Source: Thermococcus sp. 21S7
Lineage (GTDB): Archaea; Methanobacteriota_B; Thermococci; Thermococcales; Thermococcaceae
Length of the DNA stretch: 64,000 bases
Assembly: GCF_012027615.1 (NCBI RefSeq)
Contig: NZ_SNUT01000004.1
Span: 62,001-126,000 of the forward strand
Reading direction: 5' to 3'
Part shown: in pieces, positions 1 to 64,000 of the stretch
Numbering within the stretch: position 1 is the stretch's first letter
How the letters are laid out: every line of letters starts with the position of its first letter
Position numbers and translations under genes: made by a program
The notes under the pieces: generated by a model
Database searches by the model: none
The model's input: only the letters and a program-made list of their open reading frames with translations
Told to the model about the DNA's origin: nothing

Positions 1-542
1 AGGAGTAACCTAACCGCCTCATCGTAGCCCAAAAGCTCCACCGCGTACTCGACGTACCAGCGGGGATGGGAGAAGCGGACGGAGAGCCATTCTATCCTGT
101 CCTTCTCCTTGAGCCTTTTCAGGGCTTTCTCCACGTCGAACTTCTCTATCGAGTGCATGAGCGCGTTCACGAACTTCGCCCTTGAGAAATCAAAGCGCTC
201 CTTGACGACCCTGATTATTGAATCGGTCGCCACAGCCGGCGGCACTTTCCTGAAGTGGATTTCAAAGGTGCCTATCCTCAGAAGGTTGGCCAGGTATGGG
301 TCAAGGTCTTCCACCCTCGAACCCTTTAGGACGGAGTTGATTATGAAGTCTATCTTGGCGCGCCACTTCTCTATCTCGAAGACGTAGGCATGAGCCAATC
401 CCCGCGCCTTGTCCCGGTCTCTACCAGACACCTTCTTGAAGACCCGCTCAAGGGCGTGCTTCGATGAGAGCTCGCGCTCCTCAACCAAGCTTAACGCGTC
501 CGCCACCACTTCCTGAAAGCTCACGCGGTAAAACAGCTCCAT
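1..542 (-). CDS. RsmB/NOP-family m5C RNA methyltransferase, N-terminal part (runs off left edge)
   Basis: Start ATG at 542; about 180 codons are inside the window and the rest lies to the left. The first ~140 residues are a helical NusB-like RNA-binding domain. They are followed by a segment containing WLSVRFSHPRWYVEY, typical of the junction to the methyltransferase domain in Nop2/Sun (RsmB) cytosine-C5 methyltransferases of tRNA or rRNA. The catalytic cysteines and AdoMet site would be outside the window. A TATA-like TTTAAA (minus strand, about 563-570) lies some 25 nt upstream and I see no Shine-Dalgarno, so the mRNA may be nearly leaderless. The first ~105 codons and the upstream region are duplicated at 3107-3550. 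Confidence 0.85.
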   Translation of the reverse strand, partial: MELFYRVSFQEVVADALSLVEERELSSKHALERVFKKVSGRDRDKARGLAHAYVFEIEKWRAKIDFIINSVLKGSRVEDLDPYLANLLRIGTFEIHFRKVPPAVATDSIIRVVKERFDFSRAKFVNALMHSIEKFDVEKALKRLKEKDRIEWLSVRFSHPRWYVEYAVELLGYDEAVRLL

Positions 543-655
543 GGACGGGGCTTTGCGGGGGGAGTTTAAAAAGGTGGTGGTGTGTGCATGAGTATGCAAC
601 TCTTTTACTCGGGCTTCTTTTGATGAGTTCTCATTGTAAGACTAAACTCTGAAAA
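224..655. repeat. Direct repeat copy 1 (methyltransferase 5' end and upstream region)
   Basis: This segment aligns with 3105-3545 at a constant offset of 2881 nt over most of its length. The coding part is similar but diverged. The non-coding block 581-620 differs from 3462-3501 at only about one position. It is one arm of a partial tandem duplication of the methyltransferase-polB boundary. Confidence 0.85.
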
Positions 656-707
656 AATTTATCCTCGAAAAAAAAAGGAAAAGCAATTACTAATAGTAAA
701 TAGAAAT

Positions 708-715
708 GCTTATAA
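708..715 (+). promoter_or_regulatory. TATA box for the secreted-protein gene at 765
   Basis: GCTTATAA lies about 50 nt upstream of the start at 765. Just downstream is a perfect short inverted repeat, AAATAG-TC-CTATTT (720-733), about where transcription would begin. It could be an operator, but the AT-rich background makes chance occurrence likely. Confidence 0.45.
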
Positions 716-764
716 GGAAAAATAGTCCTATTTGTAATGCAAAATTAGATTGGAGGTGAACAAT

Positions 765-1589
765 GTGAAATGGAAACCGTTGTTGGTTATTCTGCTGGCG
801 CTTATAGTTAGCTCGATTCCTACAAATGGCATAGTAGCTGCGGCGTATACACACATAGATGAAGGCAATGGTCCGATACGCACATTTTCTTATGGATCTA
901 TGAGCACTAGAGCAGCGATGATCATATCGGTTGATGGAGAGGATCCTAACTTCGGTGCCCAAATTGGTAATGTCTTTGAGTTGTCTGTGGGTATCACCCC
1001 GTCAATAGAGGAAAATAATTGTTACCCAGGATCGGCTTGTTTTGTGCCACATAACCAGAAAATAGTGCTACAAAACACCTGGTACAATCCTTCGGATGTT
1101 GAATTTGTGGTTCTGTGGGTCGGAGACAATAGTGGTGATGGTTTGGGACCCTATAAGGATTTGGTTGTTTTGGCAACGAATTGGCTCAAGACACTTTTAG
1201 ACAGGTTTATTCCTTACGCTTCTCAGATACTAGACAGTATCAAATTACTGACAACACGTCAATACGAACCTAACTCATATTATGGGAAGAACAGTATCAC
1301 TATATACCCCGGGAATTCCAATAGTGCAGGTGTGATTCTTTGGGTTAGAGCGCTTAATTACCAGGATTATTTGAGACGGCATCCTTCCCAGAAAATTTTT
1401 AAATACAAAATTACAGCAGCTGCCAGTAGTGACATTTATTATAGGTACTCGTATTCATGGGTATCTGGCATCCCTTCGAAACCCGGTGTAGATGCGAACG
1501 GGATTTATCCCCAGCTGGTAGAAACTAAGTATGTTGGAAGGGTGTATACATCGACCACCTTTGAAATAACCTTCAGGAGAAATCTTTGA
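765..1589 (+). CDS. Secreted protein of unknown function, AT-rich cargo gene 1
   Basis: The start is GTG at 765, because GGAGGTGA (752-759) sits 5 nt before it; an in-frame TTG at 750 lies upstream of that site. The 274-residue protein begins with a signal peptide (MKWKPLLVILLALIVSSIP, then about AAA-Y) and has no later membrane span. The mature part is rich in Ser, Tyr, Asn and Gly, has two nearby cysteines (NNCYPGSACF) that could form a disulfide, and looks like an extracellular beta-rich protein. I do not recognise the family. The gene is clearly more AT-rich than polB or the methyltransferase, which suggests recent acquisition. It is probably co-transcribed with the next gene, 19 nt downstream. 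Confidence 0.8.
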   Translation: MKWKPLLVILLALIVSSIPTNGIVAAAYTHIDEGNGPIRTFSYGSMSTRAAMIISVDGEDPNFGAQIGNVFELSVGITPSIEENNCYPGSACFVPHNQKIVLQNTWYNPSDVEFVVLWVGDNSGDGLGPYKDLVVLATNWLKTLLDRFIPYASQILDSIKLLTTRQYEPNSYYGKNSITIYPGNSNSAGVILWVRALNYQDYLRRHPSQKIFKYKITAAASSDIYYRYSYSWVSGIPSKPGVDANGIYPQLVETKYVGRVYTSTTFEITFRRNL

Positions 1590-1608
1590 AAATGCTGGAG
1601 GTATACCA

Positions 1609-2682
1609 ATGAAGAAAGTCTATCCACTTGCTTTTTTTCTGGTTTTTCTCCTAATCACAGGCGTATATTACTCTCGTTCAATTTCGATGAACACTAAACC
1701 CATTCCCGACCCCAGCGGGGATATTGTTATCTACGGGCGCTGCGAGGATACAACTGAATTGACCCAAAAATTAAATCTTTGGATTGGACATTCTAATAAT
1801 TCTGCTCTGATCAGTCCTTTTGATTACTGGTACCAAGAACTTGCCGCAAATGTAAGTGCTCAACTTGTTAATGTAACCCCTGAGATGTATTCATCTCTCG
1901 TTAGAACCAATTCCTGGGAATACCAGAATATAAAGTTGAAAATGAGGGCCTACGTGAAAACACTTAAGAGCCTTGAGTTTAGAGTCTCTGATCCAAACTC
2001 CTACGCCCTCCTTGCATGGCTTGAGTTTTTGGTGGGGGATGGAACAGTGGACTTGCCAACGGGCAATGAAAACGTTAGCCTGGACAACTACATCTGGGCT
2101 AAGATTGCCCCTCAATACTACAATGATTATGTGTTCCCGTATCTTGACTCCAAGATAGCCGAACTCGAAAAGTCCTCTTCTAATAACACTGCACTGGGTA
2201 TGAAAGCGAGACTATTTCTAAACCAAAGCATACCTGCATTAGACTCAAATTTAAGCCGTCTTAAGAAACAGGTTTGGTGGTCTGAGAAGGGCATTATTGC
2301 ACTCCAATATTCCATTTCAGAATACAAAAGAGGCTATTACGCGTTGGCCCTCCTTGACTATTCTTACGCCCTCTCATATTACAGGGTTTCTAGCGCTCTA
2401 CGGGGCAAGAAACAGGTCGTAAACTTCTCGGCTATGGATGATGTAGTCTTGGAAACTTTCAGTAAGCTGCATCGCGCCGGGGTCTTCTGGCTCGATCCCA
2501 TTTTTGCCGCACGATTGCTCCCGGAATTCAAGCAGTTTCACTCGCTTTGTGAGGTAATTAACGCAGATTCGCGGCAATACGAGAAGTATAAGCTTTACCT
2601 GATGGGACTGGAGCTGAAGAGCGAGACCCTGGGATTTTTGAGCTGGTATGATCTCGTCAATGAAATGACTGCGGGGACTTAG
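1609..2682 (+). CDS. Membrane-anchored or secreted protein of unknown function, AT-rich cargo gene 2
   Basis: ATG at 1609 is preceded by GGAGGT, giving 357 residues. An N-terminal hydrophobic segment (residues ~4-22, PLAFFLVFLLITGVYYS) is a signal anchor or signal peptide. The remainder is helical and rich in Tyr, Leu, Asn and Ser, with many N-glycosylation-like NxS/T sites (NNS, NVS, NNT, NQS, NLS, NFS), as expected for an exported archaeal protein. No catalytic motif is recognisable. Spacing indicates an operon with the gene at 765. The sequence just downstream enters the decayed polB fragment. Base composition is AT-rich, like cargo genes 1 and 3. Confidence 0.78.
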   Translation: MKKVYPLAFFLVFLLITGVYYSRSISMNTKPIPDPSGDIVIYGRCEDTTELTQKLNLWIGHSNNSALISPFDYWYQELAANVSAQLVNVTPEMYSSLVRTNSWEYQNIKLKMRAYVKTLKSLEFRVSDPNSYALLAWLEFLVGDGTVDLPTGNENVSLDNYIWAKIAPQYYNDYVFPYLDSKIAELEKSSSNNTALGMKARLFLNQSIPALDSNLSRLKKQVWWSEKGIIALQYSISEYKRGYYALALLDYSYALSYYRVSSALRGKKQVVNFSAMDDVVLETFSKLHRAGVFWLDPIFAARLLPEFKQFHSLCEVINADSRQYEKYKLYLMGLELKSETLGFLSWYDLVNEMTAGT

Positions 2683-2712
2683 TCTTTATTTTCTTTCCTG
2701 CTATGTGCTGGT
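2683..2712 (+). terminator. Oligo-T terminator after cargo gene 2
   Basis: The T-rich run TCTTTATTTTCTTTCC directly follows the stop codon, as expected for archaeal intrinsic termination. There is no stem. Confidence 0.4.
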
Positions 2713-2755
2713 TATATTTTAAAAGTTTCAAGTGGACGTATCTTTGGTGTGCCTC

Positions 2756-3107
2756 ATGATCCTCGATACAGACTACATTACTGAGGATGGAAAGCCTGTC
2801 ATCAGGGTTTTTAAAAAGGAGAACGGCGAGTTCAAGATAGAGTACGACAGGAAACTTTGAGCCCTACTTCTACGTTCTTCTTGCGGACGATTCGGCCATA
2901 TAGGACGTTAAGAATATAACCGTCGAGCGCTACGGCAGGGTCGTTAAGGTGAAGCGCGCCGAGAAGGTTAAGAAAAAGTTTCTCGGTCGCCCGTGGAAGT
3001 CTGGGTTCTCTACTTCAATCATCCCCAGGACGTTCCGGCGATAAGGGACAGGATCAGGAAGTATCCTGCTGTTATCGACATCTTCGAGTACTACATACCC
3101 TTTGCCA
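2756..3107 (+). pseudogene. Decayed 5' fragment of family B DNA polymerase
   Basis: About 352 nt align with the first ~117 codons of intact polB (4378-4729), beginning with the same [17 protein letters not shown] start. Lesions are visible: a 1-nt insertion near 2853 (GACAGGAAACTTTGAG versus GACCGCGAGTTCGAG), a nonsense codon near 2900 (GCCATATAG versus GCCATAGAG) and a 1-nt deletion near 2993 that restores frame. At 3107 the polB homology stops abruptly and methyltransferase homology (minus strand) begins. It cannot make polymerase. It is a remnant of a tandem duplication. Confidence 0.92.
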
Positions 3108-3545
3108 TCGGTTGCCACAGCGGGAGGACCTTCTGGAAGTGGGTTTCAAACGTCCCTATGCGGAGGAGGTTCGCGAGGTAGGGATCGAGGTCATCAACGG
3201 TCGAACCATTTAGCACGGAGTTGATTATGAAGTCTATCTTCGCCCGCCACTTCTCAATCTCGAAGACGTAGGCGTGTGCCAAACCCCTCGCCTTTTTCCT
3301 GTCTCTGCCGGCAACCCTTTTAAAAACCCGCTTAAGGGCGTGCTTCGATGAGAGCTCGCGCTCCTTCACGAGGCTCAGAGCGTCGGCGACCACTTCCTGA
3401 AAGCTCACGCGGTAAAACAGCTCCATGGAGGGGCTTCGTGGGGCAATTAAAAAGGTGGTAGTGTGTGCATGAGTATGCAACTCCTTTACTCGGGCTTCTT
3501 TTTGTTCATTCTAAGAGTAAAACCTAACTCCGAATAAATTTATAT
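3105..3545. repeat. Direct repeat copy 2 (methyltransferase 5' end and upstream region)
   Basis: Second arm of the duplication, matching 224-655 at an offset of 2881 nt. Similarity fades after about 3545 into AT-rich sequence that differs from the sequence after copy 1. Confidence 0.85.
3107..3423 (-). pseudogene. Truncated duplicate of the m5C RNA methyltransferase N-terminus
   Basis: From the ATG at 3423 the reading frame matches the first ~105 residues of the left-edge methyltransferase (MELFYRVSFQEVVADALSLV) with several substitutions. It then shifts frame by a 1-nt deletion near 3120 and runs into the polB fragment in antisense, ending at a stop at 3091. Only part of the NusB-like domain remains and there is no methyltransferase domain. 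An expressed short peptide is possible because the frame up to the junction is open, but a decayed copy is the simplest reading. Confidence 0.88.
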
Positions 3546-3727
3546 TTAAAAAAACAAACAAAGGATGAATTTTTATTATCAATATGCGGAAAATTTATAA
3601 AGAGTTGTCTGTTGTGTTAATATAAAATTGGGTTGAGATTAAGACTTGGCATAGCTGGTGTGCAGGCAACTGAACTTTTCGATTTCATTTTTTATTGTTG
3701 AGATTCACAAATAGGAGGTCTTCACCT
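3424..3727. other. AT-rich intergenic region with duplicated upstream element
   Basis: The first ~120 nt repeat the region upstream of the left-edge methyltransferase. The rest is AT-rich and non-coding. Two TATA-like elements point to the gene at 3728 (TTTATAA at 3594-3600 and TAATATAAAA near 3616-3625), predicting a leader of roughly 80-105 nt, longer than usual here. I see no RNA gene in it. Confidence 0.5.
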
Positions 3728-4294
3728 ATGGAACTTAAGGTGGATAGACTCATCATCACAATCCTCGCGTTAATCGTTATTGGAGGAGCTTTGTATTATT
3801 CAATAGGTGAATATGGTTCTCAAAGGTTCATAGAGGGACAGAGGGACTACGAGAGGCTCTGCATCCGCCAAATGACAGCATTGACCCTAAGTTATGTTCA
3901 GTTTCATTCGGAGATAGCCCTCAATTCGCTGGAGCAGGACTCTGCCGGAACTTTTAATCTTTCAATGGCGGAGCTGGCCTCGGATCTTTCGATGTTGGAG
4001 TCGAATCTTGTAAGGTCGGCGCTGTACATTTTCCCAGAAGACTTTCCTGACAATGAAACGTTGGCCAACATGACACAAGCTTACCAGTGCATCACATTCG
4101 TAGAACTTTCCCAAAGTTCATTCCTAAACGGAACCGCCAACGTCTCTACCATCCGCGAAGGGTTAAACCTGATCCACGACTTTGCAACGGAGTGGCGAAA
4201 GAATGGCAACTATCCCAGCGAAGAGCTTTTGAAAGCTAACGCCGAGCTTCAGCAGAAGTGCAGTGCCCTTATACAAAAAATTGAAAATCCATGA
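3728..4294 (+). CDS. Small membrane-anchored protein of unknown function, AT-rich cargo gene 3
   Basis: The ATG at 3728 is chosen because GGAGGT (3714-3719) lies 8 nt before it; the open frame begins earlier at 3695. The 188-residue product has one N-terminal hydrophobic helix (residues ~7-25, LIITILALIVIGGALYYS). A helical extracytoplasmic domain follows with NxS/T sites (NLS, NET, NMT, NGT, NVS) and three cysteines. I do not recognise the family and see no convincing similarity to cargo gene 2, though the overall design is the same. It lies between the truncated methyltransferase copy and polB and is more AT-rich than either. Confidence 0.75.
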   Translation: MELKVDRLIITILALIVIGGALYYSIGEYGSQRFIEGQRDYERLCIRQMTALTLSYVQFHSEIALNSLEQDSAGTFNLSMAELASDLSMLESNLVRSALYIFPEDFPDNETLANMTQAYQCITFVELSQSSFLNGTANVSTIREGLNLIHDFATEWRKNGNYPSEELLKANAELQQKCSALIQKIENP

Positions 4295-4325
4295 TTGTTT
4301 GTTTTCTTCTTATCCTTTTCTCTTA
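4295..4325 (+). terminator. T-rich terminator after cargo gene 3
   Basis: TTGTTTGTTTTCTTCTTATC follows the stop codon immediately. It separates this gene from the polB promoter, whose TATA-like AGTTTATTA lies at 4336-4344. Confidence 0.4.
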
Positions 4326-4377
4326 AGTATGGCGAAGTTTATTAGTCTCCAGTTCGATAATCCCACAGGTGTTGGTT

Positions 4378-7300
4378 ATGATCCTCGATACCGACTACAT
4401 CACAGAGGATGGGAAGCCCGTCATAAGGATATTCAAGAAGGAGAACGGCGAGTTCAAGATAGAATACGACCGCGAGTTCGAGCCATACATCTACGCCCTC
4501 CTGAAGGACGATTCTGCCATAGAGGACGTCAAGAAGATAACCGCCGGGCGCCACGGCAGGGTCGTTAAGGTGAAGCGCGCCGAGAAGGTGAAGAAGAAGT
4601 TCCTCGGCAGGCCGATAGAGGTCTGGAAGCTTTACTTCACCCACCCCCAGGACGTCCCGGCGATAAGGGACGAGATACGAAAGCATCCTGCCGTCATTGA
4701 CATCTACGAGTACGACATACCCTTCGCCAAGCGCTACCTCATAGACAGGGGTTTAATCCCGATGGAGGGCGACGAGGAGCTCAAGATGATGTCCTTCGAC
4801 ATCGAGACGCTCTATCACGAGGGTGAGGAGTTCGGAACCGGGCCGATTCTGATGATAAGCTACGCCGACGAGGGCGAGGCGAGGGTTATAACCTGGAAAA
4901 AGATTGACCTCCCCTACGTTGAAGTCGTCTCCACCGAGAAGGAGATGATAAAGCGCTTCCTCAAGGTCGTGAAGGAGAAGGATCCGGATGTCCTCATAAC
5001 CTACAACGGCGACAACTTCGACTTCGCCTACCTTAAGAAACGGTGCGAGAAGCTCGGGATAAAGTTCACGCTTGGAAGGGATGGAAGCGAGCCCAAAATA
5101 CAGCGCATGGGGGACAGGTTTGCGGTCGAGGTGAAGGGGAGGATTCACTTCGACCTATACCCCGTCATAAGGAGGACGATAAACCTGCCGACCTACACCC
5201 TTGAGGCGGTTTACGAGGCAGTCTTTGGAACGCCGAAGGAGAAGGTCTATCCGGAGGAGATAACCACAGCTTGGGAGACCGGTGAGGGGCTTGAGAGGGT
5301 TGCGCGCTACTCCATGGAGGACGCAAAGGTGACCTATGAGCTTGGGAGAGAGTTCTTCCCGATGGAGGCCCAGCTCTCAAGGCTGATAGGCCAGAGCCTC
5401 TGGGACGTCTCCCGCTCAAGCACCGGCAACCTCGTCGAGTGGTTTCTCCTGAGGAAGGCCTACGAGAGGAACGAGCTCGCCCCAAACAAGCCCGACGAGC
5501 GGGAACTTGCGAGACGGCGCGGGGGCTACGCCGGCGGCTACGTTAAGGAGCCGGAGCGTGGACTGTGGGATAACATTGTGTACTTAGATTTCATGAGTCT
5601 GTACCCCTCAATCATCATCACTCACAACGTCTCTCCGGACACGCTCAACCGCGAGGGCTGTAAAGAGTACGACACCGCCCCACAGGTCGGCCACAAGTTC
5701 TGTAAGGACGTCCAGGGCTTCATCCCGAGCCTTTTGGGCGCCCTTCTCGACGAGAGGCAGAAGATAAAGAAGAGGATGAAGGCCAGCATAGACCCGCTGG
5801 AGAAGAAGCTCCTCGATTACAGGCAGAAGGCCATCAAAATCCTGGCGAACAGTCTGCTGCCGGAGGAGTGGATTCCGCTAGTTGAGAACGGCAAAGTTAG
5901 ACTCCACCGCATTGGGGAGTTTGTTGATAAGCTGATGGAGACTGATTCGGAGCTGGTGAAGAGGAACGGCGACACGGAAGTTCTTGAAGTTAGAGGAATC
6001 CGTGCCCTTTCCTTCGACAGGAAGTCCAAGAAAGCCCGTGTAATGCCGGTGAAGGCGGTGATAAGACACCGCTATTCCGGGGACGTCTATGAGATAGTCT
6101 TGGGCTCCGGCCGGAGAATAACCGTGACGGAGGGCCACAGCCTTTTCGCCTATGGGGACGGAGAGCTCCGTGAGGTAACGGGTGGCGAAATCAAGGCCGG
6201 AGATCTCCTTGCAGTTCCAAGGCGCGTAAACCTGCCCAGAAGGAAGGAAATGCTCAACCTAGTAGAACTTCTCCTTGAACTGTCTGAGGAGGAAACTGAA
6301 GACCTCATCATGACGATTCCGGTAAAGGGCAGAAAGAACTTCTTCAAAGGGATGCTTAGAACCCTACGCTGGATTTCCGGCGAGGAGAAAAGGCCGAGAA
6401 CGGCGAGACGCTACCTAGAGCACCTTGAAAGGCTCGGCTACGTGAGGCTAAAGAAAATCGGATATGAAGTCACAGACAGAGAAGGGCTCGAAAGGTACAG
6501 GAAGCTGTACGAGCGCTTAGTTGAAGCCGTTCGTTACAACGGCAACAAGAGGGAGTATCTCGTCGAATTCAACGCCGTTCGCGATGTTATCGCACTAATG
6601 CCGGAGGAGGAACTTAGGGACTGGCTCGTGGGGACGAGGAACGGCTTCAGGATGAGGCCATTCGTAGAGATTGAAGAGGACTTTGCAAAGCTCCTCGGCT
6701 ACTACGTGAGTGAGGGCAACGCAAGGAAGTGGAGAAACCAGAAGAACGGCTGGAGCTACACAGTGAAGCTCTACAACGAGAATCAGAGGGTTCTCGATGA
6801 CATGGAGAGTCTCGCAGAGAGGTTCTTTGGGAGGGTGAAGAGGGGTAAAAACTACATCGAAATTCCGAGGAAAATGGCGTACATCATCTTTGAAAACCTC
6901 TGCGGAACGCTGGCGGAAAACAAAAGGGTTCCGGAGGCTATTTTCACTTCTCCTGAAAGCGTTCGCTGGGCCTTTATTGAGGGCTACTTCATCGGCGACG
7001 GTGACGTTCACCCGAGCAAGAGGGTCCGCCTTTCAACCAAGAGCGAGCTTTTGGTAAATGGCCTCGTTCTTCTGCTCAACTCCCTTGGGGTTTCAGCGAT
7101 AAAGATTCGCCATGATAGCGGAGTTTACAGGGTATACGTAAACGAAGAACTCCCGTTCACGGATTACAGAAAGAAAAAGAACGCCTATTACTCCCACGTC
7201 ATACCTAAGGAAATACTCGAAGAAACGTTCGGAAAGGTTTTCCAGAGAAACGTGAGCTACGAAAAGTTTGAGGGGCTCACGGAAAGTGGAAAACTCGATG

Positions 7301-9483
7301 GAGAAAAAGCCAAGCACATCGAGTGGCTCATCAAAGGCGACGTAGTTCTCGACAGGGTTGAAGGCGTCAAGAAGAAGCACTACAAGGGTTATGTCTACGA
7401 TTTGAGCGTTGAAGAGGACGAGAACTTTTTAGCTGGTTTTGGATTCCTCTATGCCCACAACAGCTATTACGGCTACTACGGCTACGCCAGGGCGAGATGG
7501 TACTGCAAGGAGTGTGCCGAGAGCGTTACGGCATGGGGCAGGGACTACATCGAAACGACCATTCACGAAATAGAGGAGAGGTTCGGCTTTAAAGTGCTCT
7601 ACGCTGACAGTGTTACTGGCGAAACCGAAATCATAATCAAAAGAAACGGAAAGGTTGAATTCGTGGCGATTGAAGAACTCTTCCAGCGCGTTGATTATCG
7701 GATTGGGGAGAAGGAATACTGCGTTCTCGAAGGCGTTGAGGCGCTAACGCTGGACAACAGGGGACGGCTTGTCTGGAAGAGTGTCCCTTACGTCATGAGG
7801 CACAGAACGAACAAGAGAATCTATCGCGTATGGTTCACTAACTCATGGTACCTTGATGTGACGGAGGATCACTCGTTAATAGGCTACATGAACACCAGCA
7901 AGGTGAAGCCCGGGAAGCCTTTGAAAGAGCGCCTCGTCGAAGTCAAGCCGGGAGAACTAGGAGAAAGCGTCAAGTCGCTCATTACACCTAACAGGGCAAT
8001 TGCTCATGGTATTAGGGTTAACCCAATTGCCGTCAAGCTCTGGGAGTTAATCGGTCTGCTGGTGGGCGATGGCAACTGGGGTGGACAATCAAACTGGGCC
8101 AAATACTACGTTGGCCTTTCCCTCGGACTGGACAAGGAAGAGATTGAAGAGAAAATCCTGAAGCCCCTGAAAAACACGGGCATAATCTCCAATTACTATG
8201 ACAAAAGCAAGAAGGGCGACGTTTCAATACTCTCAAAGTGGCTCGCGAGGTTCATGGTCAGATATTTCAAAGACGAGAGCGGAAGCAAGAGGATTCCCGA
8301 GTTCATGTTCAATCTTCCAAGGGAATACATAGAGGCATTTCTACGTGGACTGTTCTCAGCGGATGGAACGGTAAGTCTTCGCAAGGGAGTTCCCGAGGTC
8401 AGGCTGACAAGCGTTAATCCCGAACTCAGCAGTTCGGTCAGAAAGTTGCTGTGGCTCGTTGGAGTTTCGAATTCAATGTTCGTAGAGACCAATCCTAACA
8501 GATACCTCGGAAAGGAGAGCGGGACACACTCGGTTCACGTCAGAATAAAGGACAAGCATCGCTTTGCCGAGAGGATAGGTTTTCTCCTCGACAGAAAAGC
8601 CACCAAACTCTCCGAGAACCTGGGGGGGCATACAAGCAAGAAGAGAGCTTACAAATACGATTTCGACTTGGTGTATCCCAAGAAAGTTGAAGAGATAGCC
8701 TACGACGGCTACGTTTACGATATTGAGGTTGAAGGAACCCACAGATTCTTCGCGAATGGAATACTCGTCCATAATACGGACGGTTTCTTCGCGACTATAC
8801 CAGGGGCTGATGCTGAGACCGTCAAGAAAAAAGCCAAAGAGTTCCTCAAATACATAAATGCCAAACTCCCGGGACTTCTCGAACTCGAATACGAGGGCTT
8901 CTACGTCAGGGGGTTCTTCGTGACGAAGAAGAAGTACGCGGTCATAGACGAGGAGGGCAAGATAACCACGCGCGGGCTTGAAATCGTCCGGCGCGACTGG
9001 AGCGAGATAGCGAAGGAGACCCAGGCGAGGGTCTTGGAGGCCATACTGCGGCACGGTGACGTCGAGGAGGCCGTCAGGATAGTCAAGGACGTTACCGAGA
9101 AGCTGAGCAAGTACGAGGTTCCGCCGGAGAAGCTGGTCATCCACGAGCAGATTACCAGGGAGCTGAAGGATTACAAGGCCACCGGTCCGCACGTGGCCAT
9201 AGCGAAGCGCCTCGCGGCGAGGGGAATAAAGATACGCCCAGGCACGGTGATAAGCTACATCGTCCTAAAGGGCTCCGGAAGGATAGGCGACAGGGCGATT
9301 CCGTTTGACGAGTTCGACCCGACGAAGCACCGCTACGACGCGGAGTACTACATCGAAAACCAGGTCCTGCCGGCCGTGGAGAGGATTCTGAAGGCCTTCG
9401 GCTACAAGAAGGAGGAGCTCAGGTATCAGAAAACGAGGCAGGTTGGCCTCGGGGCGTGGCTCAAGCTGAAGGGGAAGAAGTGA
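4378..9483 (+). CDS. polB: Family B DNA polymerase with two inteins
   Basis: The start is ATG 4378 ([14 protein letters not shown]), the conserved Thermococcales start; an in-frame GTG at 4369 is ignored. The precursor has 1701 residues; removing inteins of 537 and 389 residues leaves 775, the normal size. Visible in order are the 3'-5' exonuclease motifs ([20 protein letters not shown], the YSMEDAKVT region), polymerase motif A ([11 protein letters not shown], Asp404), motif B ([13 protein letters not shown], split by intein 1) and motif C (LYAD/TDGFF, split by intein 2). Splicing at both sites is essential for activity. It is a replicative or repair polymerase with proofreading. Motif A has Met406 where the well-known Thermococcus and Pyrococcus enzymes have Arg. 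A TATA-like element is at 4336-4344 and a weak AGGTG precedes the start. Confidence 0.97.
5851..7461 (+). other. Intein 1 of polB (pol-b site), 537 residues
   Basis: In-frame insertion between KILAN and SYYGYYGY. It begins with Ser ([15 protein letters not shown]) and ends LYAHN before an extein Ser, the canonical splice residues. Block B is TVTEGHSLF. Two LAGLIDADG (DOD) endonuclease motifs are visible: [11 protein letters not shown] and [12 protein letters not shown]. So it is a full-length, probably endonuclease-active intein of the type at this site in several Thermococcus and Pyrococcus polymerases. Confidence 0.95.
7609..8775 (+). other. Intein 2 of polB (pol-c site), 389 residues
   Basis: Inserted inside catalytic motif C between LYAD and TDGFF. 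It begins with Ser ([15 protein letters not shown]) and ends GILVHN before Thr. Block B is [12 protein letters not shown] motifs [11 protein letters not shown] and [12 protein letters not shown] are present, so homing activity is plausible. Size and site match the pol-c inteins known from other Thermococcus species. Confidence 0.95.
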
Positions 9484-9539
9484 CTCCCTTCGAAATCCTT
9501 TTATCCCTGTATTTCAAACTGTATTTCGAGGTGTATTAC

Positions 9540-9761
9540 ATGGCCATCGTTACTGTCCGCGTTCCCGATGAGTTGAAGCTCAAGATGAAGGAGCTTGACA
9601 TAAACTGGAGCGAGGAAATCAGGGAGTTCATAAGAAGGCGCATAGACGAGGCAGAAAGAAAGAGACGAATACAGGAAGCCTTAGAGCTTGCAAAGGCGAG
9701 TGGAAGCGTGAGCAGGGGTTTTGCAGCGAAGTCCGTGAGGGAGGACCGTGATAGTCATTGA
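9540..9761 (+). CDS. VapB-like antitoxin
   Basis: ATG at 9540; 73 residues. The N-terminus (MAIVTVRVPDELKLKMKELDINWSE) looks like a ribbon-helix-helix-type DNA-binding segment: a beta strand with the VRVP pattern, then helices. The C-terminal half is charged and would wrap the toxin. The 3' end overlaps the PIN-domain gene by 14 nt, the usual antitoxin-toxin arrangement. Such pairs generally autoregulate; a TATA-like TTTTATC lies near 9500. Confidence 0.8.
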   Translation: MAIVTVRVPDELKLKMKELDINWSEEIREFIRRRIDEAERKRRIQEALELAKASGSVSRGFAAKSVREDRDSH

Positions 9762-10140
9762 TGCCTCGGCCCTTGTGAAGGTCGTGTTGCAGGAACCAGG
9801 TTGGGAAGAAGTACCAACGGAGCCACACGTGGCGACGCTCGACTATGCACTCGTTGAGGGCATGAATGCAATCTGGAAGGCAGTGCGACGTGGAGAGCTA
9901 ACCATTGAGCAAGGAAAGGTTAAGGTAATCGTTCTTAAGACGTTAGGGAGCTCGATAACACTTTTTGAGGCGCAAAACTTCTTCGAGAGGGGGCTGGAAA
10001 TAGCATTGAGTGAGAACATCACAATCTACGATGCCCTTTACATAGCCTTAGCGGAGGCTCTAAAGGCTGAACTCCTGACGGCGGACGAGAGGCAATACTA
10101 CGCGGCCAGAAATTATGTGGAGGCGAAGCTTGTTCGATGA
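9748..10140 (+). CDS. PIN-domain ribonuclease toxin (VapC-like)
   Basis: GTG start at 9748 (MIVIDASALVKVVLQEPGW), 130 residues. The PIN-domain acidic residues are visible: the first Asp in VIDAS, Glu in LVEGMNAIW, Asp in TIYDALYIALAE and Asp in LLTADER, so the active site appears complete. VapC proteins are Mg-dependent RNases that usually cut tRNA or rRNA and are neutralised by the partner just upstream. The antitoxin gene overlaps this one by 14 nt. Confidence 0.87.
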   Translation: MIVIDASALVKVVLQEPGWEEVPTEPHVATLDYALVEGMNAIWKAVRRGELTIEQGKVKVIVLKTLGSSITLFEAQNFFERGLEIALSENITIYDALYIALAEALKAELLTADERQYYAARNYVEAKLVR

Positions 10141-10369
10141 CTTCTGGAAGGCCATGCCAGTACATCTTTTGAGATAGTTCGAGTATGAGACGATGGAAAA
10201 CGTAGCCGGGAAATTGGGGCTAACACGGAATGGCGGGTTAAGATGGACAGGATTCGAGCCGAAGCTAGGGCAAACGTTGATGCAGTTCTCGATAGAGCAT
10301 TTGGATACCTAAAAACCTCCAAGAGCTGGGGGCAGAGCTCTATGATGAGCTTCCCGGTATGTAATGAAA
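10141..10369 (+). pseudogene. Possible decayed coding fragment, unknown
   Basis: No intact gene fits here. One plus-strand frame reads IGANTEWRVKMDRIRAEAR and continues ANVDAVLDRAFGYLK. After a 1-nt shift near 10312 it reads LQELGAELYDELPGM and stops at about 10363. The amino acid pattern is protein-like and helical, suggesting the frameshifted C-terminus of a lost gene. I do not recognise the family. It sits between two convergent toxin-antitoxin pairs. Confidence 0.35.
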
Positions 10370-10624
10370 TCACCTGTACGCCCTCTCTCTTCGCTCAATC
10401 TTGAAGATTACAACCCTGAAGTTCTCGTCATCTACCTCGTAAAGGATTCTAAACTGGCCTACACGAATTCTGTACGTGCGCTCTTCACCACGAATCTTTT
10501 TGTAAGGGTATGAGAAAGGATTCCCAGAAAGGCGGAGAATTATCTCTTTCAGTTTTCTCCTATGCGCGGGTTGCAGAGCTTTTACCTGCTTGGCGGCTTT
10601 CTTTGTAAAAACAACCTCGTACAT
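10370..10624 (-). CDS. RelE/ParE-family toxin
   Basis: 84 residues (MYEVVFTKKAAKQVKALQP), the typical length of archaeal RelE. The beta-alpha-alpha-beta pattern ends in strands with GEERTYRIRVGQFRILYEVD and VVIFKIERRERAYR, where Arg and Tyr residues expected of a ribosome-dependent mRNA interferase are present. The partner gene lies 3 nt upstream in the same direction. The pair converges on the VapBC pair. Confidence 0.87.
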   Translation of the reverse strand: MYEVVFTKKAAKQVKALQPAHRRKLKEIILRLSGNPFSYPYKKIRGEERTYRIRVGQFRILYEVDDENFRVVIFKIERRERAYR

Positions 10625-10627
10625 TGG

Positions 10628-10810
10628 TCACTCCTCAAAAAGCTCCTCAAATCTGACGAACTCTCCCCGTTTGACCTCCTCGCGCATTTTTCTAAGCTCC
10701 TCCCTCTCCTTCTCCGTTAACTCCTCATAACCAATGAAGTTGTCTATCTTGGCGTTAAGGGTCATAAGTAATCTCTCAATGCGCTCCAGTCTCTCAACTA
10801 CCTCACTCAT
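10628..10810 (-). CDS. RelB-like antitoxin
   Basis: A 60-residue, highly charged helical protein (MSEVVERLERIERLLMTLNA) ending VRFEELFEE, a C-terminal acidic tail like those that pack on RelE. No clear DNA-binding domain is visible, as in small archaeal RelB antitoxins that are mostly long helices. It is encoded immediately upstream of the toxin and probably translated with it. Confidence 0.75.
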   Translation of the reverse strand: MSEVVERLERIERLLMTLNAKIDNFIGYEELTEKEREELRKMREEVKRGEFVRFEELFEE

Positions 10811-10842
10811 GTTCCCACCATTACAACTTTATCTCTTTGTCC

Positions 10843-11547
10843 TTAAATACTTCCCGATTCAATCCCCTCCAAAACCTCCAGAATTCCCTCAACCCCTGGA
10901 ACCTCAAAGCCCTTTTCGTGGATTTTTCTGACCTCCTCTGCCTCCGGGTTAATCCAGACAGCCCACATGCCGGTCCTCAGCGCCCCCTCGAAGTCCTCCG
11001 CGTAGGTGTCGCCGATGTGTATTGCTTCGTCCGGCTCTATACCGAATGCTTCGAGCGGCTTCCTGAACATCTCAGGCATCGGCTTGTAAGCCAGAACCTC
11101 GTCGGCGAAGAATGTTTTGTCTATTAAGTTCATAAGCCCGAAGCGCTCCAGCAGGAGCCGGGTGTACGAACCCGGCCAGAACATCACGTTGCCGGTCACT
11201 GTAACCTTCAGCCCCTTTCTCTTGACGCCCTCCAAAGCTTTCTTCGCTCCGGGGAGGACTATCTCGTCGCCAACGTTGAGCGTTGCCCTTGCGGCGGCCC
11301 TCTTGACGAGTTCGACGTCTGTTCCCAGGAGCTCTGCCAGCATTTCCTGGCTCTCTTCGAGGGCCCTAGAGGGGTCTCCAGCTGTTTCTGCCCTCATGCG
11401 CTTTATCCTCTCGCGTGAGAGCATCATTCCCTCGACGACGTCTATTATGCACGTCCCCATCAGCTTGGAGAGCTCAACGGCCATCGCATCGAGCATGACG
11501 TTGATGTCGAGGAGCGTGTTCCAGACGTCGAATGAGACGAGCTTCAT
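10843..11547 (-). CDS. HAD-superfamily hydrolase
   Basis: ATG at 11547 is preferred, with GGTGATAAGG just before it; an in-frame GTG is at 11556. The protein has 234 residues. HAD motif I is SFDVWNTLLD (the second Asp is replaced by Asn), motif II VTVTGNV, motif III Lys in the AYKPMPEMF region and motif IV IHIGDTYAEDFEGA. The Asn in DxWNT is usual in one subgroup of HAD phosphatases and does not by itself imply inactivity. Substrate unknown. Confidence 0.85.
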   Translation of the reverse strand: MKLVSFDVWNTLLDINVMLDAMAVELSKLMGTCIIDVVEGMMLSRERIKRMRAETAGDPSRALEESQEMLAELLGTDVELVKRAAARATLNVGDEIVLPGAKKALEGVKRKGLKVTVTGNVMFWPGSYTRLLLERFGLMNLIDKTFFADEVLAYKPMPEMFRKPLEAFGIEPDEAIHIGDTYAEDFEGALRTGMWAVWINPEAEEVRKIHEKGFEVPGVEGILEVLEGIESGSI

Positions 11548-11587
11548 CCTTATCACCGGGGGTAATACGGAGGGCGAATTTAAAAAC

Positions 11588-12619
11588 TCAACGCCCCCGC
11601 TCCCTCCCAGCCAGGTAGGCGAGGCCCTCCATGAGTCCGGCCTCCCTTAGAACCGCTTTGAGGTTCCTGAAGCGGGAGCGCATGACGAACAGCTCATAGA
11701 ATCCCTCCAGGTTGCCCCAGTGGCCGTAAGCTGATAACGCCAGGTACATGACTTCCTTGGGCTTGAGCTTCCTTTCGAGGCTCTCGTTTAGGGCCTTAAG
11801 TCCCGGCTTTATCCTCTCAAGAAGTCCCTCCCTCGCTATGAGGTGGAGCATCAAATCCTCGACGGTCGGCTTCTTCCACTCGATGACCTCGTCCCCGAAG
11901 GGCAGGCCGATTATCAGCGGAACCACCTCGGTTCTCCCGACGATGTAGCCGCGGGGTGTTTTCCTGTGCCTGAAGCCGGAGAGCTTTCCGGCTATCGAGG
12001 CCAGGGCGGCGTCTCTGTCCTCATCGATGTCAATGGCGACTCCAAGCCTCTCGACTGTGAAGTCGAAGACGTCCATGGCCCTGAGGAAGTTGCCGAGGTT
12101 CCTTATAACCCCGGAGTTGCCCTCGCTCGGCAGCACCGCGAGATAGTAGCCATCTCCCTCGCGCTTCAGCAGGTCGAAGTTGTCGCGCTCAAAGACGCGC
12201 TCGATGAACCGCAGGCTGTATGGAGCCTCCCGGCTCTCCTTGAACTCGAAGAGCTTCTTGAAGACTGCCTTGAAGAACTTGGAGTCTGTCTTCCCCTCGA
12301 CGAACAGAACGCTTGTCCCTGCATTCTCACCGGAAAAGCCGCCGCGAACGTCGAAATCGAGGTACTTCCTCAGCTCGTAGGCCTCCTTCATTGTGAGGCT
12401 CTTCCCCGTGTCGGAGTATATCAGGACGTTCCCATCTCCCCGTCTGAACTTCCAGGCGATTAAATCGATGAGCTCAAGGCTCGCCGTGACGACGGTCTCT
12501 TCTCCGGTCAGGGAATCAACGAAGTCGATTAGTTCATCGCGGTTCTTCCTGTACTCGGGGAATAGAATGGCCTTTTCATCTGCGAATCTCTCAAACCTGT
12601 CTCCAGTTACGATCCTCAT
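11588..12619 (-). CDS. TOPRIM-like domain protein, function unknown
   Basis: 343 residues, start ATG 12619 directly after the stop of the DUF2391 gene (TGA-ATG), so the two are translationally coupled. In the middle, VLFVEGKTDSKFFKAVF supplies the TOPRIM glutamate and AIDIDEDRDAALASI supplies the DxD-type acidic cluster. This combination suggests a metal-dependent TOPRIM fold of the OLD-nuclease or primase type. The N-terminal ~100 residues and the helical C-terminus are unassigned. Activity is inferred from motifs only. Confidence 0.6.
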   Translation of the reverse strand: MRIVTGDRFERFADEKAILFPEYRKNRDELIDFVDSLTGEETVVTASLELIDLIAWKFRRGDGNVLIYSDTGKSLTMKEAYELRKYLDFDVRGGFSGENAGTSVLFVEGKTDSKFFKAVFKKLFEFKESREAPYSLRFIERVFERDNFDLLKREGDGYYLAVLPSEGNSGVIRNLGNFLRAMDVFDFTVERLGVAIDIDEDRDAALASIAGKLSGFRHRKTPRGYIVGRTEVVPLIIGLPFGDEVIEWKKPTVEDLMLHLIAREGLLERIKPGLKALNESLERKLKPKEVMYLALSAYGHWGNLEGFYELFVMRSRFRNLKAVLREAGLMEGLAYLAGRERGR

Positions 12620-13159
12620 TCACTTCACCATGTCAACGGTTATTGCGCCTATCACGGCGAAGGTGCTCACGAGCACAGTTGCGTTCAGGTACTGAACCGC
12701 GTTGAAATCGGCTATCCAGTTGATTCCATACAGGGATATCAGCCCCGCGGAGATTAGATACGCTATGAGTGCCACGGTCAGCAGCCTCTTGGGCACGTGG
12801 AACAGCTCCTCCCTCTTGAGGTTTCCTATACGGGACTTTGCTATGAAGAGGTACGCCACGGCCAGCGTCATCAGGAATATCGCGACGGCCCGCTCGATGG
12901 AGATGTCCTTCGCTATCTCCCAGAGCTCCGCGGTAAACAGGAAGGGGAGGGCGAAGGTGACCGCTCCGACTATCTCCTGGGCTATGTCGTCCCAGCCGAG
13001 CTTGTCCGGGGCCTTTCTCATCTCGTTCTCTCTTTTCAGTTCCTCGATGCTGGAGTACAGCTCTTCGAGACGTCTCTCCATTCCGGTTCGCCTTTCGTTT
13101 TCAATCCGGTGCTCAGGTTCGGGGTTCATCATCCGGTCAGTATTGGATTCACTCATCAT
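12620..13159 (-). CDS. DUF2391-type integral membrane protein
   Basis: The start is placed at ATG 13159 (MMSESNTDRMM), because longer in-frame starts would run under the divergent surface-protein gene. The protein has 179 residues. It has an N-terminal charged coiled-coil stretch (ELYSSIEELKRENEMRK) followed by four hydrophobic helices: VGAVTFALPFLF, AVAIFLMTLAVAYLFIA, LLTVALIAYLISAGLI and VLVSTFAVIGAITV. The DIAQEIVGAVTFALPF pattern resembles the DUF2391 family. It is co-transcribed with the TOPRIM-like gene. Function unknown. Confidence 0.65.
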   Translation of the reverse strand: MMSESNTDRMMNPEPEHRIENERRTGMERRLEELYSSIEELKRENEMRKAPDKLGWDDIAQEIVGAVTFALPFLFTAELWEIAKDISIERAVAIFLMTLAVAYLFIAKSRIGNLKREELFHVPKRLLTVALIAYLISAGLISLYGINWIADFNAVQYLNATVLVSTFAVIGAITVDMVK

Positions 13160-13226
13160 CGCGGGAATAACTCCCAGGGAAACGTTATAAATATTGGGTG
13201 GCATTTTTAAATCGGTGATAGAGGAA

Positions 13227-14693
13227 ATGAGGAAAGCATCGCTGTTGCTTTTATTGGTTGTTACCTTTGGTATGCTCATCACGCCGATTAACGCGGCGGT
13301 TACTGGAATAAACTCATCGAACACTGTGATAGTCCTTCCGACCACCAAGATAGTCAACGGCGTGCCCGTTCATGTAGGCGAGGATGCTATAACCGGTTCG
13401 AGACTTGGTGCATTCCTGGTTCTTCAGGGTGTTTCTAGGGGAACGTACACAAAAACCGTTTCCATACCTGTTGAGTACCACAGCGTGCTTATTCACGATG
13501 AAAACCAGACCTATAAGCTCAACTCCGTTGACATGCCCGACGTCGGCGTTAACGTCAGCGACGAGCCTGTTGGGCACGGGATAGTTATCCAGGTCAACTT
13601 TTCGTGCGTTGATTTCAACTCCACTCGGAGGGCCGCTGAGTTCACTGATCGTAGCGTTGAGCTAATATTCAATGAGAACACGACACCTTTCGGTTTTGGG
13701 GGCGGATATCGAGCCGTTGCTACCAGGCTTAATGGGGTGGATGTCGTTTACGTGTATTCTTTCTCTCAGGTGAACGAGTCCAGTACCTCCCTTCTGGAGA
13801 CGTTAAGCGTTGGGGAATGGAAAATTCATTTTGTTGACATCAAAGTCAGCGATGAGACGATGCTGGTGGACCTCACGTACCCCAGCGGGCTCGTAAAGCG
13901 TAAGGTGATGCATGTCGGCAGGTACTATTTGATGTACCTCGATGCCGAGGAAAACGAGGACTTTGAGGTATTTGACACTTACCCATCTAATAGAATCGAT
14001 GAACTGCTCGAAAAGGGTGCCAGGAACGTTTTGGTGTTTGCTCCCACCAGTCTCTTTGTGGGGATTGGCGGAACGAAATCCGTGATATTTAACTACGAGT
14101 ACTACTCAAAGGCTAGGCGGTACCAGGATGGGGATGTGTACAGGGATCAGTGGGTGTGGGACATAGACCCCACTAACAACCTTTACGTTCTGTACCTCCA
14201 TGCGAATGGGAGTCCTAGCTTCAGGAATGTCCTCATCGGTGAGGGCTCCGCATTAAAGTTGCCCACCGAGTGGGGGCTTGAGATAGTCCCGGTGTTCGCG
14301 AAGGATAACAATGACAAGATAGTCGGGATCGAGGGCTATCGCTTCGTGCGCGTTGCTTCCGTAACCGGGAATGTCTCCATAACCGCGCCGAAGATTGAGG
14401 CTACTGACGATGTATACGATTTTATAGTTGAAGACACCCAGCTCAAGGAATTCCCTTCGGACAAGAACGTCATAATCATCGGCGGCTGGGTCAGCAACAA
14501 GGCGTGGGAGCTGCTGGAGCGGACCTACGGCAAGGACGCTGTCAGCGCTATCAAAGACGAGATAAACCGGAAAGGCTACGTGATAAAGGAGCTCAAGAAC
14601 CCGCACAACCCGAGCTACAAGGTGATAATCCTGGCAGGGAAAACCTACGGGGAGACCAGACTCGCCGTGGAGAAGTTCATGGAGGAAATGTAA
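13227..14693 (+). CDS. S-layer-like secreted surface protein
   Basis: ATG at 13227 gives a clean signal peptide (MRKASLLLLLVVTFGMLITP, then INAA); the open frame extends upstream to 13194 without one. The protein has 488 residues and many NxS/T sites. The C-terminal ~75 residues (IIIGGWVSNKAWELLERTYG, then IKDEINRKGYVIKELKNP, then VIILAGKTYGETRLAVEKF) resemble the C-terminal domain of archaeal S-layer proteins. It is likely exported and either part of, or associated with, the cell envelope. It is smaller than the major Thermococcus S-layer protein and may be a minor paralogue. Confidence 0.65.
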   Translation: MRKASLLLLLVVTFGMLITPINAAVTGINSSNTVIVLPTTKIVNGVPVHVGEDAITGSRLGAFLVLQGVSRGTYTKTVSIPVEYHSVLIHDENQTYKLNSVDMPDVGVNVSDEPVGHGIVIQVNFSCVDFNSTRRAAEFTDRSVELIFNENTTPFGFGGGYRAVATRLNGVDVVYVYSFSQVNESSTSLLETLSVGEWKIHFVDIKVSDETMLVDLTYPSGLVKRKVMHVGRYYLMYLDAEENEDFEVFDTYPSNRIDELLEKGARNVLVFAPTSLFVGIGGTKSVIFNYEYYSKARRYQDGDVYRDQWVWDIDPTNNLYVLYLHANGSPSFRNVLIGEGSALKLPTEWGLEIVPVFAKDNNDKIVGIEGYRFVRVASVTGNVSITAPKIEATDDVYDFIVEDTQLKEFPSDKNVIIIGGWVSNKAWELLERTYGKDAVSAIKDEINRKGYVIKELKNPHNPSYKVIILAGKTYGETRLAVEKFMEEM

Positions 14694-14720
14694 AATCTTA
14701 TTTTACCCTCCTGTTATGAT
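14694..14720 (+). terminator. T-rich terminator after the surface protein
   Basis: AATCTTATTTTACCCTCC just after the stop codon; no stem. Confidence 0.3.
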
Positions 14721-14821
14721 TTCATCCTCTCAATTCGAGCCAGAATTAAGTCTCATTTTTGATTTAAACGCTGAGTAATTCCCGGCTTCTTTTAATAAAT
14801 CTTTCGGTGGAGGAAGAGGTA

Positions 14822-14830
14822 GGTTTATAT
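14822..14830 (+). promoter_or_regulatory. TATA box for the MFS gene; probably leaderless mRNA
   Basis: GTTTATATA centred near 14827 is about 26-28 nt before the ATG at 14855. There is no Shine-Dalgarno between them. Transcription would therefore begin at or within a few nt of the start codon. Confidence 0.6.
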
Positions 14831-14854
14831 ACTCAAATCGCGGTCTGAACGTTC

Positions 14855-16018
14855 ATGTCACTGCAGAACTATCGCGGGTTCGGAAGGGACGCATGGCTGC
14901 TCGTTGCCTACTCATTCGCCTCCGCTTTCGGGGGCAACATAGCCTGGTTTATCTTCCCGTTCTATCTAAAATCGCTCGGCTTCGACTACACCAACATAGG
15001 CATGGTCTTCTCGCTCTCAACGCTGGCCCAGGCGGCGGTTCTGCTGTTCTCGGGCCCGTTCGGCGCGAGGGTGGGCTACAAGAAAACCGTCCTCCTTGGA
15101 GTGAGCATGATGTTCCTCGGGAGGCTCGTTCAGGTTCTCCACCCGACCCTCTGGATGCTCGCCCTGGGCGGCGTTTTGATAGGGATAGGCATGGCGCTGG
15201 AGTCTCCCTCATTCATGGCGCTGCTCAGCGGGGAGGTGGAGGACGGGAAGAGGCACTACCTGTTCAGCCTCTCCTCGGGAATCGGCACGATAGCATCTGC
15301 CCTCGGAATACTCGTCGCCGGCTTTCTCTCGCGCTGGCTGAGCTATGGGCAGGTGTTCTCCCTGGTCCTCGTGGTCATACCTATTCGGTTCGCGGTAGTT
15401 CTCTTCGTCAGGCCCGTGCTTGAGAGGCATTCCCGCGGGCTGAACCTTGACCGGAGCCTCCTCGTCAGGATAGGCCGCTTCGCCCTTCCCGGGGCGCTGA
15501 TAGGTCTGGGTGCGGGAATAGCGATTCCCTACATGGGGCTCTGGTTCAACCAGCGCTTTGGGACGAGCCTGGAGAGCATCGGCTGGCTCTTCGCCTTCCA
15601 GCAGTTCATAATGGGGATTGGGATGTTCCTGCTGCCGATGATAGCCGACAGGTTCGGCAGCGTTAAGACAATCGTCTCCTTCAACGGGACTGCGAGCCTC
15701 CTCATAGGCGCTCTTCCGTTCTCGCCGGCCTTCCCCGTTGCGGCGGTCGTGTACATCCTCAGGACGATACTGATGAACATAGTCAACCCGATATGGAACT
15801 CCTTCATGATGGGGTTCTTTGGGGAAGAGGAGCGCTCCACCGCGATGGCGCTTAACAGCCTGGCCTGGACGGCTACTTTTGGGGTGGGCCAGTACGTGGG
15901 CGGCGTTCTCTTCGACATGTCCCTGGTCTGGCCGTTCCTGATAACCGCCTTCCTGTACAGCCTCTCGATGGTGGTGTTCTGGGGCTTTTTCGGGAAGAAA
16001 AGAATGGAGGGGGATTAA
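14855..16018 (+). CDS. Major facilitator superfamily transporter
   Basis: 387 residues with about 12 predicted membrane helices and no signal peptide. Conserved MFS features include the loop after helix 2 (GPFGARVGYKKTVLLG) and a similar motif in the second half (MIADRFGSVKTIV). Substrate cannot be read from the sequence; set of motifs and length fit drug or metabolite exporters of the DHA type. It converges on the chemoreceptor gene, with 16 nt between their stops. Confidence 0.85.
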   Translation: MSLQNYRGFGRDAWLLVAYSFASAFGGNIAWFIFPFYLKSLGFDYTNIGMVFSLSTLAQAAVLLFSGPFGARVGYKKTVLLGVSMMFLGRLVQVLHPTLWMLALGGVLIGIGMALESPSFMALLSGEVEDGKRHYLFSLSSGIGTIASALGILVAGFLSRWLSYGQVFSLVLVVIPIRFAVVLFVRPVLERHSRGLNLDRSLLVRIGRFALPGALIGLGAGIAIPYMGLWFNQRFGTSLESIGWLFAFQQFIMGIGMFLLPMIADRFGSVKTIVSFNGTASLLIGALPFSPAFPVAAVVYILRTILMNIVNPIWNSFMMGFFGEEERSTAMALNSLAWTATFGVGQYVGGVLFDMSLVWPFLITAFLYSLSMVVFWGFFGKKRMEGD

Positions 16019-16034
16019 TCCGAACCGAACAATC

Positions 16035-18266
16035 TTAGAGTCTGAACTGCTCCACGTTCTCGCGGAGCTCTCTTGCTATCTCCCTCAGCTTGGCCGCTCC
16101 CGCGCTTAGGGCTTCTATCTCCGCTCTCTGCTCCTGCATGGCGGAGTTAACTTCCTCCGCGCTGGCGGTGGTTTCCTCTGCACTCGCCGCCAGGCCCTCC
16201 AGTGCCTGCAGGGCCCTGCTGACTTCCTCGTGTGTCCTCTCGGTCTGCTCCTTTATCGCGGCCACCTTTTCACCGACCTCCTGTACCATTTCCGCTATGT
16301 ATCCGAGGTAGCCGAGGCTCTCGCTCAGGGTTTCCGTTGAGCTGGCCACGTTGTTTACGCCCCTCTGTGTTTCCTCAACCGCCCTTCTAACCTTCTCGTC
16401 CATTTCCTCTATGATGTCCCTGATTGTCTCCGCGGCATTCTTGCTTTCTTCCGCCAGCCCCCTTATCTCCTGGGCAACGACCGCGAAACCTCTACCCGCT
16501 TCTCCGGCCCTTGCCGCTTCGATAGCCGCGTTCAGGGCTAGGAGATTTGTTTGTTCTGCAATGTTGCTTATGGCGTGTGTTATCTCCCCTATGCGTTTGC
16601 TCATCTCACTGACCGCGTTGACAGCCTCCTCTATGAACGCCATTGATCGTTTTATGCTTTCAACGTCTCTGACGGCTTCGTCGCCCTTCTTCCTGCCCTC
16701 CTGCGCTATTCTAACGACCTCGTCGATGGCACCCTCGAACTCCTCCATGACCCGGGACGTTTCCGTTGTGACGTCGGAAACGAGGCGCATGCCCTCGGTT
16801 ATGCTGTTTATGTGCTCCTGCTGTCTCTGTGCCTCGATGCTGACCTGTTCTATCGCCTCGCTGACCTGATCCGTTGAGTTCTTCACGTGAACGGCTATTC
16901 CTGCCAGTTCATCGGCTTGCTCGTCGAGTTCCATTCCAATCCTGCGGATGTTGCCGATCAGGGCCCGCATCTTAGCGGACGTCCCCTGGAGTGCAACGAT
17001 GATGTTCTGGAGGTCACCCCTGGCCCGGGTGTCCACGCTGTAGTCCAGCCTTCCTTCAGCCATTGCCTCCAGCTTTTCGATGACCTCGTTGAGAGTGCCG
17101 ATTACGTCGGATGAAATCGACTCGAACGCCGTTATCAGCTTTCCTATCTCATCGTCCCTGTGGGGATAGTCTATCGCTCCAACCGCGTCCCTGGCCTCTT
17201 TCAGTCTGCCTGCAGCTATCAGCTCCGCGGCGTTTCTCAGTTGCTCCACCGGCTGGAGTGCCTTTTTGAGGTATCTAACGCTCAGGAGCACAAGGCCCGC
17301 CGCGAGGGTTACCATGACAACCGTTCCGTAGAGAACCTCCCGGGATGCCGCGTGCTTTGCGTTGTCAAGTGCGCTGATAAGGCCTCCCACCAGTTCGTCC
17401 TCTGGTGCGACTGCCGCAACTGTCCACCCCGTAGTTTTGCTTTTGGCAAAGGAAACGACCATCTTTTTTCCGTCTAGATTGAGCTCAACAACGCCCTCTT
17501 CGGAGTTTTTCATCGCCCTTGCGAGCGCCTCGTATCTCCTGTCGTTAAAGATGTTCAGCTTTCCGACGAGATCCTGGTTCGGATGTATCACCACCGTCCC
17601 GTTGGGGCTTATGACGAAGAGGTAACCTGTCTTGCCTATCTTCGTGTTCATTATCTCCTGGGACAGGAGTGAGAAGTCAACGTCTATTCCCAAAACGCCC
17701 TTAACTACCCCCCCGTACTTTACAGGGGTGATGTAGGTTATGACCGTTTTGTTCGTTATTATATCCGTGTAAGGCTCAATCCAGCTGGGCCCCTCCCTCA
17801 CGGCCTTCTGGTACCATGGCGACTTCGTGGCGTTGTACCCTTCTGGAAGCTCTGCCCGGGGGATTATTATGAGCTTGCCCCGCGAGTCGGAGTAGTAAAC
17901 GTTTATTAAGTCTTTATTTGAGTTCTTTAGTTCAGAGAGCCTGTTGAAAACGCTGGCACTGAACGCGGGGGTGCTCGAATAACCCGGATACACCTCGTCC
18001 TTCACGTAGAGGGAACCTATGGATCCTGCGTAGGACTCCGTGACGACGATGAGCGGACGCAGCTGTTCGTCTATCATCACTGCGTATTTTTGACTCTCAA
18101 GTAGTGCTATCCTCTGCGCGTGCTCCCCGAGGGTAGGGGCAACGCTCTCCTCTATTTTGTTGCCCATGTCCTCTATGGTTCTAATTTGAATTAGTGTCGT
18201 CAAAAGGATGACTACCATGGCCATCCCAAGGAACATCGCGTACAACTTTCGGCGGAATCTCATCAT
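16035..18266 (-). CDS. Methyl-accepting chemotaxis protein with extracellular Cache sensor
   Basis: 743 residues; ATG at 18266 (or the adjacent ATG at 18263) after AAGGGGGCG. In order: transmembrane helix 1 (~residues 11-29); an extracytoplasmic double-Cache domain ([20 protein letters not shown], then [16 protein letters not shown], then [20 protein letters not shown]); helix 2 (~300-325); a HAMP linker; and a long coiled-coil signalling domain with the hairpin [20 protein letters not shown]. Glu and Gln pairs in the flanking helices are candidate methylation sites. The partner CheW/CheA genes are not in this window. Cache domains often bind amino or organic acids, but the ligand is unknown here. 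Confidence 0.93.
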
Positions 18267-18426
18267 GTCGCCCCCTTGTATTATTTACAATATTTTGTGT
18301 TACATTTTAGCCAACTATCGGGGCGTTTCTAGTGGTTCGTCTATTTTTTTAAGTTCTTTGTGTATGTTCGAACTACGAACCTAATGTATGAAAATTATGT
18401 CACCCTGAGGGATTCGTTTTGATTAA

Positions 18427-18436
18427 TGTTTTTAAG
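18427..18436 (+). promoter_or_regulatory. TATA-like element for the DHH nuclease gene
   Basis: TGTTTTTAAG lies about 32 nt before the GGTGATGCTC-ATG start at 18467. A nearby inverted repeat, GTTCG-AACTA-CGAAC (18366-18380), lies in the divergent region shared with the chemoreceptor promoter. Confidence 0.4.
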
Positions 18437-18466
18437 CTCCCCGGAGAACCCACCGCGGTGATGCTC

Positions 18467-20692
18467 ATGGTGGTTAAGGACTGTCCCGAGTGCCACGGAA
18501 CCGGGAAGGTTAAGGCTGGCGAGAAGGAGTGCCCCGTTTGTGAGGGCTGGGGTTACGTTCCTGCCGATTTCAAGGTTGGGGAGAAGCTGAAGGGCTACCG
18601 CAACCTCGACTATATCGGCGTCGAGGACGAGGTTGACGAGATACCCTGCCCCGAGTGCCACGGAAAGGGCGTCGTGCCGGTTTACGACACCTGCCCGACC
18701 TGCGGCGGCACCGGCCGCGTCCTCGCCTGCGACATCTGCGGCAAGGTGAAAGAACCCTGGGAGCCGGGCATGGAAACAACCTGGGTCTGTCCGGACTGCA
18801 TGCGCAAGTACAAGGTCGTCTACGTTCTCGACAAGACCTGCGACGTTGAGGACATAGAGGTCGGGAACGTCTACAAGGGAACCATCGACAGGGTGGAGCG
18901 CTTCGGTGTATTTGTCAGGCTCAACCCACACGTTAGGGGCCTGATAAGGCGGAAGGACCTCCTCGGCGGCAGGGAGTACAAGCCCGGCGACGAGATACTG
19001 GTTCAGGTTCTCGATGTGAGGCCCGACAAGGGCGAGATAGACCTCATAGAGTCAGCGCTCAAGCACTACAAGGAAGTGGTTGTGCGGAAGGAGCTTCCTG
19101 TGACGCTCATCCGTGACCTGAGCAAGGACATGGCCGGCCAGACGGTCAGGCTGCGCGGCAAGGTCACCCAGATACAGGTGACCGGCGGCCCGACTGTCTT
19201 TACGATAACCGACGGAACTGGCATAACGTGGGCGGCCGCCTTCGAGGCGCCCGGGGTTAGGGCCTACCCGAACATAAACGTCGGCGATATCGTGGAGATA
19301 ATAGGTAAGGTGGCCTTCCACTCCGGCGAGATTCAGATAGAGACCAGCGACATGGCGAGGCTCTGGGGGCCGGAGGCTGCTGAAGTAAAGAGGCGCATAG
19401 AGGAGGAGCTCGACAGGCGCGCCCAGCCCCGGGACGTCGGCTTCCTCATCGAAAGCGAGGTTCTCGAAAAGCTCAAGCCGAAGATAATGAAGGCGGCATT
19501 CATGATACGCAGGGCGATCTACGAGGGCAGACCGATACTGCTGAGACACCACGCCGACGCCGACGGCTACACCTCCGGCTTGGCTTTGGAGTACGCGATA
19601 GTTCCGCTCATCGAGGAGGTCTCACCCGACTCCGGTGCCAGATGGAAGCTCTTCAAGCGCAGGCCGAGCAGGGCACCCTTCTACGAGCTGGAGGACGTGC
19701 TCAAGGACATCATATTTATGGTCGAGGATCATGAGAAGTTCGGAGACCCACTGCCGCTTTTGGTTATTGTCGACAACGGCGGAACGAGTGAGGACATTCC
19801 TGCCTACAAGCGCATAAGGGCCTTCGGCGTCCCGATAGTCGTCATAGACCACCACGACCCGCGCGAGTGGGTGAGCGAGGACAGGGCGAAGGTGGACGAC
19901 TACGTCGATGTGCACGTCAACCCGCACCACATAAAGCGCGGCTATTATGAGCTTACCGCTGGAATGCTGGCAACGGAAGTGGCGCGCTTCATCAACCCCG
20001 AAGTGGAGGACAGGATAAAGCACCTCCCGGCGATAGCCGGAACCGGCGACAGGAGCAAGGCGCCGGAGTTCCACCAGTACCTTGAGATAGCGAAGAAAGC
20101 GAAGGGCCTCGATGAGGAGGATCTCAAGAAGATAGCCGAGGTCATAGACCACGAGGCCTACTTCTGGAAGTTCATGGACGGGCACGGCATCATCGACGAG
20201 ATTCTCCTCCTCACCGGCAACCTTCAGAGGCACCGTGAGCTCATCAACGCTATCTATCCTGAGGTCAAGGAGAAGCAGGAGAAGGCTTTGAAGGCCTCGC
20301 TGCCGCACGTCAAGAGCGTCGTCCTGCCGAACGGGATAAGATTCAACACGATAGACATCGAGCTCTTTGCTCCAAAGTTCAGCTATCCGTCCCCGGGCAA
20401 GCTCTCCGGCCTGATACACGACCACTTCAAGGAGAAATATGGTGAAGACGCGCCGATTCTAACGCTAGCCTACGGCCCGGACTTCGCGGTGGTCAGGGCC
20501 GCCGACGGAATGGCCGCCTATGGCTTCGACCTGAACGAGATAATTCCAAAGCTCCAAGAGGCCCTGCCGAGCGCGGGCATAGAGGGCGGCGGCCACAGCT
20601 ACGCCGGCTCGATAAAGTTCTTTGAGGGCATGAGGAAGGAGGTCCTTGAGGAATTCGCCAAGCAGGTCGTCAAGCTGAAGAAGACGGGCTGA
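18467..20692 (+). CDS. DHH-family nuclease with DnaJ-type zinc, S1 and OB-fold domains
   Basis: The start is ATG 18467 because GGTGAT sits 4 nt before it, the spacing used elsewhere here; ATG 18461 and an upstream frame start are less likely. 741 residues. In order: CxxC zinc fingers like DnaJ repeats (CPECHGTGK, CPVCEGWG, CPECHGKG, CPTCGGTG, then CDIC and CPDC); an S1 domain (VGNVYKGTIDRVERFGVFV); an OB-fold (QTVRLRGKVTQIQ); and a DHH phosphoesterase domain with RHHADADGYTSG, VVIDHHDP and ATG-like GTGDRS. DHHA1 ends in EGGGHSYAG. This architecture resembles the archaeal RecJ-like, Hef-associated 3'-5' exonuclease type. A role in DNA or RNA end processing is inferred. Confidence 0.82.
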   Translation: MVVKDCPECHGTGKVKAGEKECPVCEGWGYVPADFKVGEKLKGYRNLDYIGVEDEVDEIPCPECHGKGVVPVYDTCPTCGGTGRVLACDICGKVKEPWEPGMETTWVCPDCMRKYKVVYVLDKTCDVEDIEVGNVYKGTIDRVERFGVFVRLNPHVRGLIRRKDLLGGREYKPGDEILVQVLDVRPDKGEIDLIESALKHYKEVVVRKELPVTLIRDLSKDMAGQTVRLRGKVTQIQVTGGPTVFTITDGTGITWAAAFEAPGVRAYPNINVGDIVEIIGKVAFHSGEIQIETSDMARLWGPEAAEVKRRIEEELDRRAQPRDVGFLIESEVLEKLKPKIMKAAFMIRRAIYEGRPILLRHHADADGYTSGLALEYAIVPLIEEVSPDSGARWKLFKRRPSRAPFYELEDVLKDIIFMVEDHEKFGDPLPLLVIVDNGGTSEDIPAYKRIRAFGVPIVVIDHHDPREWVSEDRAKVDDYVDVHVNPHHIKRGYYELTAGMLATEVARFINPEVEDRIKHLPAIAGTGDRSKAPEFHQYLEIAKKAKGLDEEDLKKIAEVIDHEAYFWKFMDGHGIIDEILLLTGNLQRHRELINAIYPEVKEKQEKALKASLPHVKSVVLPNGIRFNTIDIELFAPKFSYPSPGKLSGLIHDHFKEKYGEDAPILTLAYGPDFAVVRAADGMAAYGFDLNEIIPKLQEALPSAGIEGGGHSYAGSIKFFEGMRKEVLEEFAKQVVKLKKTG

Positions 20693-20715
20693 AAGCGCCT
20701 TCCTTTTCTTTCAAT
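20693..20715 (+). terminator. T-rich terminator after the DHH nuclease
   Basis: CCTTCCTTTTCTTTC follows the stop codon within 10 nt. Confidence 0.35.
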
Positions 20716-20775
20716 GCCAAACCTTTTTAACATCGCAGACTGATGTACTGATGAGCAATGTTTGGAGGAATGTTG

Positions 20776-21030
20776 ATGAGAATAGTTCTTGAGGTTACTT
20801 TTAAAATGGGCGGCGTTTCTTACCGTGGCCACCGCTGGGAAGGCGATGCACTCGTTTTCGAGTTCGAGCGCCTTGGGGATGCATTTATCCAGGTTCTCAG
20901 CAAGAGGATGGTTGAAGAAGAGGTCGAGCGCGAGCCCTCGGCCGTGATCGTCGAACTGAAAACAAAGGAAGGCGGTAGGATATTCGAGGCTACATTGGAG
21001 GAAGGAACCTACCGGGCCGCTGAGCCTTAG
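20776..21030 (+). CDS. Small conserved-looking hypothetical protein
   Basis: ATG 20776 is preferred, with GGAGG at 20764-20768 placed 7 nt upstream; in-frame ATGs at 20758 and 20770 precede it. The protein has 84 residues, alternates beta strands and helices (VLEVTFKMGGVSYRGHRWEG), and has no membrane segment or metal motif. I do not recognise it. A TATA-like CTTTTTAA at about 20722-20729 lies upstream. It is followed by another small gene 39 nt downstream. Confidence 0.65.
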   Translation: MRIVLEVTFKMGGVSYRGHRWEGDALVFEFERLGDAFIQVLSKRMVEEEVEREPSAVIVELKTKEGGRIFEATLEEGTYRAAEP

Positions 21031-21069
21031 GTTTTTATAGTTCCCCTCCAACTTTCTACGGTGATGCCC

Positions 21070-21285
21070 ATGTACATGGCGGAGTTCAAGCTTCGCTTCG
21101 GCGACATGAAATGGTACGTCCGGAGGATCATCGAGGCTTCCTCCTTCGAGGAGGCGGAGGAGAAGGCCAAACGCTACGCAGAGGCGATGAACAGGGGCGA
21201 GGTCAGGTGGGAGCTGGGCTACGTTATTGAGGCCGAGCGGCCCCTGCTCGTTGGAAAGGATGAGCTTGAGAAGCTCGGCGCTTGA
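21070..21285 (+). CDS. Small hypothetical protein
   Basis: 71 residues from ATG 21070, with GGTGAT four nt upstream. One mixed beta/helix unit is visible: MYMAEFKLRFGDMKWYVRRI, then a charged helix (FEEAEEKAKRYAEAMNRGE) and a short C-terminus. No known motif; the size and fold pattern suggest a small soluble protein. It is in line with the preceding small gene and may share its transcript, although the TATA-like TTTTTATAG at 21032-21040 could provide its own promoter. Confidence 0.65.
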   Translation: MYMAEFKLRFGDMKWYVRRIIEASSFEEAEEKAKRYAEAMNRGEVRWELGYVIEAERPLLVGKDELEKLGA

Positions 21286-21349
21286 TTTTATTCCTTTTGT
21301 TGACCTTCTCTGACTCTTCGGGGTTTGGAAAGAAAAGCGAGGAAGAGGG

Positions 21350-22531
21350 TCACTGCTCCCTCACAAGGGTCATTAGAACCATGGCAACGAGGTTCATGGC
21401 CGCGGCGAAGGTGAAGGCGTAGGCCAGGGAGTAGCTCCCCCAGAGCCAGCCGGCTATTACCGACGCCGGAAGGACGAAGATGCCGAAGACCGTGTGGTAG
21501 GCCCCTATTATCGTACCCTTCTCGTATTCCCTCGCCAGGTCAGCCATGTACGCCCGGGGTATCGTGTCCTCGATGGCGATGTATATTCCGTAGAGAACGA
21601 AGGCCGCTATGAGCGTGTAAAGGTCCCTCGCGTAGGCAAAGGCCAGAGCCGCCAAAGCCGCAACTCCGAAGCCGAGGGTTATCATCCTCTTCTTGCCGAA
21701 GGTGTCGGAGTAAACCCCGAGGGGATAGGCCGAGAGGGCGTAGATTAGGTTGAAGAGGGCGTAGAAGGCTATGCTCTGGACGATGGAGTAGCCGAGCTCC
21801 TGCGCCTTCCACATCGTGAAGGCGTAGCTGTACCTTCCGAGGGCACCTATCGCCACCACCGCGAGGAAGAGCTGCAGGTTCCTGTTCTTCAGAGTGGATA
21901 TGCCCTTTATCTTCCTCTTGACCTCACCGCCCCGGTCCTTCACGAAGAGGATTATAACGAACAGGGATACCGCCCCTGGAACCGCGGAGAGCAGGAAGAT
22001 GTAGCGGTAGGCCGTTTCCGCCGGAAGGCTCTTCAGGAGCTCGATGAGGGCTATGGCAACGAGCGGGCCGGCGACGGCTCCGAGGGTGTCCATCATCCTG
22101 TGGAAGCCGAAGGACTTTCCGGTCTTCCCCTTCTCGCTCGATTCCGCTATAAGCGCATCCCTGGGGGCGGTTCTTACCCCCTTGCCTATCCTGTCCACCG
22201 CGCGCAGAAGGAGGAAGTCCCACCAGTAGCGGGTGAACCCCAGGGCACCTTTGGCGAAGGTTGAGAGGGCGTAGCCCGCGAAGACGAAGACCTTCCTCTT
22301 TCTAAAGCGGTCGCTCACGTAGCCAAAGGCAACCTTGAACAGCGAACTCATGCTTTCTATCGCGCCCATAACGGAACCGCTGAGCAGCTTTCCGGCGTCG
22401 AGAACCTCCATCAGATAGCTCGGCATAACGGGCATTATCATCTCGCTGCTCATGTCGTTGAGGAAGCTGACGATTCCAAGTAAAAAGACGTTCCAGCTTA
22501 TTCCGAATATTTTCTTCTCCCTTTCCTCCAT
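21350..22531 (-). CDS. MFS transporter, probable multidrug efflux
   Basis: 393 residues, about 12 membrane helices. The MFS signature after helix 2 is GYVSDRFRKRKVFVFAGY, and the second half repeats it as GVYSDTFGKKRMITLG. The R-x4-G-x-GVRTAPRDALIAESS stretch is typical of a group of MFS proteins often annotated as drug or heavy-metal exporters. It begins 3 nt after the PadR regulator gene on the same strand. Control of efflux by that regulator is the obvious inference. Confidence 0.86.
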   Translation of the reverse strand: MEEREKKIFGISWNVFLLGIVSFLNDMSSEMIMPVMPSYLMEVLDAGKLLSGSVMGAIESMSSLFKVAFGYVSDRFRKRKVFVFAGYALSTFAKGALGFTRYWWDFLLLRAVDRIGKGVRTAPRDALIAESSEKGKTGKSFGFHRMMDTLGAVAGPLVAIALIELLKSLPAETAYRYIFLLSAVPGAVSLFVIILFVKDRGGEVKRKIKGISTLKNRNLQLFLAVVAIGALGRYSYAFTMWKAQELGYSIVQSIAFYALFNLIYALSAYPLGVYSDTFGKKRMITLGFGVAALAALAFAYARDLYTLIAAFVLYGIYIAIEDTIPRAYMADLAREYEKGTIIGAYHTVFGIFVLPASVIAGWLWGSYSLAYAFTFAAAMNLVAMVLMTLVREQ

Positions 22532-22534
22532 TCC

Positions 22535-22825
22535 TCATTCCCCCAGCAGTTCGAGGCAGAGCTCCCTCAGCCTTTCCTTGCCCTCGTCGAGGGTCCTCCT
22601 GCCGATTTCCGTTATCTCGTAGGTCCTAACTCTCCTGCCGTCTTTTACTTCCCAGTGGCTCTTTAGGAGGCCTTCCCTTTCGAGGGAGTGCAGGAGGGGG
22701 TACATCGTTCCCGGACTGATGCGGTAGCCGTGTCTCTCAAGTTCTTTCATCAGAAACGAGCCTGTAACCGGTTCCTCACTCGCGTGATGGAGTATGTGCA
22801 GAGCTAAGAAATCCCGGTACTTCAT
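22535..22825 (-). CDS. PadR-family transcriptional regulator
   Basis: ATG 22825 (MKYRDFLALHILHHASEEPV) or the in-frame GTG at 22834; 96 residues from the ATG. It is a winged helix with the PadR hallmarks GSFLMKELERHGYRISPGTMY, PLLHSLEREGLL and RRVRTYEITEIGRRTL. The protein is short, lacking a long C-terminal dimerisation domain, as in the small PadR subfamily-1 proteins. It lies directly upstream of the MFS exporter. Its start codon lies inside a double palindrome at 22824-22853, so autoregulation is likely. Confidence 0.9.
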   Translation of the reverse strand: MKYRDFLALHILHHASEEPVTGSFLMKELERHGYRISPGTMYPLLHSLEREGLLKSHWEVKDGRRVRTYEITEIGRRTLDEGKERLRELCLELLGE

Positions 22826-22853
22826 ATCGAACACCGATATCGAGATGCGATAT
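22824..22853. promoter_or_regulatory. Double palindromic operator candidate for PadR
   Basis: Two overlapping perfect inverted repeats, each ATATCG-N5-CGATAT, occupy 22824-22840 and 22837-22853, with centres 13 nt apart. They cover the padR start codon and the space to the promoter. PadR proteins bind such palindromes near their own promoters, so this fits autorepression with co-regulation of the MFS gene. Confidence 0.7.
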
Positions 22854-22874
22854 TTAGGTTTAAAAAATTTTGGC

Positions 22875-23936
22875 TCAGCGGCGGCGCTTCATGTTGATCA
22901 CCGCCAGTCCCAGGAAGAGGATGCCGAAGCCTACCAGAACCGCCACATCACTCCATATTCTCGTCAGGCCCCAGCCGCGAATCATGACGGACCTCAGGGA
23001 GTCCACCGCGTACGTCGGGGGAAGGAGGTATGAGAACGGTCTGAGGTAGCTGGGAATCGCTTCCACCGGCCAAAAGATGCCTGAGAGTAGGAAAGTCGGG
23101 ACGACTATCATGGGAACGAACTGGACTGCTTGGGCCTCGCTCCGGGCGAGGTTCGAGAGGAGTATCCCGAGGTTGACCCCGACAATCGCAAGGAGCGAGA
23201 CGAGGAGGAAGGCTAGGATGAGGCTGCCCTCAACGCTCACACTGAAGCCGAAGACCGCTATGGCGAGCATTATCGCCGCCTGGAGGGTTCCTATGACGCC
23301 GGAGGCTATTGAATAGCCGAGGACAACCTCTTCCTCCCTCAGGGGACTCGCCAGGGCCCTGTCAAGCGTTCCAAGGTTCCTCTCGCCTATGAACGAGAGG
23401 ATTGAGAGCACGGTCGAGATTAGGAACACCGCGAGCGATACGACGCCCGGGAGGAACGTGTCCATGAACTTTGCGCCCCTGCCGTAGACGGCCGTGTAGC
23501 TGACGCGAACCGGGAATTTGAGACCGTTCTCCTCAAAGGTTTTCAGGAGGGCATGGTTAATGCCCGAAACCACTGCGTCGGCTATGTTTATATTGCTCCT
23601 GTCGAGATAGACTCCAATCCCTTCGCTCAGGTTTCTAGGGAAGTATATGACTGCCCAGCACTCCCCGTCCTTCAGCTTTCTCAACGCCTTTTCGAGGCTC
23701 TCCGCGTGAGAGACCGAGAATGTGCTTCCGTTGAGATTGCTCACGACCTCCGAGCCGAAGCTCCCGTCTTCGTTGACAACCACCACCTTAACGTCGTGGA
23801 CGTGCCCCCCGAAGGCGAGGCCGAAGAGCACCATGAGAACCACCGGTGTGACCATGGCGTAGCTCAGGAGCCTCCTGTCGTGCCTCAGCTCCAGCAGGCT
23901 CCTCCTCGATATGGCCAGGACCCTTTCCCAGTTCAT
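22875..23936 (-). CDS. ABC-2 type exporter permease
   Basis: 353 residues. One helix near the N-terminus (LSYAMVTPVVLMVLFGLAF) is followed by a ~140-residue extracytoplasmic loop, then five helices (for example VVSLAVFLISTVLSILSFIG) and a final helix before a basic tail ending MKRRR. LDRALASPLREEEVVLGY is the conserved ABC-2 motif. It starts immediately after the stop of the ATPase gene (TGA-ATG), so the two form one half-transporter unit. Substrate unknown; export of a drug or lipid-like compound is likely. Confidence 0.88.
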   Translation of the reverse strand: MNWERVLAISRRSLLELRHDRRLLSYAMVTPVVLMVLFGLAFGGHVHDVKVVVVNEDGSFGSEVVSNLNGSTFSVSHAESLEKALRKLKDGECWAVIYFPRNLSEGIGVYLDRSNINIADAVVSGINHALLKTFEENGLKFPVRVSYTAVYGRGAKFMDTFLPGVVSLAVFLISTVLSILSFIGERNLGTLDRALASPLREEEVVLGYSIASGVIGTLQAAIMLAIAVFGFSVSVEGSLILAFLLVSLLAIVGVNLGILLSNLARSEAQAVQFVPMIVVPTFLLSGIFWPVEAIPSYLRPFSYLLPPTYAVDSLRSVMIRGWGLTRIWSDVAVLVGFGILFLGLAVINMKRRR

Positions 23937-24659
23937 TCAAGCACCCCCGTAGCCAGTGAGCTTAAGGACGGCCTCCTCAAGCGTGGCTGAGTTCGTCTTT
24001 TTCATAATCTCCTGCGGGCTTGCCGTGGCAAGAACCCTTCCATCCATTACAATCGCCACGCGGTCGCAGTTCACCGCCTCGTCCATGTAGTGGGTTGTGA
24101 TAAGAAGTGAGGCTCCTCTTTCAGCCAGCTCGCGGAAGTACCTCCAGAAGCTCGCCCTCAGGTGCGGGTCAACCCCGACCGTCGGCTCGTCGAGTATGAG
24201 AAACTCGGGTTTGTGTAATAGGGCGCACGCGAGCGAGGCCCTCCGCTGCATTCCCCCGCTGAGCTCCACAACGAGCCTATCCCTGAACTTTTCGAGCCCG
24301 ACGAACCTCAGTATCTCGTCCTTTCTTTCCTTGAACTCATTCCGTGAGAGGCCGTAGAGCCGTGAGTAGAACTCCAAGTTCTCCTCGACGGTTAGGTTCA
24401 TGTAGAGCGCCAGATCCTGAGGCATGTAACCTACCTTTCTCAAGACTTCCTTGTCTGGCATTTTCTTACCGAGTAATCTGATTTCACCCGAATCCGGCTT
24501 TAGGAGGCCGACAATGGTCTTTATCGTGGTCGTCTTGCCGGCACCGTTTGGTCCGATGAGGCCGAATATCTCCCCCTTCTTCACGTCAAAGGAAAGTCCT
24601 CTGAGAGCCTCAAAGTTCCCGTAGCTCTTTCTAAGCCCCCTGACAACAAGGGCTGACAT
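23937..24659 (-). CDS. ABC transporter ATP-binding protein
   Basis: ATG 24659 is chosen with GGTGGT four nt upstream; the frame opens at 24668. 240 residues. Walker A GPNGAGKTTTI, Q-loop YMPQDLALY, signature VELSGGMQRRASLA, Walker B LILDEPTVGVD and the switch histidine in LITTHYMDEA are all present. It is the NTPase of the ABC-2 exporter encoded next. It is divergent from the TrmB-like gene, with a perfect inverted repeat between them. Confidence 0.93.
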   Translation of the reverse strand: MSALVVRGLRKSYGNFEALRGLSFDVKKGEIFGLIGPNGAGKTTTIKTIVGLLKPDSGEIRLLGKKMPDKEVLRKVGYMPQDLALYMNLTVEENLEFYSRLYGLSRNEFKERKDEILRFVGLEKFRDRLVVELSGGMQRRASLACALLHKPEFLILDEPTVGVDPHLRASFWRYFRELAERGASLLITTHYMDEAVNCDRVAIVMDGRVLATASPQEIMKKTNSATLEEAVLKLTGYGGA

Positions 24660-24703
24660 CGACACCACCGGTACACTCTCTGGGAAAAGGGTTATAAGAT
24701 TGT

Positions 24704-24722
24704 TGTAACTAATAGAGTTACA
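24704..24722. promoter_or_regulatory. Operator candidate between ABC exporter and TrmB-like regulator
   Basis: A perfect 7-bp inverted repeat, TGTAACT-N5-AGTTACA, lies in the 83-nt divergent intergenic region. TTATAA at 24693-24698 can serve as TATA for the minus-strand ABC operon. The palindrome is well placed to control both directions, and the adjacent TrmB-like protein is the natural candidate to bind it. Confidence 0.68.
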
Positions 24723-24742
24723 GAGTTTTAAAAGGTGATCCC

Positions 24743-25561
24743 ATGACTGAGGAACTCGTTGAGAAACTCATGATGCTTGGTCTCAGAGAGTACGAGGCGA
24801 AGGTTTACGCGGCCCTCGTCATCACAGGGCCGGCGAGGGCGAGCGAGATAGCCAGGGAAAGCGGCGTTCCAAGGCCCAGGGTCTACGACGTCCTGAAGAG
24901 ACTTCACGAGCGGGGCTTCGTTGAGGTCAGTGAGGGCAGTCCCGCGTACTTCAGAGCCGTCGAACCCGAGAATGTGATAGCGTCACTTAGGGATGAGTAC
25001 ATCCGCTCGGCCGAGGAGGCAATAATAATGCTCAAGAGCTATCAGAGGGAGAGGCGGGAGGAGTGGCTCCCGGTGTGGTACCTCCAGGGGGAGTGGAGTG
25101 TGAGGAGCCGCGCCGAGGAGCTCGCAGGGGATGCCGGCGAGGAATTCGTGACGGCCTTCTTGGAACCAACTTTCGTCTTGAAGTTCAGGAGGGCCTTTGA
25201 GAGGGCGAGGGAGAATGGAATAACGCCGAAAATCCTTCTTATAACTAAGGCCACGTTCCGCGAGAGCCGGCTTGAGGAGCTGGGGGACGTGTACTACCTC
25301 CCCCTCGCAAAGGTTCTTGAGGGTGAGCCGAAGGACTTCATGGAGGCGGTTGCGAGAGCCCTCTTCTCCACTGGGGAGCGCTATGTCGTGAGGGGACTGT
25401 TCGTCAGGGATTCCCGGGAGTCGCTCCTCGTCTACGAGGACGGTGGCATCAGGGGCATTCTGGTGAAGATACCCTTTATCCCTGTAATCCAGAGGGAGGT
25501 CGTGGAGTACTACCTCCGCAAACTTGATGACTACTCAAGCACGTGCTTCTCAAGGACGTAG
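24743..25561 (+). CDS. TrmB-family transcriptional regulator
   Basis: ATG 24743 with GGTGAT upstream; 272 residues. The N-terminal winged helix (LMMLGLREYEAKVYAALVIT, ARASEIARESGVPRPRVYDVLKRLHERGFVEV) is characteristic of TrmB-type regulators. After it, a phospholipase-D-like effector domain typical of the family follows (WYLQGEWSVRSRAEELA and onward). The ligand is unknown. Its 3' end overlaps the convergent thioesterase gene by 31 nt. It is divergent from the ABC exporter, which it probably regulates. Confidence 0.87.
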   Translation: MTEELVEKLMMLGLREYEAKVYAALVITGPARASEIARESGVPRPRVYDVLKRLHERGFVEVSEGSPAYFRAVEPENVIASLRDEYIRSAEEAIIMLKSYQRERREEWLPVWYLQGEWSVRSRAEELAGDAGEEFVTAFLEPTFVLKFRRAFERARENGITPKILLITKATFRESRLEELGDVYYLPLAKVLEGEPKDFMEAVARALFSTGERYVVRGLFVRDSRESLLVYEDGGIRGILVKIPFIPVIQREVVEYYLRKLDDYSSTCFSRT

Positions 25562-25917
25562 CAGTGGAAGGTTCCCTCGAAGACTTTCTCGCCCCTCTCG
25601 TTGAAAACCTCGGCCTTTACTATCTTCTTCCTTTCGAGGTCTTCCTCCATCCTGGCCCTCGCTAGAAGTCTTTCTCCTGTCTTGACTGGCTTCAGGAACT
25701 TGACCTCCGCCTTTCCGAGGACAACAGTGGGCTCGTTCACGGCGAGCATGGCCGCGTAGTCGGCCAGGCCGAAGGTGAAGCCGCCGTGAACGAGGCCGTA
25801 CTCGTCAACCGTCATCTCTTCCGTCGTTTCCAGGATGACTTCCGCGTAGCCTTTCTCTATCCTCGCCGGCCTTCCGACGAGCCTCTCTGAGGTGAGGGTG
25901 TGCGTCCTCTGCTCCAT
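25531..25917 (-). CDS. PaaI-type hotdog-fold thioesterase
   Basis: ATG 25917 after GGTGGGAACC; 128 residues, the usual single-hotdog size. VDEYGLVHGGFTFGLADYAAMLAVN carries the HGG motif of PaaI-like acyl-CoA thioesterases, and KAEVKFLKPVKTGERLLARA is the second family segment. An aromatic or fatty acyl-CoA substrate is possible. The last 31 nt overlap the convergent TrmB-like gene. Confidence 0.85.
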   Translation of the reverse strand: MEQRTHTLTSERLVGRPARIEKGYAEVILETTEEMTVDEYGLVHGGFTFGLADYAAMLAVNEPTVVLGKAEVKFLKPVKTGERLLARARMEEDLERKKIVKAEVFNERGEKVFEGTFHCYVLEKHVLE

Positions 25918-25970
25918 GGTTCCCACCAAAGGTTTATTTATTCCTAGCCCTAAAAAAGTTAGGTGGTTGC

Positions 25971-26369
25971 GTGCACCCAATAAAACACGCCGTCGAGTAT
26001 AAGGGCTCTCCGGAGTTCACTCGGAGCGAGCTCGTTGGGATACTCGCCTTCAGCCTCCGCCTGATGGACGTGAAGGCCGCGAAGGAGCTCATAGAAAGGT
26101 CACTGGAGGCGGGCCTCCTTGAGGAAAAAGACGGTCTCCTGGTCGTCAACGAAGCCCTGTTGTCTGAGGAGGAGGCCGAGGAGGACCTCTTCAACGAGAT
26201 GGTGACGTATATAGCGAACTCCCTCGGCTGGGAGCGGGGGGAGGTCATCGAGGGCATCAAGTCCATGAGGGAACGCTACGGCGACTTGGACGAGAATGTT
26301 CTGGCGTATCTCTTCGGCATGGACAGGGGCGTCGACATGTCGCAGTTCAGGGACAGGATTGATGTTTAA
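25971..26369 (+). CDS. DUF2240-like conserved archaeal protein
   Basis: GTG 25971 with AGGTGG five nt upstream; 132 residues. The N-terminal part is a helical, winged-helix-like segment (EFTRSELVGILAFSLRLMDV, then AKELIERSLEAGLLEEKDG). The C-terminal half contains an acidic helix and MVTYIANSLGWERGEVIEGI. The pattern matches the archaeal DUF2240 family as I recall it. The role is unknown; it could bind nucleic acid. Confidence 0.6.
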   Translation: MHPIKHAVEYKGSPEFTRSELVGILAFSLRLMDVKAAKELIERSLEAGLLEEKDGLLVVNEALLSEEEAEEDLFNEMVTYIANSLGWERGEVIEGIKSMRERYGDLDENVLAYLFGMDRGVDMSQFRDRIDV

Positions 26370-26371
26370 CC

Positions 26372-26541
26372 TCAGGCGGCCTTAGAATAGGCGCCTCCTT
26401 CAAGCTCGTCCCAGGATTTCTCATCCTTCAGAACGCCGTAAAGCTCGTTCATGAGGGGCTCCATCTCGATTAACTTCCGGAGCTTCTTCTGAGGAGCCTC
26501 TCATCAACGCCGGGAGGGAGTTTCACAACGATTTCCGCCAT
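26372..26541 (-). pseudogene. Frameshifted orphan antitoxin gene
   Basis: From ATG 26541 the frame reads MAEIVVKLPPGVDERLLRRS and stops early. With one missing base restored after ERLL it continues KKLRKLIEMEPLMNELYGV, then LKDEKSWDELEGGAYSKAA, and ends at TGA 26372-26374. The segment is 170 nt, exactly 1 nt short of a 56-residue gene. The conserved start (strand with VVKLPPGVDE) and acidic tail resemble small VapB-type antitoxins. No toxin gene is adjacent. It is either a recent pseudogene or a sequencing error. Confidence 0.7.
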
Positions 26542-26621
26542 GTTCTTTTTAGTGCGGGGTCCCTATTAAACGCAGCGGGCAAAGTTTAAACCAGAAACGA
26601 GAACTATTCTATGGTGGTACC

Positions 26622-27167
26622 ATGCCCGAGGAGGCGCTCATCGTCGTTGATATGCAGAGGGATTTCATGCCCGGGGGAGCCCTGCCGGTTCCCGATGGGG
26701 ACAAAGTAATTCCAAGGTGCAACCGCTACATCGAGGAGTTCAGGAAGAGGGGGGCTTTGATAGTTGCCACCCGCGACTGGCATCCCGAGAACCACATCAG
26801 CTTTAGGGAGCAGGGCGGCCCGTGGCCAAGGCACTGCGTTCAGAACACTCCAGGGGCGGAGTTCGTCGTTGAACTCCCCGCCGATGCGGTGATAATCTCA
26901 AAGGCCACGGAGCCCGATAAGGAGGCCTATTCGGGATTCGAGGGAACGAACCTGGCGGAGATACTGAAGAGAAACGGGGTGAGGAGGGTTTACGTCTGCG
27001 GCGTCGCCACAGAGTACTGCGTTAAGGCGACCGCCCTCGATGCGATTAAGAACGGCTTCGAGACCTACCTCCTCCGCGACGCGGTGAAGGGAATCAAACC
27101 CCAGGATGAGGAGTGGGCTTTGAGGGAGATGGAGAGGGCCGGCGTGAAGGTTCTCTACCAGATATGA
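26622..27167 (+). CDS. pncA: Nicotinamidase (isochorismatase-like hydrolase)
   Basis: 181 residues, ATG 26622. The catalytic Asp is in ALIVVDMQRDF, the Lys in VIISKATEPDKEAYSGF and the Cys in YVCGVATEYCVKATALDA (nucleophile in TEYC). Metal-binding residues include the pair in TRDWHPENHISF. It deaminates nicotinamide to nicotinate for NAD salvage. Length and motifs match the characterised Pyrococcus enzyme. The final 74 nt overlap the convergent AI-2E-type transporter gene. Confidence 0.92.
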   Translation: MPEEALIVVDMQRDFMPGGALPVPDGDKVIPRCNRYIEEFRKRGALIVATRDWHPENHISFREQGGPWPRHCVQNTPGAEFVVELPADAVIISKATEPDKEAYSGFEGTNLAEILKRNGVRRVYVCGVATEYCVKATALDAIKNGFETYLLRDAVKGIKPQDEEWALREMERAGVKVLYQI

Positions 27168-28140
27168 CCCTCTTCCATTCTTTCAGGAGAACCAGGAGAA
27201 GGTTGAGCACTATCGGGCCTATTATGAGGCCCTTCACCCCCATGGCCCACGTTCCGCCTATCATCCCTATGAAGACGAGGGTCTCGTCGAGGTTCGTGTC
27301 CTTTGCCACCATCATCGGCCTTATCGTGTAATCGGGCATCGGGGAGACCAGGAGAAAGCCGTAGAGTGCTATCCCAATCGCATGGAGGTACATGGCCTCC
27401 TTGGCGAAGTACGCAGCCGCAATGAGCCATATCATCCAGCCCTCGAAGAGGGGGACGAAGGAGAAGAGGAACGTCAGGAAACCGGCCACTATCGCGGTGT
27501 AGAGGTCGGAGACCCCAAACAGGAGGAAGCCAAACGTCATCAGAACGCCCTTTACAACGTTCAAAACCAGCCAGGCCCTCACCAGTGCCCCAAGGGTTTT
27601 GTTGAGACTTTCCAATATCTCCTCGCCCAGACGGCGGTTCTTATCCGGAATCGCCAGCCGTATCTCCTCTGCTATTTCATGCGCGTTGGAGAGTGCGTAG
27701 TAGAAGGTGAAGAGGAAAACGACGAGCTGGAGGAGGTACATAGGGAGGGAGAATGCCTGCTTCGATATGTAGTCCGACAGCCTTGGGATGAGCTGATTGA
27801 AGAAGTTCTGGAGAAAATCGTGAACCTCCGGAGGTAGCGGCTGGTTCATGAGCCACCTGAAGAAATCAACGACGCTCCGGTAGAACGATGCCGCGACCTG
27901 AACGGATATCATCAGAAGCTCGAAGGTCACCACGCCGCCGAGCCCCAGCATTCCCACCGTGAGCAGCAGGGCGGAGCGGGTTTCGCCGAGCCTGGGGGCG
28001 AGCCTCCTGTGTATTGGATGGGCCGCATAGGCCAGAATCAGGCCGAAGAATATCGGCGTTATCAGTGGACTGATGGCCTTCCACGTTATGTAGGCTATGA
28101 TGAGCACCGTTGCAACCCAGGCAAGTCTCGCCGCCTTCAT
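27094..28140 (-). CDS. AI-2E/PerM-family membrane transporter
   Basis: 348 residues with about 8 hydrophobic helices. ISPLITPIFFGLILAYAAHPIHRR near the N-terminus and GVKGLIIGPIVLNLLLVLLKEW near the C-terminus are family signatures. The Pro- and Ser-rich C-tail (REPSRRPSPSPSKPTPHPGV) is encoded opposite the end of the nicotinamidase gene and may be a secondary extension. Archaeal substrates are unknown; AI-2 export is only the family name. Confidence 0.85.
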   Translation of the reverse strand: MKAARLAWVATVLIIAYITWKAISPLITPIFFGLILAYAAHPIHRRLAPRLGETRSALLLTVGMLGLGGVVTFELLMISVQVAASFYRSVVDFFRWLMNQPLPPEVHDFLQNFFNQLIPRLSDYISKQAFSLPMYLLQLVVFLFTFYYALSNAHEIAEEIRLAIPDKNRRLGEEILESLNKTLGALVRAWLVLNVVKGVLMTFGFLLFGVSDLYTAIVAGFLTFLFSFVPLFEGWMIWLIAAAYFAKEAMYLHAIGIALYGFLLVSPMPDYTIRPMMVAKDTNLDETLVFIGMIGGTWAMGVKGLIIGPIVLNLLLVLLKEWKRVISGREPSRRPSPSPSKPTPHPGV

Positions 28141-28168
28141 GTTCCTCGTGGGGTTTATTAGGTCTCCC

Positions 28169-28176
28169 TTTATAAA
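28169..28176 (+). promoter_or_regulatory. TATA box for the gene at 28195
   Basis: CTTTATAAAC is centred about 22 nt before ATG 28195, so the transcript would start near the initiation codon. Confidence 0.5.
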
Positions 28177-28194
28177 CCATACGTGGTGTTGGGG

Positions 28195-28515
28195 ATGAAA
28201 ACGGCTCTGAGGGAAAAAGCTCTAGCCTATATAAGCCGTGCCGAGCATTACCTGGAAGAAAAACGCTTCGAGATGGCATACAACGCCTATATGGACGCTC
28301 TGCACACCATTGGTGCCTATCTGGTTTACCAGGACACAGGGATTCTCATGTCCGTGAACGAGATGATGGGAATCCTTATGGGCCGACATCCTGAAATCCA
28401 CGAGGTCATAGTCCGCTATTCCAGGATGACGGGCTTTGATGAGGGGACCATAAAGGCAATGAGAAAAGATGTGGAAAGGCTCAGGGATTCAGCGTTTCCC
28501 ACTGGGGCGGGATGA
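28195..28515 (+). CDS. Small helical HEPN-like protein
   Basis: ATG 28195, with GGTG 6-7 nt upstream; 106 residues, all-helical. ALREKALAYISRAEHYLEEK followed by RFEMAYNAYMDALHTIGAYL resembles HEPN-domain helices, but the canonical R-X4-6-H catalytic pair is not clear. So it may be a non-catalytic HEPN-like or other four-helix protein. No antitoxin partner is adjacent. The last 35 nt overlap the convergent gene. Confidence 0.6.
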   Translation: MKTALREKALAYISRAEHYLEEKRFEMAYNAYMDALHTIGAYLVYQDTGILMSVNEMMGILMGRHPEIHEVIVRYSRMTGFDEGTIKAMRKDVERLRDSAFPTGAG

Positions 28516-28948
28516 TGGTCTTCATGTGCAGCATGGAAGACAGAATCTTCTCGTCTTCCCTTCTTTCCGTTCTGCAGTCCAGAACCGCACTCTCCAGCGT
28601 CCTTGCCAGACCCTCGTTTCCGTAGAGGGTGACCAGCACTATACCGCCGTCCGAGGGGTGGAACGTTATGTAGATGATGCCTTTGTCCCTTACCTCTATC
28701 CCGGATGGAACCATCTTGATGAGAAACGCCCCGCTCCTTCCTTTCCGGTTCCATATCCCGGTTATCTCCAGCATGCCGTGGGAGTAGAAGATGGAGAGAA
28801 ACGGAAGGGAATCCGTGGGCGTTAGGGGGTACGTCCCCATCTTGTACAGGACGACCTTTCCCCTGGCGGCTCCCAGAAAGGCCGAACCACAGAGGCCGTC
28901 TATGTAAGAACCCAAAGCTTCATAAACAATATCGCCTGACCCATCCAA
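28481..28948 (-). CDS. Hypothetical protein
   Basis: The start is taken as TTG 28948, because GGTGAT lies four nt before it; a longer in-frame start at 28960 is possible. 155 residues of mixed alpha/beta type with no signal peptide. MDGSGDIVYEALGSYIDGL at the N-terminus and GIIYITFHPSDGGIVLVTLY in the centre loosely resemble roadblock/LC7-type regulators of small GTPases, but I cannot confirm this. It has its own TATA-like AAATATAC just upstream and overlaps the convergent small gene at 3'. Confidence 0.55.
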   Translation of the reverse strand: MDGSGDIVYEALGSYIDGLCGSAFLGAARGKVVLYKMGTYPLTPTDSLPFLSIFYSHGMLEITGIWNRKGRSGAFLIKMVPSGIEVRDKGIIYITFHPSDGGIVLVTLYGNEGLARTLESAVLDCRTERREDEKILSSMLHMKTIIPPQWETLNP

Positions 28949-29013
28949 CGCTATCACCAATGTATATTTGACTCCCTTCGTATATTGGTAATTGGTCCTT
29001 AACGGTGGTTGCG

Positions 29014-29697
29014 ATGAGAATAGTCGCCGCTGACACGGGTGGTGCCCTGCTCACGGAGACCTATGAACCCCTTGGCCTGATATCCACTGCGGCCGTCCTC
29101 GTGGAGAAGCCCTACAAGACTGCAACGCTCGATAGGGTCAGGTACGCCAACCCCCTCGACTACGACATGAGCGGGAGGCAGGCGATAAGGGACGAGGCTT
29201 TCCTGGCCGTTGAACTCGCGAGGGACGTTAAGCCCGACGTAATTCACCTCGACTCCACAATCGGCGGAATAGAGGTGCGGAAGCTCGACGAGCCGACGAT
29301 CGACGCGCTGACGATAACCGACCGCGGAAAGGAGGTCTGGAAGGACTTAGCTAAAGACCTTCGGCCGCTGGCAACGAAATTCTGGGAGGAGACGGGGATA
29401 GAAATGGTCGCCATAGGGAAGTCGAGCGTTCCCGTGAGGATAGCAGAAATCTACGCCGGCCTCTACACCGCCAAGTGGGCCATAGACTACGCGAGGAAGG
29501 AGGGGAAAGCCATCGTCGGCCTTCCGCGCTACATGAAGGTTGAGATAAGGGAAGGAAAAATATACGGCGAGAGCCTTGACCCGCGCGAGGGCGGTCTCTT
29601 CGGGGAAATCGAGGCGGAAACCGGGGGAATCGGCTGGGAGCTCTACCCGAACCCGCTCGTGAGGCGCTTCATGGTGCTTGAAGTTTGGAAGGAGTGA
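29014..29697 (+). CDS. DUF4152-type conserved archaeal protein
   Basis: ATG 29014 after GGTGGTTGCG; 227 residues. It begins MRIVAADTGGALLTETYEPL and contains KPDVIHLDSTIGGIEVRKLD, with acidic residues spaced as in an RNase H-like fold (Asp in AADTGG, Asp in IHLDST, Glu and Asp further on). I recall this as the DUF4152 family, found mainly in Thermococcales. A nuclease-like fold is inferred; the activity is not known. Confidence 0.65.
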   Translation: MRIVAADTGGALLTETYEPLGLISTAAVLVEKPYKTATLDRVRYANPLDYDMSGRQAIRDEAFLAVELARDVKPDVIHLDSTIGGIEVRKLDEPTIDALTITDRGKEVWKDLAKDLRPLATKFWEETGIEMVAIGKSSVPVRIAEIYAGLYTAKWAIDYARKEGKAIVGLPRYMKVEIREGKIYGESLDPREGGLFGEIEAETGGIGWELYPNPLVRRFMVLEVWKE

Positions 29698-29715
29698 GAA
29701 AAGGAGTTAATCTGA

Positions 29716-29951
29716 GATCCTGACGAGCTGAAGAGGCTCTTAGAGCTTGAATTGCTTCGTAGGGAGCTCATAAGAGAGAGGAAAAGACCAAAGGGGGACT
29801 TTAGGAAACTCAGGGGAATTTTGGGAAATGCCGAGTTTGATGAGCTTAGGGCATACGAGCTGGAGGCTGAGTTCGGTGATTTATATGCAAACGTTATGTA
29901 CCGCTACCTCTTTGAAACACCAATGAGCGAAAGCGCTGAGGGAATAAACCG
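29716..29951 (+). pseudogene. Coding-like fragment without start, unknown
   Basis: After an in-frame stop at 29713 the frame reads DPDELKRLLELELLRRELIR, then ERKRPKGDFRKLRGILGNAE, then FDELRAYELEAEFGDLYANV, and runs on across the 3' end of the minus-strand secreted-protein gene. The charged helical composition is protein-like. No ATG or GTG with a ribosome site is present; TTG 29752 is possible but weak. It is probably a truncated gene remnant cut by the neighbouring insertion. Family not recognised. Confidence 0.35.
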
Positions 29952-31326
29952 TCACCTTCTCCTCCAAATTGTCGCTCCGATAAACCCTGCCAGGAGTCCG
30001 ATGGAAGCGTACATCACCGCAGGGACCGTTTGAGAGTTCTTCTTCCCGGGGTTCTGGGAGAGGCATGTTGTGTTGCCCGCCCGTGTGGCGTTGATGGCCG
30101 ATTTTCCACATTCAACGGGTGAGAATACCGTGAAGTTCTCCGCAAGTTTAACGTTCAGTTTGTTCCATGCCTCGGGGCTGGATGTGTATCTGAGGAGCTT
30201 AATGACTCGGTAATCCCCGACATTGCCGGTGTAGAGGAGTTCCGGTTCGTGGCGTGTCCAGCCGGTCATGTTGAGAAGCAGAATACTGTACGGAGGTATA
30301 TCACGGGTATCTGTGGTGTTGTACAGGAATTGGGCAGCATAAGTGCCGTTTTCCTTCCGAACAGTGGTCACGTAGTAGTGAAAACTGCATGTGTTTCCGC
30401 TCTTTTCTGGAATCGCCCAGACCTGCAGGTTTCCCAGATATGCCAGGGTCAGGTTGGGGGTAAGGGGGCGGCAGAAGCTCACGCCCTTTTCGAGGTCGGG
30501 ATAGCAGTATTCAAGAGGTGACGTGACAAATTCAACTTCCTCTGGCGAATATCCAAGTCCCCGGCGGATAATTGCTTCTGAAACGTTCCACGAGAACGCC
30601 ACCCAGGGCGGATTCTGAACGCTGACGCTCACCCATGCAAATCCTGTGTTAAAGTTATAAACGCTTCCATTTAACATGGCGGATTCCACGGGCTCCCCCG
30701 TGTATGGGTTTAGGGGGTGAAGGGCGAGCATCTGGGCCGGCTTTATGCACGACTCATTCAGGATATAAAAGCTGTACTGGTAGGGATATGCCGTGCCTTC
30801 ATCCCGTTGCATGCTCGGAAGAGGAGCTGGTAGCCCCAGATACCCCAGATCCTCGTCCTCATAGAGGATTCTATCCCCCTCGGAGTACTGGATGAATGGA
30901 TACGAAAAGGGATACGAAAACCGGCGCGGATACACGAGGTAAACGCCACTCGCGTTGATGTAAAACAGATACGTGTTTGCAAACAGGCCCTCGTACGCTC
31001 CATAGTCCGGGTCGTAGGAGTAGGGACTTTTCAGTTTTTCCAGTCCTCTGGAGGTGTAATCCTCCAGCATCTCGGTGGCGTTCATGTAATAGCTGAGTAC
31101 GAACTCCCCGGTTAAAGTCAGATTCATCGATAGAGGGGGTATGTAATCGGCAGCGCCCACGATGACGAAGGCATCGTCCTTTCCAACTACCGCGGCGGAC
31201 TTTATGAACAGGACGTCCGGGGGGCCGCAATCCTTTGATGCAGCAACATATGGGGTTGGCAAGGTATATTCAAGGAGCACGATGAAAACGATAAGAAAAA
31301 CAAAGAGGTTGCCCCCTTTTTGCCAT
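29952..31326 (-). CDS. Secreted, C-terminally anchored protein with a frameshift near its start
   Basis: The main frame (from GTG 31280) encodes 442 residues rich in Tyr, Pro and N-glycosylation-like sites and ends in a membrane anchor (VMYASIGLLAGFIGATIWRRR). Upstream of 31280 the same frame encodes a hydrophobic signal-like stretch but has no start codon before a stop. ATG 31326, preceded by AAGGTG, is out of frame by 1 nt. It joins perfectly if one base is removed from its A5-G5 tract (31312-31321), giving MAKRGNLFVFLIVFIV as signal peptide. So the natural gene begins at 31326 and carries a homopolymer frameshift. Function unknown; likely cell-surface. It follows iorA on the same strand by 26 nt. 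Confidence 0.7.
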
Positions 31327-31352
31327 TGTAAGCACCTTCGGATGCCCCGACA

Positions 31353-33257
31353 TTAATCCCTACCCAGCTCGCTCGGGAACTTTATCGCGTCGAACGGGCA
31401 GAGCTGGTTGCAGACACCGCAGCCGGTGCAGAGCAGGTTGTCTATCTTCACCTTGTTCGTCTCCGGGTCGTAAACCAGGGCTGGACAGCCGGTCAGGAGT
31501 ATGCAGGCCTTGCAGCCGGTGCACTTCTCCTCGACGACAACCGGTATCTCCCCTATCTCGCCGCGCCTTATGACAGGTATAACGCACTCCTGCTTCGCTA
31601 TTATCACGGCCGGCCCTTCAACCCCCATCGCCTCCTTGATGGCCTCCCTCGTGGCCTTGAGGTCGTAGGGGTCAACTGTCTTGACGTACTTGACGCCCAG
31701 AGCCTTGACTAGAGCCTCGATATCGATCTCGTTGAACTTCCTGCCGGTCTCGCTGCCTCCGGTTCCCGGGTGGGGCTGGTGGCCGGTCATCGCCGTCGTC
31801 CTGTTGTCAAGTATCATGACGAGAACGTTCAGGTTCTTGTAGACCGCGTCGACCAGCGGCTGGATTCCGTTGTGGAAGAACGTCGAATCGCCGATGGTGG
31901 CTATCACCTTCTTGTTAAGAGCCACGCTCTGGCCGTTCGCTAAACTGATGCTCGCGCCCATCACATACTCGGTCCATATCGCCTCAAGCGGCGGGAGGAG
32001 CGAGAGGGCGTAGCAGCCTATGTCGCCGTGTATTGGTACTGAGTACCTTCCGAGCTTGAGGTCGCGGAGTGCATCCAGTGCGGCCCTGTAGGAGCCCCTG
32101 TGCGGACAGCCGGGGCACATTCCAGGAGGTCTCTTCGGGGCGAGGCTTTCGGCGTATTTGACTTCCTCCGGCTTCTCGTAGGTCTCCCCCTCCTCGCCGA
32201 TGAGCCTGAGCAGGGCGTTTCTGACAAGACTCGGCGTCAGCTCGCCTTCGAGGGGGAAGTGGCCCGTTCTCTTGCCGTAAATTGGAACGTTGAGACCGGC
32301 CTCGTAGGCGGCTATCTTGACTTCCTCCTCCAGGAAGGGCGCGCCGTCCTCGACCACTATCGCGAAGTCCACACCCTTGAGGAACTCGACCACGAGCTTT
32401 CTCGGGAGCGGGTGCGGCGTTGAGAGCTTGAGAACCTTGAAATCTCCCTTTATCTTCGGGAGAGCCTCCCTCACGTAGTTGTAGGGTGCGCCCTCGACGA
32501 TGATGCCTATTCTACCGCTTCCCTCGACCCAGTTGAAGGGCATCGCGTTGAACTCCTCCTCTATCTTCGCCAGGGTCTCGTTCAGCCACTCGTGCCTCTT
32601 CCTGTTGCCCTCCATGCTCGCTCTAACGTACCTCTCAATGTCTTTCTTGAACTTCGGCTCGCGCTCCAGCTCGACGAACTCGCCAACTTCCACATCGGCA
32701 GTCGTGTGGTTTACCCTCGTGGTGGTCCTGAAGATGACGGGAACTTTATAGCGCTCGCTCAGCTCGTAGGCGTAGATGATTAGGTCGTGGGCCTCCTGGG
32801 GGTCGGCAGGCTCAAGGACGGGCAGAAGGGAGATTTTTCCATAGTATCTGTCGTCCTGCTCGGTCTGGGAAGTGTGCGGCCCGGGGTCATCCGCCACGAG
32901 GATGACCGTGCCCCCCTCCACGCCGGAGTAGGCGAGGCTCATCAGAGGGTCGGCGGCGACGTTGAGACCGACGCACTTCATCGTGACGAGGGTTCTCAGT
33001 CCCGTGTAGGCAACTCCGGCCGCTTCCTCAAGGGCAACCTTCTCGTTGGGGGCCCACTCGGCGAATACCTCCGGCTTCAGGTGGGCTATCGTTTCTATGA
33101 CCTCGGTTGAGGGCGTTCCGGGGTAGCCCGTGGCGAAGGCGACGCCGCTCTCCAGGGCACCGTAGGCTATCGCTTCGTTTCCCATGAGAAGTTTTCTTTC
33201 CCTCTTTTGGGCCTTGGGCTCGACAGAGTCAGAAGGGTAAGCCTTAACCGCTTCCAT
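31353..33257 (-). CDS. iorA: Indolepyruvate:ferredoxin oxidoreductase alpha subunit
   Basis: ATG 33257 with GGTGGT just upstream; 634 residues. The N-terminal half is pyrimidine/pyrophosphate-type domain (AIAYGALESGVAFATGYPGT). The C-terminal half has the TPP-binding signature IGDSTFFHNGIQPLVDAV followed by DNRTTAMTGHQPHPG. A ferredoxin-like tail carries two 4Fe-4S clusters (CTGCKACILLTGCP and CTGCGVCNQLCP). With IorB, not in this window, it oxidises aryl pyruvates from aromatic amino acids to aryl-acetyl-CoA, reducing ferredoxin. No other subunit gene is adjacent. Confidence 0.95.
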   Translation of the reverse strand: MEAVKAYPSDSVEPKAQKRERKLLMGNEAIAYGALESGVAFATGYPGTPSTEVIETIAHLKPEVFAEWAPNEKVALEEAAGVAYTGLRTLVTMKCVGLNVAADPLMSLAYSGVEGGTVILVADDPGPHTSQTEQDDRYYGKISLLPVLEPADPQEAHDLIIYAYELSERYKVPVIFRTTTRVNHTTADVEVGEFVELEREPKFKKDIERYVRASMEGNRKRHEWLNETLAKIEEEFNAMPFNWVEGSGRIGIIVEGAPYNYVREALPKIKGDFKVLKLSTPHPLPRKLVVEFLKGVDFAIVVEDGAPFLEEEVKIAAYEAGLNVPIYGKRTGHFPLEGELTPSLVRNALLRLIGEEGETYEKPEEVKYAESLAPKRPPGMCPGCPHRGSYRAALDALRDLKLGRYSVPIHGDIGCYALSLLPPLEAIWTEYVMGASISLANGQSVALNKKVIATIGDSTFFHNGIQPLVDAVYKNLNVLVMILDNRTTAMTGHQPHPGTGGSETGRKFNEIDIEALVKALGVKYVKTVDPYDLKATREAIKEAMGVEGPAVIIAKQECVIPVIRRGEIGEIPVVVEEKCTGCKACILLTGCPALVYDPETNKVKIDNLLCTGCGVCNQLCPFDAIKFPSELGRD

Positions 33258-33341
33258 ATCACCACCGCTCAAACTTGTATCGAAGGGTTAAAACTCTACC
33301 TTCAGAAAACCCCCGAGGAAAATTGAAAAATTTTCGGAAAA

Positions 33342-33620
33342 TCACGGGCGTTTTCTCTCATTCTTGCCGTAGTGAACCTCGTTGTGCGTCCGGAAGAAGG
33401 TCCTCGTCATGGTCTCAGAGCGCCAGTCCCCTGGAACCATGATGAAGAGGATTCCTATGATGAACGCGACCACCGTGATGGCACCGGCCACTGGTGCGTA
33501 ACCCGAGAAGCCCCAGAACATGATGAGAAACGGGACGCTGATCACCCCAATCACGATGGAGGCAAAGAGCACGGTGAGGATTTTGTATCCGTACCTCTCC
33601 ATAAAGATCCCCACGTCCAA
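33342..33620 (-). CDS. Small two-helix membrane protein, paralogue A
   Basis: TTG 33620 is preferred, because it matches the start of the neighbouring paralogue (start codon, then D-x-x-F/I-FMERYGYK) and has GGTGAGG close upstream. 92 residues. After the conserved FMERYGYK segment come two hydrophobic helices (ILTVLFASIVIGVISVPFLIM and VAGAITVVAFIIGILFIM) and a basic tail. It lies 5 nt downstream of paralogue B, so they are one operon. Function unknown; the family appears to be small archaeal membrane proteins. Confidence 0.65.
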   Translation of the reverse strand: MDVGIFMERYGYKILTVLFASIVIGVISVPFLIMFWGFSGYAPVAGAITVVAFIIGILFIMVPGDWRSETMTRTFFRTHNEVHYGKNERKRP

Positions 33621-33625
33621 TTTCC

Positions 33626-33877
33626 TCACCTCTTCGGCCTGTCATCGTAGAAGTACTTCGCGTGGGCCTGAGCCTGAGCGTCCATGACGCGCCTCTTTAC
33701 GGTGAGGGCGTAGACGACCAGAAGGAGCAGGAACAGTCCACCTGCGAAGAGTCCGTAGCGTCTGAGAATTGAATACGCAGAGAACACCAGAACCCCGAGT
33801 ATCGTTAGAAGGACGACCCCGAATATCCCAAAAAGTACCTTATAGCCATACCTCTCCATGAAGAGGTCGAAGTCCAC
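33626..33877 (-). CDS. Small two-helix membrane protein, paralogue B
   Basis: GTG 33877 (GGTGGT four nt upstream); 83 residues. N-terminus MDFDLFMERYGYKVLFGIFG, then a second helix (LFAGGLFLLLLVVYALTV) and a basic tail with KYFYDDRPKR. The FMERYGYK motif and layout match paralogue A next door, so this is a tandem duplication. The longer open frame to 34066 would run under the divergent gene and is not used. Function unknown. Confidence 0.65.
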   Translation of the reverse strand: MDFDLFMERYGYKVLFGIFGVVLLTILGVLVFSAYSILRRYGLFAGGLFLLLLVVYALTVKRRVMDAQAQAHAKYFYDDRPKR

Positions 33878-33930
33878 CGGGACCACCGTGCGGGTTTTAT
33901 CCCGTTCAACGTAAAAGCCTTTCGGGATGC

Positions 33931-33949
33931 TTAAATACCCCCGTGGGTA
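33931..33949. promoter_or_regulatory. TATA box and adjacent inverted repeat in a divergent region
   Basis: TTAAATA (33931-33937) is a TATA candidate for the gene at 33968. It is followed by TACCC-CCGT-GGGTA (33936-33949), a perfect 5-bp inverted repeat overlapping the box, a possible repressor site. Confidence 0.35.
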
Positions 33950-33967
33950 GATAAATACGTGGTGAAG

Positions 33968-34255
33968 ATGAAGGTGGGAGAACTCCTCGGGCTGGTCGAT
34001 GAGACCATAGCCAGCCTGAAGATAGCGATAATCGCGAACCAGAACAGGGTCTTTGAGAGCCCGCACACAAGCTACGAGTTTGCCCAGCGGGTCCTGGAGC
34101 TTCAGGAGGACTTAGATGACCTGATAAAGGCGCGTGAGATGCTCGCCAAACTCGATCATGAGGACGACGTGGAGGAACATTTCTCAAAGGAGGAGCTCGA
34201 TGAGTTTTTGCGGCTCCTTGAGCTTCTCAGGAAAGCCGATGCGCACGCCTACTGA
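33968..34255 (+). CDS. Small helical protein, unknown
   Basis: ATG 33968, with GGTGA shortly upstream (GTG 33959 is also in frame); 95 residues. Entirely helical and charged (LLGLVDETIASLKIAIIANQ, then ELQEDLDDLIKAREMLAKLD), suggesting a coiled coil or helical bundle. No motif recognised. It is followed 9 nt later by the MazG-like gene, so they are probably co-transcribed, and it could be an accessory protein to that enzyme. Confidence 0.65.
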   Translation: MKVGELLGLVDETIASLKIAIIANQNRVFESPHTSYEFAQRVLELQEDLDDLIKAREMLAKLDHEDDVEEHFSKEELDEFLRLLELLRKADAHAY

Positions 34256-34264
34256 GGTGGTACC

Positions 34265-34582
34265 ATGGACTTCCGGGAGCTTGAGGAGAAGCTCGTGGCC
34301 TTCCGCGATGCGAGAGGCTGGAAGAAATACCACACGCCGAAGAACCTAGCGGTATCGGCGGCTGTCGAGCTGGGAGAACTGCTTGAGCACTTCCAGTGGG
34401 AGAGCGATGGCGAGATACTTGAGGCCGTGAAAGACCCGGCCAAAAAGGAGGCCATAGCCGACGAGATAGCCGATGTCGTGATTTATCTCACGCTCCTCGC
34501 CCACGAGCTTGGTATAGACCTCGATGGGGCGGTTGAGAGGAAGCTGGAGAAAAACGGGAGGAAGTACCCGCTCAGGGGCTGA
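34265..34582 (+). CDS. MazG-like nucleotide pyrophosphohydrolase
   Basis: ATG 34265 after AGGTGG; 105 residues. The MazG metal motif ELGELLEHFQWESD, then EAIADEIADVVIYLTLLAHE, gives the E-x2-E plus E-x2-D pattern typical of the single-domain iMazG/RS21-C6-like enzymes, and WKKYHTPKNLAVSAAVE is conserved in them. It hydrolyses NTPs or dNTPs, probably non-canonical ones, to NMP and pyrophosphate. The stop overlaps the convergent HIT gene by 11 nt. Confidence 0.88.
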   Translation: MDFRELEEKLVAFRDARGWKKYHTPKNLAVSAAVELGELLEHFQWESDGEILEAVKDPAKKEAIADEIADVVIYLTLLAHELGIDLDGAVERKLEKNGRKYPLRG

Positions 34583-35021
34583 ACGCCTTCCTCAGCATTT
34601 CGATTTCTTCCTTGCGCATCCTGTTCTTTACCCAGCGCTCCTTCAGGTTCAGGTTCTCGTCCTCCAAATCCAGCACTGCCTTTCTGACGCCGCCCCTTGG
34701 ATGGGCGCAGTCCCCCTCCCAGCGCGGGATGACGTGGACGTGCAGATGGGGAACCGTCTGGCCTGCGGCCTTCCCCAGGTTCATCCCAACGTTGAAGCCG
34801 TCAGGATTCAGGGTTTCCCTCAGCTTTTCCATGGCGAGCTCCACGCTCCGGACCAGGGCGGCCTTTTCTTCCCGGCTCAGCTCATCCGGGCTCTCGACGT
34901 GCCTCCGGGGAACCACAAGCAGGTGTCCTCTGTTCGCGGGATAGGAATCAACGAGTATCCTGATGAGGTCGTCCTCGTGGAGGATTGCCTCCCGCCTCGC
35001 GTTGCAGAACGGACACTCCAT
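34572..35021 (-). CDS. HIT-family nucleotide hydrolase
   Basis: ATG 35021 (MECPFCNARREAILHEDDLI) with GGTGC upstream; 149 residues. It contains the CPFC zinc pair, the substrate segment DSYPANRGHLLVVPRRHV and the histidine triad HLHVHVIPRW. It acts on dinucleotide polyphosphates or nucleotide phosphoramidates. The frame extends to 35162 but the extension lacks coding character. Confidence 0.9.
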   Translation of the reverse strand: MECPFCNARREAILHEDDLIRILVDSYPANRGHLLVVPRRHVESPDELSREEKAALVRSVELAMEKLRETLNPDGFNVGMNLGKAAGQTVPHLHVHVIPRWEGDCAHPRGGVRKAVLDLEDENLNLKERWVKNRMRKEEIEMLRKAFSP

Positions 35022-35076
35022 CGGCAGCACCAAAGACTTAAAACCGGTTTCAAATAAAAATGCCTCGGTGGAGAGG

Positions 35077-35298
35077 ATGGGGGAGACCTTGGATGTGATG
35101 AACAAAACGTACCGGAGGTTTCTGGCGGCTGGCATGGGGCTTCTCATAGTTGCGTTCGGCATGATGATAGTTCAGCCCTTCGGTCGGGAGCCGTCGCTGA
35201 TTCTGGCCGCCATACTGTTCGTAATCGCGTTCATTCCCCTGGAGTTCGCCAGAAGAATAGCCAGAAAGATGGCAATGCTCGCCCTGCGGGGTGAATAG
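35077..35298 (+). CDS. Small two-helix membrane protein
   Basis: ATG 35077 with GGTGGAGAGG upstream; 73 residues. Two hydrophobic helices (FLAAGMGLLIVAFGMMIV and LILAAILFVIAFIPLEFA) are followed by a basic tail ending ALRGE. It is divergent from the HIT gene with 55 nt between them. I do not recognise it. Confidence 0.6.
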   Translation: MGETLDVMNKTYRRFLAAGMGLLIVAFGMMIVQPFGREPSLILAAILFVIAFIPLEFARRIARKMAMLALRGE

Positions 35299-35376
35299 AA
35301 AAGCTTAATTAGGCCGTCCGAGAATTATGGCCAGAGAGTAGGAGATATGACGATAATACGTTAGAGGTGATGTAAA

Positions 35377-36159
35377 ATGGCGTTTGTACCACCACAGGCA
35401 GGTTACGACAGGGCCATTACTGTTTTCAGCCCTGATGGGAGGCTCTTCCAGGTAAACTACGCACGGGAGGCCGTTAAAAGGGGAGCAACCGCCGTCGGCG
35501 TCAAGTGGAAGGAAGGCGTCGTTCTCGCCGTTGAGAAGAGGATAACCAGCAAGCTTATTGAGCCGAGCAGCTACGAGAAGATTTTCCAGATCGACGACCA
35601 CATAGCCGCCGCTCCGAGCGGCATAATCGCCGACGCGAGGGTTCTCGTTGACAGGGCCAGACTTGAGGCCCAGGTTTACAGGCTCACCTACGGCGAACCT
35701 GTTCCTCTCACCGTTCTGGTGAAGAAGATATGCGACCTCAAGCAGGCCCACACCCAGTACGGCGGTGTGAGGCCCTTCGGCGCCGCCCTCCTCATGGCCG
35801 GCGTCAACGATAAGCCGGAACTCTACGAGACCGACCCGAGCGGGGCCTACTTCGAGTGGAAGGCCGTGGCAATAGGCAGCGGCAGGAACACGGCGATGGC
35901 CATATTCGAGGAGCACTACACCGACGACATAACCATGGACGGAGCGGTGAAGCTCGCCATAATGGCCCTCGCGAAGACCCTTGAGGAGCCGAGTCCGGAC
36001 AGCATAGAGGTTGCCTACATAACGATGGAGGACAAGCGCTGGAAGAAGCTCGGAAAGGAAGAGGTCGCCAAGTACCTCGATGAAATCCTCGAAGAGGTCA
36101 CGGAAGAGGAAGTTGAGGAGAAGGAAGAGGACTACTCCGAGCTGGACAGCAACTACTGA
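35377..36159 (+). CDS. psmA: Proteasome alpha subunit
   Basis: 260 residues; ATG 35377 with GAGGTGATG upstream. The N-terminal gating and H0 helix sequence [20 protein letters not shown] is diagnostic, as is [21 protein letters not shown]. The acidic C-tail ends SNY, close to the HbYX-type recognition region. It forms the outer rings of the 20S proteasome and lacks a catalytic Thr. It is the first gene of the exosome superoperon, with a leader of about 45 nt after TATA-like CTTAATTA at 35303-35310. Confidence 0.96.
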
Positions 36160-36170
36160 GGTGACGGGCG

Positions 36171-36881
36171 ATGCCCATAAGTGTTGATAAAGCCGTCATC
36201 GCCCGTCTCAAGACTCACGGCGAGACCTTTGAGATACTCGTTGACCCCTATCTCGCGAGGGATTTCAAGGAGGGCAAGGACGTTCCCATCGAGGAAATCC
36301 TCGCCACTCCTTACGTTTTCAAAGATGCGCACAAGGGCGACAAGGCCAGCGAGCACGAGATGGAGAAGATATTCGGGACGAGCGACCCCTACGAGGTGGC
36401 TAAGACAATCCTCCGCAAAGGAGAGGTTCAGCTGACGGCGGAGCAGAGGAGGCAGATGCTTGAGGACAAGAGGCGCTACATAGCAACGGTGATTCACAGG
36501 CACGCCGTCGACCCGAGGACCGGCTATCCGCATCCGGTTGATAGAATCCTCCGGGCTATGGAGGAAGCCGGAGTCCACATTGACCTCTTTAAGGACGCTG
36601 AGGCACAGGTTCCCGGAGTCATCAAGGCGATAAGGCCTCTCCTCCCGATAAAGATGGAGCTGAAGGTCATAGCCGTCAAGATACCCGGTGACTACGTCGG
36701 CAGGGCCTACGGGGAGGTACGGAAGTTCGGAAAGATAAAGCGTGAGGAGTGGGCGGGCGACGGCTCGTGGCTGTTCCTCATCGAGATTCCTGGGGGAATT
36801 GAGGACGAGTTTTATGAGAAGCTTAACGCCCTCACGAAGGGCAATGCGGTAACTAAACTGATAGAGAGGAAGGGACTATGA
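36171..36881 (+). CDS. SBDS ribosome maturation factor
   Basis: 236 residues, ATG 36171 after AGGTGACGGGCG. The N-terminal FYSH domain runs ~1-90 ([20 protein letters not shown], then [20 protein letters not shown]). The central helical part ([21 protein letters not shown]) and a ferredoxin-like C-terminal domain ([20 protein letters not shown]) complete the protein. It helps release the subunit anti-association factor from the large ribosomal subunit. Placement between psmA and rrp4 is the conserved archaeal order. Confidence 0.95.
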
Positions 36882-37648
36882 GGCGGATTTTTGTAAAGAG
36901 TAGGGAACTGGTGGTTCCTGGGACTCTCCTTGCCCAGGGGCCGTTTAAGAGCGGAAGAGGAACGTTCAGGGAGGGCAACAGGATATACTCGACGGTCGTT
37001 GGACTGGTTGAGATCAGGGGAGACGCAATAAGGGTGATACCCCTTGAGGGACCCTACATCCCAGAGGTGGGCGACAACGTTCTCGGCAAGATAACCGACG
37101 TCAGGTTCTCCAACTGGAGCGTTGACATAGGGGCACCCTACGAGGCCAACCTGCGCGTTCAGGACGCCACAGAGGAGCGCATAGACCTCCTGAAGACCGA
37201 CCTGAGAAAGATATTCGACATCGGGGATATAATCTACGCCAGGATAAAGGCGTACAACGAGATAAACCAGATAGACCTGACCACGAGGGGCATGCCGTTC
37301 AAGGGCGGCCCCCTCAGGGGAGGGCAGATAGTGAAGATAACTCCCTCCAAGGTGCCGAGGCTCATCGGTAAGGGCGGTTCGATGATAAACCTCATCAAGA
37401 AGCTGACCGGGACGAGGATAATAGTCGGCCAGAACGGCTGGGTCTGGGTCAGCGGCAGGAAGGAGGAAATGGAGAGGCTCGCCATCGAGGCGATACTCAA
37501 AGTGAACAGGGAGAGCCACACTCAGGGACTGACCGACAGGGTCAAGGAGCTTCTCATTACCAGGCTCCAGGAGCTCAAGGAGCGGGGAGTCGTTGATGAG
37601 ATACCCCAGATTGAAGAGCCAAATGCTGGAGAGGGTGAAGGAGAATGA
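36878..37648 (+). CDS. rrp4: Exosome RNA-binding subunit Rrp4
   Basis: 256 residues; its ATG overlaps the SBDS stop by 4 nt. An N-terminal domain ([20 protein letters not shown]) is followed by an S1 domain ([20 protein letters not shown]) and a KH domain with the motif [20 protein letters not shown]. It caps the Rrp41/Rrp42 ring and brings RNA to it. The 3' end overlaps rrp41 by 4 nt. Confidence 0.96.
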
Positions 37649-38394
37649 TGGGCAAGCCAGAGGATTTAAAGCTCATAGATGAGAACGGGAAGAGAATAGA
37701 CGGTAGAAAGAAGTACGAACTCAGACCTATAACGATGGAAGTCGGTGTGCTGAAGAACGCCGACGGTTCTGCCTACGTTGAGTGGGGCAAGAACAAGGTT
37801 CTGGCGGCGGTTTACGGCCCGAGGGAGATTCACCCCAAGCACCTCCAGAGGCCGGACAGGGCCATACTCCGCGTGAGGTACAACATGGCACCCTTCAGCG
37901 TGGAGGAGCGCAAGAAGCCCGGTCCGGACAGGAGGAGCGTCGAGATAAGCAAGGTCATAAGGGGCGCGCTTGAGCCGGCGCTCATACTTGAGATGTTCCC
38001 AAGAACGGCCATAGACATATTCATCGAAGTCCTCCAGGCGGACGCGGGAACGAGGGTCGCCGGAATAACCGCGGCCTCACTCGCCCTCGCCGACGCGGGT
38101 GTGCCCATGAGGGACCTCGTCGCCGCCTGTGCCGCGGGCAAGATAGAAGGCGAGATAGTCCTCGACCTCAACAAGGATGAGGACAACTACGGCGAAGCGG
38201 ACGTTCCGGTCGCGATAATGCCCCTCAAGAACGACATAACGCTCCTCCAGATGGACGGCTACCTCACCAAGGATGAGTTCGTCGAGGCTGTGAGGCTCGC
38301 CATCAAGGGCGCCAAGGCGGTCTACCAGAAGCAGCGCGAGGCGCTGAAAGTCAAGTATCTCAAAATAGCCGAGGAGGTCGGTGGAGGTGAGTGA
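37645..38394 (+). CDS. rrp41: Exosome catalytic subunit Rrp41
   Basis: 249 residues from ATG 37645 (the adjacent ATG 37648 is also possible). RNase PH fold: [20 protein letters not shown], the RNA-binding Arg pair in [20 protein letters not shown], and the catalytic Asp in [15 protein letters not shown]. It degrades RNA 3'-5' with phosphate and can add A-rich tails. It forms the hexameric ring with Rrp42. Confidence 0.97.
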
Positions 38395-38395
38395 G

Positions 38396-39205
38396 ATGGA
38401 AGTGATGGCCAGCATAATGCGCGACCACATCCTGAGCCTCCTCAAGGAGGGCAGGCGCATAGACGGCCGCGGTCTTGAGGACTACCGCGACCTTGAGGTC
38501 AGGGTCAACGTCATCGAGAAGGCCGAGGGCTCGGCGTGGGTGAGGCTCGGCAACACCCAGGTTCTCGTCGGCATTAAAGTGGACATGGGTGAGCCCTTCC
38601 CAGACCTTCCGGAGAAGGGGGTAATAACGACCAACGTTGAGCTTGTGCCGCTTGCTTCCCCGAGCTTTGAGCCGGGGCCGCCCGATGAGAACGCCATCGA
38701 GCTGGCGCGCGTCGTGGACAGGGGCATAAGGGAGAGCGGAGCCGTTGAGCTTGAGAAGCTCGTGATAGTCCCGGGCAAGCTCGTCCGCGTCGTCTTCATC
38801 GACGTTCACGTCCTCGACTACGACGGAAACCTCCTCGATGCCAGCGGAATAGGCGCCATAGCGGCCCTGCTGAGCACGAAGATGCCGAAGGTCGTCTACG
38901 ATGAGGAGAACGACGAGGTTCAGGTCCTCGACGAGTACGAGCCGCTTCCGGTAAGCAGGGTGCCGATTCCGGTGACCATAGCCAAAATCGGCGGCAACCT
39001 CCTGGCCGACCCGAACCTCGACGAGGAGCGCGTCATGGACGGCAGGATAACGATAACCACCGACGAGAACGGCATGATTTCCTCGGTTCAGAAGAGTGAG
39101 GGCGGCAGCTTCAAGCTGGAGGAGGTCATGTATTCGGTTGACCTCGCCCTGAAGAAGGCCGCCGAGATAAGGGAGAGGGTTCTTGAGGCCGTGAGGGCCG
39201 GGTGA
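38396..39205 (+). CDS. rrp42: Exosome subunit Rrp42
   Basis: ATG 38396 is chosen with GGAGGTGA 5 nt upstream; the frame opens at 38381. 269 residues. RNase PH fold with GRRIDGRGLEDYRDLEVRVN. It is the non-catalytic partner that completes the ring and the active site of Rrp41. It starts 1 nt after the rrp41 stop. Confidence 0.96.
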   Translation: MEVMASIMRDHILSLLKEGRRIDGRGLEDYRDLEVRVNVIEKAEGSAWVRLGNTQVLVGIKVDMGEPFPDLPEKGVITTNVELVPLASPSFEPGPPDENAIELARVVDRGIRESGAVELEKLVIVPGKLVRVVFIDVHVLDYDGNLLDASGIGAIAALLSTKMPKVVYDEENDEVQVLDEYEPLPVSRVPIPVTIAKIGGNLLADPNLDEERVMDGRITITTDENGMISSVQKSEGGSFKLEEVMYSVDLALKKAAEIRERVLEAVRAG

Positions 39206-39386
39206 GCCCCCTCTGTACATTTCTCTTTCGAAAGTCCTGTCCCCACTGCGAGAAGGTGTCGGACCCTCCAATCATCGTGGGTGCTTTTCCAGTTTGGAAA
39301 CTGAGAGGTTGTAAGTTTTTCAGAAAGAGATATAAACACCAATACCCAAATTAATCCAGCCCTTACGATTAACTGGGGGGAACAGT
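39206..39386. other. Intergenic region upstream of sepF
   Basis: A pyrimidine-rich stretch (TTTCTCTTTC) after rrp42 can terminate the superoperon. A TATA box, GATATAAA (39328-39335), with a leader of about 25-30 nt and GGGGGG before the ATG, serves sepF. No RNA gene is evident. Confidence 0.45.
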
Positions 39387-39791
39387 ATGGGATTGTTTGA
39401 TAGTCTTAAAAAGAAAGATTCCAAGCCCGTTCCTAAAAGAAAGCCCCCGGCGGCGGTCAAGAAGGAGACCTCCGCCCCCAGGCGTGACATCGATGTCGTC
39501 CCTCTGGAGGAGGATGTTCTTGCTAAGGAGCTCGTTAAGCCCCAGGTCAGGTACCTCAAGAAGATCGTCGTTACCAGCTATGCCGACCTTGAGAGAATCT
39601 CCGAGGAGCTCCAGAACGGCAACATAATCCTGGTCGACCTCACTCCTCTTGAGGTCAAGCCGGAGGTTCTTGAGAAGGTCGCCGAGCAGATAAAGGGGAT
39701 GGTCAGTGCCCTCGGGGGACAGGCCGCTAAAATCTGCAAGCACGAGATAAAGCTGATCCTCGTTCCGACGGACATCAAGATAACCAAGTGA
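39387..39791 (+). CDS. sepF: SepF-like cell division protein
   Basis: 134 residues. The N-terminal MGLFDSLKKK is a short amphipathic helix expected to bind the membrane. A proline- and lysine-rich linker and a C-terminal SepF domain follow: RYLKKIVVTSYADLERISEE, then GNIILVDLTPLEVKPEV and GGQAAKICKHEIKLILVPTD. In archaea SepF anchors FtsZ to the membrane. No ftsZ is in the window. It has its own promoter. Confidence 0.9.
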   Translation: MGLFDSLKKKDSKPVPKRKPPAAVKKETSAPRRDIDVVPLEEDVLAKELVKPQVRYLKKIVVTSYADLERISEELQNGNIILVDLTPLEVKPEVLEKVAEQIKGMVSALGGQAAKICKHEIKLILVPTDIKITK

Positions 39792-39818
39792 CGGCTTTCT
39801 TTTTCTATCCTACGATTT
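39792..39818 (+). terminator. T-rich terminator after sepF
   Basis: GGCTTTCTTTTTCTATCC directly after the stop codon. Confidence 0.4.
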
Positions 39819-39857
39819 TATAAAGGGTTAACTGGGTCTATTCTTCGGTGGTGCGAG

Positions 39858-40484
39858 ATGACCAGGAGGGAAGGTGAGATTCAGGAGATTCGGCTGGGGG
39901 ACTGCCCAATCTGCGGTGGTAAGGGTACGCTTAAGGTTCTCCAGTACGTTCACGACATTCCTTACTTCGGAAAGGTCATGGAGAGCACGATAATCTGCGA
40001 GAAGTGCGGCTACAGAAACGCCGACGTCATGATGCTGGAGGACAGGCCGCCGAAGCTCTACAGCGTAAGGGTTGAGGAGGAAAAGGACCTCTTTACCCGC
40101 GTCGTTAGGAGCAAGAGCGGAACGATAGAGCTTGACGAAATCGGCGTCAGGATAGAGCCCGGGCCAGCTGCGGAGGGCTTCGTCACCAACGTCGAGGGAA
40201 TCCTCGAACGCGTTAGAGAAACGCTGGTAATGGCCAAGCACTTCCGGCAGGGCGAGGGTGATGAGGAGGCCGTGAGGAAGGCAGACGAGATACTCCAGTA
40301 CATCGAGGAGGTCAAGGAGGGCAAAAAACCGCTCACCGTGAGGGTCATGGATCCCCTAGGCAACAGCGCCCTCATCGGCGAGAAGGTGAAGAGCAGGCTC
40401 CTGACGCAGGAGGAAATCGAGAGTCTCAGCCTCGGCCCCTACGTACTCGTCGAGCCCGAAGAAGGCGAAGAAAGAGGTGACTAG
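39858..40484 (+). CDS. ZPR1-type zinc finger protein
   Basis: 208 residues; ATG 39858 after GGTGGTGCGAG. The single ZPR1 domain has a four-cysteine zinc site CPICGG ... CEKCGYRNADV and the conserved SGTIELDEIGVRIEPGPAAEGF and GFVTNVEGILERVR segments. Eukaryotic ZPR1 binds eEF1A as a folding chaperone; archaeal single-domain versions are of unproven but probably related function. It overlaps the convergent ASCH gene by 4 nt. Confidence 0.9.
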   Translation: MTRREGEIQEIRLGDCPICGGKGTLKVLQYVHDIPYFGKVMESTIICEKCGYRNADVMMLEDRPPKLYSVRVEEEKDLFTRVVRSKSGTIELDEIGVRIEPGPAAEGFVTNVEGILERVRETLVMAKHFRQGEGDEEAVRKADEILQYIEEVKEGKKPLTVRVMDPLGNSALIGEKVKSRLLTQEEIESLSLGPYVLVEPEEGEERGD

Positions 40485-41005
40485 AGATACACGGCCTCTC
40501 GCGCCAGAAGGTCCTCTATCAGAGCCCTCACCCAGGGCTTTCTAGTTTTTCTTGAGAGGTGGATTATGCCCTCAACGTGAACGCCGTAGCGCTCCCTCAT
40601 CTCCTCCCTGCTCATGGGCTCCTTGAATAGGAACGGCCTTTCTATCGTGAATGCGTAGCCGTACTCCCTGATGTACTCGCCCAGCCACCGCTTCCCGTTC
40701 TCTCCGTGAACCAGGGTTAACCCGCTTGTATCCTTGGTCATCTCCCAGAGCGTATCGAGGTCGGCCTTTATTACCTCGCCCACCTCGAAGCCTCCAGCTA
40801 TCGTTCCCCTCCGCGTCAGCGTTTGCTCCTCGTGGAGGCCGAGCCTCCTCAGCGTGTCTCTCAGCTCGTAGGGGTTCCCCCTGGCCACGTAGAGGAAAAC
40901 GGTGTCTCCCTCACCGAACGCCCTGGCTTTCCTCAGCTCTACAGTTTTGAGCCCTCGGAATATCAGCTCAGCGTAGACTTGGTGGAGCGCTATCACATGC
41001 TCCAT
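40481..41005 (-). CDS. ASCH/PUA-like domain protein
   Basis: ATG 41005 (MEHVIALHQVYAELIFRGLK) with GGTGAAACC upstream; 174 residues. The beginning, with a conserved GLKTVELRK, and the GDTVFLYVARG strand are typical of ASCH (PUA-like) domains that bind RNA or modified nucleotides. Specific function unknown. Confidence 0.7.
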   Translation of the reverse strand: MEHVIALHQVYAELIFRGLKTVELRKARAFGEGDTVFLYVARGNPYELRDTLRRLGLHEEQTLTRRGTIAGGFEVGEVIKADLDTLWEMTKDTSGLTLVHGENGKRWLGEYIREYGYAFTIERPFLFKEPMSREEMRERYGVHVEGIIHLSRKTRKPWVRALIEDLLAREAVYL

Positions 41006-41074
41006 GGTTTCACCATCCCCCATTGGGAGAAAAGCTTAAAAGATTTGGGCAGGATTTACTCTTTGGTGGAGTTA

Positions 41075-41440
41075 ATGGAAGTCCGGAGACTGAGGGCCTT
41101 TCGGAAGGACTACGCGTTCCTTCTTATCGCTCTGTTATGCGCCTCAATCGTGACGTATCTGCGGGGAATGGACCTTCTTGGAACCTTCCTGCTGGCGCTG
41201 GGCTTTGGGTTTTTCTTCTCTTCGATGGAGGGATACCTGGTTATACGGGACGGGAATGAGTACAGGCTTTCGGCTAGAAAGAAGGGCCCCGTCTACGAGG
41301 TGAGGATTCTGAAGAACGGTTCACCCCTGTGGATGGGGAGGGTTCTCGATTACATTAAGGTTGACGAGCTTTCCCTGGATTGGAGAAGCGATGAGGTGGC
41401 CGTGATCTTCAGGGGTAGGGAGGTGGGGAAGCTCCCCTAA
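41075..41440 (+). CDS. Small membrane protein, unknown
   Basis: ATG 41075 with GGTGGAG 5 nt upstream; 121 residues. Two hydrophobic helices (YAFLLIALLCASIVTYLRGM and LLGTFLLALGFGFFFSS) and a C-terminal soluble beta-rich tail (GPVYEVRILKNGSPLWMGRV). The long open frame back to 40823 is opposite the ASCH gene and is not used. TATA-like CTTAAAAG at 41035-41042. Its end overlaps the homoserine dehydrogenase stop by 4 nt. Confidence 0.65.
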   Translation: MEVRRLRAFRKDYAFLLIALLCASIVTYLRGMDLLGTFLLALGFGFFFSSMEGYLVIRDGNEYRLSARKKGPVYEVRILKNGSPLWMGRVLDYIKVDELSLDWRSDEVAVIFRGREVGKLP

Positions 41441-42438
41441 ACCTTCAGCGCCGCCTTTATAACGTCGCTCACCACGCCGCTCGCGGTCTCCTTCAGTCCC
41501 GCCCCGGCACCCTGGATAACCAGTTCGCCCAGAAGGTCGGTCCTTATCACCGCCGCGTTCTGGGTGGACGAGACCGCCAGGGGGCTCCCCTTCGGAACTT
41601 CCTTCGGCTCAACCGAGACCGAGCCCCTCTCTATCGACGCCACCAGCCTCACCGTCCTGCCTGCCTTTCCTGCCCTCGCAAGGTCTTCCGGTGAGATACC
41701 GTCTATGCCCCTGACCTCTATCTCGTCGAAGGTCGTCGGGCCGAACGCAAGGCAGTGGAGTATCGTCGCCTTGTAGCCGGCGTCTATGCCAAGTATATCC
41801 CCGCTGGGGTCGCGCTCGGCTATTCCGAGCTCCTGCGCTTTTCTGAGTGCGTCCTCAAACGATGCCCCCTCCTCCATCATCGTGAGGATATAGGTTGTTG
41901 TGCCGTTCAGAACCGCTTCGATTTCCTCCACAGAGTCTCCAAGGAGCGTCTCTTTGAGGAGGCCTATCACGGGAGTCCCCGCCATCACGGTGGCCTCGAA
42001 AAGGTACGGGAGGTTTCTCCTTTCAGCCTCGCCGATTAGCTCTGCATAGTGGAAGGCCAGTGGTGGTTTGTTGCTCGTGACGACCGCCTTTCCTTCCTTC
42101 AGTGCCGCCAGATGCCAGGTGTGGGCGTTTTTATCGTTGGTGACGTCGATTACAACATCGGCATCGATTTCCCTGACCGCCTCAACCGGCGAGAAGTTGA
42201 AGACCTCGTAGTCGTTCGTCCATGCGGAGAGCCTTCCGAGGGTTTCCTTGACGTTCAGGGCCTCCGTGAGGTTCATCCCCACCGGAAGCCAGACGACGGC
42301 GCTGCTGTCCGCCACGCTCACGACCTTGAACTCCAGGCCGTACCTCTCGCGGAAGACGGCACTCTTCTCCACCAAAACCCGCGCGAGGGCCCTGCCGACG
42401 TTTCCAAAGCCGAAGAGCGACAGCCTTACCTCCTTCAC
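41437..42438 (-). CDS. hom: Homoserine dehydrogenase
   Basis: GTG 42438, with GGTGAT five nt upstream; 333 residues. N-terminal Rossmann motif SLFGFGNVGRALARVL; catalytic-domain sequences VVTSNKPPLAFHYAELI, then LNGTTTYILTMMEEG, then DPSGDILGIDAGYKATIL, including the catalytic Asp and Lys. It reduces aspartate semialdehyde to homoserine for Thr and Met synthesis. There is no ACT regulatory domain and no fused aspartokinase. Confidence 0.95.
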   Translation of the reverse strand: MKEVRLSLFGFGNVGRALARVLVEKSAVFRERYGLEFKVVSVADSSAVVWLPVGMNLTEALNVKETLGRLSAWTNDYEVFNFSPVEAVREIDADVVIDVTNDKNAHTWHLAALKEGKAVVTSNKPPLAFHYAELIGEAERRNLPYLFEATVMAGTPVIGLLKETLLGDSVEEIEAVLNGTTTYILTMMEEGASFEDALRKAQELGIAERDPSGDILGIDAGYKATILHCLAFGPTTFDEIEVRGIDGISPEDLARAGKAGRTVRLVASIERGSVSVEPKEVPKGSPLAVSSTQNAAVIRTDLLGELVIQGAGAGLKETASGVVSDVIKAALKV

Positions 42439-42479
42439 CTGGCATCACCCGTAAGAAAAGGGGAAACTGAGCCAGGGGC

Positions 42480-43325
42480 TCACTTGTTGAGGATGACCTT
42501 TATGATGTCCATGTCCCTAACGATGCCGACGAGTTCTCCCTCCCCCTTGATGACGGGTAGCTGTTCTATCTCGTACTTGACCATCTTCTGGGCGACGTCG
42601 TAGATGCTCATGTGGGGCGTTGCAACGACGAGTTCGCGGTTCATTATCTCTGAGACGGGCTTCTTGGGGAGCTGGAGCTCGGCCTTCTCGAAGAGGAGCG
42701 TTGGGTTGCTTTCGAGTATCCAGTCCTCCTCGCTGGATGCAGCCAGCGACGTCTGCTTCATGACCCTTATGACCTCGCTGTCCTTAAGGAGGTCGGTCTC
42801 GTCAACCATGCCCACGAGGTTGCCCTCGTCGTCGATGACCGGGATCGCCATTGCGTTGCACAGAAGGAGCGCCTTGAGGGCGGCTTTGAGGGGTGTCCCG
42901 TGCCAGACGACGCCGACGTTCTTCTGGTAGTACCTCTCGATGGTAACGTTCTTCAGTTTCTCGTTCTTCGCCAAGTAGCGTCTCACGATGTCTCCGACCG
43001 TGAGGATTCCCAGAACCTTGTTCTCATCGTCAACCACGACCACGCGCCTGTAGTCCATATCGAGCATGGCCCTGACGGCCTTCTTCAGGTCATCGTTTGG
43101 TTTGACGGTGGGAACGTCCCTCTTAACGAGCATCGCGAGCTGCTCCTCATCGGGATGGAGCAGAACACGCTTTATGCTTATTATTCCGACGAGGGCCTTC
43201 GTGTTCTTGTTGATGACGGGAAATGACCTTACTTTATGCTTTCTAAAGAGGCTGAGGGCGTACTCCCTCGTTGCCGGAAGCTCTATCGCCACTGGGTCTG
43301 GAGTCATTAAAGTCTTCACGCGCAT
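42480..43325 (-). CDS. Four-CBS-domain protein
   Basis: ATG 43325 after GGTGGTGAAGGAA; 281 residues. Four CBS repeats are visible, each ending with a hGhhs-type strand: TKALVGIISIKRVL, NKVLGILTVGDIV, GNLVGMVDETDLL and GELVGIVRDMDII. Two Bateman modules should bind adenine nucleotides such as AMP, ATP or SAM. No enzyme domain is attached, so it is a stand-alone sensor. It is on the same strand as hom with 41 nt between. Confidence 0.85.
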   Translation of the reverse strand: MRVKTLMTPDPVAIELPATREYALSLFRKHKVRSFPVINKNTKALVGIISIKRVLLHPDEEQLAMLVKRDVPTVKPNDDLKKAVRAMLDMDYRRVVVVDDENKVLGILTVGDIVRRYLAKNEKLKNVTIERYYQKNVGVVWHGTPLKAALKALLLCNAMAIPVIDDEGNLVGMVDETDLLKDSEVIRVMKQTSLAASSEEDWILESNPTLLFEKAELQLPKKPVSEIMNRELVVATPHMSIYDVAQKMVKYEIEQLPVIKGEGELVGIVRDMDIIKVILNK

Positions 43326-43447
43326 TTCCTTCACCACCGCTTTAACCTAAAGCGCTCTTCTCCTATTTTAAGCTTTTCATTCAAAAATTGACAAAAAGAT
43401 GGGAACTGACCTTCATCCAGCCAAGGAGGGCTTGAAAAAGAGAAAAG

Positions 43448-44653
43448 TCATCCGAGAACGGCCAGGAAAACACCCGCCGCGACGGCCGTTCCTATGACTC
43501 CTGCGACGTTTGGACCCATCGCATGCATTAGGATGAAGTTTCCTGGGTCCTCCTCGCTGGCCATCCTCTGGACAACGCGCGCCGACATCGGAACCGCTGA
43601 AACACCGGCCGCCCCTATCATCGGGTTTATCCTTCCTCCGGAGAGCTTCATCATGAGCTTTCCGAAGAGGACTCCCCCTGCGGTGGCGCTGGCGAAGGCA
43701 ACGATACCGAGGCCGAGAATCATCAGGGTCTCCTGGGTGAGGAAGCTGTCAGCGCGCATCGTCGAACCGACACCGAGGCCGAGGAATATGGTGACGATGT
43801 TCATGAGCTCCTCCTGGGCGGCCCTGCTGAGCCTCTCGACGACGCCGCTCTCCCTGAACAGATTGCCTATCATGAGCATTCCAACGAGCGGAGCGGCACT
43901 GGGAACGATAAGACCGATGACGATCATGCTGATTATCGGGAATATTATCTTCTCCCTCTTTGACACCGGCCTTAGCTGTTCCATTCTTATGCGCCTTTCC
44001 TCCTTGCTCGTGAGGGCCCTTATGATGGGCGGCTGAATCAGAGGGACTAGGCTCATGTAGCTGTACGCTGCCACCGCCGTCGCCCCTAGTATCTCCGGCG
44101 CGAGCTTTGTGGTTAGGTATATCGTCGTCGGTCCGTCGGCGCCGCCTATGATGCCTATGCTCGCGGCCTGATGGAGGTTGAAGCCGAGCGCCAGGGCGGT
44201 GAGCATCGCTATGAACACGCCTATCTGCGCCGCCGCACCCATGAGTGCCGTCTTCGGGTCGGCTATCATCGGACCGAAGTCCGTCATCGCTCCCAGACCG
44301 AAGAATATCAGGAGCGGGACGATTTCCGTCCTTATAAGGGTGTAATAGATGATATCAAAGATTCCGGGCGGGCCGTACTGCTGGTTGAGGTAGCTGAGGG
44401 TTGCGAATATGTTGTCCGCTATGCCATCCGGAAGGTTCGGGGCTATGGGCCAGTTGGCCAGGTGGCCGAGGGGTATGTTCACCAGCACAGCGCTGATGCC
44501 TATCGGGAGCAGCAGGAGCGGCTCCATCTCGTATCTTATGGCCAGGTAGACCAGCGTGAGGCCGACTATTATCATTATCACGTTGCCCGCCGTAAGGTTC
44601 AGCAGTCCCATGCCCTGGAAGAACGTTATTATCGATTCCACGAGTCCAGCCAT
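43448..44653 (-). CDS. Methylmalonyl-CoA decarboxylase beta subunit (sodium pump)
   Basis: 401 residues, about 9-11 membrane helices. The family signatures are [21 protein letters not shown] with the functional Asp in GGADGPT and the second NGAGVS-like region near the C-terminus ([16 protein letters not shown]). It couples carboxyl-group release to sodium export. It is the last gene of the mmdA / delta / gamma / beta operon, beginning 6 nt after the biotin carrier gene. Confidence 0.93.
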
Positions 44654-44659
44654 GGCCCT

Positions 44660-45112
44660 TCACCCTAGTTCTATTAGTGCCTGTCCGGTGTCGACGGTGT
44701 CGCCTTCTTTTACGAGGATTTTCTTCACCACTCCGTCCTTTGGTGCGGGAATCTCGTTCTCCATCTTCATCGCTTCCAGAACGAGGAGACCCTGGCCGGT
44801 CTTGACTTTCTCTCCTTCCTTGACGAGTATCCTCAGAATCTTGCCCGGCATTGGCGCAGTGACGGTGCCCTCTCCGGCGGGGGCTGGAGCTGGAGTCGGA
44901 GCCGCCGGAGCAGGCGCGGCAACGGGCGCAGGCGCGGGAGTGGCGGCTGCGGGGGCAGTGCCGGCGCTCAGAGAACTCATGTCGATTCCCAGGCCCTTCG
45001 CCTCAACTGTGTACTCCCTGTCCTCAAATGCAACCTTGAAGCGGCCCATTCCGAGATCCTCAACTTCAACCTCGTACTCAACACCATCCACGATGACCTT
45101 GACCTTTGCCAT
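44660..45112 (-). CDS. Biotin carrier subunit of methylmalonyl-CoA decarboxylase
   Basis: ATG 45112 (MAKVKVIVDGVEYEVEVEDL) with GGTGAAG upstream; 150 residues. A small N-terminal domain, a flexible Ala/Pro-rich linker and a C-terminal biotinyl domain. The biotin attachment motif is EAMKMENEI (Lys biotinylated). It carries CO2 from MmdA to the beta subunit. Confidence 0.94.
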   Translation of the reverse strand: MAKVKVIVDGVEYEVEVEDLGMGRFKVAFEDREYTVEAKGLGIDMSSLSAGTAPAAATPAPAPVAAPAPAAPTPAPAPAGEGTVTAPMPGKILRILVKEGEKVKTGQGLLVLEAMKMENEIPAPKDGVVKKILVKEGDTVDTGQALIELG

Positions 45113-45114
45113 CT

Positions 45115-45498
45115 TCACCACTTCCCAAGTTCGTAGTTGAAGTCCTCAACTTCCTCCATGCTCGACTGGACGCCGTAGAGGCGCCAGGCGTCTGAAACTT
45201 TCCTCTTGAACGGCAGCGGCCTGAGCTGTGAAGCCTTTTCCGCGGTGTAAGCGAGAACCGCGGCCGTTATGACTGCGAGGTCCCTTGGCGGTATGGCGGG
45301 CTTTTTCTCCCCGCCCTCTACCTCCGAAGGCTGAACCGGGGCTGGGGAGGGAGCTCCGCCCTCCTTTTCCACCAGCCTCCTCTCGGTCCAGCCAACCGCG
45401 TAGAGAACGACCGCCAGTATGCTGAGCACCATGAAGACTATGGTGACTCCCAGCACCGTCAGGTTCAGGCCCTCCATGAACTCGCTCATCACGACCAT
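45115..45498 (-). CDS. Delta subunit (OadG-like) of methylmalonyl-CoA decarboxylase
   Basis: 127 residues; ATG 45498 with GAGGTG upstream. One N-terminal membrane helix (LTVLGVTIVFMVLSILAVVL) followed by a Pro-rich linker and a C-terminal segment (RPLPFKRKVSDAWRLYGVQS), the layout of OadG-type subunits that hold the soluble and membrane parts together. It lies between mmdA and the biotin carrier gene. Confidence 0.88.
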   Translation of the reverse strand: MVVMSEFMEGLNLTVLGVTIVFMVLSILAVVLYAVGWTERRLVEKEGGAPSPAPVQPSEVEGGEKKPAIPPRDLAVITAAVLAYTAEKASQLRPLPFKRKVSDAWRLYGVQSSMEEVEDFNYELGKW

Positions 45499-45507
45499 GC
45501 TAACACC

Positions 45508-47076
45508 TCACAGCGGTATGTTGCCGTGCTTCTTCGGCGGCAGCTTAACGCGCTTGCTCTCAAGGGCTTCGAGCGCGAGGATTATCTTCGCCCTCGTCTC
45601 GGCCGGGTCGATGACGTCGTCTATGTAGCCCCTCGCGGCGGCGACGTACGGGTTGGCGAAGCGCTCCCTGTACTCCGCTATCTTCTGCTGGCGAACCTCC
45701 TCCGGGTTCTCTGCTTGGGCGATCTCTTTCCTGAAGATGATGTTGGCCGCTCCCTCCGGCCCCATGACCGCTATCTCCGCCGTCGGCCAGGCGAAGACGA
45801 AGTCCGCGCCGAGGTGTTTGCTTCCCATGGCGAGGTACGCTCCACCGTAGGCCTTTCTAAGGATTATCGTGACGAGCGGAACGGTTGCCTCGGAGTAGGC
45901 GTAGAGGACCTTTGCGCCGTGCCTTATGATTCCGCCGTACTCCTGCTGGGTTCCCGGAAGGTAGCCCGGAACGTCAACGAGGGTGACTATCGGGATGTTG
46001 AAGGCGTCGCAGGTTCTAACGAAGCGAGCTATCTTGTCGGAGCTGTCGATGTCGAGAACGCCGGCGAAGTGTACCGGATTGTTGGCGACTATACCGACGG
46101 TCTGGCCGTTCATCCTTCCGAAGCCAACCACAGCGTTCGGGGCGAAGTACGGGAGTATTTCGAGGAAGTCCGGGTTGCCGTTCTCATCCCTGTCCACTAT
46201 CTCGTAGATGACCCCCCTCACGTCGTAGCCCTTGTTCGGGTCGTCGGGAACTACCTCGTAGAGCCTCTCGGTCTTCCTGAAGGGCAGGTCGTTCGTCTTG
46301 ACGCGCGGCGGCTTCTCCATGTTGTTGGAGGGCAGGTAGCTCACGAGGCGCCTTATGAGCGCCAGAACCTCCTCGTCGCTCTTGCCGACCAGATGGGCCT
46401 GTCCTGCGCGCTGGGCGTGAACCATGGCACCGCCGAGCTGGGTCGGCGTGACCTCGACGCCGGTAACGGCTTTAACGACCTGCGGCCCGGTGATGAACAT
46501 GAAGCTCGCCGGGTTGTCCACCATGAGGATGAAGTCTCCTATCGCCGGGCTGTAAACCGCTCCGCCGGCGCAGGGCCCCATTATCGCGGTTATCTGCGGA
46601 ACGACGCCGCTGAGAATCGTGTTCATCTTGAAAATCTCGCCGTAGCCCTTGAGCGAGTCAACGCCCTCCTGGATTCTCGCTCCACCGGAGTCGTTGAGGC
46701 CTATCACGGGCGCTCCCGCTTCGAGGGCAAGCTCCATGACGCGCTTTATCTTGGCAGCGTGCATCTCACCGAGGGAACCGCCCATGACCGTGAAGTCCTG
46801 GGCGAAAACGAAGACGAGCCTCCCATCGATGGTACCGTAGCCGGTGATGACGCCGTCCGCGGGCAGTTCCTTTTTGTCCATGCCGAACTCGGTTCCGCGG
46901 TGCCTGACGAACGCGCCTATCTCGACGAAGCTTCCGGGATCGAGGAGCTTCTCAATTCTCTCGCGTGCGGTTAGCTTCCCTTTAGCGTGCTGTTTCTCGA
47001 CGGCCTTTTCGCCGCCCATCTCAAGAATCTTTCTTTTTCTCTCATACAGGTCGTTAACCTTCTCTTCCATGCCCAT
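45508..47076 (-). CDS. mmdA: Methylmalonyl-CoA decarboxylase alpha (carboxyltransferase) subunit
   Basis: 522 residues; ATG 47076 after GGGGGAG. The two crotonase-like halves of acyl-CoA carboxyltransferases are clear: GLNDSGGARIQEGVDSLKGY, then AVYSPAIGDFILMV in the first, and VTLVDVPGYLPGTQQEYGGI, then AYGGAYLAMGSKHLGAD in the second. It transfers the carboxyl of methylmalonyl-CoA to biotin. Promoter TATA-like TTTTAAAC (minus, about 47123-47130). Confidence 0.95.
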   Translation of the reverse strand: MGMEEKVNDLYERKRKILEMGGEKAVEKQHAKGKLTARERIEKLLDPGSFVEIGAFVRHRGTEFGMDKKELPADGVITGYGTIDGRLVFVFAQDFTVMGGSLGEMHAAKIKRVMELALEAGAPVIGLNDSGGARIQEGVDSLKGYGEIFKMNTILSGVVPQITAIMGPCAGGAVYSPAIGDFILMVDNPASFMFITGPQVVKAVTGVEVTPTQLGGAMVHAQRAGQAHLVGKSDEEVLALIRRLVSYLPSNNMEKPPRVKTNDLPFRKTERLYEVVPDDPNKGYDVRGVIYEIVDRDENGNPDFLEILPYFAPNAVVGFGRMNGQTVGIVANNPVHFAGVLDIDSSDKIARFVRTCDAFNIPIVTLVDVPGYLPGTQQEYGGIIRHGAKVLYAYSEATVPLVTIILRKAYGGAYLAMGSKHLGADFVFAWPTAEIAVMGPEGAANIIFRKEIAQAENPEEVRQQKIAEYRERFANPYVAAARGYIDDVIDPAETRAKIILALEALESKRVKLPPKKHGNIPL

Positions 47077-47206
47077 GATGACTCCCCCTGACTGCCGAGA
47101 GTGTCGCCTACTTGTAGTTTGTAAAGTTTAAAAGAGTTTTCAAAGCCGTTAGGCCTTCCAAAGAAAAAATGTGTACAATCGTACAACGATTGGATGAAAA
47201 ATGGAT

Positions 47207-47638
47207 TCAGAGGTGCTGAATCGGTGTCTCGGCACCACAGGCTTCACACTTGAGGAAGTGGAAGCGTCCGCGCTTGATGATCTTCGTATCCGGACTTCCG
47301 CAAACGGGGCAGATGACGTAGTCCTTGAGGTACTTCTTCATCTTGTTGCCTATCAGGTACGGTGTGAAGCGTCCCTGCAGGACGACGCGCCTTCCCTCAA
47401 GCGTTCCGGCCGTTGCCACCTCGCGCAGGATGAACTTGAGCAGGTGGTTCGGGTCGCGGTTCATGGCCTCGGCTATGTCCACGAAGTTCTCGATTATAGT
47501 CCTGTTTCCAGCTATCGTGACGACCGCGGCCGGAACCTCGAAACGGGAAGTGTGATGCTTGACGTTCTCGGGAAGCTCCTCGTAAGCCTTATCGAGCAGA
47601 CCCTCGAAATCGTAAAAGTCAACCTTCCTCTCGCTCAC
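47207..47638 (-). CDS. Translation initiation factor aIF2 beta
   Basis: The GTG at 47638 is the likely start ([20 protein letters not shown]), with GGAGGTGA 5 nt upstream; the frame opens at 47653. 143 residues. The conserved core [20 protein letters not shown] is followed by a C-terminal C4 zinc finger CPVCGSPDT...CEACGA. It helps bring Met-tRNAi to the small subunit. It follows MCM on the same strand. Confidence 0.96.
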
Positions 47639-47707
47639 TTTCCTCACCTCCATCTTAACTATCGGGAGACGTTTATAACCTTTTGGAGTGGGGAAAAAGG
47701 GTGGGAA

Positions 47708-50700
47708 TCAGAGCACGCGGTAGAAGCCCGCGCGCGGCTCGTATATCCTGGCATCGCGCTTGAGGTCGTTGATGAGCTTCTTTATCTCGTTCTCCGAGCC
47801 GAGACCTGCCTGCTTCGCCGCCTCGATTATCCTGTCCTCCGGGGCTCCGAACTCTCCCTCGCTCTCCAGGCTCTTTATGATGTCAACCATCCTGTCGATC
47901 TTGTTTATCTTCTTGGAGCTCTTGCCGACCTCCAGTATCGAGACGTCCAGCGTTCCCTCCTCGTCAACGGCTATCTTTCTTATCATGTCCTCGATTATCG
48001 CTATCGCCGCCCTCGCGTCCTCTCTGGTGACGGTTTCACTGAGGCGCATCCTGGCGTGGGCCTCGCTGAGCCTTATCAGCGCTTCCAGCTGTCTGGCCGT
48101 TATCGGAATCGGCTGTACGCCGTCGTCCTCGCCCGGCCTCTTAAAGCCCTTCCTCATCCTGACGTAGTAGCGCTTTATCTCCTCCATCGCCTCCCTGCTC
48201 AGAACGGGGTGAACGTTCTTCCTCGCGTAGGCTATGTACTTCTTGAGAAGGTCGTAGGGTATCTTGGGGGTTACGGCCTCCGCCTCGCCGCGGCGCACCT
48301 TGAGGATGTGCTCCGCTATGCTCGCGTCAACCTTCTCGTCCGGTTCGTCGAGGAGCAGGAAGATGAGGTCGAAACGGCTGAGCAGGGTCGGTGGGAGGTC
48401 GAGCTGCTCCGGTAGGGATTTATGGCGGTTGAAACGGCCGTATTTTGGATTCGCAGCCGCTATAACCGTCGTCCTCGCGTTCAGGGTTGCCGTTATGCCC
48501 GCCTTGGAGATGCTTATCGTGTTGTGAAGAACCAGTCCGTGGGAGACGAAGAGGTGGTACGGCTCAACCGTTACATCGTAGACCCACTCCCAGCGGTCGT
48601 TGGGGACTTCCTCGACCTTTATGACCCTGAGGAAGTTAATGTTCCCGTTCCAGTATGCCATGAACCTCCTGAGGTATTTCTCCGCATTGAATAGAACGTC
48701 CTCGATGACCCTCTTCGCTGCGGAGAGTGCCCACGGCTCCCCGCTCTCAGCCTTCCTGCGAAGGTGTTCGGGCGTCATTCCGCTGCTCTCATAAATCCTG
48801 CGCCCTGGTATCAGGCCAAGGGCCTCACCGAGATTTTCATTCGCGAGATGCCTGATGGCCTCCATCCGCTCCGTGACCCTTTCGAGGTAGGAGCGCACGA
48901 TGCCCTCGGGAACGAGCGAACGGGCCAGCTTCTGTCTCTCACTGGGGAGCTGCCTTACGCCAAGGATTTTTGCGGCCGCTTTGAGATGCGCGACAATGTC
49001 CCTTGGAAATGTCCTCTCGGCAGCCTCAACCAGATACCTCCCGGTAAGGCGCTTCACCCTTGCAACCTTTCCTGTGGAGTAGAGGTAGTCTGCCCTCGCC
49101 TCGGCGTCCCCGCGGTTTTTAAACTCGTTACCCTCGACGGGGGAAAGCTCCATGGGGTAGCTCGCAACACCAATAACGACATCGCCCCGCATGACCTCTC
49201 CTGCTGGCTTCTCCGTTATCTCTCCATTCTCCCACACCATAATCGGATGCTCCGGAGTTACGGTTATCTCCCTGCCGTTCGAGAACCTCAGCCGTATGAA
49301 CCTGTCCGGCGCCCTGTGCCTGCTCACGCGGTCGGCCTTGACCTTTACGATTTCCTTCCGCTCAATGTCGTAGGCCAAGAGCTTGATGTCCTCAACGGGC
49401 AGTATCTCGGTGTCATTCCCGATTATCACTTTATCGCGGTTGGCCTCGATGAGCGAATCGACCAGCTCGCCTATCTTCACCTTCCTGCCGTTGGCGAGGA
49501 GGAGCTCGAAGTCGTGGTGGTAGCTCTGCTGTTCCAGCGCCTCGTGAATTGCACTCCTGTCCCTGTCGCTCATCTTGTCGAACTCGTCGATGCAGTTGTG
49601 AACGATGATTCCCTCAGCCAAAAAGTTGTGCTCACCGGGCACGTAGAGGTCGTAAACGTAGCCCTCGTAGGGAACGCGCTCGATGGAGACGATTTCATCC
49701 GGACGAGGATTGAAGTTTTTATCGAGCCCGATGACGCTCTCGCCAACATTAAACCTCTCCGCCTCCTTCCACTCAAGGGTCTGACCGTCTATGAGGAGAT
49801 GATCAGGGGTTAGGGTTACCTCGTTGCCCGAGCGGAACTTCAGCCTGAGTAGCTCGCCCTTCCAGGGCTTCCTGCGGATTATCGTGGCTTTAGAGGTCTT
49901 CGTCCTTATGCTTCCGAGATCGAGGGCCGTAACTTCCATCTCCTTCTCCTGAATGTCCACGATTTGATCGTCGGAGAGTGCCTTGTAGGACTTCTCAAGC
50001 TCAAAGAGGTCTTCGATTCTCCGGTATTTTCCATCGACGAGAACCCTTGAATCTGGGTGCAGGCAGGCAAAGCCGCCATCTGCTAACACAAGGACACCAG
50101 CTTCCAGAACCCACGAGCCTGTGAACTCGTCGCGGACTGCGGCGGCCGTCAAACCGGCTGCGGAGCTACTCTTACCACTCGTATAAATCGCCCTCGGCGC
50201 CAGATTGGCAACGTAGCGGAGGAGCTGGCTCTTCGCAACACCGGGGTCTCCAACCAGTAAAACGTGGCTCTCTCCCCTGAGCTTCGTTCCGTCGGGGAGA
50301 ACCCTCTGCACGCCGCCGAACAGCGCCAGGGCTATTCCCTTCTTAACGGTCTTGTGACCCCATATCGCTGGAGCGATTGAATCAACGATAGCATCGACGA
50401 TGTCCTTCCTCTTCGCCAGCTCGCGAATCTTCTGCTCGTCCTCCGGCGAGATTTCAAGCTCTTCAATCTCCTTGCTGAGCTGTTCGATGTGGTTGACCTC
50501 CAGAACCTTCTTGAAAATCGGCCTCTTGTCCTTCTGCTCCAGGATGACGCGCAGGATTCCCGTGGCCAGAACCCTATCGCCCGGCAGTGCCGTGTCCACC
50601 ATGTCATCGAGGAGGATTGCATCGACAAAGCGCGGCATCTGGCCGCCCTTCAGGCTCTCGGGCCTGTCCTGTAATCTAAAGCTCTGGAAGTTTATGAAGC

Positions 50701-51235
50701 GGCTCTTCTCGACGTCGAGGTCGACGTTTCTGGAGCCGCAGGCGTCGCACTTGGCAGGTTTGACGAGGTTCTCGTAGGGCCTCTGAAGGCGAATCATCTC
50801 GTTTCCACAGTCCTTGCAGACGAAGACCGCCTTCTGGACGAAGGGCTTCACCTCGCTGACGCGCGTGATTATACCCTCCACCTGGATGAGCCTGTTTATG
50901 TGCTCGCTCCCCAGTTCCTTGACGAGGAGAGTCCTCGGAAGGTTGTAGAACCTCGCGTGAACCTTGAACTCCTCCTCCTTGAGGAGGGGCGGCTCGCGGA
51001 GAACTATTTGAATGGCATCCTCCGCGGCGAGTATGCTCTCCTCGGGGTTTTCAAGGAGCTCTCCAGCAAGCTCCGGGTCGAAGGAGTTGAGGTGCGTCCA
51101 GTCTATCGCCAGCGAGCGCTTTGGGGTAACAGTGAGCAAATCCTTGAGCTTGTTCAGGTAGACTTCGTTTCCGCTGTCGTCCACGTACTCCCTCAGAAAG
51201 CGCGCGTACCTCTCTATCATGTCCTCCCTGTCCAT
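47708..51235 (-). CDS. mcm: MCM replicative helicase with two inteins
   Basis: ATG 51235, overlapping the GINS51 stop by 1 nt (TGATG). The precursor has 1175 residues; without inteins of 157 and 335 it is 683, normal for archaeal MCM. Features: N-terminal OB and zinc domain (CKDCGNEM...CDACGS), Walker A LLVGDPGVAKSQLLR, Walker B LVLADGGFACIDEFDKM (split by intein 1 before Cys), presensor hairpin EALEQQTISISKAGI (split by intein 2), sensor 1 TVIAAANPKYG, the arginine finger in LLSRFDL and a winged-helix C-terminus. It is the hexameric helicase that unwinds DNA with GINS and GAN. Both splicing events are needed to restore the ATPase site. Confidence 0.97.
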   Translation of the reverse strand: MDREDMIERYARFLREYVDDSGNEVYLNKLKDLLTVTPKRSLAIDWTHLNSFDPELAGELLENPEESILAAEDAIQIVLREPPLLKEEEFKVHARFYNLPRTLLVKELGSEHINRLIQVEGIITRVSEVKPFVQKAVFVCKDCGNEMIRLQRPYENLVKPAKCDACGSRNVDLDVEKSRFINFQSFRLQDRPESLKGGQMPRFVDAILLDDMVDTALPGDRVLATGILRVILEQKDKRPIFKKVLEVNHIEQLSKEIEELEISPEDEQKIRELAKRKDIVDAIVDSIAPAIWGHKTVKKGIALALFGGVQRVLPDGTKLRGESHVLLVGDPGVAKSQLLRYVANLAPRAIYTSGKSSSAAGLTAAAVRDEFTGSWVLEAGVLVLADGGFACLHPDSRVLVDGKYRRIEDLFELEKSYKALSDDQIVDIQEKEMEVTALDLGSIRTKTSKATIIRRKPWKGELLRLKFRSGNEVTLTPDHLLIDGQTLEWKEAERFNVGESVIGLDKNFNPRPDEIVSIERVPYEGYVYDLYVPGEHNFLAEGIIVHNCIDEFDKMSDRDRSAIHEALEQQSYHHDFELLLANGRKVKIGELVDSLIEANRDKVIIGNDTEILPVEDIKLLAYDIERKEIVKVKADRVSRHRAPDRFIRLRFSNGREITVTPEHPIMVWENGEITEKPAGEVMRGDVVIGVASYPMELSPVEGNEFKNRGDAEARADYLYSTGKVARVKRLTGRYLVEAAERTFPRDIVAHLKAAAKILGVRQLPSERQKLARSLVPEGIVRSYLERVTERMEAIRHLANENLGEALGLIPGRRIYESSGMTPEHLRRKAESGEPWALSAAKRVIEDVLFNAEKYLRRFMAYWNGNINFLRVIKVEEVPNDRWEWVYDVTVEPYHLFVSHGLVLHNTISISKAGITATLNARTTVIAAANPKYGRFNRHKSLPEQLDLPPTLLSRFDLIFLLLDEPDEKVDASIAEHILKVRRGEAEAVTPKIPYDLLKKYIAYARKNVHPVLSREAMEEIKRYYVRMRKGFKRPGEDDGVQPIPITARQLEALIRLSEAHARMRLSETVTREDARAAIAIIEDMIRKIAVDEEGTLDVSILEVGKSSKKINKIDRMVDIIKSLESEGEFGAPEDRIIEAAKQAGLGSENEIKKLINDLKRDARIYEPRAGFYRVL
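48521..49525 (-). other. MCM intein 2, 335 residues, no recognisable endonuclease motif
   Basis: Inserted between EALEQQ and TISISK. It begins with Ser (SYHHDFELLLANGRKVKIGE) and ends LVLHN before Thr. Block B TVTPEHPIMVW and block F VYDVTVEPYHLFVSHGLVLHN are intact, so splicing looks possible. Between them lies a ~180-residue segment (RADYLYSTGKVARVKRLTGR and onward) that is helical and basic but has no LAGLIDADG, HNH or GIY-YIG motif that I can see. Confidence 0.9.
49595..50065 (-). other. MCM intein 1, 157-residue mini-intein
   Basis: Inserted in the Walker B region between GGFA and CIDEFDKM. It begins with Cys (CLHPDSRVLVDGKYRRIEDL) and ends GIIVHN before Cys. Blocks A, B (TLTPDHLLI), F and G are present without an endonuclease domain, so it is splice-only. 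It could not home on its own and is fixed in place by the cost of losing it imprecisely. Confidence 0.93.
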
Positions 51236-51729
51236 CACTCCTCACCCAGCCACTCGTTTCTGATCCTGGAAAGCTGGAGGTATATCCTCCTCTCCTCCGG
51301 CGATAGTCGTGAGAGGAGCTCCAGGCTGTTGGGCCTCAGCATAACCGCCTTCAGGATTTTGTTGAAGCGTATCGTCTTCAGGTGCTCCAGCTTCTTCTTC
51401 AGGTTTGCGAGCTTGGTCAGCTTGACGTTCAGGGTCTCTATACCCTCCCCGGCGTTCATCCTCACGTAGTTCTCCAGGTAATACATGTAGAACTCGGCCC
51501 TCTCGTACAGTCCGGGTGGAATGGGCATAAGGGGCTCGTTCTCACGCTCCTCTGCTATCGCGCGGTCTATCTCGCCTATTACCTTGTCGGTCTCGTCAAT
51601 AATCTCGACTACCCTGGCCTCCCAGAGTTCCTTCGCCTTCCAGTCCTCCAGGAGAACGACGTCACCGGCGCTCCAGTCCCCCAGAGGACGGAGGATTTTA
51701 ACCGCTATGACTGCTCTACCAGTGAACAT
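51235..51729 (-). CDS. GINS complex subunit Gins51 (Gins15)
   Basis: ATG 51729, with GGTGAT three nt upstream; the frame opens much farther upstream but is not coding there. 164 residues. MFTGRAVIAVKILRPLGDWS is an N-terminal beta domain, followed by a helical domain (YERAEFYMYYLENYVRMNA) and a conserved SRLSPEERRIYLQLSRIRNE end. It is part of the archaeal CMG-like helicase. Direct linkage to the MCM gene, with overlapping stop and start, is a strong functional sign. Confidence 0.88.
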   Translation of the reverse strand: MFTGRAVIAVKILRPLGDWSAGDVVLLEDWKAKELWEARVVEIIDETDKVIGEIDRAIAEERENEPLMPIPPGLYERAEFYMYYLENYVRMNAGEGIETLNVKLTKLANLKKKLEHLKTIRFNKILKAVMLRPNSLELLSRLSPEERRIYLQLSRIRNEWLGEE

Positions 51730-51873
51730 GACATCACCCTCTCGGATACACCAATTCCCGTAAATACCTAATAATTTTTGCCCTGATTTCCCATGAAAAA
51801 CTCTGAAATTTTCATATAATTTTCCACGGTTAATCCTATAAGCCTTGAGGGCATAATTCCCATGGGTGAGGGC

Positions 51874-52386
51874 ATGCTGATAGGAATAATGAGTGATACC
51901 CACGATAACCTGCCTGCCATTGCAAAGGCGGTCGAGCTGTTCAACGGGCGGAACGTTGAGCTGGTCATTCATGCGGGCGACTACGTTGCCCCTTTCGTTG
52001 CCAGGGAACTCAAGGAGCTCAGGGCGCCCCTTAAGGGCGTTTTCGGCAACAACGACGGCGAAAGGAAAGGCCTCTATGAGGCACTGGGCATCTACGACGA
52101 GATACTGGAGATCGAGGCCGACGGCATGAAGATGGCCGTGACACACGGCACCGATGAGCGCATCGTCCGCGCGCTTGCCAGGAGCAGACTCTACGACGTT
52201 GTCATAGTCGGCCACACCCACCGCTACGAGATACGCGAGGTGGGCAGGACGATCCTGGTGAATCCCGGCGAGGTCTGCGGCTACGTTACAGGAGTGAAGA
52301 GCGTCGCCCTGCTCGACACCAGGAAGAGGGAGGTGCGGATAGTCAACCTCGACACCGGAGAGCTCTTGGGGGCAATGAGTCTCTAA
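51874..52386 (+). CDS. YfcE/MJ0936-type metallophosphodiesterase
   Basis: ATG 51874 after GGTGAGGGC; 170 residues. The calcineurin-like metal motifs are complete: GIMSDTHDN, HAGDYVA, FGNNDGE, VTHGT and VGHTHR. It cleaves phosphodiester bonds; cyclic dinucleotide or other small-molecule substrates are unknown. Its stop lies within the 13-bp tandem repeat. Confidence 0.92.
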   Translation: MLIGIMSDTHDNLPAIAKAVELFNGRNVELVIHAGDYVAPFVARELKELRAPLKGVFGNNDGERKGLYEALGIYDEILEIEADGMKMAVTHGTDERIVRALARSRLYDVVIVGHTHRYEIREVGRTILVNPGEVCGYVTGVKSVALLDTRKREVRIVNLDTGELLGAMSL

Positions 52387-52430
52387 AGAGTGTCTCTAAC
52401 GAGCGTCTCTACAGAGGGTCTCTGAAGGCC
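52379..52430. repeat. Four-copy 13-bp tandem repeat across a stop codon
   Basis: GTCTCT begins at 52379, 52392, 52405 and 52418, a strict 13-nt period. The units are GTCTCTAAAGAGT, GTCTCTAACGAGC, GTCTCTACAGAGG and GTCTCTGAAGGCC. The first unit contains the last codons and stop of the phosphodiesterase gene. Each unit can form a small CTCT-NN-AGAG fold, so the array may act as a terminator-like or protein-binding element. Confidence 0.75.
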
Positions 52431-52487
52431 TCCCAACTTCCCGCGCTCCCGATTTTTCGACTATCAAATCAGCAGAAACGAACGGCG

Positions 52488-53316
52488 ATGGATATGGAGG
52501 ATATACTGATTCCGAAGGAAAGGCGCGATGCCGTCGTGCTGATAGGGGTCGACAAGGGAGAGAACGTGGAGTTCATCAAGGTCTACGCGGTCAGCGAGGG
52601 GAAGGCAAAGCAGACCCTTGAGGAGTTCTTCAGTGCCAAGGGTCTCTTCCCCGGCGACTATCGTCTCGTCAGCAGAGGAACTGAGGAAGTTGGCGGAAGA
52701 AAGGCGATAACCACGAAGAGCGAGGAAAAGCTGAGCTCATCCCTCGCCAGGCTGGGCCTCAGACTCCTCTCCAATGGTGTTCTCTACCTGGAGGGTGTTG
52801 AGAGGATCTACCAGTTTACACTCGTCAGTGAGGCCCTCTATCGGCGCATAACCTCTGAAAAAGGGGAAGATGTGCGGGAGGGGCCCGTTCCAGAGTTCGA
52901 GCCGCTGGACGTGCTCTCCCTCGGCGTCGATGTTCTCGTCGAGAACCTGAGGGGAATCGGGCTGGAGGAACTCCTCCCACCGAACGCGATTCTTCTGCGG
53001 GAGCCGCCGCTGAAGGAAGTCCGTGAACTGCTTGAAAAGGACCGGGATTTTTCCATCGTCGTGGAAACAAAGGATGCCGGGAAGTATTCCTCACTGGATT
53101 TTCCAGCCATCATCCGCCTCCCTCCCCTCACCGTGGAGGAGTTCGCGGCAGAGCTGTCCGAGAGACTGGGCTTCAAGGTTGAACCGGAGCGTTTCTTGGA
53201 CTACCCCCCGGAGAGACTGAACCTGAGAAACGTGGATGCTCTGGCTGGACTCGTCAGGGCTCTCTTGGTGCGGAAGCGGCTTTCTCTGGAGGAGGCCCTT
53301 TCCCTCGCTGTGAGGC

Positions 53317-53336
<20 letters not shown>
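52488..53336 (+). CDS. Hypothetical protein, possibly ATPase-lid-like C-terminus
   Basis: 282 residues from ATG 52488 (ATG 52494 also in frame; no strong ribosome site). I do not recognise it. The C-terminal part (DFPAIIRLPPLTVEEFAAEL, then SERLGFKVEPERF) reads like the lid and sensor region of AAA-type ATPases, but no Walker A is present. It has no membrane segments. It converges on the gene at 53317 with a 20-nt overlap. Confidence 0.6.
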
Positions 53337-55025
<1,689 letters not shown>

Positions 55026-55053
55026 TTTTTCTCTGCTTTTTTCATTCTGATTT
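55026..55053 (+). terminator. T-rich terminator after rtcA
   Basis: GTTTTTCTCTGCTTTTTTC follows the stop codon. Confidence 0.45.
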
Positions 55054-55172
55054 CTGCGCCCTTGGCGATGGTTTCTTGGAAGGACCTCCTTCTGGTGAGA
55101 ACTTCTTTGGAAGCATGTTTTGAGCAAAAATGTTAAGTGGACAATCTCCCACATTTTAACAAGGGTGAGAAG

Positions 55173-55586
55173 ATGGCCGTTCCGGAAGAGGTCGCTAAGC
55201 ATATTGAACTTGCAGAGGAGGAGCTGTCCTCCGCCCAGCTACTTCTCCGGAATGGAAGACTCAGGGACGCTATAAGCCGCGCCTACTATTCTATGTTTCA
55301 TGCGGCAAGAGCTCTGCTTCTAATGAAGGGGGTAAATCCCAAAAAGCATTCCGGCGTTGTGAGGATGTTTGGCCTTCACTTTGTGGATGATGGCTTCATT
55401 GAGAAGGTTTACGCCAAGTATTTAACGTCAGCGTTCACTTTAAGGTCACGAGCAGATTACGATGTTTATTACGCCCCCTCCACAGAGGAAGCCGAGAGCG
55501 TAGTCGAAAATGCCGAGCGTTTTCTTGAGAGGATAAAACGAGCATTGGAGGAGATTACCAATGGGAAAGAAAGCCTCAGCCCTTGA
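55173..55586 (+). CDS. HEPN-domain protein (HepT-like toxin candidate)
   Basis: ATG 55173 with GGTGAG upstream; 137 residues. Helical HEPN fold with LRDAISRAYYSMFHAARALLL, where Arg and His spaced by six residues (RAYYSMFH) fit the R-X4-6-H RNase motif. Immediately followed by an overlapping minimal nucleotidyltransferase gene, the HEPN/MNT toxin-antitoxin arrangement in which the MNT protein inactivates the HEPN RNase, often by AMPylation. Confidence 0.85.
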   Translation: MAVPEEVAKHIELAEEELSSAQLLLRNGRLRDAISRAYYSMFHAARALLLMKGVNPKKHSGVVRMFGLHFVDDGFIEKVYAKYLTSAFTLRSRADYDVYYAPSTEEAESVVENAERFLERIKRALEEITNGKESLSP

Positions 55587-55881
55587 TGAATTCCTCAGGA
55601 GAGTGGAGGATCAATTTGGCCATTCCATTGAAAATATCGTGCTCTTCGGCTCCTACGCAAGGGGAGACTACGACGAGGAGAGCGATATAGACGTCCTTAT
55701 CGTGGGTGACGTTGATTTCGATGAGCTGATGAATATTGTTACTGATATCCTCCTCGAATACGGGGAGCTGATAAGTCCTGTAGTCATAAAGTCGAGGGAG
55801 TTTAAAAGAAGGGAGGACAGCTTCATAAAAACGGTTCTGAGCGAGGGAAAGGTGCTCTACTCCTCCACCTCTACCCCATAG
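55561..55881 (+). CDS. Minimal nucleotidyltransferase (MntA-like antitoxin candidate)
   Basis: 106 residues, ATG 55561 inside the end of the HEPN gene (26-nt overlap), GGAGGAG upstream. The MNT active site GSYARGDYDEESDIDVLIV has GS and the DxD pair needed for nucleotidyl transfer, so it looks catalytically competent. It likely modifies and neutralises the HEPN partner. Its 3' end overlaps the convergent TatD-like gene by 25 nt. Confidence 0.87.
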   Translation: MGKKASALDEFLRRVEDQFGHSIENIVLFGSYARGDYDEESDIDVLIVGDVDFDELMNIVTDILLEYGELISPVVIKSREFKRREDSFIKTVLSEGKVLYSSTSTP

Positions 55882-56702
55882 ACCTTTCTCGGGTTCTCGA
55901 CGTGAATCTTGTAAACGTCCTCCTCGGTAAAGAGGCCGTTCTGAAGAAAGGCCTTCGTCCTCTTCGGCACGGTCTTCGGCCCGAGAACCGCTCCCGGTCG
56001 TCTTTTGTCGTCTATGTAGTCTGTCTCCATCATGAACCTGTTACCCTGCTCTATCGCCGCCTTGATGTTCTTCTTGCTCGCGATGATGCTCGGGAAGACG
56101 CCGACTTCCTCGGCGACCTTTACCAGCGGCGGCGAGAAGTGTTTGACGACCTTGTACGGCTTTATTCCAACTTCCCTCACGTACTCCCCAAGTTCGCGGA
56201 ACTTCTCCTCGTCGAAGCTCTCGGTGTGGAGCTGAACCGCGCAGTCGGCCTCTTTAGCGAGGCTCATTCCGTACTTCATCAGTTCGATGCTGGCGTTCCA
56301 GATTTCCTCGCTCACCTCGTAGTGCGGCCTGCCTATCTCACCTATGGCTATGGCCTTCCCCTCAAGGCAGAGCCTCTGGGCGTATTCTAAAGCCTTCATG
56401 ACCTCGCTTTTTGCGTATTCGAGGCCCTTCCGCTCGGCCAGGTGGACGAACTCCGCCGGATGCACACCAACGGCGGCGTAGGCCCTGACGGGCGTCTCTC
56501 TGTTGATCTTCTCGACGAGCCCGATGTGGAAGTCCATCGCCTTCATGAAGTCCTCCGCGGTAAGTCCCGGGAAGCCGTAGTCGTGGGCCGTCTTATAAAC
56601 CACGACGAGATGTGTCCCCCCTGCCCCGTGGAACTGCCTCACAGCCTCAAGAAAGAGCCCCCTGTATGGGTCAACGTGGAAGTGGTCGTCCCAGATTATC
56701 AT
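55857..56702 (-). CDS. TatD-related metal-dependent hydrolase
   Basis: 281 residues, start MIIWDDHFHVDPYRG. Metal ligands: HFH near the N-terminus, a Glu in IAIGEIGRPHYEV, His in VQLHTESFDEE, His in KVVKHFSPPLV and Asp in MMETDYIDDK. The fold is the amidohydrolase TIM barrel of TatD-like DNases and phosphohydrolases. Substrate unknown. Confidence 0.85.
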   Translation of the reverse strand: MIIWDDHFHVDPYRGLFLEAVRQFHGAGGTHLVVVYKTAHDYGFPGLTAEDFMKAMDFHIGLVEKINRETPVRAYAAVGVHPAEFVHLAERKGLEYAKSEVMKALEYAQRLCLEGKAIAIGEIGRPHYEVSEEIWNASIELMKYGMSLAKEADCAVQLHTESFDEEKFRELGEYVREVGIKPYKVVKHFSPPLVKVAEEVGVFPSIIASKKNIKAAIEQGNRFMMETDYIDDKRRPGAVLGPKTVPKRTKAFLQNGLFTEEDVYKIHVENPRKVYGVEVEE

Positions 56703-56711
56703 GCCATCACC

Positions 56712-57032
56712 TCATGACCGGTAGACTTCGAGGACCTCGCCGTTTTTAGCGTTTGCCCTCCCCTCAAGGATCAGTGCAACCCTGTCCCCGTCAACCGCGA
56801 AGTCAACCCTTTTCCTTTCCCTCTGAATTTCTCGAATTGGGGCGATGTCCCTTCCCCTGACCTTGTAGCCGGGGTAGATTATCCCTTCGACGGTTCCTAT
56901 GAGCGTCTCCTTTCCAAGGATGTTCAACGTTTGCTCGACCCTGAAGCGTGCCACCGGTTTTCGGGATGCTATGAATTCCCCGCCCCCGACTTCCTTGGGG
57001 GCCCTTCCGAACAGTTTTTCCAGAATCCCCAT
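56712..57032 (-). CDS. Small EF-Tu domain II-like protein (Pbp11-like)
   Basis: 106 residues; ATG 57032. The core ETLIGTVEGIIYPGYKVRGR, followed by REIQRERKRVDFAVDGDRVA and LILEGRANAKNGEVLEVYRS, matches the beta-barrel domain II of translation GTPases, without a GTPase domain. It resembles the Pyrococcus tRNA-binding protein annotated Pbp11. RNA binding is therefore likely. It is followed 10 nt later by the TatD-like gene. Confidence 0.65.
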   Translation of the reverse strand: MGILEKLFGRAPKEVGGGEFIASRKPVARFRVEQTLNILGKETLIGTVEGIIYPGYKVRGRDIAPIREIQRERKRVDFAVDGDRVALILEGRANAKNGEVLEVYRS

Positions 57033-57036
57033 GCTA

Positions 57037-57696
57037 TCACCTGACGTCCAGGTACGCGATCAGGTCGCCGTCGGCTATCTGGAGGGTTGGTCCCTTGGCG
57101 AAGACAAGGGCATGCCGCTTGTTCCTCAGCTGAACCCTCACCACTGTTGTGGCTATTTCCTCCAGCTCGGGGATTGGGTTCATGTTTAGGTTTGATGCAA
57201 TGTTCTTGTTTATCACGTAAAACGAGAGAAGGTTCCCCTCACCGAGTTTTTCTTTTATCGCCCATGTCATTAGATAGAATTCGTATCTGCTCCCGAAGAA
57301 AGCAAAAAGCCTCTCTATGCCCAGAGTGATGGCTATGTGCTTCCCTTCCGATGCTATTTCATGTAGGAGCCTTTTGTGGTGGTTTATGTACCTGGTGGCA
57401 TCGGTGTCGAGGCCGATTCTTTTGATTACGTTCCCAACGTTTTTTCGTCCCCCAGTTTTGATGACGGATACGTCCGAGAAATCCTCGTTGATTCCAAGGA
57501 AATTCAGATGTTCTTTGACAACATGAAGGGAATCTAGGACATCGTTTATATAAAGGGGAACACCCTTCCTTCTGCTGTACTCTGCTATCAGATGGGTTAC
57601 GAGGGCAACCCCGTATGGAGACTCGTTTTCCACTAAGACAACGTCCCCGAAGAGCATTTTATCTATGTATTCGTATGCCCTTTCAGCGGAAAGCAT
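57037..57696 (-). CDS. DUF257 family protein, copy 2
   Basis: ATG 57696 (GGAGGT upstream), 219 residues. It aligns along its length with copy 1 (FGDVVLVENESPYGVALVTH, RKGVPLYINDVLDSLHVVKE, ITLGIERLFAFFGSRYEFYL). This is the DUF257 family of Thermococcales, an alpha/beta protein reminiscent of RecA-like or sensory (MEDS-like) folds but without Walker A. It overlaps the 3' end of copy 1 by 14 nt. Confidence 0.82.
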   Translation of the reverse strand: MLSAERAYEYIDKMLFGDVVLVENESPYGVALVTHLIAEYSRRKGVPLYINDVLDSLHVVKEHLNFLGINEDFSDVSVIKTGGRKNVGNVIKRIGLDTDATRYINHHKRLLHEIASEGKHIAITLGIERLFAFFGSRYEFYLMTWAIKEKLGEGNLLSFYVINKNIASNLNMNPIPELEEIATTVVRVQLRNKRHALVFAKGPTLQIADGDLIAYLDVR

Positions 57697-58360
57697 CAAG
57701 AACCACCTCCAGTGTAATCTCGAACTCGCTGCCTAGGAACTCCCTAATGGGCGTCTTCACGAAGACCGTTCTCGCACTGGTTGGTGTGGGCGTGATCCTA
57801 ACGACAGTGCTTGCTATGTACTCCAGCTCTGGGAGTGGGTTGAAATCCAGCGTTGAGGCTATCTTTTCGTTTATAAGGTAGAACGCCTTTCTCCTGCGGT
57901 TTCCTAGCATGTTCTGGAGGCCTGTTATGAAGAGGTAGTACTCCCTTGGGCTGTTGATAAACGCGAAGAGTCTCTCCAGGCCGAGTACGATGTTTATCGA
58001 GTTCTCAACTCCCGACACGGCTTCTTTAAATGTCTTTTCGTACTTCTTTATATACACGAGGGGCTCCGAACTAAACTCTACCTCTGCTACTACGTTTCCC
58101 ACCATCATCCTGCCGCCGGACTTCACAACGAGTACATCTCTGAAGTCTTCATCTATCCCCCAGAACTTTAAGTGCTTCTGGATAACGTGCAGGGTGTCAA
58201 AGTTATCATCGATAACAACTGGGACGCCCTTCTTTCGCCCATACTCCACCAGCAGCTTGGTAAGAAACTCCGGAATGTAGGATGGGCGGTACTCAATCAG
58301 CACGATCTCCCCGGGATTCACCTTTTCTATGAGGGCAAGTAGTGCGTTGAGGCCTTCCAT
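57683..58360 (-). CDS. DUF257 family protein, copy 1
   Basis: ATG 58360 (225 residues) or ATG 58366. Conserved features are shared with copy 2: PGEIVLIEYRPSYIPEFLTK, RKKGVPVVIDDNFDTLHVIQ, VLGLERLFAFINSPREYYLF and NPLPELEYIASTVVRI. Family function unknown. A strong TATA element CTATATAT (minus, around 58388-58398) is placed so that transcription starts within a few nt of these ATGs. Confidence 0.82.
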   Translation of the reverse strand: MEGLNALLALIEKVNPGEIVLIEYRPSYIPEFLTKLLVEYGRKKGVPVVIDDNFDTLHVIQKHLKFWGIDEDFRDVLVVKSGGRMMVGNVVAEVEFSSEPLVYIKKYEKTFKEAVSGVENSINIVLGLERLFAFINSPREYYLFITGLQNMLGNRRRKAFYLINEKIASTLDFNPLPELEYIASTVVRITPTPTSARTVFVKTPIREFLGSEFEITLEVVLDAFR

Positions 58361-58387
58361 GAGCATCCCTCACTCTCTATGTCTAAT

Positions 58388-58399
58388 CAGTAATATATA
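58388..58399 (-). promoter_or_regulatory. TATA box for the DUF257 pair
   Basis: CTATATATTACT on the minus strand, centred about 26-30 nt before ATG 58366/58360, implies a leaderless or very short leader. Confidence 0.55.
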
Positions 58400-58489
58400 G
58401 ACTCTTTGGGGTTTAAAGCTATTGGTGCTCAACAAATCTGACTCTTCCGGATTGGGGGTTTCAAAATAAAAATATGTAACGAAATATCG

Positions 58490-59737
58490 TCAGAGCTTCA
58501 CCAGGTGCACGGAGCAGGAGATGCACGGGTCGAACGCCCTGACGGTCTCCTCAAGCCTTCCTATCATCGCCCTTTCGTCGGCCTCGCCGTACAGCTTCCC
58601 CGCCTCCTCCAGTAGGCTGGTCTCCATCATCGCGTGGTTCAGCGCGGTTGGTGTGATTATATTGGAGTATGAGATCTTGCCCTCGCCGTCTATCCTGTAG
58701 TGGTGTATCAGAACACCCCTCGGGGCCTCGACGTAGCCTATTCCCTCGCCCTCCCTGGGCTCAACAGGGACGTTCTCCCCTTCGATGCCCCTGTCGAGAA
58801 GGGTCTTCGCTATCTCGTTTGCCCTCTCAAGGGAGTAGACGAGCTCTATCGCCTGGGCCAGGTTGTTGTAGCTGACGTAGCCGGTCTTCAGTTTCTCCCG
58901 ATGCTCTTCGAAGAGCCTCTTTGCTGTGGGGGTTAGCATCCCCGACTTGAGGAGCAGCCTCGGCAGCGCCCCAACAAAGAACGCCTCACCCTTGTAGCGG
59001 CTCTGCTTGGCGAAGCTGTAAACTAAGGAGCGCTCCTCTATCCTCTCCGTGTAGTGGAACTCCCCTTCCTCGTCAGAGACCAGCTTTTCACCCCAGAGGT
59101 AGCCGTCGGTGGCGACGAAGTGCCTCGCCTGGGCGCCGTAGGGCTCCAGCTGGGCGAAGAGCCTCACCGCTCTCCTTGCCAGCCTGAGGAGGGCTTCGCT
59201 TTCCTTCTCCACCCTCTCAAGCTCCTCCACCGTTGGATACCTGCCGAAGCCGCCGGGCTTGACGTTTATTCCGTGTATCTCCCTGCCGCCTACCATCACC
59301 CTTATCCTGTTGCCGAAGGCCTTCAGGGCGAGGCCCTCCTTCACCAGCTCCCCGTGCTTCGTGGCCATCCTTATGGCGTCGGGGTAGCCGAACACGTCCG
59401 GCGCAACGAGGAGGTACAGGTGCAGCGCGTGGCTCTCAAGCAGTTCGCCTATGAGTCCGAGCTCTCTGATGAGGGCTATCTCCTCCGGAACCTCAACGCC
59501 GAAGGCCCTTTCGATTCCTAGGACGGAAGCGACGCTGTGGGAGAGGTAGCAGATGGCGCATATCCTAGCCTCAAGGTCAGGAACGTCGTAGTAGTGCCTT
59601 CCAAGGGTCAGAAGCTCGAAGAATCTCGGCCCTTCGATGATCTTAAGCCTGACGTCCTTTACCTCGCCGTCCTCGATGACTATCTCGGCCTTTCCGTTGC
59701 CCTCAACGCGCGTGAACTCGCGGAGTTCGATTATCAT
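58490..59737 (-). CDS. Sulfhydrogenase II alpha (NiFe large) subunit
   Basis: ATG 59737 after GGTGGGAGCC, overlapping the delta stop by 4 nt; 415 residues. NiFe ligands are RICAICYLSHS (RxCxxC) near residue 60 and DPCISCSVHLVKL at the end (DPCxxC). Only four residues (LVKL) follow the final His, the short tail removed by the maturation protease. It holds the H2-activating site. Sequence matches the Pyrococcus SHII-type alpha. Confidence 0.95.
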   Translation of the reverse strand: MIIELREFTRVEGNGKAEIVIEDGEVKDVRLKIIEGPRFFELLTLGRHYYDVPDLEARICAICYLSHSVASVLGIERAFGVEVPEEIALIRELGLIGELLESHALHLYLLVAPDVFGYPDAIRMATKHGELVKEGLALKAFGNRIRVMVGGREIHGINVKPGGFGRYPTVEELERVEKESEALLRLARRAVRLFAQLEPYGAQARHFVATDGYLWGEKLVSDEEGEFHYTERIEERSLVYSFAKQSRYKGEAFFVGALPRLLLKSGMLTPTAKRLFEEHREKLKTGYVSYNNLAQAIELVYSLERANEIAKTLLDRGIEGENVPVEPREGEGIGYVEAPRGVLIHHYRIDGEGKISYSNIITPTALNHAMMETSLLEEAGKLYGEADERAMIGRLEETVRAFDPCISCSVHLVKL

Positions 59738-60471
59738 GGCTCCCACCTCGCGAAGGTCTTGAACTTCCTTACAATGTACTCGTCATCGTAGCCGAGGTCC
59801 TTGAGTATCTCGTACTCCCCGGCGGGGTTCACCTCGCCTGGCAACGGACCGCGGCAGCCGATGCATCCCAGACCCGAGCGCACGCAGACGGCGTTGCAGC
59901 CGCCGTAGGTTATCGGACCGAGGCACGGAAGGCCTTTCTTTACCAGCACGCACTCGTACTCGTTGAGCTTGCACTCAAGGCAGACGGGGTAGTCCTTCCT
60001 GACGGGCTCGATGCCCTTGGCTATGTCCATGAGCACCTGGTAGACCTCGTTTTTGTCGTACGGGCAGCCGGGCAGGGCAAAATCAACGGCTACGTATTCG
60101 ACGACCGGTTTGGAGTCGAGGGCACGCATCGGGTTGCCTTCGTCCCCGTAGACTGCCTTCAGCTTCTCCCTGATGGGGCGCTCAACGCTCGCCTGAACAG
60201 AGCCGTGGGTTGCGCAGGTTCCGAGGGCGATGAGGTACTCGGAGTGATTTCTTGCCTCTTTGAGCAGGTTCAGGTCGCGCTGGGTCGAGACGGTTCCAGT
60301 TACGAGGGCGACGTCGTAGTGGTTTCCCTCGCTGAGGCTCGTCGCCATGTGAAACTCGGTTATCTCGTAGAATTCGAGGATGTCGAAGAGCTTCTCGTAG
60401 AGGAAGAGCATGTTGAGGGCACAGCCGCCGCAGTCGGTAAGCTCGAAAACCCCCAGCTTGAGCTTGTCCAT
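59734..60471 (-). CDS. Sulfhydrogenase II delta (small) subunit
   Basis: 245 residues from ATG 60471 (ATG 60474 is adjacent). It carries the FeS electron wire: LTDCGGCALN (proximal-cluster cysteines), LGTCATHG, then PGCPYDKNEV, CLECKLNEYECV and the CNAVCVRSGLGCIGCRGP cluster. It delivers electrons from the NiFe site to the beta and gamma subunits. Stop and start overlap the neighbouring hydrogenase genes. The sequence is closest to SHII-type delta of Pyrococcus as I recall it. Confidence 0.94.
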   Translation of the reverse strand: MDKLKLGVFELTDCGGCALNMLFLYEKLFDILEFYEITEFHMATSLSEGNHYDVALVTGTVSTQRDLNLLKEARNHSEYLIALGTCATHGSVQASVERPIREKLKAVYGDEGNPMRALDSKPVVEYVAVDFALPGCPYDKNEVYQVLMDIAKGIEPVRKDYPVCLECKLNEYECVLVKKGLPCLGPITYGGCNAVCVRSGLGCIGCRGPLPGEVNPAGEYEILKDLGYDDEYIVRKFKTFARWEP

Positions 60472-61346
60472 CATATCAACCCCCTCGTGGAGAGAGCGTC
60501 CCAGTAGGTGAAGACCGGGCCGTCCTGGCAGATGTACTTCATGGAGACGCTGGTTCCGACGACGCAGTGGCCGCACTTGCCGACACCGCAGCGCATGCGC
60601 CTCTCCAGGGTCATGTAAATCCTGCCCGGTGAGAGCTTTCTGTCGAGGAGTTCCCTTATGACGAACTTGTACATGACCGGCGGGCCGCAGATGAGGGCGT
60701 ATGTGTTGTTAACGTCGAACTCCTCTCCCCTGAATAGGTCGGTGACGACACCCTTGCACACCCTGTCCGAGAAACCCTGTTCGAGGTAGATGCACGATGG
60801 GCTCTCAACCTCGTACGCCAGCTTTACCGAGCAGTTCATGGCCTCGCCGTGCTTCAGGAGGTGTATTATCTCGTCGCGGAAGAGTATGTCCTCGTAGGCC
60901 TTGGTTCCGTAGAGCAGCCAGACGTTCTCGTACTTGCCGGTGTCGATGGCGTACCAGAGCACCGAGCGTAGGGGTGCCATTCCGAGACCGCCCGCGACAA
61001 GGATTAGGTTTGAGCCTTCCATCTTCTCCATGGGGAATCCGTTTCCGTAGGGCCCGCGGATTCCCACGACGTCCCCTTCCTTCATCTTGTGGACGAACTT
61101 GGTCATCCTGCCGACCTTTCTGATGCAGAGCTGGAGGTAGCCCCTCCTTGTGGGTGAGGAGCAGATGCTTATCGGGAACTCTCCGAAGCCGCGGATGTCA
61201 ACGATGACGAACTGCCCCGGCTTGAAGTTGAACTTGGCCTCAACCTCGGGGTCGAGGAAGCGCAGTGTGAAGAGCTTCTCCCTCGACGTTAAGTCCTTCA
61301 CTTCGAGAATCCTTGCGTCGTACGTCTGGTACGGGTTCTCGCTCAT
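60471..61346 (-). CDS. Sulfhydrogenase II gamma (NAD(P)H/FAD) subunit
   Basis: 291 residues. FAD-binding ferredoxin-reductase fold: FNFKPGQFVIVDIRGFGEFP, then nucleotide site LVAGGLGMAPLRSVL and CGPPVMYKFVIRE. The C-terminal CGVGKCGHCVVGT binds a 2Fe-2S cluster. It exchanges electrons with NAD(P)H. Start overlaps the beta stop by 4 nt. Confidence 0.94.
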   Translation of the reverse strand: MSENPYQTYDARILEVKDLTSREKLFTLRFLDPEVEAKFNFKPGQFVIVDIRGFGEFPISICSSPTRRGYLQLCIRKVGRMTKFVHKMKEGDVVGIRGPYGNGFPMEKMEGSNLILVAGGLGMAPLRSVLWYAIDTGKYENVWLLYGTKAYEDILFRDEIIHLLKHGEAMNCSVKLAYEVESPSCIYLEQGFSDRVCKGVVTDLFRGEEFDVNNTYALICGPPVMYKFVIRELLDRKLSPGRIYMTLERRMRCGVGKCGHCVVGTSVSMKYICQDGPVFTYWDALSTRGLI

Positions 61347-62347
61347 TTCAGGGACCCCCTTACCTCCTCAAGAACCTTAACGTGCTCTATTTTCGCCGGG
61401 CAGAACTCATCGCAGCGGCCGCAGCCGACGCAGTTGTAGCCTGCGGTGGGGTCAAAATAGCTCTTGCAGTAGTATCTGTGCCTGAAGCGGTCCAATCGCG
61501 TGGGCCTGAAGTTGTGGCCTCCAGCGACGAGTCCATGGTTCTCCATGAAGCACGAGTCGTAGCGCCTCTCGCGCACCGAGCTGTATGCGTCCATCCAGCT
61601 GTCGCAGACCTCGTAGCAGCGGCACGTCGGGCAGACCATGTTGCAGTTGCCGCAGGCGAGGCATATCTCGGCGTACTTCTTCCACACCGGGCTGTTGTAC
61701 GCTAAATCGAGCATGTCGGCGAGGCCTTCCTGGGGGACTTCCTTCTGAAAGGCCTTCGCGCGCTTCTCCTCGAACTCCTTGAAGTTGGCGAGGTCCTCGT
61801 CGGTCACCTCCTCGAACAGCTCACCGTTCTCCCAGGCTATCTCGTGACCGCGGACGCTTCCGATTCTGACCAGCCAGCCGTCGGGAAGCTCGTGAAGAAA
61901 CAGGTCAAAGCCGTCCATTGCGAAGTGCGTTCCGAGGCTCTTGCAGAAGCAGTACTCGTCGGGCATACAGCTTATTCCTATTATTAAGGTCTTTTCGCGC
62001 CTGCTCTTGTAGTACGGGTCGGCAGGCTCGTCAAGGTACACCTTGTCGAGTATCTTAAGACCGTGGATATCGCAGGAATGGAGTCCAAAGAGAACCATCG
62101 GTTCTGCTTCGACTTCTTCCTCCCAGCGGCCGTTCTTCAGCCTGAGAATGGCCTCCTTTGGTCTGAAGAAGAACTTCTTCGGCGGGAGCATGGTTCTGTT
62201 GTAGTCCCGCGCCACCTCCGCCGGGTCGTGGACTTCCTGGAAAGAATAGATGCCGCCCTTCTTTACCGGGGCATACAGGGTACCCCAGGCCTCAAGTGAC
62301 TTGAAGAACCTCTCAAAGTTTTCGGAAGGTAGTTTTATGTATCTCAA
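61343..62347 (-). CDS. Sulfhydrogenase II beta (4Fe-4S) subunit
   Basis: TTG 62347 is preferred (MRYIKLPSENFERFFKSLEA), because GGTGAT-GCCC precedes it with standard spacing and the product then begins like known beta subunits; the upstream GTG/ATG give a longer frame. 334 residues. Two ferredoxin motifs: CLACGNCNMVCPTCRCYEVC and CVGCGRCDEFCPAKIEH. It is the first gene of the beta-gamma-delta-alpha operon and is divergent from the NuoE-like gene. Confidence 0.93.
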   Translation of the reverse strand: MRYIKLPSENFERFFKSLEAWGTLYAPVKKGGIYSFQEVHDPAEVARDYNRTMLPPKKFFFRPKEAILRLKNGRWEEEVEAEPMVLFGLHSCDIHGLKILDKVYLDEPADPYYKSRREKTLIIGISCMPDEYCFCKSLGTHFAMDGFDLFLHELPDGWLVRIGSVRGHEIAWENGELFEEVTDEDLANFKEFEEKRAKAFQKEVPQEGLADMLDLAYNSPVWKKYAEICLACGNCNMVCPTCRCYEVCDSWMDAYSSVRERRYDSCFMENHGLVAGGHNFRPTRLDRFRHRYYCKSYFDPTAGYNCVGCGRCDEFCPAKIEHVKVLEEVRGSLK

Positions 62348-62421
62348 GGGCATCACCGCCTCGAATGGGCTTGCAATTTTAAGTTTGTAAAGAATTGATT
62401 TAAGAATTTTTCAAACAAATG

Positions 62422-62444
62422 GTTGCCAACCAGATGTTACAAAC
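62422..62444. promoter_or_regulatory. SurR-type redox regulator binding site
   Basis: GTT-n3-AAC-n5-GTT occurs at 62422-62438, and it is extended by another n3-AAC to 62444. It matches the published Pyrococcus SurR consensus. It lies in the region between the hydrogenase operon and the NuoE/F genes, about 17 nt before the plus-strand TATA at 62461-62470 (GCTTATAAAC) and some 20 nt upstream of the likely minus-strand TATA (TTCTTAAATC, about 62397-62406). Confidence 0.75.
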
Positions 62445-62460
62445 TTGTACTTTAGTGCAC

Positions 62461-62470
62461 GCTTATAAAC
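62461..62470 (+). promoter_or_regulatory. TATA box for the NuoE/F-like operon
   Basis: GCTTATAAAC is 45 nt before the ATG at 62515, with a leader that includes GGTGAT. It lies just downstream of the SurR motif, the layout expected for activation. Confidence 0.6.
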
Positions 62471-62514
62471 ATTAACGTTGAAACTTTTCCGAAAAATCCT
62501 TGCGGTGATGCAAG

Positions 62515-62979
62515 ATGGAAGCCTCGTTCGATTACATGCGTTCTTATCCTCCGGAACCGAGTTCTCTAATCCCTCTTCTCCAGAGAACCCAGGAGCGCTT
62601 CGGTTACCTTCCAAGAGAGGCCCTGGAGGAGATTGCGAACTACCTCGGAATTCCGCTCAGCAGGGTCTACGGCGTGGCGACCTTCTACGCCCAGTTCAGG
62701 TTTGAACCCCTCGGAAAATACGTCGTGAAAATCTGCCACGGCACGGCCTGCCACGTAAACGGCGCCGTGAACATATCCCAGGCCATAACAGAGGAGCTTG
62801 GAATTGAAGAGGGGGGGACGACGGAGGACGGCCTCGTAACGCTGGAGCGCGTCGCCTGTCTCGGATGCTGCAGCTTGGCGCCTGTCATAATGATAAACGA
62901 CAAGGTCTTCGGCAAGCTCACGCCCGATAAAGTCAGGAAGCTGATGAGAAAGCTCAGGGAGGGGAAGCTCGATGTCTGA
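62515..62979 (+). CDS. NuoE-like 2Fe-2S subunit
   Basis: ATG 62515 with GGTGATGCAAG upstream; 154 residues. Thioredoxin-like fold: RTQERFGYLPREALEEIANY, then VATFYAQFRFEPLGK, with cluster cysteines CHGTACHVNGA and ACLGCCSLAPV. It is the 24-kDa-like subunit of NADH-linked oxidoreductases (HymA/NuoE). In Thermococcus this type works with NuoF-like, formate dehydrogenase or electron-bifurcating partners. It overlaps the following gene by 8 nt. Confidence 0.92.
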   Translation: MEASFDYMRSYPPEPSSLIPLLQRTQERFGYLPREALEEIANYLGIPLSRVYGVATFYAQFRFEPLGKYVVKICHGTACHVNGAVNISQAITEELGIEEGGTTEDGLVTLERVACLGCCSLAPVIMINDKVFGKLTPDKVRKLMRKLREGKLDV

Positions 62980-64000
62980 AATCAAGGCCATAGCGGTCGG
63001 CATGAACTCCTGTGGAATAGCTGCCGGCGCGAGGGAAACCTACGAGGCCATAAAGGCCGAGCTTGAGAAGAGGGGCATTGATGTCAAGCTCAAGATAGTA
63101 GGCTGCGTCGGTATGTGCTACCGGGAGCCCCTCGTGGACATCATCACTGATGATGAGATAATCACCTACGGCCACGTCGACCCCAAGAAGGTCCCCCGGA
63201 TTATAGAGGAGCACGTTATCAACGGAAAGCCCATAGAGGAGTGGATAGTCAAGCGCGACTGGTGGGAGAACGGCGAGAGGAAAACCTGGGACGTTGATGG
63301 CTACTTCTCCAAGCAGAGGAAGATAGTGCTCGAAAACTCCGGCTACATAGACCCCGAGAACATCGACGAGTACATTGCTGCCGGTGGTTATGAAGCCCTC
63401 AAAAAGGCCCTCAAAATGAAGCCCGAGGAGATAATAGACGTCATCACCAAGTCTGGGCTTCGCGGAAGGGGCGGCGCAGGATTTCCGACCGGTCTGAAGT
63501 GGAAGTTCGCGAGGGAGGCCAAGGGAGACGTGAAGTATATAGTCTGCAACGCCGACGAGGGCGACCCCGGAGCCTTCATGGACAGGAACGTCCTTGAGGG
63601 CGACCCACACCGCGTCATTGAGGGCATGATAATCGGCGCCTACGCGATCGGGGCTACAAAGGGCTTTATCTACGTGAGAGCAGAGTACCCGCTCGCCATA
63701 AGGAGGCTGAAGATAGCGCTGAAGCAGGCGCGGGAGAGGGGCTTCCTCGGCGAGAACATCCTCGGAAGCGGGTTCTCCTTCGACATCGTCATCAAGGAAG
63801 GAGCCGGAGCGTTCGTCTGCGGTGAGGAGACTGCTCTGATAGCCTCTATAGAGGGCAAGCGCGGAATGCCGAGGCCGAGGCCGCCCTATCCGGCCCAGAA
63901 GGGTCTCTGGGGCAAGCCCACCAACATCAACAACGTGGAAACGTGGGCGAACGTGCCGTGGATAATCAAGCACGGCTGGGAGGCCTACGCCTCGATAGGG
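62972..64000 (+). CDS. NuoF-like NADH-binding FMN/4Fe-4S subunit (partial at right edge)
   Basis: Starts at ATG 62972 and runs off the window. About 343 residues are visible. The N-terminal thioredoxin-like domain has cysteines in NSCGIAAGA and VGCVGMCYREP (a 2Fe-2S site). The main domain has the FMN/NADH motifs GLRGRGGAGFPTGLKWKF, CNADEGDPGAFMDR and GAGAFVCGEETALIASIEG, then GMPRPRPPYPAQKGLWG. The C-terminal 4Fe-4S part lies outside. It is the flavin entry point of an NAD(P)H-dependent complex. Confidence 0.93.
   Translation, partial: MSEIKAIAVGMNSCGIAAGARETYEAIKAELEKRGIDVKLKIVGCVGMCYREPLVDIITDDEIITYGHVDPKKVPRIIEEHVINGKPIEEWIVKRDWWENGERKTWDVDGYFSKQRKIVLENSGYIDPENIDEYIAAGGYEALKKALKMKPEEIIDVITKSGLRGRGGAGFPTGLKWKFAREAKGDVKYIVCNADEGDPGAFMDRNVLEGDPHRVIEGMIIGAYAIGATKGFIYVRAEYPLAIRRLKIALKQARERGFLGENILGSGFSFDIVIKEGAGAFVCGEETALIASIEGKRGMPRPRPPYPAQKGLWGKPTNINNVETWANVPWIIKHGWEAYASIG

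Follow-up and report, generated by a model that had tools for sequence, protein, structure and literature searches.

Positions 62348-62514 of the window, by which we mean the whole stretch of 64,000 nucleotides of Thermococcus sp. 21S7 DNA that was analysed, represent the full intergenic region between two divergently oriented operons, provided that hydB starts at the TTG codon at position 62347. This codon is the likely start of ShyB and is preceded by the sequence GGTGATG. The shyBCDA operon for sulfhydrogenase II (SHII) extends leftward from here, and the nfnCBA operon runs rightward past the end of the window:

58490-59734, minus strand: ShyA, alpha subunit of SHII, NiFe catalytic subunit (NF040828, above cut-off)
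59734-60474, minus strand: ShyD, delta subunit of SHII (NF040831, above cut-off)
60471-61346, minus strand: ShyC, gamma subunit of SHII (NF040830, above cut-off)
61343-62347, minus strand: ShyB, beta subunit of SHII, first gene of shyBCDA (NCBIfam NF040829, above cut-off)
62515-62979, plus strand: NfnC, NuoE-like, 154 aa, first gene of nfnCBA (PF01257)
62972-64000 and past the window end (L031 6973-8775), plus strand: NfnB, NuoF-like, 600 aa (PDB 9n5u_B, 1283 bits)
L031 8759-11635: NfnA, GltD/NuoG fusion, 958 aa by its longest open reading frame (PDB 9n5u_A, 1782 bits)

Since the NCBIfam models for sulfhydrogenase I scored below their cut-offs, while those for SHII (NF040828-NF040831) all scored above theirs, we rejected sulfhydrogenase I as the neighbour; SHII had also been named in an earlier reading of this DNA that used the sequence only. 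It is an established SurR target (PMC4463584); for T. kodakarensis, the same source reports no hydrogenase of this group other than an SHI homolog. The sequence-only reading had labeled the rightward genes a "NuoE/F operon". NuoE-like and NuoF-like genes are indeed present, but they share one operon with a GltD/NuoG fusion subunit (L031 6516-11635), and the operon is better named nfnCBA; its predicted product is the electron-bifurcating NADH/ferredoxin/NADP transhydrogenase NfnABC (Nfn-Bfu, Stn-like). Matches to PDB 9n5u are near full-length (residues 1-945 for 9n5u_A and 1-598 for 9n5u_B), and since its third gene, a GltD/NuoG fusion, matches NfnA of the PDB entry, we gave up the notion of a complex I remnant. 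Nfn-Bfu (NfnABC) has been purified from T. sibiricus, and coupled NADPH oxidation and reduction of NAD+ and ferredoxin has been shown for it (PMC9304861); its relatives include the Sporomusa enzyme Stn and the T. litoralis enzyme Nso (PMC7483475). At one further locus (L131, genome G014), NfnC lies inside a 753-aa open frame, as if it were an NfnC-NfnB fusion.

The SurR half-site array and its conservation

The intergenic region contains the following elements:

62383-62391, no strand assigned: GTTTGTAAA, differing from the short SurR site at one position, downstream of the SHII TATA element, conserved in 35 loci
62399-62412, minus strand: putative BRE (GAAAAA) and TATA element of the SHII operon, conserved
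62414-62444, no strand assigned: SurR half-site array AAC-n5-GTT-n3-AAC-n5-GTT-n3-AAC
62422-62430, no strand assigned: SurR core 1, GTTGCCAAC, hydrogenase-proximal, kept or degenerate depending on the genus
62436-62444, no strand assigned: SurR core 2, GTTACAAAC, nfn-proximal
62446-62459, no strand assigned: imperfect dyad TGTACTTTAGTGCA, situated after the array and before the nfn TATA element, conserved in nfnABC promoters with little variation
62462-62469, plus strand: putative TATA element of the nfnCBA operon

In a pattern search, the 31-bp array resolved into three overlapping perfect GTTn3AACn5GTT matches at 62414-62430 (minus strand), 62422-62438 (plus) and 62428-62444 (minus), and there was no other perfect match in the 64 kb window; shuffled windows contained on average 0.22 such matches, and none of 100 shuffles gave three. 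The motif GTT-n3-AAC-n5-GTT with a further n3-AAC, which the sequence-only reading had reported at 62422-62444, is present as GTTGCCAACCAGATGTT at 62422-62438 (plus) followed by AAC at 62442-62444, but the array is longer than had been recognized and has one more half-site leftward, the AAC at 62414-62416. The whole genome holds 38 GTTn3AACn5GTT matches, compared to 7 when the pattern is reversed as a control; the array of five half-sites is found only once, at this locus, and its control has no match. The two GTTn3AAC cores within the array are spaced 14 bp apart; the centre of core 1 lies 23.5 bp from that of the SHII TATA element, and the centre of core 2 lies 25.5 bp from that of the nfn TATA element. 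Both elements, TTCTTAAA at 62399-62406 (minus) and CTTATAAA at 62462-62469 (plus), are TATA-like, as had been proposed before. The putative BRE/TATA of SHII directly abuts the array, which is situated upstream of both elements, a position that fits activation.

The genome encodes a SurR ortholog of 240 aa (contig C7, L035 1607-2326) that matches PF0095 (PDB 2qlz) with 308 bits and keeps the redox CxxC (CTEC aligned to CMEC), which agrees with the earlier designation of the site as SurR-type. The surR gene is divergent from the gene for a Pdo-like protein, and a SurR site lies between them. Besides surR/pdo, intergenic consensus sites are found at the mbh operon, the mbs operon, an NSR-like gene (nsr), hypC and hypA, with the neighbour genes named by sequence inspection unless a family or structure search is given. 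The promoter of mbs, a SurR-repressed target, carries one SurR site upstream and one downstream. The sites at mbh, mbs, the NSR-like gene, hypC and hypA agree with published SurR targets (PMC10025317, PMC12162507). We regard binding of SurR to the 62414-62444 array as very likely. That another reader of the GTT/AAC array, e.g., a different ArsR-type factor, takes the place of SurR would be compatible with the extra conserved dyad at 62446-62459 in the nfn promoter and with the fact that SurR binding is predicted from sequence, but it seems highly improbable, since spacing and bases are those of the exact published SurR consensus and the same motif recurs at the surR/pdo, nsr, mbh, mbs and hyp genes of this genome.

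The dyad itself might be a local or second operator, or an unusual BRE region. In a scan of the genome, a relaxed pattern gave two exact matches and the strict dyad was found in two places; these matches had no common gene theme in the whole genome, and none was located at other promoters. Because the matches were few and without a common theme, the dyad appears to be specific for the nfn promoter, and we rejected it as the marker of a regulon of its own. The near-SurR short site GTTTGTAAA (62383-62391) may modulate SHII expression or be an initiator element. A scan for bacterial sigma-70 promoters gave no match in the region, a model that is not informative for archaea.

A search for NfnC (NuoE) in 94 genomes of the order, from which one 41% hit was left out, yielded 45 nfnABC loci in 44 genomes. 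The sequence-only reading had suggested looking for the site in other intergenic regions, and the array was found at all 45 of these loci; all five half-sites are present in 36 of them, while the second half-site reads GTG in the other 9. Core 1 is accordingly degenerate in 9 of the 45 loci, and core 2 is intact in every one. Among the 41 distinct sequences, 14 of the 15 half-site columns are invariant and all 16 spacer columns vary, with mean identities of 0.987 and 0.677, respectively (Fisher test, 5.7e-8, with columns taken as independent and the kinship of the genomes ignored); the regular-expression anchor fixes some half-site bases, and no locus failed it. The distance from the array to the nfn TATA element is 17 bp in 45/45 loci, and no SurR short site is present downstream of this element in any of the 45 nfnABC promoters. 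For relatives of NfnC in records that carry the label Thermoplasmata or Euryarchaeota (L044, L047, L049), the upstream 300 bases contain no site of the SurR type, which would fit a restriction of SurR to Thermococcales. At the locus L208 (G076:C5:544700-549000), the shared promoter is separated from the gene for SHII beta by about 0.9 kb of additional DNA, and the first ShyB residues are unmatched.

Loci without sulfhydrogenase II and loci with another transhydrogenase

Five genomes possess nfnABC without an intact SHII operon beside it. Two of them (the L204/L205 pair) have only SHII fragments (shyB and shyA; G018) or only a short and weak hydB (shyB) match (G027) next to an intact nfnABC promoter, and in the remaining three (G024, G049 and G057) nfnABC has neighbours other than SHII. 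Since the neighbour is the same in G049 and G057, these two were counted as one event, which leaves about four independent SHII losses. The array has kept its five half-sites in all five genomes, whereas the side with the SHII TATA element has been lost, altered or replaced. This retention is the best evidence for a role of the array at nfnCBA and indicates that the site would serve this operon in its own right; together with the other comparative data, it speaks for the earlier claim that the site serves both operons. The array might instead act on the hydrogenase only, with nfnCBA being constitutive and merely located in the same region, for SHII is the established target (PMC4463584) and a divergent neighbour need not respond; given the five genomes in which SHII is deleted or decayed and the intact nfn-proximal core 2 in all 45 nfnABC promoters, we consider this quite improbable.

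NfnS of the transhydrogenase NfnI (nfnSL) takes the divergent position in the 23 genomes that have SHII and lack nfnABC, an assignment backed by one tested member, which scored 536 bits against the beta subunit of P. furiosus NfnI. The SHII-NfnI promoters have an intact core in the array in 21 of 23 cases, and the long consensus occurs within 250 bp in 22 of 23. The NfnI small subunit (at least 75% identity) was found in 25 genomes, none of which is among the 44 with NfnC. Schut et al. describe that Thermococcaceae have one or the other transhydrogenase, NfnABC or NfnI (PMC9304861); beyond this, we find that NfnABC and NfnI lie on one and the same flank of the SurR operator. In the genus g4 and in G093 (L184, L185, L188, L191, L193), relics of the nfnABC promoter, namely the array and an ACTTTA block, precede nfnSL. 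These relics suggest that nfnABC may have been replaced by nfnSL in place.

Proposed mechanism and direction of regulation

We infer that the array is probably a bidirectional SurR operator with two cores, through which SHII and nfnCBA would be activated in the absence of sulfur. Core 1 would serve the SHII promoter (about 24 bp to its TATA element) and core 2 the nfnCBA promoter (about 26 bp). Without sulfur, reduced SurR would occupy both cores upstream of both promoters and help to recruit the transcription machinery, so that the enzymes for H2/NADPH exchange and for NADH/ferredoxin/NADPH exchange would be made together; with sulfur, oxidised SurR would leave the DNA and expression of both operons would fall. 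One core per promoter is proposed because core 2 is always intact at nfnABC, core 1 is sometimes degenerate, and only one of the two cores survives in the NfnSL arrangements. The GTG variant of core 1 in 9 of 45 loci counts against co-activation by one core per promoter.

SurR activates when bound upstream of BRE/TATA and represses when its site overlaps these elements (PMC12401011). By this rule, the lack of a downstream SurR site in 45/45 nfn promoters, compared to the mbs promoter that has one, favours activation of both operons, and a joint response to sulfur is plausible from the arrangement of the sites. SurR repression in T. kodakarensis is said to need an additional downstream site, as reportedly described by Hidese in 2017.

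The sign of the regulation on the nfn side, where activation is what we infer, is the least certain part of this model. NfnI, which occupies the same place elsewhere, is up on sulfur in three species in which SHII falls or is unchanged (PMC6981617, Table 2), and Nfn has been called SurR-negative (PMC8595942); nfnABC might for this reason be repressed as well. SurR would then produce reciprocal outputs from a shared operator, activating SHII and repressing nfnCBA, so that sulfur turns the hydrogenase down and the transhydrogenase up. The greater abundance of FNOR1 with sulfur in T. kodakarensis points the same way, but FNOR2 is more abundant without sulfur (PMC12016516), and both signs thus occur among transhydrogenases. 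Since, moreover, the array stops 17 bp upstream of the nfn TATA element and none of the 45 promoters has a downstream SurR site, unlike mbs, we judge reciprocal output to be unlikely. By analogy, one would also expect sulfur induction from the T. litoralis homolog, which was first purified as an NADPH-dependent sulfur/oxygen oxidoreductase (PMC7483475), and this speaks against co-activation. SurR targets in some species depart from the textbook response (PMC12401011).

Significance and relation to known systems

The ratio of NADH, NADPH and reduced ferredoxin is set by NfnABC. Were SurR to control this enzyme jointly with SHII, the sulfur switch would govern both the end point of the electrons (H2 or H2S) and their sharing between the carrier pools. 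We see an even chance that the SurR operator facing SHII is an old docking site where the unrelated NfnABC and NfnSL have replaced each other in place, each promoter having one core; the sulfur switch would then set hydrogenase and transhydrogenase together, whichever of the two enzymes is present. The in-place swap of unrelated transhydrogenases at one operator makes it possible to ask in a natural setting which of the two traits, regulation or enzyme chemistry, is the conserved one, and in the genomes that lack SHII the two promoters are separated.

That SurR controls SHII and NfnI is already known, and the widened hydrogenase regulon put forward in the sequence-only reading is only partly new, for SurR sites between SHII and NfnI have been tabulated (PMC8595942). 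We found no link between SurR and NfnABC in the searchable literature, a search outside which the SurR survey Lipscomb 2017 lies.

The predicted enzyme resembles Nfn-Bfu/NfnABC of T. sibiricus in its order of NuoE-, NuoF- and GltD/NuoG-like subunits and in the near full-length matches to both chains of 9n5u (PMC9304861), and it shares its gene order with Stn of Sporomusa ovata (PMC7483475). As far as their accessible text goes, both reports deal with the enzyme, and that of PMC9304861 makes no mention of SurR. With the SurR regulon of P. furiosus, T. kodakarensis, T. onnurineus, T. piezophilus and T. barophilus, the locus has in common the motif GTTn3AAC(n5GTT), a site upstream of BRE/TATA, hydrogenase targets and a CxxC-containing SurR; it differs in its five consecutive half-sites, its two cores between two divergent promoters and NfnABC as the proposed second target. 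The mbh promoter of the same genome (C5:204143-204167) possesses the AAC-n5-GTT-n3-AAC-n5-GTT-n3 geometry as well, but its last half-site is GAC, and the mbh site serves one operon and stands farther from its own TATA element. The closest arrangement is the SHII/NfnI (nfnSL) SurR site of T. piezophilus (A7C91_RS06200/RS06205; PMC8595942, Table 2), where a long SurR site likewise lies between the same hydrogenase and a divergent bifurcating transhydrogenase; at the locus studied here, the partner is the unrelated enzyme NfnABC instead of NfnSL, and an extra core stands beside the nfn promoter.
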